Below, in pieces: positions 1 to 35,020 of a stretch of DNA of 35,020 nucleotides. Both the position numbers and the translations under genes were made by a program. The DNA lies in assembly GCA_016788665.1 (NCBI GenBank), contig JAEUSF010000003.1, positions 1 to 35,020 of the forward strand, read 5' to 3'. The number at the start of each line of letters is the position of its first letter. Positions within the stretch are counted from its first letter, which is position 1. The notes beneath the pieces were generated by a model. The model was not told the origin of the DNA and did not search any database. It saw only the letters and a list, made by a program, of their open reading frames with translations. This DNA comes from Candidatus Doudnabacteria bacterium. GTDB lineage: Bacteria; Patescibacteriota; Doudnabacteria; UBA920.

Positions 1-106
1 TTTTATAGGGACAGAGGGCTTAAGATTTTTCCAATAATAACTATCACGAGAAATGATTTTTCCAGTTATAATATAGGAGAGGCATTTATTAGGTAAGGTG
101 GTAAAC

Positions 107-145
107 TATTATTGGGTTGTATAGAATAAAAAATACCCAATAATA
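107..145. repeat. AT-rich stem-loop
   Basis: An 11-bp perfect inverted repeat (107-117 with 135-145, core TTGGGT/ACCCAA) encloses a 17-nt loop. There is no T-run after it on either strand, so it is not an obvious terminator. The rest of positions 1-191 holds no gene I can support. Confidence 0.55.
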
Positions 146-191
146 AATTGATTGCTGTTTAGTTTACAATTATTTGGGATTTGTTAAGAAA

Positions 192-227
192 TTAGAATAG
201 TTAGGTTAATTAGCATAATTCTACATA
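192..227. repeat. Nonamer tandem repeat before first gene
   Basis: Four degenerate 9-nt units of the type TTAGNNNAA run up to 2 nt before the ATG at 230. The same repeat type flanks the ctpA-alaS gap, again ending 2 nt before an ATG. The third unit contains CATAAT, which could act as a -10 box for the downstream gene; this is an inference. Confidence 0.55.
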
Positions 228-229
228 TT

Positions 230-2086
230 ATGAAAAAAAACAAAATTATAAAGATAGTAGCTTTCGTATTAGTCATTTTAATTCTTCCGGTTACCACCTT
301 AGCTCAGGTTGATCCGGGTTTTAATCCTAATAAACTTATTGAAGATACGGTTTTCGCCGATACCGAGACTTTTGGCGGACCAGCAGGCATACAAAGTTTT
401 TTGGAATTAAAAAAATCGGTTCTGGCAAATACTTCCAACGATTTTTTGCTTAAGTTAAAAGAACCTTCTCAGGTTAGTGTTAAACAAGGCCTCGAGGACC
501 CGCAACCAAATTTGACCAGGCTTAGGACCGCAGCGGAACTTATTTGGGATGCTTCTAGGCAAAGCGGTTTAAACCCGCAAGTGATTTTAGTTACTTTGGA
601 AAAAGAACAGAGTCTGGTAACAGGCCGAAAGACTGCCAGCGAGTCTGTTTTGCAAAAAGCTTTAGACAGAGCAATGGGTTTTGACTGTCCTGATAGCGGC
701 GGATGCGGCGACTTATTTCCAGGGTTTTATTATCAAATATTTGGGAATTTTGATTCAGCGGGTAACAGGTATCTTGGGGCCGCTAAATCTTTAATGAGGT
801 CATATGCCGTAACCGCGGGACGTGGTCCGCAAATTAACGGAGTTCCGGCAAAGGTTGGTCAGACTGTTACAATAGACAATACACAGGGACCGCCCTACAA
901 CGCACCAGCTTCGTCTATGGTCACTTTAGCAAACAGAGCTACCGCCGCGCTTTATAGGTACACACCTCATGTGTTTAACGGTAACTATAATTTTTGGAGA
1001 TTTTTTCAGGATTGGTTTAGGTATCCAAACGGTACTATTCTTTCTTTAGCGGGTGATGTAAAAACTTACATTATTCAAAATGGTAGTCGGTTGCTTTTGC
1101 CAGATTTTGTGGCTAGGGCAAGAAACTTAAATATTGCCGGTAAGATTGTTGTTTCCCCAAATGAACTCGCGAGTTACCCTCAGGACAAAGTTTTGGGGCC
1201 GGCAGATAATACCATTGTTAAAGTTGGTAGTATGACGCAAGCTTATGTGTTTTTGGAAAATAAAGCTCACCCTGCTTCCGAGTTGGTTTTAAGGCAAAGA
1301 AGTTTAAATCCCAACAATTTTTTAAACATTTCTCAGGAAGAGTTTGCTTTGTTTGAGACTTCTACAGTGTTGCCGCCAAATGACGGAACTATTGTAAAAG
1401 GCCAGGCCGGCGCGGCAATTTATTTGGTGGATAGAGGTGAGTTGAAACTTTTTAGCGCCTACACTTTTAAACAAAGGAAAGTGCCCGCCTCAAAAGTTAT
1501 GACTGTGCCGGATATGGAAGTTGCCAGTTATCCTAAAAATGGTTTTGTGCCACCATTGGATAACACACTTATAAAAGCTAGCGATAGCGCTGCGGTCTAT
1601 TTGGTTGATCAAGGTTTAAAAAAACCGCTTTCTGCTGAGTTGTTTAAAAATAGAGGGTTTAACTACAAGAATGTGGTTAGTTTGGCTCCAGACGAAGTGG
1701 CAGGGTTAACTCAGGGCTCTTACGCTGCTCCTAAAGAGAGAACGTGGTTTTCGGTTGGAAGTAAAAATGGTCAGATGTACTTGTTTAAAGAAGGGGCTAA
1801 ACACAGTATTTCCAGTTATGTAAAGAATCAAAGAAAAATTACTCCTGACTATGTATTTTCTGAAGCCGAGGTTTTGGGTTGGTCTGACGGACCTGCGGTG
1901 CCGCCTAAGGACGGAACTATTGTGAAAGGCGAGAATAGTCCGGCTATATATTTGGTTTCAAAATCTCAGCTGAGACCTATGACAGAAAAAGCTTTTAAAG
2001 CAAGAAGAATAAAACCGGCCAATATTGTGACTTTGCCTCAAGCGGAAGTAGACGCTTATGCTAAAGGGGAAGTGTTGGAGAAGTAG
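230..2086 (+). CDS. Secreted lysozyme-like protein with C-terminal repeats
   Basis: Residues 1-26 form a signal peptide (lysine-rich start, hydrophobic core, likely cut after TTLAQ). Residues of about 95-265 resemble a lysozyme-like domain found in secreted actinobacterial and CPR proteins. They include NPQVILVTLEKEQSL, whose Glu residues are candidate catalytic acids, then AMGFDCPD with a nearby second Cys, and a closing ALYRYTPH...FFQDWF stretch. Residues of about 268-618 are six repeats of roughly 58-60 aa, most beginning DGTIVK or DNTIVK followed by a YLV strand, probably a wall- or glycan-binding array. The gene ends at a terminator shared with a convergent transglycosylase-like gene, consistent with an envelope role. 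Substrate and activity are inferred from family resemblance only. Confidence 0.75.
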   Translation: MKKNKIIKIVAFVLVILILPVTTLAQVDPGFNPNKLIEDTVFADTETFGGPAGIQSFLELKKSVLANTSNDFLLKLKEPSQVSVKQGLEDPQPNLTRLRTAAELIWDASRQSGLNPQVILVTLEKEQSLVTGRKTASESVLQKALDRAMGFDCPDSGGCGDLFPGFYYQIFGNFDSAGNRYLGAAKSLMRSYAVTAGRGPQINGVPAKVGQTVTIDNTQGPPYNAPASSMVTLANRATAALYRYTPHVFNGNYNFWRFFQDWFRYPNGTILSLAGDVKTYIIQNGSRLLLPDFVARARNLNIAGKIVVSPNELASYPQDKVLGPADNTIVKVGSMTQAYVFLENKAHPASELVLRQRSLNPNNFLNISQEEFALFETSTVLPPNDGTIVKGQAGAAIYLVDRGELKLFSAYTFKQRKVPASKVMTVPDMEVASYPKNGFVPPLDNTLIKASDSAAVYLVDQGLKKPLSAELFKNRGFNYKNVVSLAPDEVAGLTQGSYAAPKERTWFSVGSKNGQMYLFKEGAKHSISSYVKNQRKITPDYVFSEAEVLGWSDGPAVPPKDGTIVKGENSPAIYLVSKSQLRPMTEKAFKARRIKPANIVTLPQAEVDAYAKGEVLEK

Positions 2087-2094
2087 GAAGTAGG

Positions 2095-2124
2095 AAAAAT
2101 CCGTCACTTATGTGACGGATTTTT
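2095..2124. terminator. Bidirectional terminator
   Basis: A perfect 13-bp stem (2095-2107 with 2112-2124, core ATCCGTCAC) with a 4-nt loop is flanked by A-run and T-run. It serves both convergent genes: it begins 9 nt after the plus-strand stop and directly abuts the minus-strand stop. Confidence 0.9.
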
Positions 2125-3483
2125 CTATGTGTTTAGAGAACTAACTACTTTATAAATTTTTTGTAAATAGCCTCTTGTTTCGTCCCTAAGTGTGGCATTT
2201 TGCATACTTGTTAGGCGATCCTTCATGCTTGCGAGTTCAGTTCGCATATTGTCCAACTTGCTTTGTAGTTGTGCTCGTGCTTTTTTTTCTGAGGTGGCAA
2301 GGGTTTTTTTTCGCAAAGATTCAATTTCAGCCGACATTTTTTTAATTTGGGTTTCCGTGCTGGATATTTCCCCGCTTCGGTCCTGGTTCCAGTTGGAACC
2401 AAAATTGTTGAGCGCGCGAGCGACTCTTACAACACCGCCGTTATATGCGGCTACGCCGTAGTCGAATGCCTGGCCAATGGTAAAGGCGCCTTCGGCTCTG
2501 TCTCGGACAGCATGGATATAGTCGTCTAACAAAAGATAAGTTGATTTAATGCTGTTTATGTGGTCCGCCATACCTTGTTTAAAGTCAGGGATAAGATTGG
2601 CAGAGGTGTGTCTTTTTACTAAACCTAAGTATGTGCTTTCAATGAACTGGGAGATTCCTAAAGCACCAGCACTAGACCCGCTGTAGCGGTAGGTTTCGCT
2701 TTCGTTAATGGCGAAGAGTGTATTTATTCGGTTGGAGATTGGTTTTATATCTGAGGCGTTTAAAAGCTCGTTGGTGTCCATGTGCTCGGCATAAACCAGG
2801 GCTTTTATTAAGCCAGGGCGAATGGCTTGTGTGACCGTTGAACCAGGCAGAGAGACAGAGGGGTAATTTTTCAATTGTTCTGCTACTTGGCTAATAACAT
2901 TGTCTAAATATTTTTGACCATAGTTTGCTACGTCAGTCTGGTCCAGTTCGGGTGAATAGGGGGTGTATAAGGCCTCGTAAGTGGAATTTTGGATAGCGCT
3001 TTTACTACCAGATTCTACCGGCGTTATTAAATATTTAAGTGCGACAACTTTTCCACCCTCGGGGCTGGTAACCTTAAAACGGCTATTAACCCCGTTGAAT
3101 CTGGTTAGAGAAATACTGTAGGATTTGTCAGGGAAAACAAAACTGCGCCCTTTCTGAATAGCCCCGGTAATTTTAATTTGTCCGTCAGGAAGTAGAATGG
3201 CGAGCATTAAGTCGCGGTCGCCTAAATTGTAGCGGGACACAACTTTCTTTTTTGTTTTTTTGTCGGTTTTGTATACGGGGCTTAAAACATAATTTAACTT
3301 AATAGGTTTTAAAAGTTCTTTAGCTTCTTTTATTTTTTGAATGATATAAGGCACTTCGGGTACTTGCAGGCCCAGTACCTCTGGGGTAGAGACCGGTGTT
3401 GTGGTTGTGGTCTGTGCGTGGGCCGCTGTATGTCCGCAAAAAAGAAATATTATTAAGGAAAGAGTAAAAGTTTTTATTTTCAT
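2125..3483 (-). CDS. Secreted SLT-type lytic transglycosylase-like protein
   Basis: Signal peptide at residues 1-23 (AHA-Q junction). Residues of about 60-160 form a beta-rich region. Residues of about 220-360 carry a transglycosylase SLT-like fold: a Glu-containing helix (AINESETY, Glu261 or Glu263 as candidate catalytic acid), then GALGISQF at 273-280, and AAYNGG near 346-351, which matches the AYNxG motif of this family. Residues of about 375-435 are a charged coiled coil. It would cleave peptidoglycan glycan strands outside the membrane. An extended -10 box lies only 7 nt upstream of the ATG, so the mRNA may be leaderless. Family assignment is fairly firm; the N-terminal domain is not recognised. 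Confidence 0.8.
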   Translation of the reverse strand: MKIKTFTLSLIIFLFCGHTAAHAQTTTTTPVSTPEVLGLQVPEVPYIIQKIKEAKELLKPIKLNYVLSPVYKTDKKTKKKVVSRYNLGDRDLMLAILLPDGQIKITGAIQKGRSFVFPDKSYSISLTRFNGVNSRFKVTSPEGGKVVALKYLITPVESGSKSAIQNSTYEALYTPYSPELDQTDVANYGQKYLDNVISQVAEQLKNYPSVSLPGSTVTQAIRPGLIKALVYAEHMDTNELLNASDIKPISNRINTLFAINESETYRYSGSSAGALGISQFIESTYLGLVKRHTSANLIPDFKQGMADHINSIKSTYLLLDDYIHAVRDRAEGAFTIGQAFDYGVAAYNGGVVRVARALNNFGSNWNQDRSGEISSTETQIKKMSAEIESLRKKTLATSEKKARAQLQSKLDNMRTELASMKDRLTSMQNATLRDETRGYLQKIYKVVSSLNT

Positions 3484-3490
3484 AACAATA

Positions 3491-3499
3491 ATTATAGCA
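3491..3499 (-). promoter_or_regulatory. Extended -10 promoter for the transglycosylase gene
   Basis: On the minus strand TGcTATAAT ends 7 nt before the ATG at 3483. No good -35 box is seen. Transcription would start at or very near the A of the start codon, giving a leaderless mRNA. Confidence 0.65.
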
Positions 3500-3550
3500 T
3501 AACAACAGGTTTGCCTTGCAAAATTGCATACAGAATAATTTTGATCTTTG

Positions 3551-3559
3551 TGTTAAAAT
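3551..3559 (+). promoter_or_regulatory. Extended -10 promoter for the flippase gene
   Basis: TGtTAAAAT ends 6 nt before the ATG at 3566, with no clear -35 box and no Shine-Dalgarno. It is divergent from the minus-strand promoter 52 nt away. A leaderless transcript is predicted. Confidence 0.6.
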
Positions 3560-3565
3560 ACCCTT

Positions 3566-4990
3566 ATGTCACTTGCAATAAAAAATATTTTTTGGCTTAC
3601 GGCATCTAGGTTCATTGCCTTGTTTTTACTGCTCATAGCTTATAGTCAGCTTTTTAGGTATTTGGGCCCTTATGGCAGTGGACAGTATCAGTTTGTTTTG
3701 TCGTATGTGCTAATTTTCTCAACCGTTGTCGATTTTGGAGTTCAGCAGTTTATAACTAAAAAAATGAGCGAGGAACCGCAAAATACAGTCAGGTATTTTA
3801 GGGATTTCTTGCGTTTTGAAGTTTTTGCCGCTTTTGTTTTATACGGAGTTTTGTTGCTGGTTGGGCTTGTTAGAGGGTATGAGCCGGTGGTTATGGCCGC
3901 TGTCGCTGTAACTGGTTTAGGTATGGTTGCAAATGCTTTGACTTACCCTTATTTGTCGGTTATGACCGCAAATCAGGATTTAAAAAAAGTTGCGTTTATA
4001 AATTTTTTAAATTCCAGTGTAAATATTTCAATTATATTTTTAGCCATAGTTTTAAAAAAATATATTGTTTTTTTGGCGAGCGTTCAGTTAATTTTTGGCA
4101 TCTTGGACTTAATTCTATATAGGATATTTACAAAAAAGTATTTGGTTAAGAACGACTCACCTGTAATGGTAGAGTCTAAGCCGGCAGGAGCAACAGGACT
4201 GTTGCAAATAATTAAACACGCTTGGCCATTTGCTATTTTGGTAGGCTTCAGTGCTATATATAACCGAATTGATGTGATAATTATTACTCGAATGCTTGGT
4301 TTTGAACAGACGGGGTTTTATACGGCTGCTTATAAATTTTTAGACATACTTAATTTTTTTCCAGCTTCGGTCTCTCACGTGCTTTTTCCGGTACTTGCGA
4401 CGTTAATGGTTAAAGGACTGATTACTAACGTAAAACAAACTTTGGAAAAATACATTCGTCTTATGGTTGCAATTGCTTTACCAATGGCAGTGGGTGGCAG
4501 TATTTTAGCCAAGCCGTTGGTAATTTTGCTTGCGGGCAAGGAGTTTGAAAGTTCGGCTCCTGTTTTGTCTATACTAATATGGGCGGCAGCTATACTTTTT
4601 ATATATATTCCTGTTAATTCACTTATTATTTCCCAACTAACAAAAAAAGCAGCTTTGGTTACAGGTTTAAATGTGCTGCTGAATGTGGCTGGGAATATTT
4701 TATTAATACCTTACTTTGGCATAAAAGCTGCGGCAGGTATGACGGTTGTAAGCGAAATTTTACAAGGAATTTTTTATTTTTACTTTGTTAAAAGAAATAT
4801 TACGGATTTTAGCTTTTTTCCTATTTTGTGGAGGCCGGTTTTGGCAGCAGGAATTATGGGAGTAGCTGTTTGGTTTGTGCGTGATATGAATTTAATAGTC
4901 AGTCTAAGCGCGGGTATTTTAGTTTATTTGGTATGCTTGATTGGTTTTGGGTTTGTGAAGAAAGAAGAGCTAATGAATTTAAAATTATAA
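3566..4990 (+). CDS. Wzx-like polysaccharide flippase
   Basis: This 474-aa protein is hydrophobic throughout, with about 12-14 predicted membrane helices. It has the N-terminal pattern of the polysaccharide biosynthesis/RfbX branch of the MOP flippases: an SRFIALFLLL helix, then a YLGPYGSGQY loop and DFGVQQF. Such proteins move undecaprenyl-linked glycans across the cytoplasmic membrane. It heads a run that includes glycosyltransferases and a Wzy-like polymerase, which supports a Wzx/Wzy-type surface polysaccharide route. The start is fixed by an extended -10 box 6 nt upstream. The sugar substrate cannot be told from sequence. Confidence 0.88.
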   Translation: MSLAIKNIFWLTASRFIALFLLLIAYSQLFRYLGPYGSGQYQFVLSYVLIFSTVVDFGVQQFITKKMSEEPQNTVRYFRDFLRFEVFAAFVLYGVLLLVGLVRGYEPVVMAAVAVTGLGMVANALTYPYLSVMTANQDLKKVAFINFLNSSVNISIIFLAIVLKKYIVFLASVQLIFGILDLILYRIFTKKYLVKNDSPVMVESKPAGATGLLQIIKHAWPFAILVGFSAIYNRIDVIIITRMLGFEQTGFYTAAYKFLDILNFFPASVSHVLFPVLATLMVKGLITNVKQTLEKYIRLMVAIALPMAVGGSILAKPLVILLAGKEFESSAPVLSILIWAAAILFIYIPVNSLIISQLTKKAALVTGLNVLLNVAGNILLIPYFGIKAAAGMTVVSEILQGIFYFYFVKRNITDFSFFPILWRPVLAAGIMGVAVWFVRDMNLIVSLSAGILVYLVCLIGFGFVKKEELMNLKL

Positions 4991-5045
4991 ATTTTAAATT
5001 TCAAATTAAATCACAATTTACAAATTAGTCCTTTGGCATTTATTT

Positions 5046-5065
5046 GTTATTCCAGCCAGAATGAC
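5046..5065. repeat. Small intergenic hairpin
   Basis: GTTATTC and GAATGAC pair (one wobble) around a 6-nt loop. It lies in an AT-rich gap (4991-5099) between the flippase and the nucleotidyltransferase. No T-run follows. Confidence 0.45.
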
Positions 5066-5099
5066 TTTGTCGGGCGGGTGTTATTTGGAGTTTAAAACC

Positions 5100-5540
5100 A
5101 TGTTAATAGAGAATCCAAAATTACAAACAAGAATTATGCTCTTTGGGACGTTCGACATTTTACATCCTGGTCATTTAAGTTTGTTTGTGCAGGCAAAAAA
5201 GCTTTTTAAAAATTCGTACTTAATAGTTAGCGTTGCGAGAGGTGTGAACGTAAAAAAAATTAAAGGCAAAAAGCCTTTAAATTCAGAACGGGTAAGGCTA
5301 AAAAATATTAAGAATTTGAACCTGGTAGACCGGGTGGTCTTGGGGGCTAAGGAAGACTATCTGAGTCATATATTAAAGGAGAGTCCAAGTGTTATAGCTT
5401 TGGGTTACGACCAAAAAGAATACACAGAAGGCCTTGCTAAAAAGCTAGTCGAAAAGGGTTTGAAGGTAAAAATAATAAGGCTTAAAAGCTACTTTCCAAA
5501 GAAGTATAAAAGTTCCATTTTTAAAAGGAAAATGATATAA
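5100..5540 (+). CDS. Cytidylyltransferase-fold nucleotidyltransferase
   Basis: Short (146 aa) adenylyl/cytidylyltransferase of the HxGH superfamily. It has the nucleotide-binding N-terminus LFGTFDILHPGHLSLF, which contains the HPGH signature, and a later SERVRLKNIKNL stretch that stands where family members bind the second part of the nucleotide. Relatives include glycerol-3-phosphate cytidylyltransferase (TagD), archaeal RibL-type FAD synthetase and HldE-type enzymes; the sequence does not decide between them. I chose the ATG at 5100 because GGAG lies 10 nt upstream; an ATG at 5061 would add 13 unlikely residues and place the start inside a hairpin. Context suggests supply of an activated glycan precursor, but a role in cofactor synthesis is possible. 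Confidence 0.8.
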   Translation: MLIENPKLQTRIMLFGTFDILHPGHLSLFVQAKKLFKNSYLIVSVARGVNVKKIKGKKPLNSERVRLKNIKNLNLVDRVVLGAKEDYLSHILKESPSVIALGYDQKEYTEGLAKKLVEKGLKVKIIRLKSYFPKKYKSSIFKRKMI

Positions 5541-5553
5541 TTAGGGAAATTCA

Positions 5554-5574
5554 GAATTAGAAATTAGGAATGAG
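5554..5574. repeat. Degenerate heptamer repeat
   Basis: Three 7-nt units (GAATTAG, AAATTAG, GAATGAG) lie in the gap after the nucleotidyltransferase. They are the same class of repeat as the perfect array at 8931-8979. Confidence 0.5.
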
Positions 5575-5635
5575 AATCCAACATTTAATAAAAAAAATAA
5601 AATATCAAAATTAATATTCATGAAGTAGCGATTTT

Positions 5636-6394
5636 ATGGAAAATCAAAATATGGAAAATCAAGTGCCAAAAAAGACAATTAAATCTTTTTGGCCAATGGT
5701 TTTAATTTCCGCTGTCTCGTTTTTAGTAGGCGGGTTTTTAGTCTGGGCGGCATATAACCAAGGTCTAGAGGAGCAGTTGAATTCTTTGTTGCCAGGTAAC
5801 CAACGGGTGCAAAGAGAAAATGCTGAAAGGCTACATAATCAAGCCGCCACAGAAACTGCCGACTGGAAAACTTATAGGAATGATGAGTATGGGTTTGAGT
5901 TTAAGTATCCAGAAGACTGGTATATTTCGACCAAAGCCATTGATGAAATAAAAAGAGGCAGTTCAGATTTGGTAGTTCTCCTAACAAATGCACCAGAAGA
6001 GAAAGAACAGAGGTATGTTGAGGAATTAAAGGCTTATGATGGTATTGGGGCTTCCGAAAATCATGTAGATCTTTTAAATGGAAACCTAATACTAATTACT
6101 GCCCACGATTTAAGCGTTGAATATTTTAAAGATTTTAAAAAAGAACTGGGTTTTGAATTCAAAAATATAATTGATTTGAATCACAGCGTGGGAAAAGGTG
6201 TAAGAGGGAATTGGTACATCACTTGGGAAATGTTTAAAGATACAGACGCTGTATATCTTCCTTTTAATGGAAGTATGAATAACCAATGGGGAAGACCGAT
6301 AAAATCGATATCATTTTGGATTGACAGAAATAACGGTAAGTATGAAAAAGAAGTGTTTGAGCAAGTTGTAAATTCTTTTAAGTATACTGAGTAG
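5636..6394 (+). CDS. Membrane-anchored protein with PsbP-like N-terminal motif
   Basis: Residues 1-15 are cytoplasmic, residues of about 19-40 form one membrane helix (WPMVLISAVSFLVGGFLVWA), and the rest is extracellular. Residues of about 82-98 (YRNDEYGFEFKYPEDW) match the opening of a PsbP-like module common in CPR and Firmicutes surface proteins. The function is not known. The protein is in a polysaccharide gene block but has no catalytic motif that I recognise. The start at 5636 has no convincing Shine-Dalgarno; a second ATG five codons later is possible. Confidence 0.65.
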   Translation: MENQNMENQVPKKTIKSFWPMVLISAVSFLVGGFLVWAAYNQGLEEQLNSLLPGNQRVQRENAERLHNQAATETADWKTYRNDEYGFEFKYPEDWYISTKAIDEIKRGSSDLVVLLTNAPEEKEQRYVEELKAYDGIGASENHVDLLNGNLILITAHDLSVEYFKDFKKELGFEFKNIIDLNHSVGKGVRGNWYITWEMFKDTDAVYLPFNGSMNNQWGRPIKSISFWIDRNNGKYEKEVFEQVVNSFKYTE

Positions 6395-6406
6395 TCTTAG
6401 AAATTG

Positions 6407-6467
6407 TGTAGTCGCCCCATTTATGGGGCTATGCGTTTTATTTAGCCTGATGAATCAGGCAACTACA
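6407..6467. repeat. Cruciform palindromic element
   Basis: An outer stem TGTAGT/ACTACA (6407-6412 with 6462-6467) encloses two perfect 7-bp hairpins: GCCCCAT/ATGGGGC (6414-6429) and GCCTGAT/ATCAGGC (6445-6460). A related hairpin occurs inside the GT2 coding sequence at 10085-10131. Confidence 0.7.
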
Positions 6468-6479
6468 GCCTTCCTCTTT

Positions 6480-6500
6480 CCTCTCCCTGGAAAGGGGAGG
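6480..6500. repeat. Solo hairpin related to the DUF559-flanking palindromes
   Basis: CCTCTCC pairs with GGGGAGG (one wobble) across the loop CTGGAAA. The layout matches one arm of the palindromes at 14221-14324 and 14693-14820. Its GGAGG may double as a distant ribosome binding site for the ATG at 6513. Confidence 0.5.
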
Positions 6501-6512
6501 GGATAGAAAACC

Positions 6513-7601
6513 ATGAAAATCGGAATAGAAGCAGAACGGGCGAATACGCCTCAAAAAACCGGAGTGGAACATTATGCTAAGCAATTAATTTTGCATTTGG
6601 CAGAAATAGACCACGAAAATGAATATACACTTTACCTCCGGACACCACCGGAGGCTTGGTTTTTAAGCTTGCCCAAAAACTTTAAGGTAAAGGTTATGCC
6701 GTTTCCTATTTTCTGGACACAGCTTCGTGTAAGTCTTGAGATACTTTTAAATCCGGTGGATGTGTTGTTTATTCCAGCATCTGCTTTACCTATTATTCAC
6801 CCTAAAAAAAGCGTGGTGACTATTCACGACATGGGCTGGAGATATTTTCCGGAAAGCTTTACTTGGTTTATGAGGAATTTTTTGGAATGGTCAACGGGGT
6901 TTGCGGTTCGTCACGCGTCTAGTATTATTGCTGTATCGGAAAGCACTAAGAAAGACTTAGTGAAGTTTTATGGGGTTGATGGAAAGAAGGTAATAGTTGT
7001 ACATCATGGATTTGATGAAAATGTAAAAATCAAAAATCAAAAATCAAAATTAGAGATTCGGGAGCCATATATTTTGTTTTTGTCTACAATTCAGCCGAGG
7101 AAAAATTTGGAAGGTTTGATAGAAGCGTTTAGGGAACTTAAGCACGAGAATCCGGAAATTGAACATAAGCTTGTTGTGGTTGGTAAGCCGGGCTGGAAGT
7201 TTGAAGGCATACTGAAAAAGATTGAAGAAAATAGGGATATTGTTGTTTATTTAAACCACGTGAGCGAAGAGGAAAAATATGCTATTTTAAACCAAGCGAG
7301 TTTGTTGGTTCTTCCAAGTTTTTATGAAGGTTTTGGTATGCAGCTCTTGGAAAGTTTTGCAGCCGGTGTGCCGGTTGTAACTTCTAAAGTTTCGAGTATG
7401 CCGGAAGTGGCTGGGGAGGCAGCGGTATATTTCGATCCGCACAACAGAAGTGAAATTAAGAACGCGATTAAAAATGTTTTGTTAGACAAGTCTTTGTCCG
7501 ACAGTTTAAAACAAAAAGGACGCGAAAGACTTAAGGAGTTTAGTTGGGATAAGTGTGCCAGGGAAACATATGAAGTATTGACCAAGACAGGACACTATTG
7601 A
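6513..7601 (+). CDS. Glycosyltransferase family 4 protein
   Basis: GT-B fold enzyme of 362 aa that moves a sugar from a nucleotide donor to a lipid-linked acceptor at the membrane face. Visible landmarks are an N-terminal MKIGIEAERA strand, TIHDMGW, IAVSESTKKD and VHHGFDE in the N-domain, ILFLSTIQPRKNLEG at the domain junction, and the donor-binding E(x7)E motif EGFGMQLLE beginning near residue 272. An in-frame run of three AAAAATC heptamers (7025-7045) encodes the linker just before the C-domain. It ends 46 nt before the preferred start of the Wzy-like gene, so the two are probably cotranscribed. Sugar specificity is unknown. Confidence 0.87.
   Translation: MKIGIEAERANTPQKTGVEHYAKQLILHLAEIDHENEYTLYLRTPPEAWFLSLPKNFKVKVMPFPIFWTQLRVSLEILLNPVDVLFIPASALPIIHPKKSVVTIHDMGWRYFPESFTWFMRNFLEWSTGFAVRHASSIIAVSESTKKDLVKFYGVDGKKVIVVHHGFDENVKIKNQKSKLEIREPYILFLSTIQPRKNLEGLIEAFRELKHENPEIEHKLVVVGKPGWKFEGILKKIEENRDIVVYLNHVSEEEKYAILNQASLLVLPSFYEGFGMQLLESFAAGVPVVTSKVSSMPEVAGEAAVYFDPHNRSEIKNAIKNVLLDKSLSDSLKQKGRERLKEFSWDKCARETYEVLTKTGHY
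7025..7045 (+). repeat. In-frame heptamer array inside GT4 gene
   Basis: Three perfect AAAAATC units plus a partial fourth. They encode a lysine/asparagine-rich linker between the two GT-B domains; 21 nt equals seven codons, so the frame is kept. Confidence 0.75.
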
Positions 7602-7647
7602 TTGCAATTTGGAACGCAGAAAACCTTTTAAAGCTTGTCGCTCAATT

Positions 7648-8952
7648 ATGGAATTATTTTTATTTACAATTTTCTTCTGTTTGTCGGTGGCTTTTTTTGT
7701 GGTGTTTCTAAAGGGACCTTACAAGTTTAGTCCCATTTGGCTTATGTTATCCGCCTGGATGGCGGCTATTGGAATACCAAGGCTTCATTTGTCGCGCATA
7801 GAAGTCGACTGGACCGGTAGGTTTATTTTTCTCATTGCTCTGTCTTTAAATATGTTTATATTAGGCTTTTGGGCTGGAAAAAAGTTTTTTGGAAAATACC
7901 CAATTTGGAATAAGCTGTCTGTTTTGGTTCGTTCCGCCGTGTCTGTAAAAGCTTTACGAATTAGTATTTATGTTTTGTTTTTGCTTTCCGTGTACGGCCT
8001 ATACAAATTTTATATAACAGCGAGCACATTTCCTTTGCTGGCGGAAAGCCCCGACGTGTTTAGGTTTGCCGCCGACGAAAAGGTTCCTGGGCTTATAAAT
8101 TATTTGGCTCAGTTGGCCCGCGTTTTTGTACCATTGTCGTTTTTTTTAATTTTTTACGAAAAATTTTCTTTCAAAAAACACTGGGACTTGGGCATGCTTG
8201 CCTTAATAGGAGCCGTGGCTTTGACTTTGTTTGCGTCTCGGACTCAAATATACATGATAGATCTTTGGATTATGGCTTTGTACCTGTTTATGAGAAAGCC
8301 AAACTTTAAACAGGCATTAAAGTTTTATCCTGCCTTTTTAGCCGTGTCGGTGGCGGTTTTGGTGGCAATACCAATTTTAAGGCAGAACAAGAGTTATGGT
8401 GAAAATTATTTAGGTACAATTACTGAAATTAATTACGAAAAGGTGCCTAAAGGTTTCGGTGTATTTTTACCTATTTACGTTGGCATTTCTTTTAACATGC
8501 AGGCATTAATGAGCGCGGATACTTATTATCAAACCCACGCTTTACAGTACGGGAAGGTGACCTTAGACCCTTTTACAAATATGCTGGGGCTTGATTCTTT
8601 AAAGTCCAATTTTGACTTGGGGGCTATATTTAAAAGTTGGTGGAATACAGGCACTTATTTATTTCCTTTTGTGCAGGATTTTGGGGTTTATGCATTTGTA
8701 TTTGTTCCGTTTATTTTTGGTTTTTTAATAACTATGTTGTGGCAGTATTTTATAAACAGTCCAAATTTTTTGTCGGTGAATTTATATGCATATGCTTGTT
8801 TTTTTATTGTAATGACCGTATATTTGTCTTTTACGGTAAGGGCGGAGATGTATATAGACTTGTTTGTCTTGGGAATTTTATATTTAGTTTGCAGTAGGTA
8901 TGAGGATTATAAAAATATTCAGTCTGTGAAGGAATTAGGAATTAGGAATTAG
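7648..8952 (+). CDS. Wzy-like O-antigen/EPS polymerase
   Basis: Polytopic membrane protein with about 10-12 hydrophobic helices and a large outer loop around residues 230-330, the layout of Wzy/EpsG-type glycan polymerases. These join lipid-linked repeat units on the outer membrane face. No sharp motif is available because the family is very divergent; the call rests on topology and on neighbours (flippase, GT2, GT4). The ATG at 7648 is preferred because translation starts directly at the first membrane helix; a TTG at 7609 would add 13 charged residues. The last codons and the stop fall in a perfect heptamer array (8931-8979), so the C-terminus may vary between strains. Confidence 0.7.
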   Translation: MELFLFTIFFCLSVAFFVVFLKGPYKFSPIWLMLSAWMAAIGIPRLHLSRIEVDWTGRFIFLIALSLNMFILGFWAGKKFFGKYPIWNKLSVLVRSAVSVKALRISIYVLFLLSVYGLYKFYITASTFPLLAESPDVFRFAADEKVPGLINYLAQLARVFVPLSFFLIFYEKFSFKKHWDLGMLALIGAVALTLFASRTQIYMIDLWIMALYLFMRKPNFKQALKFYPAFLAVSVAVLVAIPILRQNKSYGENYLGTITEINYEKVPKGFGVFLPIYVGISFNMQALMSADTYYQTHALQYGKVTLDPFTNMLGLDSLKSNFDLGAIFKSWWNTGTYLFPFVQDFGVYAFVFVPFIFGFLITMLWQYFINSPNFLSVNLYAYACFFIVMTVYLSFTVRAEMYIDLFVLGILYLVCSRYEDYKNIQSVKELGIRN

Positions 8953-8979
8953 GAATTAGGAATTAGGAATTAGGAATTA
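8931..8979. repeat. Perfect (GGAATTA)x7 array
   Basis: Seven identical tandem heptamers cover the last codons and stop of the Wzy-like gene and stop 6 nt before the next ATG. No spacers are present, so it is not a CRISPR. Such perfect arrays are prone to slippage. Confidence 0.95.
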
Positions 8980-8985
8980 TTTTGT

Positions 8986-9987
8986 ATGCCGAAAGTTATA
9001 CTTGTCCAGGTTGTATACAATAATATAAAATGGATACCGCTTTGTTTTGATGCGGTATTTAAACAAACCTATACGGATTTTAAGTTTGTGGTGGTTATAG
9101 CAGGGAACGAAGACGGCAGTAAGGAATATATAGAAAAACATTATACGCAAGTAGAAATTATTGACCCTGGGTATAACATAGGTTTTGCTAAAGGTCATAA
9201 CTTGGTGTTTGAAAAATACTTAGAGTCTGCAAAGTATTTTCAGCTGGTAAACCCTGACCTAGTTATGGAGGCGGACTATTTGGAAAAAATGGTTAGAGCA
9301 ATGGAAGCGGGCCAAAGGGTGGGAGGAGCGACAGGGAAGTTGTACAAAATTTCAAATGAGGACACAAGGGGAATCCTTGTGCGACAAAAGGATTCCCCTT
9401 GTGTAATAGATACAACTGGTGTGGTAATTTCTAAGTCCGGTAGGGCTAGGGACAGGGGCCAGCACGAAGAAGACAGAGGGCAGTATGATAATCTTACAGA
9501 GGTTAATGCTGTTTCTGCCGCTGGTGCAATGTATCGCGCTGCGTGTCTACAAGCTACCGGCTACTCGCTACAAGCTAAAAAAGAATTTTTTGATGAAGAC
9601 TTTCATAGTTATTGGGAAGATGTGGATTTGAGTTGGCGCATGAAAAACGCGGGCTTTAAAAACATTTTTGTGCCAGAGGCGGTTGCTTACCATGGCCGGA
9701 CAGCTGGGTCTTCCAAAGGCGGTTATAAAGACGTGTTTGGTTTTATAAAACACCATAAAAAACTGTCTAAGTTTGTTCGCCAGCTGAACTATAAAAACCA
9801 TGTTTTTATGTACATAAAAAACTCTCCTAATTTTTATCCACAGTTTTTTATAAGAGAATTTTTTATGTTAGGCTATATTGTACTGTTTGAAGCGTCGACC
9901 TTAAAAGTCATTCCCGAAATGTTTAGGTTGCTGCCGAGAATGTGGAAGAAGAGAAGAATAATACAGAAAATAAATGATTCAATCTGA
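8986..9987 (+). CDS. Glycosyltransferase family 2 protein
   Basis: GT-A enzyme of 333 aa, similar to rhamnosyltransferase-like GT2 proteins. It has an N-terminal nucleotide-binding strand (VILVQVVYNN), FAKGHN near residue 66, the metal-binding NPDL motif, and the acceptor-side EDVDLSWRMKNAGF motif near residue 207. Two stretches look foreign to the family: a 17-bp perfect palindrome at 9362-9404, encoding about 14 residues before IDTTG, and five heptamers at 9546-9580, encoding LQATGYSLQAK where relatives have a short conserved helix. Both keep the frame. It overlaps the next GT2 gene by 14 nt, so the pair is translated together. Confidence 0.87.
   Translation: MPKVILVQVVYNNIKWIPLCFDAVFKQTYTDFKFVVVIAGNEDGSKEYIEKHYTQVEIIDPGYNIGFAKGHNLVFEKYLESAKYFQLVNPDLVMEADYLEKMVRAMEAGQRVGGATGKLYKISNEDTRGILVRQKDSPCVIDTTGVVISKSGRARDRGQHEEDRGQYDNLTEVNAVSAAGAMYRAACLQATGYSLQAKKEFFDEDFHSYWEDVDLSWRMKNAGFKNIFVPEAVAYHGRTAGSSKGGYKDVFGFIKHHKKLSKFVRQLNYKNHVFMYIKNSPNFYPQFFIREFFMLGYIVLFEASTLKVIPEMFRLLPRMWKKRRIIQKINDSI
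9362..9404 (+). repeat. Perfect palindrome inside GT2 gene
   Basis: A 17-bp perfect inverted repeat (9362-9378 with 9388-9404, core AAGGGGAATCC) has a 9-nt loop and lies wholly within the reading frame. It encodes the segment TRGILVRQKDSPC, which is not typical of GT2 proteins. Confidence 0.9.
9546..9580 (+). repeat. In-frame heptamer array inside first GT2 gene
   Basis: Five 7-nt units of the type GCTACNN (35 nt in total) lie between the GAMYRA motif and the FDEDF motif. A 35-nt array of the same unit type lies at the equivalent place in the next gene (10576-10610). Confidence 0.8.
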
Positions 9988-10912
9988 GATAGACATTTCT
10001 ATAGTTGTTTTATCCTTTAACTCTAAAACAGACTTAGAGCGGCTTTTGCCAAGTATTTTAAAGAGCGAAGGGGTTTCGTTTAATGCAGTTGCCTCATTCA
10101 TGGGGCCCGGTAAACCAGTCAGCTACACCGGTGAAATAATAGTGGTAGATAATGGCTCAACTGATAACACTATTGATTGGCTGGAAAACCAGTGTCCAAA
10201 AATTCACGGCCGTGAGAAAATGGACATAATAAGAAATTCTAACAATGGTTTTGCAAAAGGAAATAATTTGGGAATTAAAGTAGCTAAAGGAAAATACCTA
10301 CTAATTTTAAACCCAGATACAGAATTAAGACCGGATACCTTAAAAACCATGTACGAATTTATGGAGTCGCGCCCAGATGTTGGGATGAGTACATGTAAGG
10401 TTTTGTTGCCCAGCGGAAAGTTGGATGTAGCCTGTAGGCGAAGGTTTCCAAATCCATGGAACTCTCTGCTAAGGCTGCTTAGGATATCTAACTCCAACTA
10501 CAACATGTTGGACACAGACGAAAGTGTGTCCCAGGAAATAGATTCCTGCATGGGTGCGTTTATGTTTGCCAGAAGGCTACGCGCTACGCGCTATGCGCTA
10601 CCAGCTTTCGATGAATCTTTTTTTATGTACGGAGAAGATATAGATTTGTGCTGGCGGGTAAAAGAGGCGGGTTATAAAGTTTGGTACTACCCAGAAACGA
10701 ACATTACGCATTACAAAGGGTCTTCTTCAAAAAAGGTGCCGTTCTTAGCGCTGAAATGGTTCCATGATGCCATGTGGATTTTTTACCGTAAGCATTATGC
10801 GGCAAATTATTTTTTTCTTTTTAACTGGTCAGTTTGGTTAGGCATATACTGCCGATTCGTAGCCCTGGTTATTTTGAATGCGTTTAGAAGAAATAGGCGA
10901 GTGAGCGGCTAG
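9974..10912 (+). CDS. Glycosyltransferase family 2 protein
   Basis: GT-A enzyme of 312 aa. Motifs in order: DISIVVLSFNS, then VDNGSTDNT (nucleotide binding), NNGFAKGNN, LNPDTE (metal-binding DxD-like), MGAFMFARR and YGEDIDLCWRVKEAGY (acceptor and base region). A short hydrophobic C-terminus may touch the membrane. Compared with usual GT2 enzymes the link between the first helix and VDNGS is too long, and the extra part is encoded by a palindromic element (10085-10131). A second foreign segment, LRATRYALPA, is encoded by five heptamers (10576-10610). It starts 14 nt inside the previous GT2 gene. It is probably the last gene of the polysaccharide run, since a terminator follows 7 nt after the stop. 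Confidence 0.88.
   Translation: MIQSEIDISIVVLSFNSKTDLERLLPSILKSEGVSFNAVASFMGPGKPVSYTGEIIVVDNGSTDNTIDWLENQCPKIHGREKMDIIRNSNNGFAKGNNLGIKVAKGKYLLILNPDTELRPDTLKTMYEFMESRPDVGMSTCKVLLPSGKLDVACRRRFPNPWNSLLRLLRISNSNYNMLDTDESVSQEIDSCMGAFMFARRLRATRYALPAFDESFFMYGEDIDLCWRVKEAGYKVWYYPETNITHYKGSSSKKVPFLALKWFHDAMWIFYRKHYAANYFFLFNWSVWLGIYCRFVALVILNAFRRNRRVSG
10085..10131 (+). repeat. Palindromic element inside second GT2 gene
   Basis: Two hairpins in tandem: GCCTCAT/ATGGGGC (10091-10106) and CCGGT/ACCGG (10107-10131). The first matches the GCCTGAT/ATCAGGC hairpin of the intergenic cruciform at 6445-6460, with a paired G-C to C-G change, so the two seem related. It encodes about 16 in-frame residues. Confidence 0.65.
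10576..10610 (+). repeat. In-frame heptamer array inside second GT2 gene
   Basis: Five units (GCTACGC twice, GCTATGC, GCTACCA, GCTTTCG) make 35 nt and encode RLRATRYALPAF. The position in the protein corresponds to that of the array in the upstream GT2. Confidence 0.85.
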
Positions 10913-10918
10913 CTACTT

Positions 10919-10953
10919 ACTACCAGCACCCTTATAAGCTGGTAGTTTATTTT
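10919..10953 (+). terminator. Rho-independent terminator
   Basis: A perfect 9-bp stem ACTACCAGC/GCTGGTAGT (10919-10927 with 10938-10946) is followed by TTATTTT. It closes the polysaccharide gene run. Confidence 0.85.
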
Positions 10954-10979
10954 GCAAACGCATGCTTTTTTGTTATATT
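10952..10979 (+). promoter_or_regulatory. Sigma70-type promoter for ctpA
   Basis: TTGCAA (10952-10957), a 16-nt spacer, and TATATT (10974-10979) preceded by TGt, an extended -10. It lies directly after the terminator and about 25 nt before the ATG. Confidence 0.65.
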
Positions 10980-11003
10980 TACTTATATTAACCAAAATTT
11001 TTC

Positions 11004-12251
11004 ATGGAAAATCAAAATACAAGTGCTTCTGTAACCTCTTCCGGCCGAGGTCAAAACAAGTTGTTTGTTGGCGCGGTTATTTTAATAGTCTTAAGTTATT
11101 ATTTGGGTTTTAAACAAGGTGTAAAAGGTTACGTGTATGACCCTAAAGAATTTAAAATTGTTAATCAGTCCGATACTCCTAAAACTGTTGACTACGGTTT
11201 GTTGTGGCAAGCTATAGACCAGGTAAATAAAAAATATATAGAGGGGGCGATTGATCCACAAAAGACTTTGTATGGAGCGGTGAGCGGGGCGGTTGGTGCG
11301 GTTGGGGATCCTTACACTGAATTTTTTCCTCCTAAAGCTAAAGAGGATTTTAAGACCGCTCTGGCTGGAAGCTTTGACGGCATTGGGGCTGAGATAGGCA
11401 AAAAAGATGGTCTTATAACCATAATAGCTCCCTTAGAAGACAGTCCTGCAAAAAAGGCTGGGATTTTGGCTAAAGATATAATAGTTAAGGTTAACGGAGA
11501 AAGTACCGACGGTTGGAGCACCGAAGATACTGTTAGTAAAATTCGAGGCCCGAAAGGAACAGAGGTAACGCTGACAATTTTTAGAGAAGGCCGAACCCAG
11601 GTCTTTGATGTAACCATCAAGCGCGATAAAATTGAAATTAAAAGTGTCAGGTGGGAAATAAAAGAAGTTGGAGAGCAAAAGAAAAAAATTGCCACTATTA
11701 CCATGTCTCGTTTTGGCGACGACACTGGCCCGCTGTTTAACAAAGCGGTGCAGGAGGTGTTGAGTCAGGGGGCGCAAGGTATTATTTTAGACTTGCGTAA
11801 TAATCCCGGCGGGTATTTACAAACCGCAGTACAGCTGGCATCTTTGTGGGTTAAAGAGGGTGATATAGTAGTCACGGAAGCTCGCAGTCAGGCTGATTCG
11901 GTAAAATACACATCCACAGGTCCAAATAAGCTTGCAGGAATAAAAACCGTGGTCTTAATAAACGGAGGAAGCGCGTCTGCTTCTGAAATTTTATCCGGAG
12001 CTTTAAAAGACCATAATTTAGCTAGGTTGATTGGAGAGAAATCTTTTGGTAAAGGCAGTGTTCAGGAACTGGTGGACTTGCAGGGTGGCAGCGCAGTAAA
12101 AGTTACGGTCGCTAAGTGGATTACGCCAGGTGGAAAAAACTTGAACCATGATGGCTTGGTGCCCGATATAGAAGTTAAACTAACCGAACAGGATATAAAG
12201 GACGGTAAAGATCCACAGATGGAGAAAGCTGTGGAAGAAATAAGTAAATAA
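11004..12251 (+). CDS. ctpA: S41 C-terminal processing peptidase
   Basis: Membrane-anchored serine protease of the CtpA/Prc family, which trims or degrades envelope proteins outside the membrane. Residues of about 20-36 form one membrane helix. A PDZ domain follows at about 115-205 (GIGAEIGKKDGLITI, DSPAKKAGI, VNGESTDGWS, IRGPKGTEV). The S41 core has LDLRNNPGGYL, the catalytic serine region GGSASASE at 321-328 and the catalytic lysine in SFGKGS (Lys350). The length of 415 aa is normal. It has its own promoter between a terminator and the start. The stop codon is also the first bases of a nonamer repeat. Confidence 0.93.
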   Translation: MENQNTSASVTSSGRGQNKLFVGAVILIVLSYYLGFKQGVKGYVYDPKEFKIVNQSDTPKTVDYGLLWQAIDQVNKKYIEGAIDPQKTLYGAVSGAVGAVGDPYTEFFPPKAKEDFKTALAGSFDGIGAEIGKKDGLITIIAPLEDSPAKKAGILAKDIIVKVNGESTDGWSTEDTVSKIRGPKGTEVTLTIFREGRTQVFDVTIKRDKIEIKSVRWEIKEVGEQKKKIATITMSRFGDDTGPLFNKAVQEVLSQGAQGIILDLRNNPGGYLQTAVQLASLWVKEGDIVVTEARSQADSVKYTSTGPNKLAGIKTVVLINGGSASASEILSGALKDHNLARLIGEKSFGKGSVQELVDLQGGSAVKVTVAKWITPGGKNLNHDGLVPDIEVKLTEQDIKDGKDPQMEKAVEEISK

Positions 12252-12400
12252 ATTATTCTAATTAACCTAATTGACCTAATTATTCTAAAAAATGTTTAAT
12301 TCCCAAATAAACCAAAATCCGACTGAATAGATTTTATTGTTTTTGGATACTGGTAATTGTTTAGGGCGCTTAGAATAATTAGAGCAATTAGAATAATTTA
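12249..12400. repeat. Inverted nonamer repeats framing the ctpA-alaS gap
   Basis: The left arm (12249-12288) has four 9-nt units ending in CTAA; the right arm (12370-12400) has three units of the reverse-complement type TTAGNNNAA. The arms are imperfect inverted copies. The left arm begins in the ctpA stop codon and the right arm ends 2 nt before the alaS ATG. The middle contains a small CCAAAA/TTTTGG stem and no gene. Confidence 0.75.
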
Positions 12401-12402
12401 AT

Positions 12403-14196
12403 ATGTCTAAAATATCAGCTAACGAATTACGATCTAAATATTTAAATTTCTTTAAAAGCAAAGGTCATACTATTATCCCTTCCGCGTCTTTGGTGCCGGA
12501 AGGTGACGCTAGTGTGCTTTTTACAACGGCTGGTATGCATCCTTTGGTTCCGTATCTTTTGGGCCAGGAACATCCAGGCGGAAAAAGAGTGACAAACGTA
12601 CAAAAATGTATTCGCACGGGCGACATAGAAGAAGTTGGCGATAACACTCACCTGACTTTTTTTGAAATGCTAGGCAACTGGAGTTTTGGGGATTATTTTA
12701 AAGAAGATGCTATAAAATGGTCTTACGAATTTTTGACCAATAAAGAAACAGGCTTGGGTTTGCCTCTTGAGCGCTTGGCAATAACTTGTTTTGCAGGAGA
12801 TGAAGATGCTCCAAAAGATACCGAATCAGCAGAGATTTGGAAGTCTTTGGGCGTACCCGAACATAGAATATCTTTTCTACCAAAGGAAAAAAACTGGTGG
12901 ATTGCAGGCACTACCGGACCATGCGGGCCTGACACCGAAATGCATTACTGGATAGACGACGGCACCCCTGCGTCAAGAGAATACGACGTAAATGAGCCAA
13001 AATGGGTAGAAATTTGGAACGACGTTTTTATGCAGTTCGAAAAAATGCCGGACGGTAAATTGGTTCCTCTAAAAAAACCCAATGTAGACACCGGTATGGG
13101 GCTTGACCGAGTTTTGGCTGTACTAAACGGACAAAGCAGTGTATACGACACAGAAATTTTTAAAGGCATGTGGGAAGTTTTGGCGCTAAGCCAAGACATA
13201 ATGACCAATGACGAAGTTAAAAAAGCTCGTATAGTGTTAGACCACGTAAGAGCCGGTGTGTTTATGGTTAGTGACGGTGTCGAGCCTTCCAACAAGGACA
13301 GAGGTTATGTTTTAAGGCGTCTTTTAAGACGTGCTATGGTAATGGCTCGAATGCTAAACCTAAAAGACAAGTGGCTTGAAGCTTTAGTTGGAAAAGTAAT
13401 TGCGGAATATGCTTCGGCGTACGGTGAGCTAGTTGAGAAATCGGAACAAATTTTTCAAGTAATTTTGGCCGAGCAGAAAAAATTCGAGGCGACTTTGGAA
13501 AAGGGGCTTAAGCAATTTGAATTAAGAATTAAGAGTCAGGAATCAAGAATAAGCGGAACAGATGCTTTTGATTTGTATCAAACATATGGTTTTCCCAAAG
13601 AGTTAACAAAAGAGCTGGCAGTCCAAGCCGGTCAGGTTTTTGATGCTGTGAAAGAAAGAGAGTATGAAGAAGAATTTAAAAAACACCAAGAGCTTTCTCG
13701 TACGGCTAGTGCCGGACAGTTTAAAGGCGGGCTTGCTTCGCATTCTGAAAAAATTGTCAGACTTCATACCGCAACTCACCTTATGAACGCTGCTTTAAGA
13801 CAGGTGCTTGGCGAAAATGTTTGGCAAAAGGGGAGTAATATAACAGAGGAGAGAACTCGTTTTGATTTTACGCACGGGCAAAAAATGACACCGGAAGAAA
13901 TAGCGGCTGTGGAAGCTTTGGTGAATGACTGGGTGGCACGCGACCTACAGGTAAAAAAAGAAACCATGTCGCTCGAAGAAGCTAGGAATTTAGGAGCTAT
14001 TGGAGTGTTTGGAGAAAAGTATGCCGATACAGTTTCTATTTACACTGTTTATGATCCAAACACAAATGAAGTTGTGTCCAGAGAGTTTTGCGGCGGCCCC
14101 CACGTTGAACATACCGGTGTAATAGGGCAATTTAAAGTACAAAAAGAGGAAGCTTCGAGCGCAGGGGTAAGAAGAATTAAAGCGGTAATTGAGTAG
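12403..14196 (+). CDS. alaS: Alanine--tRNA ligase, short form
   Basis: Charges tRNA-Ala in the cytoplasm. The catalytic class II core fills residues 1 to about 250 (FFKSKGHT, LFTTAGM, RVTNVQKCIRTGDIE, FFEMLGNWSFGDYF, the conserved ATTGPCGPDTE-like region, DTGMGLDR). The editing domain keeps its zinc ligands and active-site histidines: HTATH at 455-459 and CGGPH from Cys563. The protein stops at 597 aa right after this domain, so the DHHA1/C-Ala part present in the usual 850-880 aa enzymes is absent; similar short forms are known to me from CPR genomes. Five heptamers at 13519-13553 encode the linker between the tRNA-binding and editing parts, with the frame kept. Confidence 0.95.
   Translation: MSKISANELRSKYLNFFKSKGHTIIPSASLVPEGDASVLFTTAGMHPLVPYLLGQEHPGGKRVTNVQKCIRTGDIEEVGDNTHLTFFEMLGNWSFGDYFKEDAIKWSYEFLTNKETGLGLPLERLAITCFAGDEDAPKDTESAEIWKSLGVPEHRISFLPKEKNWWIAGTTGPCGPDTEMHYWIDDGTPASREYDVNEPKWVEIWNDVFMQFEKMPDGKLVPLKKPNVDTGMGLDRVLAVLNGQSSVYDTEIFKGMWEVLALSQDIMTNDEVKKARIVLDHVRAGVFMVSDGVEPSNKDRGYVLRRLLRRAMVMARMLNLKDKWLEALVGKVIAEYASAYGELVEKSEQIFQVILAEQKKFEATLEKGLKQFELRIKSQESRISGTDAFDLYQTYGFPKELTKELAVQAGQVFDAVKEREYEEEFKKHQELSRTASAGQFKGGLASHSEKIVRLHTATHLMNAALRQVLGENVWQKGSNITEERTRFDFTHGQKMTPEEIAAVEALVNDWVARDLQVKKETMSLEEARNLGAIGVFGEKYADTVSIYTVYDPNTNEVVSREFCGGPHVEHTGVIGQFKVQKEEASSAGVRRIKAVIE
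13519..13553 (+). repeat. In-frame heptamer array inside alaS
   Basis: Five units (GAATTAA twice, GAGTCAG, GAATCAA, GAATAAG) total 35 nt and encode the linker ELRIKSQESRI. Type and length match the arrays in the two GT2 genes. Confidence 0.75.
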
Positions 14197-14220
14197 TGTG
14201 GTACTTACTGTCCTTGTAGA

Positions 14221-14324
14221 AATAACCTCACCTAACCTCTCCTTAGAAAGGAGAGGGATTATACCAAGAAAGGGTTTTATGTTCTATTTCCCTCCTTTCC
14301 AAGGAGGGATTAAGGGAGGTTATT
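14221..14324. repeat. Double-hairpin palindrome upstream of DUF559 gene
   Basis: Left arm 14221-14260 and right arm 14289-14324 are inverted copies of each other (AATAACCTC... against ...GAGGTTATT), and each arm holds its own small hairpin (CTCTCCT/AGGAGAG; CCCTCCTT/AAGGAGGG). The right arm ends 1 nt before the GTG start and supplies the Shine-Dalgarno GGGAGGT. Confidence 0.85.
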
Positions 14325-14325
14325 T

Positions 14326-14706
14326 GTGGCTTATATTTACAATCCGTCAAAATCTCTTGTGAATAGAAGAAAATTAAGAAAAGACGAACCTCTCACGGAA
14401 AAGGTGCTTTGGTCAAAACTTAGAAATAGAGGGTTGTTAGGTTTTAAGTTTAGAAGGCAGTATGGGATTAAAAATTATATTGTGGACTTTTGCTGTTCGG
14501 AGGTACAATTAATTATTGAAATAGACGGTGATAGCCATTATGTAGACGAACAGACGGTTTCAAAAGATAGGGCTAGACAAAAAGATATTGAAGCTTTGGG
14601 GTTTATTTTTTTACGATTTACGAACAAAGATATAGTGGAAAATTTGGAAGGTGTTTCGGAAGTAATTTCTAAGAAGTTAAAAGAATTAATCCATAACCTC
14701 ACCTAG
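14326..14706 (+). CDS. DUF559 endonuclease-like protein
   Basis: This 126-aa protein of the DUF559 group has a Vsr-like PD-(D/E)xK nuclease fold. Residues 1-30 have the usual opening (YNPSKSL, RRKLRKDEPLTEKVLWSKLRNR). The core motifs are GFKFRRQYGI, then YIVDF (catalytic Asp) and LIIEIDGDSH (ExD catalytic pair plus His), and GFIFLRFTNKDI closes the domain. The DNA target and role are unknown for the group. Translation starts at a GTG with GGGAGGT 5 nt upstream, which belongs to the preceding palindrome. The final codons (HNLT) and stop lie in the following palindrome. There is no promoter or terminator of its own. This nesting suggests the gene travels with the palindromes, which is an inference. 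Confidence 0.88.
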   Translation: MAYIYNPSKSLVNRRKLRKDEPLTEKVLWSKLRNRGLLGFKFRRQYGIKNYIVDFCCSEVQLIIEIDGDSHYVDEQTVSKDRARQKDIEALGFIFLRFTNKDIVENLEGVSEVISKKLKELIHNLT

Positions 14707-14820
14707 CCTCTCCTTTGAAAGGAGAGGGATACTGCAGATGCAGTCCGTGGTCATTCTACTCTTTTCTAAGCTCTCGACTCTGAATCTCGGGCTCGAAGAG
14801 AAGGGCTAAGGGGGTTATAA
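14693..14820. repeat. Palindrome overlapping the DUF559 stop codon
   Basis: The left arm (14693-14729) repeats the arm seen at 14221 (ATAACCTCACCTAG, then CTCTCCTT/AAGGAGAG). The right end (14803-14820) is its degenerate inverted copy. The middle carries a CTGCA/TGCAG hairpin with GGA/TCC outside it, absent from the upstream copy. The TAG stop of the nuclease gene is part of the left arm. Confidence 0.75.
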
Positions 14821-14836
14821 CCTTATTAATAATTTT

Positions 14837-16006
14837 ATGAACCTAAATTTTTACAACACTCCAGAACCGGAAAAATTTACCACCACTTTTTTACCTAAAG
14901 TTCGGCCTGGCTTTTTGGAGCACAGGCCTGATTTTGAATTGCTTAAAAAGGTTGCAACAGATTACGAAAGATTTGAAAATATTTTAGTTGTTGCCCATGG
15001 TGGGAGCATTAATCCTTTATTGGGGTTGTATAACGCTTTAAAATATCAAGCGTCAAAGAATATATATTTTTTAAACACTGTTGACCCGGACTATATAACT
15101 GAGTTGAAAAAAAAGTTAGACAAAAACAATACTTTAGTTTTGTCTATTAGTAAGTCGGGTGAAAACACTACTCAATTGGAAGAAACTTTTTCTTTTGAGG
15201 GGTATTCTGTGGTGGTTGTCACTGGTAAAAATAGTCCGCTCAGGGCGATTGCTGAAAAAATGCACTGGCCGGTTATAGACCACCCGCCAATTGGTGGAAG
15301 GTATACAGGATTGACGGAAGTTAATTTAATAGCGACTAGTATAGCAGGGTTAGATGTAAAGAGTTTGTATGAAGGTGGTCAGGAAGTCTACCTGCAATAT
15401 GAAAAAGAAAATTTAGCATGGAAAGCTGCTTCGGTTTTTTATCAGTTGGAAAAAAAGGGGTTTGTTGATGTGCTGATGTTTTTCTATTCACACTACTTAT
15501 TTTATTCTAGCTTTGGCATTGTTCAGTTGTGTCATGAGTCGTTTGGAAAGGACGGCAAAGGCCAGAGTTTTTTTGCCCACGAAGGCCCTGAAGTTCAGCA
15601 CCATACTACTCAAAGGTATTATGGCGGACCAAAAAATATAGCTGGGTTTTTTATTACAATTGACAAGTTTTTAAATGAAAGCTCTATAGATTACCCGGCC
15701 TCTGCCCATAGTGTGCAAATAAAGGGTCATCATTTGTTTGATATAAACAAAATTCCTTTAACAACTGCTTTAAACGCCGAAGCTGAGGCAAATATTGAGG
15801 ATTCGAGAATTAGGGGCATACCAGCAGCCAGTATGCAACTATCAAACTTTTCAGCCAAAGAAATTGGGCGTTTTACCGCTTTTTGGCAGCTGTTTGCAGT
15901 ATATTCTTCGCTCTTAAGGCAGGTTGACCCATTTGACCAGCCAGAGGTGGAAAATAGCAAGAAAATTAGTTTTACCAAAAGGCTTCAATTTAAGGGTTTG
16001 CTATAA
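14837..16006 (+). CDS. pgi: Glucose-6-phosphate isomerase-like protein
   Basis: Interconverts glucose-6-phosphate and fructose-6-phosphate, feeding glycolysis and sugar-nucleotide synthesis. It has the double SIS fold of the PGI family: VVAHGGSINPLLG near residue 53, SISKSGENTTQLEE (phosphate-binding loop, SKTFTT-like in classic PGI) near 107, and GGRYTGLT near 154 (GGRxS in classic PGI). An EGPEVQHH segment near 250 may hold catalytic residues. At 389 aa it is shorter than the usual 440-550 aa. A bifunctional phosphoglucose/phosphomannose isomerase is the main alternative. Confidence 0.8.
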   Translation: MNLNFYNTPEPEKFTTTFLPKVRPGFLEHRPDFELLKKVATDYERFENILVVAHGGSINPLLGLYNALKYQASKNIYFLNTVDPDYITELKKKLDKNNTLVLSISKSGENTTQLEETFSFEGYSVVVVTGKNSPLRAIAEKMHWPVIDHPPIGGRYTGLTEVNLIATSIAGLDVKSLYEGGQEVYLQYEKENLAWKAASVFYQLEKKGFVDVLMFFYSHYLFYSSFGIVQLCHESFGKDGKGQSFFAHEGPEVQHHTTQRYYGGPKNIAGFFITIDKFLNESSIDYPASAHSVQIKGHHLFDINKIPLTTALNAEAEANIEDSRIRGIPAASMQLSNFSAKEIGRFTAFWQLFAVYSSLLRQVDPFDQPEVENSKKISFTKRLQFKGLL

Positions 16007-16047
16007 AAGGGGTATTTGTAATAATATACAGATGAAATGAATGTAGG

Positions 16048-16102
16048 ATTTCAAATTAATAGGTATACTCTTACAGTTTTAAATTCATCGGTAATTTGAA
16101 AT
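16048..16102. repeat. Intergenic inverted repeat
   Basis: A perfect 11-bp stem ATTTCAAATTA/TAATTTGAAAT (16048-16058 with 16092-16102) has a 33-nt loop in the gap before the baseplate-J-like gene. No T-run follows. Confidence 0.6.
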
Positions 16103-16120
16103 TTAGTTTGTTAAATTTTT

Positions 16121-17812
16121 ATGACCCCCTCTATTTACATAAATTTAGAAGACGACGTAACAAAAATAGTTGCGCGTATAAAAAGAGAAAAGTCTTCTGA
16201 AATGGTTTTGGTCTGTCCGAAGCGTTGTTTTTTGTTCAATGACACAATAAATTTGAGATTGTTAAAAAAACAGGTGGACTTGCTAGGAAAAAAAGTTTTT
16301 ATTCTTACAATGGACGAGCGGGGTCAGGCTTATGCAAAGGAAGCGGGGTTCGAACTAAAATATTTACCTACAGCCAAAAATTTGGGAAGGTTCACGGATA
16401 TAGGAGCTAGGCCAGAGGCCGTGAGGGCTGTTGCTGTTGAAAGTAAAAAAACACGCAGTTCTGAAAAACAGGCAACTAAAGAAGTTTTATTGAGACCTAA
16501 AAAAAATGTGTCTGTTTCTGCTAGCGGAGAGAAAAAAAACCATCAGGTACAGAAATCTCCGGGTACAGAGCCAGAAATATTAACAGAATATAAATCTCAA
16601 GAAAGTCTGTTTCCAAAAGAATTAGAAACGGCTTATAAATCAAAGCAGGCAAAAAAACGTTTTTACCGAGGGGTGAGTTTTTTTGCGCTGGCTTCTTTGG
16701 GTTTGCTGTTGGCTGTGGTATTTTTTGTTTTACCTCAGGCCGAAATAGTTGTTTACAGAAAACAGCAGGCTTTGGCGAGAAATCTCGTTGTTTCGGCTAC
16801 GACTCAAAAAGCGGAAACAGATGTGGCTTCTATGGTGGTGCCTGCTACAAAAGTCAGTCAGCTGGTTCAGGCGGAAATCCGTTTTCAAAGTCAGGGGAAA
16901 AAAGAAGTGGGTAACAAGGCCTATGGGTCAGTGGTTATTTACAACTTTACTAACTCACCTATTAATCTGAGAGCAAAAACTACAGTATTTAAACTGAATA
17001 ACAAAAATTATATTTTAAAGTCGGACATATTACAGCTTAAGCCTACTCGCTATAAAAATGCTAAAACGAGAGAAGTAGACGAAAGCTCGCTGGCAGCCCC
17101 GTTTGAGATTGAGGCAGAAAATGGTGGTGAATCTTATAATGTACCAGCTGGAACGAGACTTGAAGTTATTAACCAGGTTTTTGGTTCAAGTCCGCAGCTT
17201 TTATATGCTAAAGCTTCGAGTGCGGTTACTGGCGGAACGTCTAGATATTTGTCTTATATTACCGAAGAAGATACCAACAACGCCAAACAAGAACTAAAGA
17301 AACAGGTACTGCAAAATTTAAACAGTGAACTGGCGGCTAAAGGGCTCAGGACCGAACAAAAAGCTCTCCAGTTTTCTTCTGAGCAGTTTGTTTTTGATCA
17401 TCCTACTGGTACAGAAACACCTAATTTTACCGGCAAAATGTCTGCGCAGGCAGATGCTCTGGCCTATAGCGCTTCTGATTTGGAGACCGTTTCCTTGGAA
17501 AGGGTTAGGCAGTCTTTAGCTTCTCAGGGTGATATAGAGGTCAGGCTTAACTCAGCCATACAGGCAGAAGTTAAGTCGGCAGATTTGAATACCGGGCTTA
17601 TGGTACTTGATGCGCACTTTGATGGGATTGCAGTGGCTATGCCAAAAACTTTAGATAACCTTCCTGCAGTGTTAAAGGGCAAAAAGCAGGCAAATGCGGC
17701 TGAATATATTAAAAGCAATGCTCAGGTGGAGAAGGTGGAAATTACGTTGGTTCCCGGATGGCAAACATATCTGCCTTTTATAGAAAAAAGTATAAATGTT
17801 ACCATAAAATAA
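16121..17812 (+). CDS. Membrane-anchored baseplate-J-like protein
   Basis: Protein of 563 aa, of a type I know from CPR genomes. Residues 1-90 form a small alpha/beta cytoplasmic domain (IYINLEDDVTKIVARI, LLGKKVFILTMDE). Residues of about 95-170 are a lysine-rich linker. One membrane helix sits at about 186-207 (FALASLGLLLAVVFFVLPQ), and the rest is extracellular. The outer part has the baseplate J/gp47-like signature YNVPAGTRLEV near residue 343 with a preceding KAYGSVVIYN strand. The function is not established; an anchored surface-structure role is an inference. It lies between pgi and the ribosomal operon promoter and seems to be its own unit. Confidence 0.7.
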   Translation: MTPSIYINLEDDVTKIVARIKREKSSEMVLVCPKRCFLFNDTINLRLLKKQVDLLGKKVFILTMDERGQAYAKEAGFELKYLPTAKNLGRFTDIGARPEAVRAVAVESKKTRSSEKQATKEVLLRPKKNVSVSASGEKKNHQVQKSPGTEPEILTEYKSQESLFPKELETAYKSKQAKKRFYRGVSFFALASLGLLLAVVFFVLPQAEIVVYRKQQALARNLVVSATTQKAETDVASMVVPATKVSQLVQAEIRFQSQGKKEVGNKAYGSVVIYNFTNSPINLRAKTTVFKLNNKNYILKSDILQLKPTRYKNAKTREVDESSLAAPFEIEAENGGESYNVPAGTRLEVINQVFGSSPQLLYAKASSAVTGGTSRYLSYITEEDTNNAKQELKKQVLQNLNSELAAKGLRTEQKALQFSSEQFVFDHPTGTETPNFTGKMSAQADALAYSASDLETVSLERVRQSLASQGDIEVRLNSAIQAEVKSADLNTGLMVLDAHFDGIAVAMPKTLDNLPAVLKGKKQANAAEYIKSNAQVEKVEITLVPGWQTYLPFIEKSINVTIK

Positions 17813-17851
17813 TGGTTATATATAAGCCAATTAATTTAAGATTAAAAAGAT

Positions 17852-17879
17852 TTGACAAAATCTTTATATTTGATAGAAT
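17852..17879 (+). promoter_or_regulatory. Promoter of the infA-rpsI operon
   Basis: A consensus TTGACA (17852-17857), 16-nt spacer and TAGAAT (17874-17879). It is the only strong promoter seen before the ribosomal protein run, and would start RNA near 17886. Confidence 0.8.
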
Positions 17880-17931
17880 TAGATAAATTGATATAAGCTT
17901 AACATTTAGTCATATTTCAGCCAAACACGAC

Positions 17932-18162
17932 TTGGGTCCGAATTCTAACAACAAAAATACTCTGGAGCTAGAGGGCAAGGTCATTGAACAGTTGCCTAAT
18001 GCTGTTTTTCGTGTCCAGCTTCCGGCTGGACAGGTTATTTTAGGACATTTGTCTGGAAAAATGAGACTGAATAATATAAAAGTTATGCTGGGTGATAAGG
18101 TAATAGTCGAGATGACGCCTTATGACTTGAGCAAAGGGCGTATAATCAGAAGGCTTAGATAA
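17932..18162 (+). CDS. infA: Translation initiation factor IF-1
   Basis: Small OB-fold protein that binds the ribosomal A site with IF-2 and IF-3 during initiation. It shows the family core [16 protein letters not shown], then [15 protein letters not shown] and [18 protein letters not shown]. The start is uncertain: no ATG is available. TTG at 17932 gives 76 aa. An in-frame ATT at 17914 would add SAKHDLG, whose AKHD resembles the AKED start of other IF-1 proteins. It is first in the classic infA-rpmJ-rpsM-rpsK-rpsD-rpoA-rplQ order. Confidence 0.93.
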
Positions 18163-18186
18163 AATAATTAGGCATAATATTTACTT

Positions 18187-18300
18187 ATGAAAGTAAGAGC
18201 ATCGGTAAAACCTATCTGTGAAAATTGCAAAGTTGTAAAGCGAAGCGGTAGGTTATATATAATTTGTAAAGTAGCTAAGCATAAGCAAAGGCAGGGATAA
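18187..18300 (+). CDS. rpmJ: 50S ribosomal protein L36
   Basis: A 37-aa protein with the full L36 pattern: [19 protein letters not shown] at the start and KHKQRQG at the end. The zinc-binding set is kept (Cys11, Cys14, Cys27 and a His near residue 32). It lies 24 nt after infA and 81 nt before rpsM, its normal place. It is well conserved despite its small size. Confidence 0.96.
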
Positions 18301-18381
18301 CCTCTTTAAAAGTTGTTCAGCTTAACGCATACATAATTCTTAGTTACAATCTTAAATTTTAATTTTTTTAATCCACCATTT

Positions 18382-18771
18382 ATGGCTCGTATAGCAGGTA
18401 TAAACATTCCAAACGAAAAGAGAGTAGAAGCAGCTTTGCCTTATATATATGGTATCGGCTTAACTCTTTCAAAGAAGATCTTGGCTGAAACCAAGGTAGA
18501 CCCAAATAAAAGGACTAAAGATTTAACAGAGCCAGAATTAAACCGAATTCGTGAATACATAGAAAAGACTTACAAGGTTGAAGGAGCCTTAAGACAGCAA
18601 GTTTTGTTAAATATAAAACGACTAAAGGAGATAACTTCCTACAGAGGCATAAGGCATATGCGAGGTTTGCCAGTAAGAGGACAAAGGACAAAGACTAACT
18701 CTCGTACTCGCAGAGGTAACGTACGTAAGACAGCCGGCTCTGGCCGAAAATCTTCAGCAGATAAAACCTAA
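18382..18771 (+). CDS. rpsM: 30S ribosomal protein S13
   Basis: Head protein of the small subunit that contacts the P-site tRNA and the 50S subunit. It has the N-terminal [18 protein letters not shown], the helix-two-turn-helix [13 protein letters not shown], and the C-terminal [20 protein letters not shown], all typical. The length of 129 aa is normal. It lies in its conserved position between rpmJ and rpsK. Confidence 0.97.
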
Positions 18772-18866
18772 TTAAATTTATAGATGTGCAGGTGATGCGG
18801 AAAACAGAGGTAAAACCGTAAAATCACTCTAGCCGTGACTCTAAGGGTCCACCCGTCAATATACAT

Positions 18867-19328
18867 ATGGAAGAAATAACAACTCAGCCAGAAGAACAAA
18901 AAACAGAAGCTGCAACAGGCGTTGAAGCTGCTGTTTCTGCTGTGGCAAAAATTAAGTCAAAGAAGAAAAAGTCGAAGAATAAAGTTACTAAAGGTAAGAT
19001 TTTTATAAATTCTACTTACAATAACACTATTGTTTCGGTTACCGATTTGACTGGTAATGTTTTAATTTGGGGCAGCGCAGGTAAGATTGGTTTTAAGGGT
19101 TCTAAGAAATCTACTCCTTACGCAGGTCAAAGAGTTATGGAAGACGTGCTTATGCGCCTTAAAGAAAGAGGCTTAAATGAAGTTGATGTTTTTATAAAAG
19201 GCATTGGAGCTGGCCGTGAATCAGCGGTTAGGGCTTTACAGGGCAGCGGCATGAATGTTTTAACAATTAAGGACACAACACCGATTCCTCACGGCGGAGT
19301 TAGGCCAAAGAAGCCGAGACGCGTATAG
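18867..19328 (+). CDS. rpsK: 30S ribosomal protein S11
   Basis: Platform protein near the E site, binding 16S rRNA with S6/S18. The conserved body starts around residue 43 (GKIFINSTYNNTIVSVTDLTG) and ends with the usual PIPHGGVRPKKPRRV. About 40 extra residues precede it, acidic then lysine-rich. A similar low-complexity extension exists on S9 in this operon. The 95-nt gap before it holds weak hairpins (GTGAT/ATCAC) but no clear regulatory element. Confidence 0.96.
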   Translation: MEEITTQPEEQKTEAATGVEAAVSAVAKIKSKKKKSKNKVTKGKIFINSTYNNTIVSVTDLTGNVLIWGSAGKIGFKGSKKSTPYAGQRVMEDVLMRLKERGLNEVDVFIKGIGAGRESAVRALQGSGMNVLTIKDTTPIPHGGVRPKKPRRV

Positions 19329-19341
19329 TATTTTTTTACTT

Positions 19342-19380
19342 ATCCTTGATTTATTTGTTAGCAGGTCAAGGGTCAAGGAT
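19342..19380. repeat. Intergenic hairpin before rpsD
   Basis: ATCCTTGA (19342-19349) pairs perfectly with TCAAGGAT (19373-19380). There is no following T-run, so it is not a terminator. It belongs to the set of stem-loops that fill gaps in this operon. Confidence 0.55.
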
Positions 19381-19406
19381 TAAATATAAAGGATATAAAG
19401 TAATTT

Positions 19407-20012
19407 ATGAGATACACAGGACCAAAAGCAAAAAAAGCCAGACGCTTAGGCCAGGCATTTACCGCTAAGCAGGCAAAAATAATGCAGAGAAGACCGCAGG
19501 CGCCAGGACAACACGGAGCCAGCAGATCTAGACTTTCTGAATTCGGATTACAGCTCAGGGAAAAACAGAAAGCTAAGCTTGCATACGGACTTATGGAAAA
19601 GCAGTTTTCTTCTTTGTATAAAAAAGCTTTAAGAAAAGTGGGTGTAACTGGAGATAACCTTATTAAACTTTTAGAAACCAGGCTGGATAACGCAGTTTAC
19701 CGCTTGGGTTTTGCCGAAACTAGAGCTCAGGCTAGGCAGCTTGTGAGCCATGGATTTTTTGAGGTTAATGGCAAAAAGGTAGACATTCCTTCTTTTCACT
19801 TGAAGGTTGGAGACATATTGGCCGTGAAATCCAATAAGCAGAAATCTGCTTATATGGAAAAGCAGAGAGAAAAGTTGAAAAACCATAAATCACAGGAATG
19901 GCTTCAGCTCGATGCTCAAAAAATGTCCGGACGTATCTTGACGGAACCGACTCCTGAAATGGTAGATAATGTTATAAACATGCAGCTAATAGTAGAGCAC
20001 TATAGCAGGTAA
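19407..20012 (+). CDS. rpsD: 30S ribosomal protein S4
   Basis: Primary 16S-binding protein that nucleates 30S assembly. The N-terminal part (RYTGPKAKKARRLG) lacks the four-cysteine zinc site, so it is the zinc-free form. The S4 RNA-binding domain is at about 92-155 (RLDNAVYRLGFAETRAQARQLVSHG, VNGKKVDIPS). The length of 201 aa is normal. It sits between rpsK and rpoA as in most bacteria. Confidence 0.97.
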   Translation: MRYTGPKAKKARRLGQAFTAKQAKIMQRRPQAPGQHGASRSRLSEFGLQLREKQKAKLAYGLMEKQFSSLYKKALRKVGVTGDNLIKLLETRLDNAVYRLGFAETRAQARQLVSHGFFEVNGKKVDIPSFHLKVGDILAVKSNKQKSAYMEKQREKLKNHKSQEWLQLDAQKMSGRILTEPTPEMVDNVINMQLIVEHYSR

Positions 20013-20102
20013 TTTATTTTTATAACTGGTAGGTGGTAGTTATTTTATAACTATCTTAAACAAATTAATTGTTATCAGTTTATTTTTTGGAGGCAAAAAC
20101 TT

Positions 20103-21044
20103 ATGGACGCAATTCCATTACCAAATAGACCCAAAGTCGAAGACTTGGGAAACAATAAGTACAGGTTCGTTTTAGAACCTTTGTACCCAGGATATGGTAC
20201 TACAATCGGCAACGCGCTGAGGCGTGTTTTGCTATCTTCAATGCCGGGTGCGGCGGTGACGGCAGTAAAAATTAAGTACGCCGACCATGAGTTTTCTACC
20301 ATACCTAATGTAAAAGAAGACGCTATCCAGATAGTTTTGAATTTAAAGCAGTTAAGACTAAAAAGTTTTTCTGCTGAACCAGTGAAGATTTATATAAAAG
20401 AGAAGGGCGAAAAAGTTGTAACTGCCGCCGACATAAAGCAAACTGACCAAATTGAAGTTGTAAATCCTGAGCTTCATATTGCCACCTTAGACAGTAAAAA
20501 TTCCGATTTTGAAATGGAAATTACTGTTGAACAAGGCAGGGGATATAAGCCGGTGGAAATGCGAGAAAACCATAAACAGGAACTTGGTGTAATTGCGGTT
20601 GATGCTTTGTTTAGCCCTGTTAAGTCAGTTTACTTTGACGTAAAACATGTTCGCGTAGGTCAAATGACAAACTACGATAGACTTGAAGTCGTATTGGAAA
20701 CCGACGGTTCGGTAGATGGAAGCGAAGCAATAGATATAACAGCACATATTTTAGTTGACCATTTCACAATGATGTTTTCAGAAACTTCTTCCGTGATTAT
20801 AGAAAATACTGTTTCTGCTCAAGCGGAAGAAACACAGGAAGCGCCGGCTTTGGAACCGTCTGACTTGCCAGACGATAACGAGATACTTGCTTCCGCACTT
20901 TCTAACCGTTCAAAAAATGCTCTTATTAAAAATGGTATAACTAGTTTAGGAGCTCTTTCTGCTTTGACTGACGATGATATAAGAAATTTGTCCGGATTGG
21001 GCGAAAAAAGTATTAAGGAAATATTGGAGTTTTTAAAACGCTAA
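20103..21044 (+). CDS. rpoA: RNA polymerase alpha subunit
   Basis: Dimerises to scaffold RNA polymerase, and binds UP elements and activators with its C-terminal domain. The N-terminal domain has YRFVLEPLYPGYGTTIGNAL and RRVLLSSMPGAAVTAV. An acidic linker runs at about 236-258, and the alpha-CTD has its helix-hairpin-helix (LSNRSKNALIKNGITSLG, LSGLGEKSIKEI). At 313 aa it is full length. A clear GGAGG lies 11 nt before the ATG, one of few strong ribosome binding sites in this operon. Confidence 0.97.
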   Translation: MDAIPLPNRPKVEDLGNNKYRFVLEPLYPGYGTTIGNALRRVLLSSMPGAAVTAVKIKYADHEFSTIPNVKEDAIQIVLNLKQLRLKSFSAEPVKIYIKEKGEKVVTAADIKQTDQIEVVNPELHIATLDSKNSDFEMEITVEQGRGYKPVEMRENHKQELGVIAVDALFSPVKSVYFDVKHVRVGQMTNYDRLEVVLETDGSVDGSEAIDITAHILVDHFTMMFSETSSVIIENTVSAQAEETQEAPALEPSDLPDDNEILASALSNRSKNALIKNGITSLGALSALTDDDIRNLSGLGEKSIKEILEFLKR

Positions 21045-21049
21045 TTAAG

Positions 21050-21130
21050 TTCGCAGATGCGCGGATTAAAGGATATGGTAGATTTAAAACTACAGTATCC
21101 TAAAATCTGTGTTATCAGCGAATCTGTGAA
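21050..21130. repeat. Operon palindrome, copy A (before rplQ)
   Basis: The outer arms TTCGCAGATGCGC and GCGAATCTGTGAA pair with few mismatches, and an inner stem joins GGATA...GTAG to CTAC...TATCC. It ends 6 nt before the rplQ ATG. It resembles copies B and C in sequence and layout. Confidence 0.75.
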
Positions 21131-21136
21131 TATACA

Positions 21137-21478
21137 ATGAGACATTTAAAGAAGAAAAAATTTGGCAAAGGTATGGACCACCGAAGAAAGCTCTTAAGAA
21201 CTTTGGGTAGCTCTCTTTTGTTGTACGAAAAGATTCAGACCACTTTACAGAATGGCCGTGCGGTAAAGTCTTATGCAGAAAAAGTTATTACAACCGCAAA
21301 GGCTTCTACTCTTCATGCAAGACGACAGCTTCTGGCTAAGTTGAGTCCGATGGCGGCTAAAAAAGCTATGGAAGTTTTAGGTCCAAAATACAAGGAACGA
21401 AAAGGCGGTTACACAAGAATGACAAAGTTAGTTTCCCCAAAGACTGGAAACAGTAAAGTATTAATAGAATTAGTTTAA
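21137..21478 (+). CDS. rplQ: 50S ribosomal protein L17
   Basis: Large-subunit protein near the exit tunnel. The family start RHLKKKKFGKGMDHRRKLL and LLLYEKIQTTLQNGRAVKSYAEKVIT are visible, and it ends with SKVLIELV. The length of 113 aa is typical of bacterial L17. It lies directly after rpoA as usual, separated by a palindromic element. Confidence 0.97.
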   Translation: MRHLKKKKFGKGMDHRRKLLRTLGSSLLLYEKIQTTLQNGRAVKSYAEKVITTAKASTLHARRQLLAKLSPMAAKKAMEVLGPKYKERKGGYTRMTKLVSPKTGNSKVLIELV

Positions 21479-21479
21479 A

Positions 21480-21561
21480 TTCACGAATGCATCGATTAAG
21501 GGATTGCACGGATTAGAAACCGCAGTAACCCCAACATCCGTGTTATCAGTGAATCCGTGAA
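21480..21561. repeat. Operon palindrome, copy B (before rplM)
   Basis: Outer arms TTCACGAATG and GAATCCGTGAA, with an inner perfect stem CACGGAT/ATCCGTG. It ends 8 nt before the rplM ATG. Confidence 0.75.
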
Positions 21562-21569
21562 CATAGATT

Positions 21570-21995
21570 ATGAAGACTCAAAAAATCACAATACCGAAAG
21601 CTAAAGATATAAAGCGCCAATGGTTTGAAATAGATGCTTCCAAGGCGACTTTGGGGCGTATTGCTACCCAGATTGCTACTATACTGCGCGGCAAACACAA
21701 GCGTGATTTCATGCCGCATATGGATTTTGGCGACTATATAGTTGCGATTAACGTAGACAAGTTAAAAACCACCGGGCGCAAGCTTTTGCAAAAGGAATAC
21801 TTTAGGCACTCAGGTTATTTGGGTGGTATAAAGTCTACCAAAATGGGTGTTATGATGCAGAAAGATTCTGGTAAGGTTTTGCATTTAGCAGTAAAGAGAA
21901 TGCTTGACGAAATTCGTTTTAGAAACAAGCTAATGTCCAGGCTAAAGCTTGTAAAAGGCACTGAACATAAATTTAAAATTGATAAGAAAGTATAA
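21570..21995 (+). CDS. rplM: 50S ribosomal protein L13
   Basis: Early-assembly 23S-binding protein. Conserved parts are WFEIDASKATLGRIATQIA, the LRGKHK loop and RHSGYLGGIKSTKMG. At 141 aa it is of normal length. Its pairing with rpsI downstream is the standard rplM-rpsI order, here joined to the alpha operon. A palindromic repeat separates it from both neighbours. Confidence 0.97.
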   Translation: MKTQKITIPKAKDIKRQWFEIDASKATLGRIATQIATILRGKHKRDFMPHMDFGDYIVAINVDKLKTTGRKLLQKEYFRHSGYLGGIKSTKMGVMMQKDSGKVLHLAVKRMLDEIRFRNKLMSRLKLVKGTEHKFKIDKKV

Positions 21996-22073
21996 ATTCA
22001 CGGATGCGCAGACTATAGGATAACACTGATTATGCAGCATCCTAGCATCTGAGCTATCTGTGAATCTGTGAAT
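21996..22073. repeat. Operon palindrome, copy C (before rpsI)
   Basis: Outer arms ATTCACGGATGCGCAG and CTGTGAATCTGTGAAT pair imperfectly around an inner AGGAT/ATCCT stem. It begins at the rplM stop and ends 4 nt before the rpsI ATG. Confidence 0.75.
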
Positions 22074-22077
22074 ACAT

Positions 22078-22593
22078 ATGAAAGAATCTACAACAAAGGC
22101 AGCGGTCAAAACCCCTAGAAAGCCTCGTGCAACTACAAAGAAAAAAGAAGAGGCTGTTTTGAGTGCGGAACCCGTTGAACAGAAAGCCGAGCATCAATTA
22201 GCTAAGGGCAGATATATTTTTGCAACAGGCAGGCGCAAAACCGCAGTTGCAAACGTTAGGCTTTTTAGCGGTAAAAATGACTCCGTGGTAAATAAGAAAC
22301 CGCTTGAGAAATATTTTTCATATACATATTATCTAGAAAGCATAAATCGTCCGTTTGACCTAACTGGTTTGGGCAAAGATTACCACTTCGTTGCGCACGT
22401 TTCTGGTGGCGGGCCTAATGCTCAGGCAGAAGCGGTAAGACACGGTATTGCTTTGGCGCTTTCTACAATTTCCGAGGAAGTTAGAAAAGTTCTAAAGAAA
22501 AATGGTCTTTTAACCCGTGATGACCGAAGAAAAGAAAGAAAGAAACCGGGTTTGAAAAGAGCTCGCAGAAGCCCACAGTGGTCAAAACGTTAA
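22078..22593 (+). CDS. rpsI: 30S ribosomal protein S9
   Basis: Small-subunit head protein whose C-terminal tail reaches the P-site tRNA. The body starts near residue 44 (GRYIFATGRRKTAVANVRLF), with FVAHVSGGGPNAQAEAVRHG in the middle and the tail RRSPQWSKR at the end; the usual last residues are SKR, so the tail is complete. About 40 extra Lys/Ala/Glu-rich residues stand at the N-terminus, as in S11 here. It is the last gene of the operon; a terminator follows 13 nt later. Confidence 0.97.
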   Translation: MKESTTKAAVKTPRKPRATTKKKEEAVLSAEPVEQKAEHQLAKGRYIFATGRRKTAVANVRLFSGKNDSVVNKKPLEKYFSYTYYLESINRPFDLTGLGKDYHFVAHVSGGGPNAQAEAVRHGIALALSTISEEVRKVLKKNGLLTRDDRRKERKKPGLKRARRSPQWSKR

Positions 22594-22606
22594 TTTTATA
22601 TTTTAC

Positions 22607-22637
22607 AAAACTGTCCCTACAAAGGGGCAGTTTTTGT
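22607..22637 (+). terminator. Terminator of the ribosomal protein operon
   Basis: AAAACTGTCCC pairs with GGGGCAGTTTT (one wobble) around a 6-nt loop, followed by a T-run. It ends the infA-rpsI transcript. Confidence 0.9.
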
Positions 22638-22660
22638 TTGTCTAGAAGTTGCTGGTTATA

Positions 22661-22682
22661 TGCTAGAATAGCTCTAAGGAGG
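22661..22682 (+). promoter_or_regulatory. Extended -10 and strong ribosome binding site
   Basis: TGcTAGAAT (22661-22669) is an extended -10 box. AAGGAGG (22676-22682) stands 7 nt before the ATG at 22690. No matching -35 box is seen. Confidence 0.6.
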
Positions 22683-22689
22683 GTGTCTT

Positions 22690-22854
22690 ATGCATACTGG
22701 TAGAGATCTAGAAGTGCTATGGGCGTTCGCCTTAGACTTGCTTACGAGGCAAGTGGAGGCTTTGGGGTTTAGTCCCGAGGTGTACGCTTTTCCGCACTTT
22801 GTAGTACGGCTTGTGCAGCTGGAATTAGTGTCTGGAGAAGTTCAGGCAATCTAA
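22690..22854 (+). CDS. Small protein of unknown function (54 aa)
   Basis: I do not recognise this protein. It begins MHTGRDLEVLWAF, is mildly hydrophobic and amphipathic, has no signal peptide or Cys motif, and ends SGEVQAI. Support for a real gene comes from an excellent Shine-Dalgarno (AAGGAGG, 7-nt spacing), an extended -10 box and a clear terminator 78 nt after the stop. Codons are visibly richer in G and C than in neighbouring genes, as for the secreted protein 0.3 kb away, so both may have arrived together. Confidence 0.6.
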   Translation: MHTGRDLEVLWAFALDLLTRQVEALGFSPEVYAFPHFVVRLVQLELVSGEVQAI

Positions 22855-22931
22855 GGGGTGATACTGACTTTACTATTCCCAGTTTCCCGAACCTTGTCTT
22901 TTCAGTAAATTTAACGCAGCAAGCTAATCCT

Positions 22932-22961
22932 AAAGAATGGAACTAAAGCCATTCTTTTTTT
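22932..22961. terminator. Terminator after the 54-aa gene
   Basis: AAAGAATGG pairs with CCATTCTTT (9 bp) around an 8-nt loop, followed by a long T-run. The stretch 22962-23092 holds a minus-strand open frame that I do not support as a gene. Confidence 0.85.
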
Positions 22962-23092
22962 ATTTGTGTAATTAATATTTTTTAATAAAAAAGCGCTGGT
23001 AAATCGTTTTATGATTTCCTGGCGTGTGGCTCCGTCTTCGCTCAGCTTTTGGTCGCAGTCAGTTTGCAGAGGACGGCCCTGTGTAGACGTGT

Positions 23093-23144
23093 AATAAAAA
23101 CCCCCTAACAACTTTGGCTGGTAGGCCAAAGAAGCTAGAGGGTT
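23093..23144 (-). terminator. Terminator of the Gly/Tyr-rich secreted protein gene
   Basis: Read on the minus strand, an outer AACCC/GGGTT stem and an inner perfect CTTTGGC/GCCAAAG stem are followed by TTTTTATT. It lies 12 nt after the stop of the minus-strand gene. Confidence 0.85.
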
Positions 23145-23156
23145 AAAGATGAGAAG

Positions 23157-23582
23157 TTAGCGTTTTGCTGCGACTTGGGAGCGCTGCAGATTTTGGTATA
23201 GCACCGACTTGTTCTGGTCGGCGCCTTCGGCCGTACCGGGTTGGTCCGGTTTGGCGACCAGCATGCACGCATCCATAATGTCGCGGTCGGATGCGTCGCT
23301 AAGGCGTTTGCGGGTGTCCTTTATGCATTCGGTAAACGCCTTGCTCTGGTCCTTTGCCGCCCTTCCAGAGCGGCGAATACGTTCGGCCTCGGGGTCGGCT
23401 GGTCGGCCGTAGCCGTACCCGTATCCGTAGTACCCCGCACCATAACCATATCCGCCACCATTGTAGCCGCAGTCGCCGAAGCGACCTTGGCAAGGTGGTA
23501 TGGGGCGCCGCAGTTGCGAGAGCGCATCGGGCGCTGCCGCAAAAAACAAAAAAACAACTAACAGTAGGCGTAGAGCCGGCAT
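23157..23582 (-). CDS. Secreted Gly/Tyr-rich small protein
   Basis: Protein of 141 aa, not recognised as a family. Residues 1-22 are a signal peptide (MPALRLLLVVFLFFAAA, likely cut after ALS). Residues of about 39-64 are a Gly/Tyr repeat (GYGYG type). Four Cys stand outside it (Cys31, Cys38 and two in the C-terminal helical part, TEC and DAC), which could form disulfides. I chose the ATG at 23582 because AAAGGAGG lies 8 nt upstream and the signal peptide then starts at residue 1; a longer frame to 23654 would run through leader hairpins. Base composition is much richer in GC than the rest of the window. It has a perfect-consensus promoter and a terminator. A surface or matrix role is a guess. 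Confidence 0.72.
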   Translation of the reverse strand: MPALRLLLVVFLFFAAAPDALSQLRRPIPPCQGRFGDCGYNGGGYGYGAGYYGYGYGYGRPADPEAERIRRSGRAAKDQSKAFTECIKDTRKRLSDASDRDIMDACMLVAKPDQPGTAEGADQNKSVLYQNLQRSQVAAKR

Positions 23583-23721
23583 GGCTCTTTGCCTCCTTTC
23601 TCCCAACAAAGACCGCCTTCGAATCGCGGTCCTCTTTGAGGTTTTGTTTACCAAGTTGTTGGCATATCAAAACCCCAAAGAGGACAAACTTCTCTATAAA
23701 AAATTGCCTCCTTATAACTAA
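23583..23721 (-). promoter_or_regulatory. Structured 5' leader of the secreted protein gene
   Basis: The predicted mRNA leader is about 139 nt. On the minus strand it holds a 12-bp stem (23630-23641 with 23673-23684) that is fully paired only if a G-U is allowed, which favours a role as minus-strand RNA. It also holds a 6-bp hairpin GACCGC/GCGGTC (23611-23616 with 23626-23631) followed by TTTGTT just before the ribosome binding site. The two stems share 2 nt. A second AAGGAGG near the 5' end (about 23707-23713) has no standard start codon close behind it. Confidence 0.5.
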
Positions 23722-23727
23722 ATATTG

Positions 23728-23756
23728 ATTATATCAAAAAAAGTTGTCTTTGTCAA
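23728..23756 (-). promoter_or_regulatory. Full-consensus promoter, minus strand
   Basis: TTGACA (23751-23756), 17-nt spacer, TATAAT (23728-23733): perfect hexamers at the optimal spacing. RNA would start near 23721. Confidence 0.88.
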
Positions 23757-23807
23757 TTATAATTGTTTTTTATATGGCTTAATTATAAGGATTTTTAGTA
23801 AAAAACA

Positions 23808-23836
23808 TTGACATAAGGCATAAAAAATGATATAAT
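23808..23836 (+). promoter_or_regulatory. Full-consensus promoter, leaderless S8 protease gene
   Basis: TTGACA (23808-23813), 17-nt spacer, TATAAT (23831-23836). The ATG at 23845 begins 8 nt after the -10 box, so the RNA should start within about 2 nt of the start codon. Confidence 0.88.
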
Positions 23837-23844
23837 TACTGGTC

Positions 23845-24918
23845 ATGATTAATAATCATCAAATTTTAAAGGTCTTAAAAACAGCCTTAGTTATAAGGCT
23901 GGTTTTGCTTTTGCTTAGTGGCAATGCATTGTTATTGCAAACAGCGCACGCCCAGGTTTTTGTGCCTGAGCAGCAGGTTATAGTTGCCGTTATAGATGAA
24001 GGTGTGGATTTTTCTCATCCTGTTTTGAAAAATAAAGCTTGGCAGAATTTGAAGGAAATTCCTGAAAATGGTTTAGATGATGACCGAAATGGATATATTG
24101 ACGACATAAATGGTTGGAATTTTTTGGACAAAAATAAAAATTTGAGCATTCAAGGCTCTCATGGAACTAAATTGGCCGGAATTATTGCCGGGGAAAAAAA
24201 CTCTAAAAATGGTTTTGAAGGTGTAAGTAGTGACGCGGTTATTATGTCCTTAATTGTTTGTAGGCAAAATTATGGTTGTGAGCAGAGTGGAATAATTCAG
24301 GCGATATACTACGCGGTTGACAATGGGGCCAGGGTAATTAATTTATCTTTGGGCGACACAAGTGGTTATAAAAAAGATTACGACCAGGCAATTTTATACG
24401 CTTATGAGAGAAATGTTGTAATAGTTGCTTCGTCAGGTAATTCTCCAGTTGGTTATAGTTTGGCGGAAGAACCAATGTCGCCAATTTGTAACGACAATGG
24501 AAAAAATATGGTTTTGGGTGTTGGTACGGTAGATGAAAAAGGGGTTAGGCCTTCGTGGGCAAATTTTGGCGGATGTATAGATATTAGCGCAAAAGGTACT
24601 AAGGTATTTGCGCCTGTTCCTAGACAGCATTCTGCTAGTCTGTATGAGGAAGTAGATGGAAATTCTTATGCTACTGCTTATGCTTCTGGCGTGGTTGCTG
24701 CTTTGGTAAAAAAGGAGCCGAAGCTCCTGGCCAGTCAGGTTATAAGTCGTTTGCATACTAACGCAACAGGAAAAAATTTTACAGTTAGCCTGAGCCGGAC
24801 TTTGAGTGACCAGTATGCTATTGAACGAGCCGTTAAGCCACAGGTTAAAGTTATTCCAGGTACTACTAAACCAAAAATACTGGCACAAAATAAAGCAATA
24901 AAATTGGTAATAAGATAA
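23845..24918 (+). CDS. Secreted S8 subtilisin-like serine protease
   Basis: Exported endopeptidase of 357 aa. The signal peptide spans residues 1-36 with an AHA-QV cut. The catalytic triad is visible: Asp51 in VAVIDEGVDFSHP, His106 in GSHGTKLAG and Ser274 in DGNSYATAYASG. The Ser motif differs from the usual GTSMA-type block. Asn199 in VASSGN is the oxyanion residue. There is no long propeptide and no cell-wall sorting signal. The gene has its own consensus promoter, no leader, and a terminator that overlaps its stop codon, so it is monocistronic. Confidence 0.9.
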   Translation: MINNHQILKVLKTALVIRLVLLLLSGNALLLQTAHAQVFVPEQQVIVAVIDEGVDFSHPVLKNKAWQNLKEIPENGLDDDRNGYIDDINGWNFLDKNKNLSIQGSHGTKLAGIIAGEKNSKNGFEGVSSDAVIMSLIVCRQNYGCEQSGIIQAIYYAVDNGARVINLSLGDTSGYKKDYDQAILYAYERNVVIVASSGNSPVGYSLAEEPMSPICNDNGKNMVLGVGTVDEKGVRPSWANFGGCIDISAKGTKVFAPVPRQHSASLYEEVDGNSYATAYASGVVAALVKKEPKLLASQVISRLHTNATGKNFTVSLSRTLSDQYAIERAVKPQVKVIPGTTKPKILAQNKAIKLVIR

Positions 24919-24948
24919 ACCGCACAAAAAAGTGCGGTTTATTGTTAC
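24916..24948 (+). terminator. Terminator of the S8 protease gene
   Basis: TAAACCGCAC pairs with GTGCGGTTTA (24916-24925 with 24932-24941) around a 6-nt A loop, followed by TTGTT. The stem begins in the stop codon. Confidence 0.8.
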
Positions 24949-24966
24949 CTTTTTAAAAAAATGACG

Positions 24967-25052
24967 TATAATGAATATATAAAAGAAAAGCTTAAAGTGC
25001 TTTTGTATTTTAAGCCTAACTAATTAAAAGGTTATGGACTAAGTTCCATAAC
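24967..25052 (+). promoter_or_regulatory. -10 box and leader hairpin for SIMPL gene
   Basis: TATAAT lies at 24967-24972 with only a weak -35 region. The leader of about 85 nt holds a perfect 8-bp hairpin GTTATGGA/TCCATAAC (25031-25038 with 25045-25052) 12 nt before the ATG, close enough to affect ribosome access. Confidence 0.5.
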
Positions 25053-25064
25053 ATTAGGAAAAAT

Positions 25065-25826
25065 ATGCAAACATTGCCAAAGTGGCTGGTGGTAGGTTTA
25101 GGGGGCTTGCTTATAGCCTTCGTTGCTTTGTCTGTCGCCGACAAAGCTAAACAAATTAGCGACGATTATGGAAACAAAAATCCACAAAATACTATGACTG
25201 TTTCGGCCGAGGGTAAGGTAAAAGCTGTACCCGATATGGCTACGGTAACTTTGGGTGTTGTGTCTCAAGGATCTAGCGCTGCCGATGTGCAAAGTCAGAA
25301 CAGTCAAAAAATAAATAAAATAGTGGAATTTATAAAACAGCAAGGTGTAAACAAGGATGATGTTTCTACTTCCCAGTTCAATGTGTATCCCCGTTATGAT
25401 TATGCAAAGGGAACCGAGATTACCGGTTATGAAGCCCGTCAGACAATTACTGTGAAAGTAAAAGGTGTAGACGAATCTACGGATTCTTTGGGTAAAATTT
25501 TGTCCGGCGCGGCTAGTAACGGAGCAAATGAAGTTAATGGAGTTAACTTAAGTTTTGAAGACGCAGATAATTTAAGACAAGAAGCAAGACAACTCGCTAT
25601 AGAAAAGGCAAAGTTAAAGGCTGAAGAATTGGCAAAAACCGCAGGTATTAGACTAGGAAAGGTTATAAGCGTATCTGAGGATCCTGCTGGATACAACATG
25701 CCTTATTATGCAGATGGTTTTGGTGGGGGAGCCGGAGTAATGATGGAAAAAGCAGCTTCTCCAAATATTGAACCTGGTAGTCAAGATGTGGTTGCACAAA
25801 TGAATGTAGTATTTGAAGTTAAATAA
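25065..25826 (+). CDS. SIMPL domain (DUF541) protein, membrane-anchored
   Basis: A 253-aa protein with one N-terminal helix (residues of about 6-24) that works as anchor or signal. The SIMPL/DUF541 domain covers about 42-253: MTVSAEGKVKAVPDMATVTLGV at the start, then TSQFNVYPRYDY, YEARQTITVKVKGVD and ARQLAIEKAKLKAEELAKTAG, all typical. Family members (for example the BP26/YggE group) are periplasmic or surface proteins linked to stress, with no enzyme activity shown to my knowledge. It has its own -10 box, a hairpin leader and a terminator. Confidence 0.88.
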   Translation: MQTLPKWLVVGLGGLLIAFVALSVADKAKQISDDYGNKNPQNTMTVSAEGKVKAVPDMATVTLGVVSQGSSAADVQSQNSQKINKIVEFIKQQGVNKDDVSTSQFNVYPRYDYAKGTEITGYEARQTITVKVKGVDESTDSLGKILSGAASNGANEVNGVNLSFEDADNLRQEARQLAIEKAKLKAEELAKTAGIRLGKVISVSEDPAGYNMPYYADGFGGGAGVMMEKAASPNIEPGSQDVVAQMNVVFEVK

Positions 25827-25854
25827 TTCGTTAAGTTTACAGAACGAATATAAC

Positions 25855-25884
25855 AAAGACCCTGTTCTAGAGCAGGGTCTTTTG
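25855..25884 (+). terminator. Terminator of the SIMPL gene
   Basis: AAAGACCCTG pairs with CAGGGTCTTT (10 bp) around an 8-nt loop, then TTTG. Confidence 0.88.
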
Positions 25885-25913
25885 TATATAAAAAATCTTT
25901 GGCGGAGAGGTTT

Positions 25914-26063
25914 GTGAGACTACCACTAGTAGCAGCAATAGTTATGATGTTTATGGTTGTTATGCAGCAGGTAAATTTTTAGAAATTGGTTCTTCCCGAA
26001 AAACCAAAAAAAATTCCAACAGATTGGTCAGTATTTGATATACTAAAAAAAACTAAGATTTAA
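25914..26063 (+). pseudogene. Tiny ORF with in-frame TAG
   Basis: A GTG start behind GGAGAGG encodes a hydrophobic peptide of 22 aa (RLPLVAAIVMMFMVVMQQV...) up to TAG at 25980-25982. The same frame then continues with 26 codons (LPEKPKKIPTDWSVFDIL...) to TAA at 26061. Together they would form a 49-aa single-span membrane protein with a proline/lysine-rich tail. A terminator follows 6 nt after the TAA, supporting a real gene limit. It may be a gene broken by a point mutation, or a 22-aa peptide followed by an untranslated remnant. It matches nothing I know. Confidence 0.4.
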
Positions 26064-26068
26064 TAAAT

Positions 26069-26102
26069 AAAAAAACCTTCGAAGTACTTCAAAGGTTTTT
26101 TT
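26069..26102. terminator. Bidirectional terminator shared with rnpB
   Basis: AAAAAAACCTT...GAAG pairs with CTTC...AAGGTTTTTTT with one mismatch. It has A-run and T-run on both sides. On the minus strand it follows the 3' end of rnpB by 2 nt. Confidence 0.88.
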
Positions 26103-26104
26103 AT

Positions 26105-26760
26105 GCTTTAAACAAACTCATAAGCCGAATTCTGTTTTATCTGTCGTTTTAGGCGACAGTAATAATCATCTATCTGCCCATAACATTGCTGTTATGGGTC
26201 AAGCAGCCTACCAAACTTGGCCTTGCACCCGGGTAAGGATTTAGCCGTTTCACCTTTAGTGTTACCACTAAAGCTCGCCCCAAGCCAGTTAGCCGCTTTT
26301 TGGCGGTTTTCCGGTATAGGGCGTCCCAATTCTTTCGCATTGGGACGTCTCTGTTCGCACCTCGAAGGTTACCCAAGGCGGGCGTTACCCGCTACCTGTA
26401 AGATTATAAGCTCTTAAGAGGCTTACAAAAATAGGTGTTCGGACTTTCCTCTCCGCTCTTTGGACTGTATTAAAGACAATTTGCAATCCGTCTTTTAAGA
26501 TGTCCCCATGACTGCCAAATTGCTTAAGCTTTTTCTCACGGACTAGAGCATCTTTTTTGCTGGCATATGCCTCGTAGTATACAACTTTAAAAGGGCAATA
26601 TGCTTTTGTTGCTATTTCTTTATCAGCATTATGTTGGCTAAACCTTAATCTTAAGTCTGCGGTTTGACCAATGTAAATATAGTTATAATTTATGCTTTTA
26701 TTACATAAACATAATGCATACAATCCAAAGGGCGGAGCGATTATTCGGTTTGTTTAAAGC
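26105..26760 (-). ncRNA. rnpB: RNase P RNA with a 249-nt insert in P3
   Basis: Catalytic RNA that matures tRNA 5' ends. Class A landmarks read in order on the minus strand: GAGGAAAGUCCG, GUAGCGGGUAACGCCCG, GGUGCGAACAGAGA, GGUGAAACGG, GUGCAAGGCCAAG, GGUAGGCUGCUUGA and UUCGGCUUAU. P4 can form between AAGUCCGAA and UUCGGCUU. The ends are fixed by P1, a perfect 13-bp helix (26748-26760 with 26105-26117). P2 is 7 bp (26739-26745 with 26161-26167). P3 is split: 26719-26737 pairs with 26451-26469 over 19 positions with one mismatch and one wobble, and its loop is 26470-26718. That loop encodes a GIY-YIG nuclease. Without it the RNA would be about 407 nt, a usual size. A promoter starts at P1 and a terminator follows. 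Confidence 0.93.
26385..26723 (-). CDS. GIY-YIG nuclease ORF inside rnpB
   Basis: Small URI/UPF0213-like GIY-YIG domain. The first motif is degenerate (LYALCL), followed by YIYIGQTADLRLRFSQHN (YIG, catalytic Arg and His region), CPFKVVYYEAY, and SKKDALVREKKLKQFG with the usual Glu. This domain fills residues of about 1-85 and coincides with the P3 loop of RNase P RNA. The frame then runs on into the RNA core, so the last 28 or so residues (from VQRAERKV) are encoded by rnpB helices and are not family-like. The start is uncertain: a TTG at 26723 lies within P3 with no Shine-Dalgarno, and no ATG is available. It has no promoter of its own. Whether it is translated is unknown; the intact motifs argue for recent function. 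Confidence 0.75.
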   Translation of the reverse strand: MYALCLCNKSINYNYIYIGQTADLRLRFSQHNADKEIATKAYCPFKVVYYEAYASKKDALVREKKLKQFGSHGDILKDGLQIVFNTVQRAERKVRTPIFVSLLRAYNLTGSG

Positions 26761-26766
26761 TTTTGG

Positions 26767-26795
26767 ATATTAACAAAAATGCTTGTTTTTGTCAA
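26767..26795 (-). promoter_or_regulatory. Promoter of rnpB
   Basis: On the minus strand TTGACA (26790-26795), 17-nt spacer, TAATAT (26767-26772). Predicted RNA start at 26760, exactly the first base of P1. It overlaps the divergent promoter of the sugar-transferase gene. Confidence 0.85.
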
Positions 26796-26811
26796 GCAAA
26801 AATGGTATAAT
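26783..26811 (+). promoter_or_regulatory. Promoter of the second glycan cluster
   Basis: TTGTTT (26783-26788), 17-nt spacer, TATAAT (26806-26811), about 29 nt before the ATG at 26841. The -35 region lies beside that of the rnpB promoter, so the two may interfere. Confidence 0.75.
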
Positions 26812-26840
26812 TTTAAAACTAGTTTAAAGATTTATTGTAT

Positions 26841-28277
26841 ATGAAGCGAAGCGAATTGCTTTTTAATACGCTGGCTATTCCAATGGACGCGGCCATGCTT
26901 TTGTTAGCAGGGGTGGCGTCTTTTTATTTACGTATAAACGGCACAGAATTTGTGGGGCCGGTTATTTTTAATTTGAAGCTCGAGGATTTTTTGAAAGTAA
27001 TAACTCAATTTTTGCCGTTTTTGCTTTTAATTTTCGCAATTCTAGGACTATATAATTTGAGGGGGGTAAGGAAATTATGGTGGGAGTTTGGTCGGATTTT
27101 GGTTGGAGTTTCTTTGTGTTTGCTTTTGGTAGTAATATTATTCTTTTTTGACACGACACTTTTTCCTTCCAGATTTATAATTCTGGCTACATGGGGCTTG
27201 GGTATATTTTTTACTTTTTTTGGACGAGTCCTTTTAAGGTTTGCTCAAACGATTTTATTTAGAAGGGGTATAGGTTTGCATAAGTTGGTTGTTATAAAAG
27301 GCGACGCTAAGGAAACTTTGGTGCTTGAGCAAGTTTATAGAAATAAAAGTCATGGTTATAAAGTTGTTGCCGAGCTTGGGTTTTCTAAAGATGCTATAAA
27401 TATGCTTGAGAGTTTGTATCAAAACGGTGAGATTGACGAAATATTGCAGGCTGATTCTGCCTTGGGTGAAGAGGTAAATTTGCAGTTAGTGCAGTTTGCA
27501 AGGAATAAGGGTTTGCAGTTTAGTTTTGTTCCTAACTTGTTTGAGGTACAAAGAAATCAGGTTGAACTTTTTAGTCTGCAGGGCGTTCCTGTTATTGCGC
27601 TTAAAAATACCCCGCTCGATGGTTGGGGCAGGGTTATTAAGCGCTTGGCAGATATTACAGCGTCTTTGATTTGTCTGTTGCTAACAGGGCCGTTGTTTAT
27701 TTTGATTTCCTTGGCTATTAAGCTGGATAGCAGGGGTAAGGTCATTTATTCTGCTCCTAGAGGTGGGCGAGGTAAAGATTTTAAGTTTTATAAATTTAGG
27801 ACAATGTACCAACATCTTTCGGTTGGTGAAGCCTATGGCGGGGAAGAGGCTGAAAAAGTTAGGCAGCAGCTGTGGGAAAAAAATGACAGGGGAGGCAAAG
27901 ATGGGCCTTTTTTAAAAATCAAGCACGACCCTCGTGTTACGAGAGTGGGCAGGTTTTTGAGACGTACTAAGCTCGACGAGATTCCTCAGTTTTGGAATGT
28001 GTTAAAAGGTGATATGAGTATGGTCGGTCCTCGTGCCCATGTTTTAGACGAAGTGGAGAGGTACAGGAATAGGTATCGCCGGATGTTCAGTATAAAACCT
28101 GGAATTTTTGGTATGTCTCAAATCGCACAGGTTTCTTTCCCTGACCTTCCTTTTGAGGAGGAAATTAAACTGAACACTTATTATATTGAAAATTGGTCGT
28201 TGTGGCTTGATGTTAAGGTGTTAGCTAAGAGTTTTTGGATTCTATTTTTTGCCAAGAAGGTAAATGAAGACTATTAA
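26841..28277 (+). CDS. Polyprenyl-phosphate sugar-1-phosphate transferase
   Basis: Starts lipid-linked glycan synthesis by moving a sugar-1-phosphate onto undecaprenyl phosphate (WbaP/EpsE-like PNPT family). Four to five N-terminal helices (residues of about 10-150) precede a CoA-binding-like domain (about 150-245). A further helix (ITASLICLLLTGPLFILISL) leads into the catalytic bacterial sugar transferase domain: AIKLDSRGKVIYSAPRGG, FKFYKFRTMY, RRTKLDEIPQFWNVLKGDMS and MVGPRAH. The length of 479 aa is normal. I chose ATG 26841 over TTG 26835. It heads an operon of GT4 genes. The sugar is unknown. Confidence 0.92.
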   Translation: MKRSELLFNTLAIPMDAAMLLLAGVASFYLRINGTEFVGPVIFNLKLEDFLKVITQFLPFLLLIFAILGLYNLRGVRKLWWEFGRILVGVSLCLLLVVILFFFDTTLFPSRFIILATWGLGIFFTFFGRVLLRFAQTILFRRGIGLHKLVVIKGDAKETLVLEQVYRNKSHGYKVVAELGFSKDAINMLESLYQNGEIDEILQADSALGEEVNLQLVQFARNKGLQFSFVPNLFEVQRNQVELFSLQGVPVIALKNTPLDGWGRVIKRLADITASLICLLLTGPLFILISLAIKLDSRGKVIYSAPRGGRGKDFKFYKFRTMYQHLSVGEAYGGEEAEKVRQQLWEKNDRGGKDGPFLKIKHDPRVTRVGRFLRRTKLDEIPQFWNVLKGDMSMVGPRAHVLDEVERYRNRYRRMFSIKPGIFGMSQIAQVSFPDLPFEEEIKLNTYYIENWSLWLDVKVLAKSFWILFFAKKVNEDY

Positions 28278-28286
28278 GCCACAAGA

Positions 28287-29369
28287 ATGAAGATTGCTTT
28301 AGTACATGACAGTTTTACTCAAATGGGTGGTGCGGAAAGAGTTGTGCAGGATCTGCATGATATTTTTCCAAGCGCTCCGGTTTTTACCTTGGTTTTCGAC
28401 CCCAAGTTTAAAGAAATATATAATGGTTGGGATATTCGAACTTCGCCTTTACAGGCTTTATACTTGGCAATTGGTAAGCTAAAATTTTTGCTACCCTTAA
28501 TTCCTTGGGCGGTAGAGCAGTTAGATTTGAGCGGTTATGATATTGTCATTTCTTCCAGCTCGGGTTTTGTAAAAAATATTCAAGTCCCCAAGAGCGTTAT
28601 TCATATATGTTATTGCCATACGCCACCTAGATTTGTTTGGACTGATGCTGAGTATGTTAAACAGGAGACCTCTTGGTTTTTTAGGCCGCTTGTAAAATGG
28701 TTTTTAAAATACTATAAAAAATGGGACGAAAAGGCTTCAAAACGGGTTAGTTATTTCATTGCAAATTCCAATGAGGTAAAAAAACGAATTTACGATATAT
28801 ACAACAGGGACAGTTTGGTTATTTATCCGGGTATTAGTGATTTTTGGAAACCTGTTAAATTGAAGAGTAATTATTTTTTACTCGCCGGCCGACTTCAGGC
28901 GCATAAGAAAAATGAACTCATTGTTAAAATATTTAACGAGCTTGGGTTGCCCCTGCACGTGGTGGGTAGTGGGAGGCAGGAGAGTTATTTAAAATCAATT
29001 GCTTCAGGGAATATAAAATTTTTTGGGAGAGTTTCTGACGAGGTTTTAAGAGAACAGTATAGTGGTGCCTTGGCTTATATTTTTCCTCAAATAGAAGATT
29101 TCGGTTTAATGCCTTTAGAAGCATCTGCTTGTGGTACCGCGACTTTAGCTTACAAATTCGGTGGCGCTTTGGAGACGGTGGTATCGGGAGCAACGGGTGA
29201 TTTTTTTAGCTCATATAATTCAGACGAAATTAAAAGTTTAATTTTAAACTGGGACAAAAATAAGTTCAGACAAGAGGTGCTACAGAATCACGCTCGCAAG
29301 TTTAGTAAAGAGGTGTTTCAAAAGCAGGTGAAAGAATTTGTTCTATCAAAACTCTCTAACTCTCAATGA
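28287..29369 (+). CDS. Glycosyltransferase family 4 protein (WbaZ-like)
   Basis: GT-B enzyme of 360 aa. Its N-terminus (IALVHDSFTQMGGAERVVQDL) and the YCHTPPRFVW motif near residue 111 match the WbaZ-like mannosyltransferase branch. The C-domain has LLAGRLQAHKKNELIV and the donor-binding E(x7)E block EDFGLMPLEASACG. It starts 9 nt after the sugar-transferase gene and overlaps the next gene by 4 nt (ATGA), so translation is coupled. It probably adds one of the first sugars to the lipid carrier. Confidence 0.88.
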   Translation: MKIALVHDSFTQMGGAERVVQDLHDIFPSAPVFTLVFDPKFKEIYNGWDIRTSPLQALYLAIGKLKFLLPLIPWAVEQLDLSGYDIVISSSSGFVKNIQVPKSVIHICYCHTPPRFVWTDAEYVKQETSWFFRPLVKWFLKYYKKWDEKASKRVSYFIANSNEVKKRIYDIYNRDSLVIYPGISDFWKPVKLKSNYFLLAGRLQAHKKNELIVKIFNELGLPLHVVGSGRQESYLKSIASGNIKFFGRVSDEVLREQYSGALAYIFPQIEDFGLMPLEASACGTATLAYKFGGALETVVSGATGDFFSSYNSDEIKSLILNWDKNKFRQEVLQNHARKFSKEVFQKQVKEFVLSKLSNSQ

Positions 29370-30487
29370 AAATAACTATAGATTTAAGAAGTCTTTCGTC
29401 CGGAAGTATTTCTGGAGTGGAAAATTACACTATAAATACGGTGGAAGGTCTTTTAGCTTTGGACAAAAAAAATGAATATTCTCTTTTTTATAATGCTTTT
29501 GACACCGGACTAAGTGTAGATTATCACTATATTAATTCCCGCTTAGTCCGAACGAAGATTCCAAATAAAATACTAAATATTGCTTTTAAGTTGGGGTTGG
29601 TTAATTTGGAAAAATTTGTGGGTAATACAGACTGGGTGTTTATGCCGAACCTAAACCAGTTTAGTTTAATGCCCTCGACCAGATTGGCTCTGACGGTTCA
29701 CGATATCTCGCCCGTGGTTGCCCCAGAATTTTATAACTTAAAGCGTCGGACCTGGCACTGGTTTTTAAACTATAAAAAAGCATTTGATCGGGCGAATTTA
29801 ATTTTCGCTGTTTCGGAATATACAAAGCAGGATATAATAACGCAATTTGGGATAAGGGAAAATAAAATTAAGGTCGTGCATCCGGGTTTGGATACTGAAA
29901 TATATAAACCCCAGATTAAAGAGCAGGCGTTAAGGGAGCTGAGGAATTTGTTAAATTTGCCGCCGGAATTTTTTTTGTTTTTAAATACTATCGAGCCGCG
30001 AAAGAATTTGGAAAATCTGTTAAAAGCCTTTGAGATGCTGAGTGGGCCAGAATATTTGGTAATTGCTGGAAGAAAAGGGTGGAAAAATAAACGCATTTTT
30101 AGCCTTATTGAAAAAAGCAAAAGAAGAAAGAAAATAATTCTGTTAGGATATGTTCAGGAGGATCAAAAACCTGCTTTAATTAAAATGTCCAAAGCGCTTG
30201 TGTACCCGTCATTTTATGAAGGTTTTGGTTTTCAGCCTGTGGAGGCAATGGCTTTGGGTGTTCCGGTTATTGCCAGCCAGGTTACAGCTTTGCCAGAAGT
30301 GGTGGGGGATGCCGGTGTTTTAGTTAACCCTTATAACCCGCTCGATATTGCTAGAGCCATGAAAGGTATAGTAGAAGAAAAATCGTTGGCGGAGGAGTTG
30401 GTTTTAAAAGGACTTGAACGGGCTGGGGTGTTTGGTCGGGAAAAATCTGCTAAAAAAATATTGGATTATTTAGAAAATTACGTATGA
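29366..30487 (+). CDS. Glycosyltransferase family 4 protein
   Basis: GT-B enzyme of 373 aa. Motifs are TIDLRSLSSGSISGVENYT, LTVHDISPVV, IFAVSEYTKQDII, FLNTIEPRKNLENLL and EGFGFQPVEAMALGVPV (donor-binding glutamates). It is close in design to the GT4 genes at 6513 and 30484. It overlaps both neighbours by 4 nt. Acceptor and donor are unknown. Confidence 0.88.
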   Translation: MKITIDLRSLSSGSISGVENYTINTVEGLLALDKKNEYSLFYNAFDTGLSVDYHYINSRLVRTKIPNKILNIAFKLGLVNLEKFVGNTDWVFMPNLNQFSLMPSTRLALTVHDISPVVAPEFYNLKRRTWHWFLNYKKAFDRANLIFAVSEYTKQDIITQFGIRENKIKVVHPGLDTEIYKPQIKEQALRELRNLLNLPPEFFLFLNTIEPRKNLENLLKAFEMLSGPEYLVIAGRKGWKNKRIFSLIEKSKRRKKIILLGYVQEDQKPALIKMSKALVYPSFYEGFGFQPVEAMALGVPVIASQVTALPEVVGDAGVLVNPYNPLDIARAMKGIVEEKSLAEELVLKGLERAGVFGREKSAKKILDYLENYV

Positions 30488-31617
30488 AAATAGGTATAGA
30501 TGCAAGAATGATGGGGTCAGCAAGCGGCGGCATTGGGCGGTACGTTTTTGAGCTTGTAAAAAAGCTATTAGTCCATGACGCAATTAATAATTACAAAATA
30601 TTTTTCAGGCCAAAGGCGGCTGATTCAGAAAGTTTGGACTTTTTTGGCAAGTTTTCCAATGTGGAGTTAATTCCTTCAAATGCTAGGCATTATTCGTTAT
30701 CGGAACAGACTTCTTTTTTAAAGCAATTAAACAATGTTGCTTGCGATTTGGTCCATTTCCCCAATTTTAACGTGCCGTTGTATTATCAAAGACCGTTTGT
30801 TGTGACTATTCACGATATGGTTCACCATAAAATTGGTGGAGCAAAAAAAACCCACTTTCTTCATTTTGCTGCTTATAAGAAGGTTATGGAGTCTGCGGCA
30901 AAAAATTCGCGTGCAATTATTACAGTCTCGGAAAGTTCCAAGGAAGATATTGTAAAATACTTAAATGTTGTACCAAGAAAAGTCGCGGTTATTTATGAAG
31001 GGGTCTCTGTTAATAGCCAGGTAAGTTCTGAGCAGGTGGAGAGTGTAAAGAAGAAATTTTATTTAAATAAACCATATTTCTTGTTTGTCGGTGTTTTAGA
31101 GAGAAAAAAAAATCTGGTCAGTTTAACTCGTGCCTTTGATATCTTTGTAAAAAATTATGGTTTTGAAATGGATATGGTTTTGGTTGGAAAGCAGGACCTG
31201 CATTACCCAGAAATAAAATATAAAGCACTGGACATAAAAAATCGTGACAGGCTTGTTTTTACTGGTGCGGTATCCGATGGGGATTTAGCAGCGTTATATA
31301 GAGGTGCATATTGTTATGTTTCGGCAAGCTTGCATGAGGGTTTTGGGCTGCCCGGAGTAGAAGCTATGTCATTCGGGCTGCCTTTAATTGTTTCCAATAC
31401 AAACGTGTTTAATGAGATATACGACAATGCGGCTGTTTATTTTGACCCGTTGAATTTAGAAGATATTGCAGCTAAAATGAATTTGCTTGTAAGTGATAGG
31501 CAGTTTTATGAAAGTCTCGCTCAAAAGAGTTTTATAAGGTCTAAAAACTTCGACTGGAATAACACTGCTAGCCAAACTTTGAAAATTTACAAGGAATGTT
31601 TGGGGGAAAATATATGA
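30484..31617 (+). CDS. Glycosyltransferase family 4 protein
   Basis: GT-B enzyme of 377 aa. Visible motifs are KIGIDARMMGSASGGIGRYV (glycine-rich acceptor loop), VTIHDMVHHK, IITVSESSKEDIV, FVGVLERKKNLVSL and EGFGLPGVEAMSFGLPL. It shares the layout of mannosyl/rhamnosyltransferases of this family. ATGA overlaps on both sides join it to the GT4 before it and murG after it. It is the last GT4 gene of the cluster. Confidence 0.88.
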   Translation: MKIGIDARMMGSASGGIGRYVFELVKKLLVHDAINNYKIFFRPKAADSESLDFFGKFSNVELIPSNARHYSLSEQTSFLKQLNNVACDLVHFPNFNVPLYYQRPFVVTIHDMVHHKIGGAKKTHFLHFAAYKKVMESAAKNSRAIITVSESSKEDIVKYLNVVPRKVAVIYEGVSVNSQVSSEQVESVKKKFYLNKPYFLFVGVLERKKNLVSLTRAFDIFVKNYGFEMDMVLVGKQDLHYPEIKYKALDIKNRDRLVFTGAVSDGDLAALYRGAYCYVSASLHEGFGLPGVEAMSFGLPLIVSNTNVFNEIYDNAAVYFDPLNLEDIAAKMNLLVSDRQFYESLAQKSFIRSKNFDWNNTASQTLKIYKECLGENI

Positions 31618-32708
31618 AAATTATTTTAGCGGGCGGCGGAAGCGGTGGAAGTGTGAGTCCTTTATTGGCGGTTTCCGAGGCTTTAAAAAATTTGCGTAAA
31701 GATGTAGAATTCGTCTTTATTGGGGGACGAGTCGGTCCAGAAAAACTTTTGGTTGAAAGCGAAAATATTAAATTTTATTCTATAGACGCTGGAAGGTTGC
31801 GCCGGTATTTTTCGTTTTATAATTTACTAACGCCCTTTTTGGTTTTGGCTGGATTTATAGAATCGCGAAGAATTTTAAAAACCGAAAAACCTGATTTGGT
31901 TTTTGGTGCCGGCAGTTTTGTGCAGGTCCCTGTAGTCATTGCTGCTTGGAGCCTTAGTATCCCGGTGGTTTTGCATCAGCAGGATCTGTGGCCCTCATTG
32001 GCTAATAAGCTATGCCAATTTTTTGCCAGCAAAATTTCTGTGACTTTTAGAAATTCTTTGACGGACTTTAAAACAGGCAGTGGGTTTTTTTATAAAAAAC
32101 CTGAAAATAAAGTTGTTTTGACCGGTAATCCTTTTAGGGCTAGAATGCTTGCTGTGTCTAAGACTGAAGGCACTAAATTTTTTGGTTTAAAGAATGATTT
32201 GCCGGTTTTGTTGGTACTTGGAGGCGGGACAGGTGCGGAGGCAATAAATAAGGTTGTTATTCAGGCTCTTCCGGAACTAACAAAGTTCATTCAGGTGTTG
32301 CATGTTGCGGGTAAAGGAAAAAGCGTTGGTAGCGAGCTTATAAATTATGTTCCGCTAAATTTTACTTTGAATATGGGAGAGGCTTATGCGGCGGCAGATA
32401 TAGTTATTTCCAGAGCAGGGTTGTCTACTATAACCGAGCTGTCCAATTTAAAAAAAGTTGCAGTCTTGGTACCCATGCCAAAAAGCCATCAGGAAATAAA
32501 TGCTTTGCTCATGGCTGAAATGGATGCCGCTGTTGTTGTGCCGGAAAGCAAACTAATACCGGAGTTTTTGGTTAGATTGGTCCGGAAAGTGTTGTTTGAT
32601 TATGAAGTGCAAAAGAAGCTATCTTTAAATATGGAAAAAGTTATGCCGAGAGATGCGGCGGAAAAAATTGCAAAAATTATTTTGGAGTTGTTAAATGGAA
32701 ACAAGTAA
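31614..32708 (+). CDS. murG: MurG, lipid II-forming GlcNAc transferase
   Basis: Moves GlcNAc from UDP-GlcNAc to lipid I at the inner membrane face, the last cytoplasmic step of peptidoglycan precursor synthesis. Features are the glycine loop LAGGGSGGSVSPLLAV (the family usually has a His in this loop), FIGGRVGPEKLLVE, VLHQQDLWPSLANK (matches the HEQN region), LVLGGGTGAEAINK and ISRAGLSTITELSN with PMPKSHQEINA. The ATG at 31614 gives an ATGA overlap with the GT4 before it and 364 aa, the family norm. Glycan and cell-wall genes thus form one operon. Confidence 0.9.
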   Translation: MKIILAGGGSGGSVSPLLAVSEALKNLRKDVEFVFIGGRVGPEKLLVESENIKFYSIDAGRLRRYFSFYNLLTPFLVLAGFIESRRILKTEKPDLVFGAGSFVQVPVVIAAWSLSIPVVLHQQDLWPSLANKLCQFFASKISVTFRNSLTDFKTGSGFFYKKPENKVVLTGNPFRARMLAVSKTEGTKFFGLKNDLPVLLVLGGGTGAEAINKVVIQALPELTKFIQVLHVAGKGKSVGSELINYVPLNFTLNMGEAYAAADIVISRAGLSTITELSNLKKVAVLVPMPKSHQEINALLMAEMDAAVVVPESKLIPEFLVRLVRKVLFDYEVQKKLSLNMEKVMPRDAAEKIAKIILELLNGNK

Positions 32709-33609
32709 GCATAAAAAAACTTTTGGTTTGGCGTTGTCCGGCAGCGGAAATAGAACGTCTTTTTATGTTGGGTTTTTAGAAGAATTGGAAAAGGCGGAAT
32801 TGAGACCGGACTATATTTCGGCTTCAAGCGGTGGGTCTTTTGTGGCCGCGGCTTATGGAGCTGGCAGGTTAAATGAAATGAAGCGGTTTATGTCTGATAT
32901 GGACGAGACAAAGGCTATGTCCTTGCTCACACGGGCAGGAATTAAAAGCGGGGGTATATATTCTTTGGAAAAGGCCTACGAGGAGCTTTCGGGGATTACG
33001 CAGGGTGCAAATTTTGAAGATGCACAAATAAAAATGAGTTTTTCTGCCGTAGATATCGAAAGCGGGGAGTTAGTGAATTTATGCATGGGTGACCTGGCAA
33101 AGGCCGCGCTTATTTCCTGCACTTTGCCAGGACTTTTTGTGCCAATGAAGTGGGGAAGCAGAACTTTAGTTGACGGTGGGCTCTTAGTTATGATGCCGAC
33201 TGATGTATTAAAAAAAGCAGGTATAGATGTCGTGGTTGGAGTTAACATGCGCGGAACGGAGCATATATTTACAGAAAAACAGCTCACAGTTAAAAAGATT
33301 TATAATTTTTTCAAGAAAATTACCTTTTTAGACAGCTTTGATAATATAATAGACAATTTAGGTCAGGAGCAGGGTGAAGATGGTATAAGAACTCCGAATT
33401 TTTTTACAGTCTTGGGAAAGAGTTTGGATTTAGCTATTCAAGCAAATAGCGGAGATGTTAATAAAAACCAGTGTGATTTAGAAATAGTCCCAAATATACC
33501 CAAATTAAAGCGGGGCAGGCTTGATAAACAGGCAAATTTGAGGTTTTACGAAATGGGGCGGCAATCAGCTCTGGAAAACATCCCCCAAATTAGGAACCTT
33601 ATAAATTGA
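32695..33609 (+). CDS. Patatin-like phospholipase family protein
   Basis: Predicted lipid acyl hydrolase of 304 aa. It has the oxyanion segment LALSGSGNRTSFYVGFLEEL (family GGGxRG, partly changed here), the nucleophile elbow SASSGGSF (usual form GxSxG; the first Gly is replaced by Ala) and the catalytic Asp in LVDGGLL. It therefore keeps a Ser-Asp dyad. There is no signal peptide. It overlaps murG by 14 nt and is followed by a MurC/Mpl-type ligase, so it is embedded in the peptidoglycan operon, where a patatin is not expected. The substrate is unknown. Confidence 0.85.
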   Translation: METSKHKKTFGLALSGSGNRTSFYVGFLEELEKAELRPDYISASSGGSFVAAAYGAGRLNEMKRFMSDMDETKAMSLLTRAGIKSGGIYSLEKAYEELSGITQGANFEDAQIKMSFSAVDIESGELVNLCMGDLAKAALISCTLPGLFVPMKWGSRTLVDGGLLVMMPTDVLKKAGIDVVVGVNMRGTEHIFTEKQLTVKKIYNFFKKITFLDSFDNIIDNLGQEQGEDGIRTPNFFTVLGKSLDLAIQANSGDVNKNQCDLEIVPNIPKLKRGRLDKQANLRFYEMGRQSALENIPQIRNLIN

Positions 33610-33626
33610 AAATTAATTGAAAACAT

Positions 33627-35020
33627 ATGAATCAGGAAAGCTTAGAACAAATTTTACAGCCTAATGCAAAAATATATTTTATTGGTATTGGAGGAATAGC
33701 CATGTCGGCAGCTGCTTGTCTTGCCAAGCTTGGTGGTTTTGTGGTTGAAGGCAGCGATAATAAGGAAGTTTATTCGCCTTCGAAAGATGTTTTAGAGGAA
33801 AATGAGATTGAATACTTTATTGGTTATAAGAGAGAGCAGATTGAAATGGCTCGTGCCGATTTGGTAATTGTTTCAGCCGGGGAGGATTCTGGTAACGAGG
33901 AATTGAAGTATGTAATTGAAAAAAATATTAACCGAGTAGGTTTGGCAGAATTTTTGTACTTTTTAAGCCGCGAAGACTTGAGGGTTGTAGTGACTGGTAC
34001 TCATGGAAAAACAACAACCGCTGGACTGCTCGGCCATATATTTAAGGGGTTGGATGACAGCTCTTTTATGGCCGGAGGGGTGTTGCAAAATTATCATTCA
34101 AATTTTCATTTAGGCAACGGTCATTATTTTGTTTTTGAAGGCGATGAATATAAAGAGCAGTTCGACGACCCGACGCCAAAATTTCATTATTACAAACCTG
34201 ATGTTTTGGTTTTGACTAACTTGGAATATGACCATCCGGACGTGTTTGAAAATTTGGAGAGCTATATGCAAGAGTTCAGGCAGCTTATTGCCAACATGCC
34301 TGAGGACGGCCTTATAGTTTATAATGCTGACGATGAAAATTTAGTAAAGTTGGTGCATGAAAGCAATGTTTCTAGCGTGAGTTTTGCTATAGAAAATGAA
34401 GCTGATTATAAAATAGAAAATATTCAGTTTGCCGAATACACATCTTTTGAGGTCGTAAATAAATTTTCACATAATCTTTCGGCACAAGTTCTGGGTTTGA
34501 CCGAAGACTACAAGATTCAGCTGCCCGGCAAATTAAATGTTTATAACGCTCTGGCTTGTATAGCTACCTTGCGCGCGTTGGGTTTTAAGCCGGAGCAGAT
34601 TGCTTTGGAGATGTTAAGTTACGCGGGCATAAAAAGACGTTTTGAGGTATTGGGCAGTAAGAACGGCGTGACGGTGGTTGATGACTATGCTCACCACCCA
34701 ACTGCTGTAAGGGAAACTTTGGAAGCAGCAAGGTTAAAATATTTTGGACAGGGTTTGCAGAGTGAAGCGTTGGGGCCTGCTAAACTGTGGGCGGTTTTTG
34801 AACCGCATACCTTTAGCAGAACCAAGGCAACTTTGGCTGAACTGGCTAAAGCATTTGATGCCGCGGATGAAGTGTTAATTTCTGAAATATATCCGGCACG
34901 GGAAAAAGCCTCTGATTCCACAATTTCATCGGCACAGGTAATAGAAGCAGTAAAAAGCCATAGTCAGAGGACTCAGGGTAATATACGTCTTGTTAAGTCA
35001 AAAGATGAGGCATTGGGTAT
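33627..35020 (+). CDS. MurC/Mpl-type Mur ligase (3' end outside window)
   Basis: ATP-dependent ligase that joins an amino acid or peptide to UDP-MurNAc. It is open to the window end (464 codons seen). N-domain: YFIGIGGIAMSAAA at 17-30. ATP site: TGTHGKTTT near 124-131. Middle domain: EGDEYKEQFDD from Glu171 and NLEYDHPDVF from Asn198; these resemble Mpl, the ligase that recycles murein tripeptide, more than MurC (EADESD, NIEPDH). C-domain: DDYAHHPTAV near 352-361 and FEPHTFSRT, which fit MurC. By context (after murG) MurC activity is most likely, but Mpl-like use is possible. It starts 17 nt after the patatin gene. Confidence 0.85.
   Translation, partial: MNQESLEQILQPNAKIYFIGIGGIAMSAAACLAKLGGFVVEGSDNKEVYSPSKDVLEENEIEYFIGYKREQIEMARADLVIVSAGEDSGNEELKYVIEKNINRVGLAEFLYFLSREDLRVVVTGTHGKTTTAGLLGHIFKGLDDSSFMAGGVLQNYHSNFHLGNGHYFVFEGDEYKEQFDDPTPKFHYYKPDVLVLTNLEYDHPDVFENLESYMQEFRQLIANMPEDGLIVYNADDENLVKLVHESNVSSVSFAIENEADYKIENIQFAEYTSFEVVNKFSHNLSAQVLGLTEDYKIQLPGKLNVYNALACIATLRALGFKPEQIALEMLSYAGIKRRFEVLGSKNGVTVVDDYAHHPTAVRETLEAARLKYFGQGLQSEALGPAKLWAVFEPHTFSRTKATLAELAKAFDAADEVLISEIYPAREKASDSTISSAQVIEAVKSHSQRTQGNIRLVKSKDEALG

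Follow-up and report, generated by a model that had tools for sequence, protein, structure and literature searches.

A GIY-YIG nuclease gene in helix P3 of the RNase P RNA gene of Patescibacteria, probably a mobile element that lives without an intron

RNase P RNA is the essential RNA that trims tRNAs, and its gene, rnpB, occupies positions 26105..26760 of the reverse strand of the window (the whole stretch of 35,020 nucleotides that was analyzed), where it carries an insert in helix P3. All of the features of this locus described here lie on that strand. The RNA belongs to class A, given that the Rfam covariance model RF00010 (RNaseP_bact_a) matches it over the full length of the model (positions 1-367, aligned to 26494..26105) in an E-value search, at E 1.3e-20 and 68.6 bits, with the conserved core present and the arms of P1 at both ends of the gene. 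The initial annotation had proposed such a covariance-model search, and had considered that its reading would fail if a second intact rnpB lay elsewhere; this is the only RF00010 match in the genome (1.06 Mb, Patescibacteria (CPR), 97.1%-complete). The score is below the gathering score of the model (100 bits), as it is in several of the relatives, because the insert prevents the model from placing the 5’ part of the RNA, from P1 to P3. Between the core motif GAGGAAAGTCC (26451) and the 3’ end, the alignment is correct, while the portion before this is misplaced on the insert, the true 5’ strands of P1, P2, and P3 being located 220-270 nt further upstream.

The 5’ strand of P1, GCTTTAAACAAAC (26748..26760), is the perfect complement, over 13 bp, of its 3’ strand, GTTTGTTTAAAGC (26105..26117), and P2 is formed by the 7 bp of AATAATC/GATTATT, read from the sequence, which bears out both helices as first annotated. 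The 5’ arm of P3, TCCGCCCTTTGGATTGTAT (26718..26736), forms a duplex with the 3’ arm, ATACAGTCCAAAGAGCGGA (26452..26470), in which 18 of the 19 proposed positions are paired. The ancestral start codon contributes its A and T to the 5’ arm, as the last two bases, and the ancestral stop codon, TAA, its final A to the 3’ arm, as the first base. The 3’ arm stops exactly at the core motif GAGGAAAGTCC (26441..26451), which was identified by both its sequence and the RF00010 alignment, and lies directly 3’ of P3, as in class A RNAs in general, where P3 ends at this motif. The expected promoter, TTGACA-17-TAATAT (26767..26795), was recovered upstream by a consensus scan, and the terminator proposed after P1 is visible by eye as a terminator-like hairpin with a T-run (26064..26100), although it is absent from the list produced by the terminator scan.

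About 248 nt of GIY-YIG sequence interrupt the P3 hairpin, and match the domain PF01541 at E 8.4e-13. This gene remnant (26470..26719) runs from an ATG at 26719-26717 to a TAA at 26472-26470, that is, over 250 nt, versus 252 nt in two intact copies from the same family (L109 and L094). The alignment with these two copies places two frame-breaking losses of 1 nt in the window, one near 26703-26692, and the other near 26511/26510, because of which three different frames now encode MHYVYVIK (N-terminal), SINYNYIYIGQT...FGS (core), and HLKRRIANCL with its stop codon (C-terminal). The 112-aa ORF of the window extends into the core of the RNase P RNA, and has no YVY strand, which was lost through frameshift, while the YIG, R, and E of the nuclease are retained, and the stem that closes the insert is still paired. 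By this comparison, the window copy is a decayed remnant of a gene, unless both losses are sequencing errors, which is less likely for the loss near 26511/26510, since this site is not a homopolymer. The initial annotation was thus right about the location in P3 and the GIY-YIG domain, but its description of the insert as a multiple of three, entirely coding, did not survive the comparison with the intact relatives.

The same layout is found, with an intact gene of 80-88 aa, at the same place in P3 in 27 further genomes (28 including the window), through a scan of a genome collection and the analysis of relatives. The collection scan, in which a pattern that linked the core and YYEA motifs was applied to one genome per species, in 84,980 species, returned 32 stretches, and in 26 of them, the core motif is immediately preceded by a GIY-YIG ORF on the strand of rnpB. 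The other six (L087, L088, L097, L104, L105, and L107) were dropped as chance matches or ordinary rnpB genes without GIY-YIG, and an additional genome, G137 (L082), raises the intact-insert genomes from 26 to 27. Relatives with an RNase P match in which the intact ORF occupies this position include G009, G017, G028, and G071. The hosts are named as Saccharibacteria, Parcubacteria, Doudnabacteria, Moranbacteria (Moraniibacteriota), Falkowbacteria, Yanofskybacteria, and Kazan, with one labelled WOR-3, so that nearly all of them belong to the same radiation (CPR) as the window. Among 380 sampled genomes of the phylum of the window, the pattern had 11 matches, of which seven are real, and the rest have no GIY-YIG ORF; the resulting frequency, around 2%, is a lower bound, given that the pattern demands exact motifs.

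The genome labelled WOR-3 carries its P3 insert on contig JAGMCI010000008.1 (L103), within a 2.0 Mb bin that has one RNase P match, and the nearest P3 protein is that of L102, which may reflect either an element that reaches beyond the CPR, or a wrong or misplaced contig or label. A phage or virus origin of the unit was also considered and set aside, as the same DNA pattern found no match in viral contigs. The canonical core motif GAGGAAAGTCYGRRC was not found in G010, G014, and G019 (same family), nor in G016, G042, G045, and G097, none of which has an RF00010 match; the relevant contigs may be missing from these genomes, or their rnpB may be too diverged or split for detection.

The arms pair in every one of the filled genomes, for 15-26 bp, from the base beside the core motif upward. 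The ATG coincides with the top of the 5’ arm, falls inside it, or follows it by no more than 28 nt; the gene usually ends, at its stop codon, in or beside the 3’ arm. In 27 sequences, the duplexes formed by a genome’s own arms have a mean energy of -30.5 kcal/mol, versus -13.6 kcal/mol for swapped arms, with none of 20000 permutations being as good. In the first 13 positions of the stem, standard pairs fill 345 of the 351 cells (27 genomes), compared with 254 in the best of 2000 shuffles, and each position shows 2-5 types of pair, which indicates that the helix is real and selected; some of the lineages in this set are related, and hence not independent, but throughout, different lineages use different pair types. 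In the minimum-energy fold calculated for the 5’ part, P3 is likewise preserved and the insert forms its loop, at a z of -3.6 in the window, and -6.3 in L109. The possibility that the region might clearly not be P3 in the relatives, on which the initial annotation could have foundered, is answered by the 27 genomes, and the empty site that it had suggested looking for was found in 52 sampled relatives, in which rnpB lacks the insert and P3 is an ordinary short helix of 3-13 bp (median 7, by a simple hairpin finder).

A second helix over the start codon is seen in L109, L094, L095, and the window, and the other lineages are without it; the idea that RNA structure within the ORF hides the start codon was rejected, since synonymous-codon shuffles match the observed pairing in 11-15% of the cases. 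A long P3 (stem plus loops) without a GIY-YIG ORF is present in L038/L116 (G007), L049/L115 (G033), L017 (G070), and L020 (G073), and these are possibly other inserts, or eroded remains.

The frameshifts of the window copy would also be expected of an assembly error, a contaminant, or a dead second copy. Such an explanation can be given hardly any weight, in the face of the single rnpB of this genome, the covariation of P3, and the intact homologues in 27 genomes from many different studies, which also removes the initial annotation’s own reservation that the arrangement might be an error of assembly.

The encoded protein has the marks of a GIY-YIG nuclease, namely the tyrosines, the arginine, the glutamate, and the fold, in the 27 intact relatives and in an AlphaFold model. 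Residues Y3, Y5, Y16, G18, R26, H30, and E62 are invariant in the 27 intact proteins, as are the YYEA columns (Y48-A51), in this case partly because the search pattern required YYEA. The model of a P3 protein adopts the GIY-YIG fold with a pLDDT of 94, and its nearest solved structures are UPF0213, Slx1, and I-TevI. The proteins consist of the bare catalytic domain, with no DNA-binding extension visible.

These genes are under purifying selection. The pair L092/L095 has a dN of 0.04 and a dS of 1.17 (dN/dS 0.03), and L098/L114, a dN of 0.17 and a dS of 1.88 (dN/dS 0.09), while in the other pairs, dS is saturated, with a dN of 0.13-0.35; given the saturation of the synonymous sites in most pairs, dN/dS is a sign here of selection, rather than of recent transfer. 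Selection of this strength, together with the way in which the P3 proteins group in the tree, in a single cluster or a few, might be taken to indicate a domesticated host nuclease that is encoded in rnpB by chance, rather than a mobile parasite. This is improbable, however, for a gene that is absent from the 52 sampled relatives, present in only seven of 380 genomes of the phylum by the pattern (a lower bound), decayed in the window, and in conflict with the phylogeny of the rnpB core.

The evidence for this conflict comes from the comparison of the inserts with their host genes. In a tree with the other GIY-YIG proteins of the same genomes, the P3 proteins cluster, with three label changes versus 18 in shuffles, and they may have a single origin, falling into one or a few clusters in a tree that is short of columns. 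In L111 (Doudnabacteria), the rnpB core shares 84% identity with that of L149, an empty relative from the same genus, and 61% with that of L090 (Parcubacteria). Its GIY-YIG protein, by contrast, is 70% identical to that of L090, and only 44-46% identical to those of its order-mates L094 and L109 (Doudnabacteria), which means that the insert does not follow its host gene. The arm sequence CCCGTGAGATA is common to L111 and the Parcubacteria copies, which suggests that the arms travel with the gene. An empty relative of the same genus is also available for L094 (L047, core 85%).

A further relative, L159 (G037, from the order of the window), has no ORF in the P3 of its rnpB, but retains a Parcubacteria-type 3’ arm, ATAGTTATCTCACGGGG, which is likely to be the scar left by the deletion of an insert. 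In the sample of 380 genomes, outside which G037 falls, a search for this type of arm as a common relic recovered only the filled G028. Taken as comparisons of sequences, these data indicate that the P3 genes have moved independently of rnpB, and the conflict between the trees, the empty sites, and the scar fit a history of gain, transfer, decay, and loss.

Shine-Dalgarno sites are essentially absent before the ATG of the P3 genes. In about 10 intact copies out of 26, for the most part Saccharibacteria-like or close Parcubacteria, an extended -10 element precedes the ATG by 6-9 nt, which suggests that a leaderless mRNA begins inside P3; the copies that lack this element would be read from the rnpB transcript. 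A leaderless start is likewise suggested for other GIY-YIG genes of the genome of the window.

The paired arms that flank the ORF-bearing inserts could, in principle, contain the splice signals of an undescribed intron, with the GIY-YIG protein acting as its maturase. This is very improbable, as no Rfam intron model matches the window, in which no group I or group II catalytic core was found. There is also no room for an intron, because the start and stop codons lie in or beside the P3 arms, as the initial annotation had already argued, and these arms pair as part of the ribozyme, with no splice motif conserved in them between lineages.

The long paired stem around an ORF, in the absence of a match to any intron model, supports the earlier comparison with the rRNA insertions that are not spliced. 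In the intervening sequences (IVSs) of the 23S rRNA, RNase III cuts out the insert without religation, and a 23S_rRNA_IVP protein, or none, is encoded. The P3 inserts share the IVS anatomy, in that a long stem, here of 15-26 bp and covarying, closes an insert that may contain an ORF in a variable helix of an essential RNA, and splicing is not needed. They differ in that their protein is a nuclease, and excision from rnpB is only a candidate step. As the IVSs are typically built in this way, with a variable helix that holds an insert closed by a long perfect stem, excision without religation, which would leave an RNase P RNA in two pieces, is a slight favourite over the retention of the insert, the two being close to evenly balanced.

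Retention, to which a somewhat less than even probability is assigned, would produce one continuous RNase P RNA, some 250 nt longer than normal, with an unprocessed loop in P3 that the stem merely isolates, and no RNA in two pieces. P3 is a peripheral helix of variable length, and the rnpB genes of other CPR bacteria (L038, L049, L017, and L020) have enlarged helices, be it P3 or others, in which there is no ORF; where the extended -10 is present (about 10 of the 26 copies), a leaderless mRNA may need no processing of the ribozyme. Against this, stems of 15-26 bp far exceed what is needed to close a loop, and are of the kind that RNase III can cleave, and an RNase III gene is present in the genome of the window.

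Similar genes are found elsewhere in this genome, in which there are about nine other GIY-YIG places, UvrC included, most of which touch a structural-RNA gene. At four of them (C11 and C33 of G000), a GIY-YIG ORF is preceded by a perfect repeat of the first 10-33 nt of a tRNA, and followed directly by the complete tRNA, for Phe, Cys, Ala, and Gln (L053/L064, L054/L065, L058/L068, and L062/L070), and two of these four ORFs are broken. The ORFs end inside, or just before, the downstream tRNA, and the same layout was observed at a tRNA-Pro of G137 (L128, 26 nt) and a tRNA-Leu of G017 (L137, 23 nt). By their arrangement, the tRNA-linked ORFs look like a second type of target of the same kind of element.

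In three genomes, a GIY-YIG ORF is located around 100-155 nt downstream of the tmRNA, on the same strand, that is, in the genome of the window (L056/L067), G028 (L119), and G071 (L144). Other GIY-YIG ORFs are found a few hundred nucleotides from matches to the group I intron model RF00028 (L122 in G017, and L143 in G009).

The closest precedent is the report of GIY-YIG ORFs in insertions of the CPR 16S and 23S rRNAs that resemble neither type of intron (Tsurumaki et al. 2024, PMC11270868). Both that case and the present one involve non-intron GIY-YIG insertions in a structural RNA of CPR bacteria, but the host here is rnpB, rather than rRNA, and RNase P is not dealt with in the main text of that paper. 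The P3 inserts occupy one defined helix in 28 genomes, with covarying stems, whereas those of the rRNAs are sparse, and spread over several sites. For the rRNA insertions, a spread of GIY-YIG by homing was argued against, on the basis of its rarity there and the poorly conserved sites (Tsurumaki et al. 2024, PMC11270868), while the evidence from the P3 lineages, as far as sequences can indicate, points in the opposite direction, in favor of homing.

The RNase P section of a second study describes CPR RNase P RNAs as often falling below the Rfam threshold, with extended or missing helices (Lui et al. 2021, PMC8172020), and mentions there neither an ORF insertion nor a nuclease gene in P3. A search of open-access papers for rnpB or RNase P RNA in combination with GIY-YIG, a homing endonuclease, or an intervening sequence recovered mainly work on fungal or algal organelles, and none of those found, by the titles and abstracts listed, describes a protein gene within a bacterial RNase P RNA.

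Among the known nucleases, the free-standing GIY-YIG enzymes of phage T4 (the Seg family) are likewise small, and spread themselves without an intron, as may also be the case of the P3 genes, and the association of SegB with tRNA genes resembles that of the sister elements described here. The Seg enzymes sit beside their target, whereas the P3 genes are inside a helix of a structured RNA, and encode single-domain proteins. The closest solved relatives in both sequence and fold, with a similar length, are the single-domain UPF0213 proteins (1zg2 and 1ywl), which are listed only as hypothetical proteins, with no structural-RNA setting on record. On the best reading of these comparisons, rnpB represents a new kind of host gene for the known non-intron GIY-YIG insertions.

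Given this, it can be proposed with considerable confidence that the insert represents a mobile element, a small GIY-YIG gene that resides in P3 of rnpB with no intron around it, and that the window contains a decayed copy of it. The intact gene, of 80-88 codons, occupies the loop of P3, a peripheral and variable helix that, as the covariation shows, has been lengthened to 15-26 bp so that the ribozyme can fold around the insert. The nuclease would probably cut empty rnpB alleles near P3, and repair from the filled allele would then copy in the gene together with its P3 arms, in a form of homing that does without an intron. A counter-point to homing is that the P3 proteins appear to be bare catalytic domains, with no visible DNA-binding part. 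The RNA would not be spliced, with the insert being either cut out by RNase III, to leave two pieces held together by P3, or maintained as a long loop. In the window, the loss of the reading frame and the persistence of the paired stem are what would be expected once the parasite fails, but the ribozyme must still work.

A more far-reaching version of this proposal, which is put forward tentatively, combines an RNase P RNA that functions in two pieces in nature with a minimal GIY-YIG family specialized on the structural-RNA genes of CPR bacteria. Each lineage of this family would insert in such a way that the RNA keeps working, whether in P3 of rnpB, with its own closing stem, at tRNA genes, with the 5’ end rebuilt downstream of the ORF, or next to the 3’ end of the tmRNA.

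The P3 inserts may partly explain how rnpB escapes automated searches in some CPR genomes, and they provide natural variants with which to ask if RNase P RNA can function when split in two, or when it contains a coding loop. In the CPR bacteria, the core tRNA-processing ribozyme is a recurrent landing site for a gene encoding what is probably a mobile nuclease, and the P3 genes, together with their sisters linked to tRNA and tmRNA genes, point to GIY-YIG elements that parasitize structural-RNA genes.
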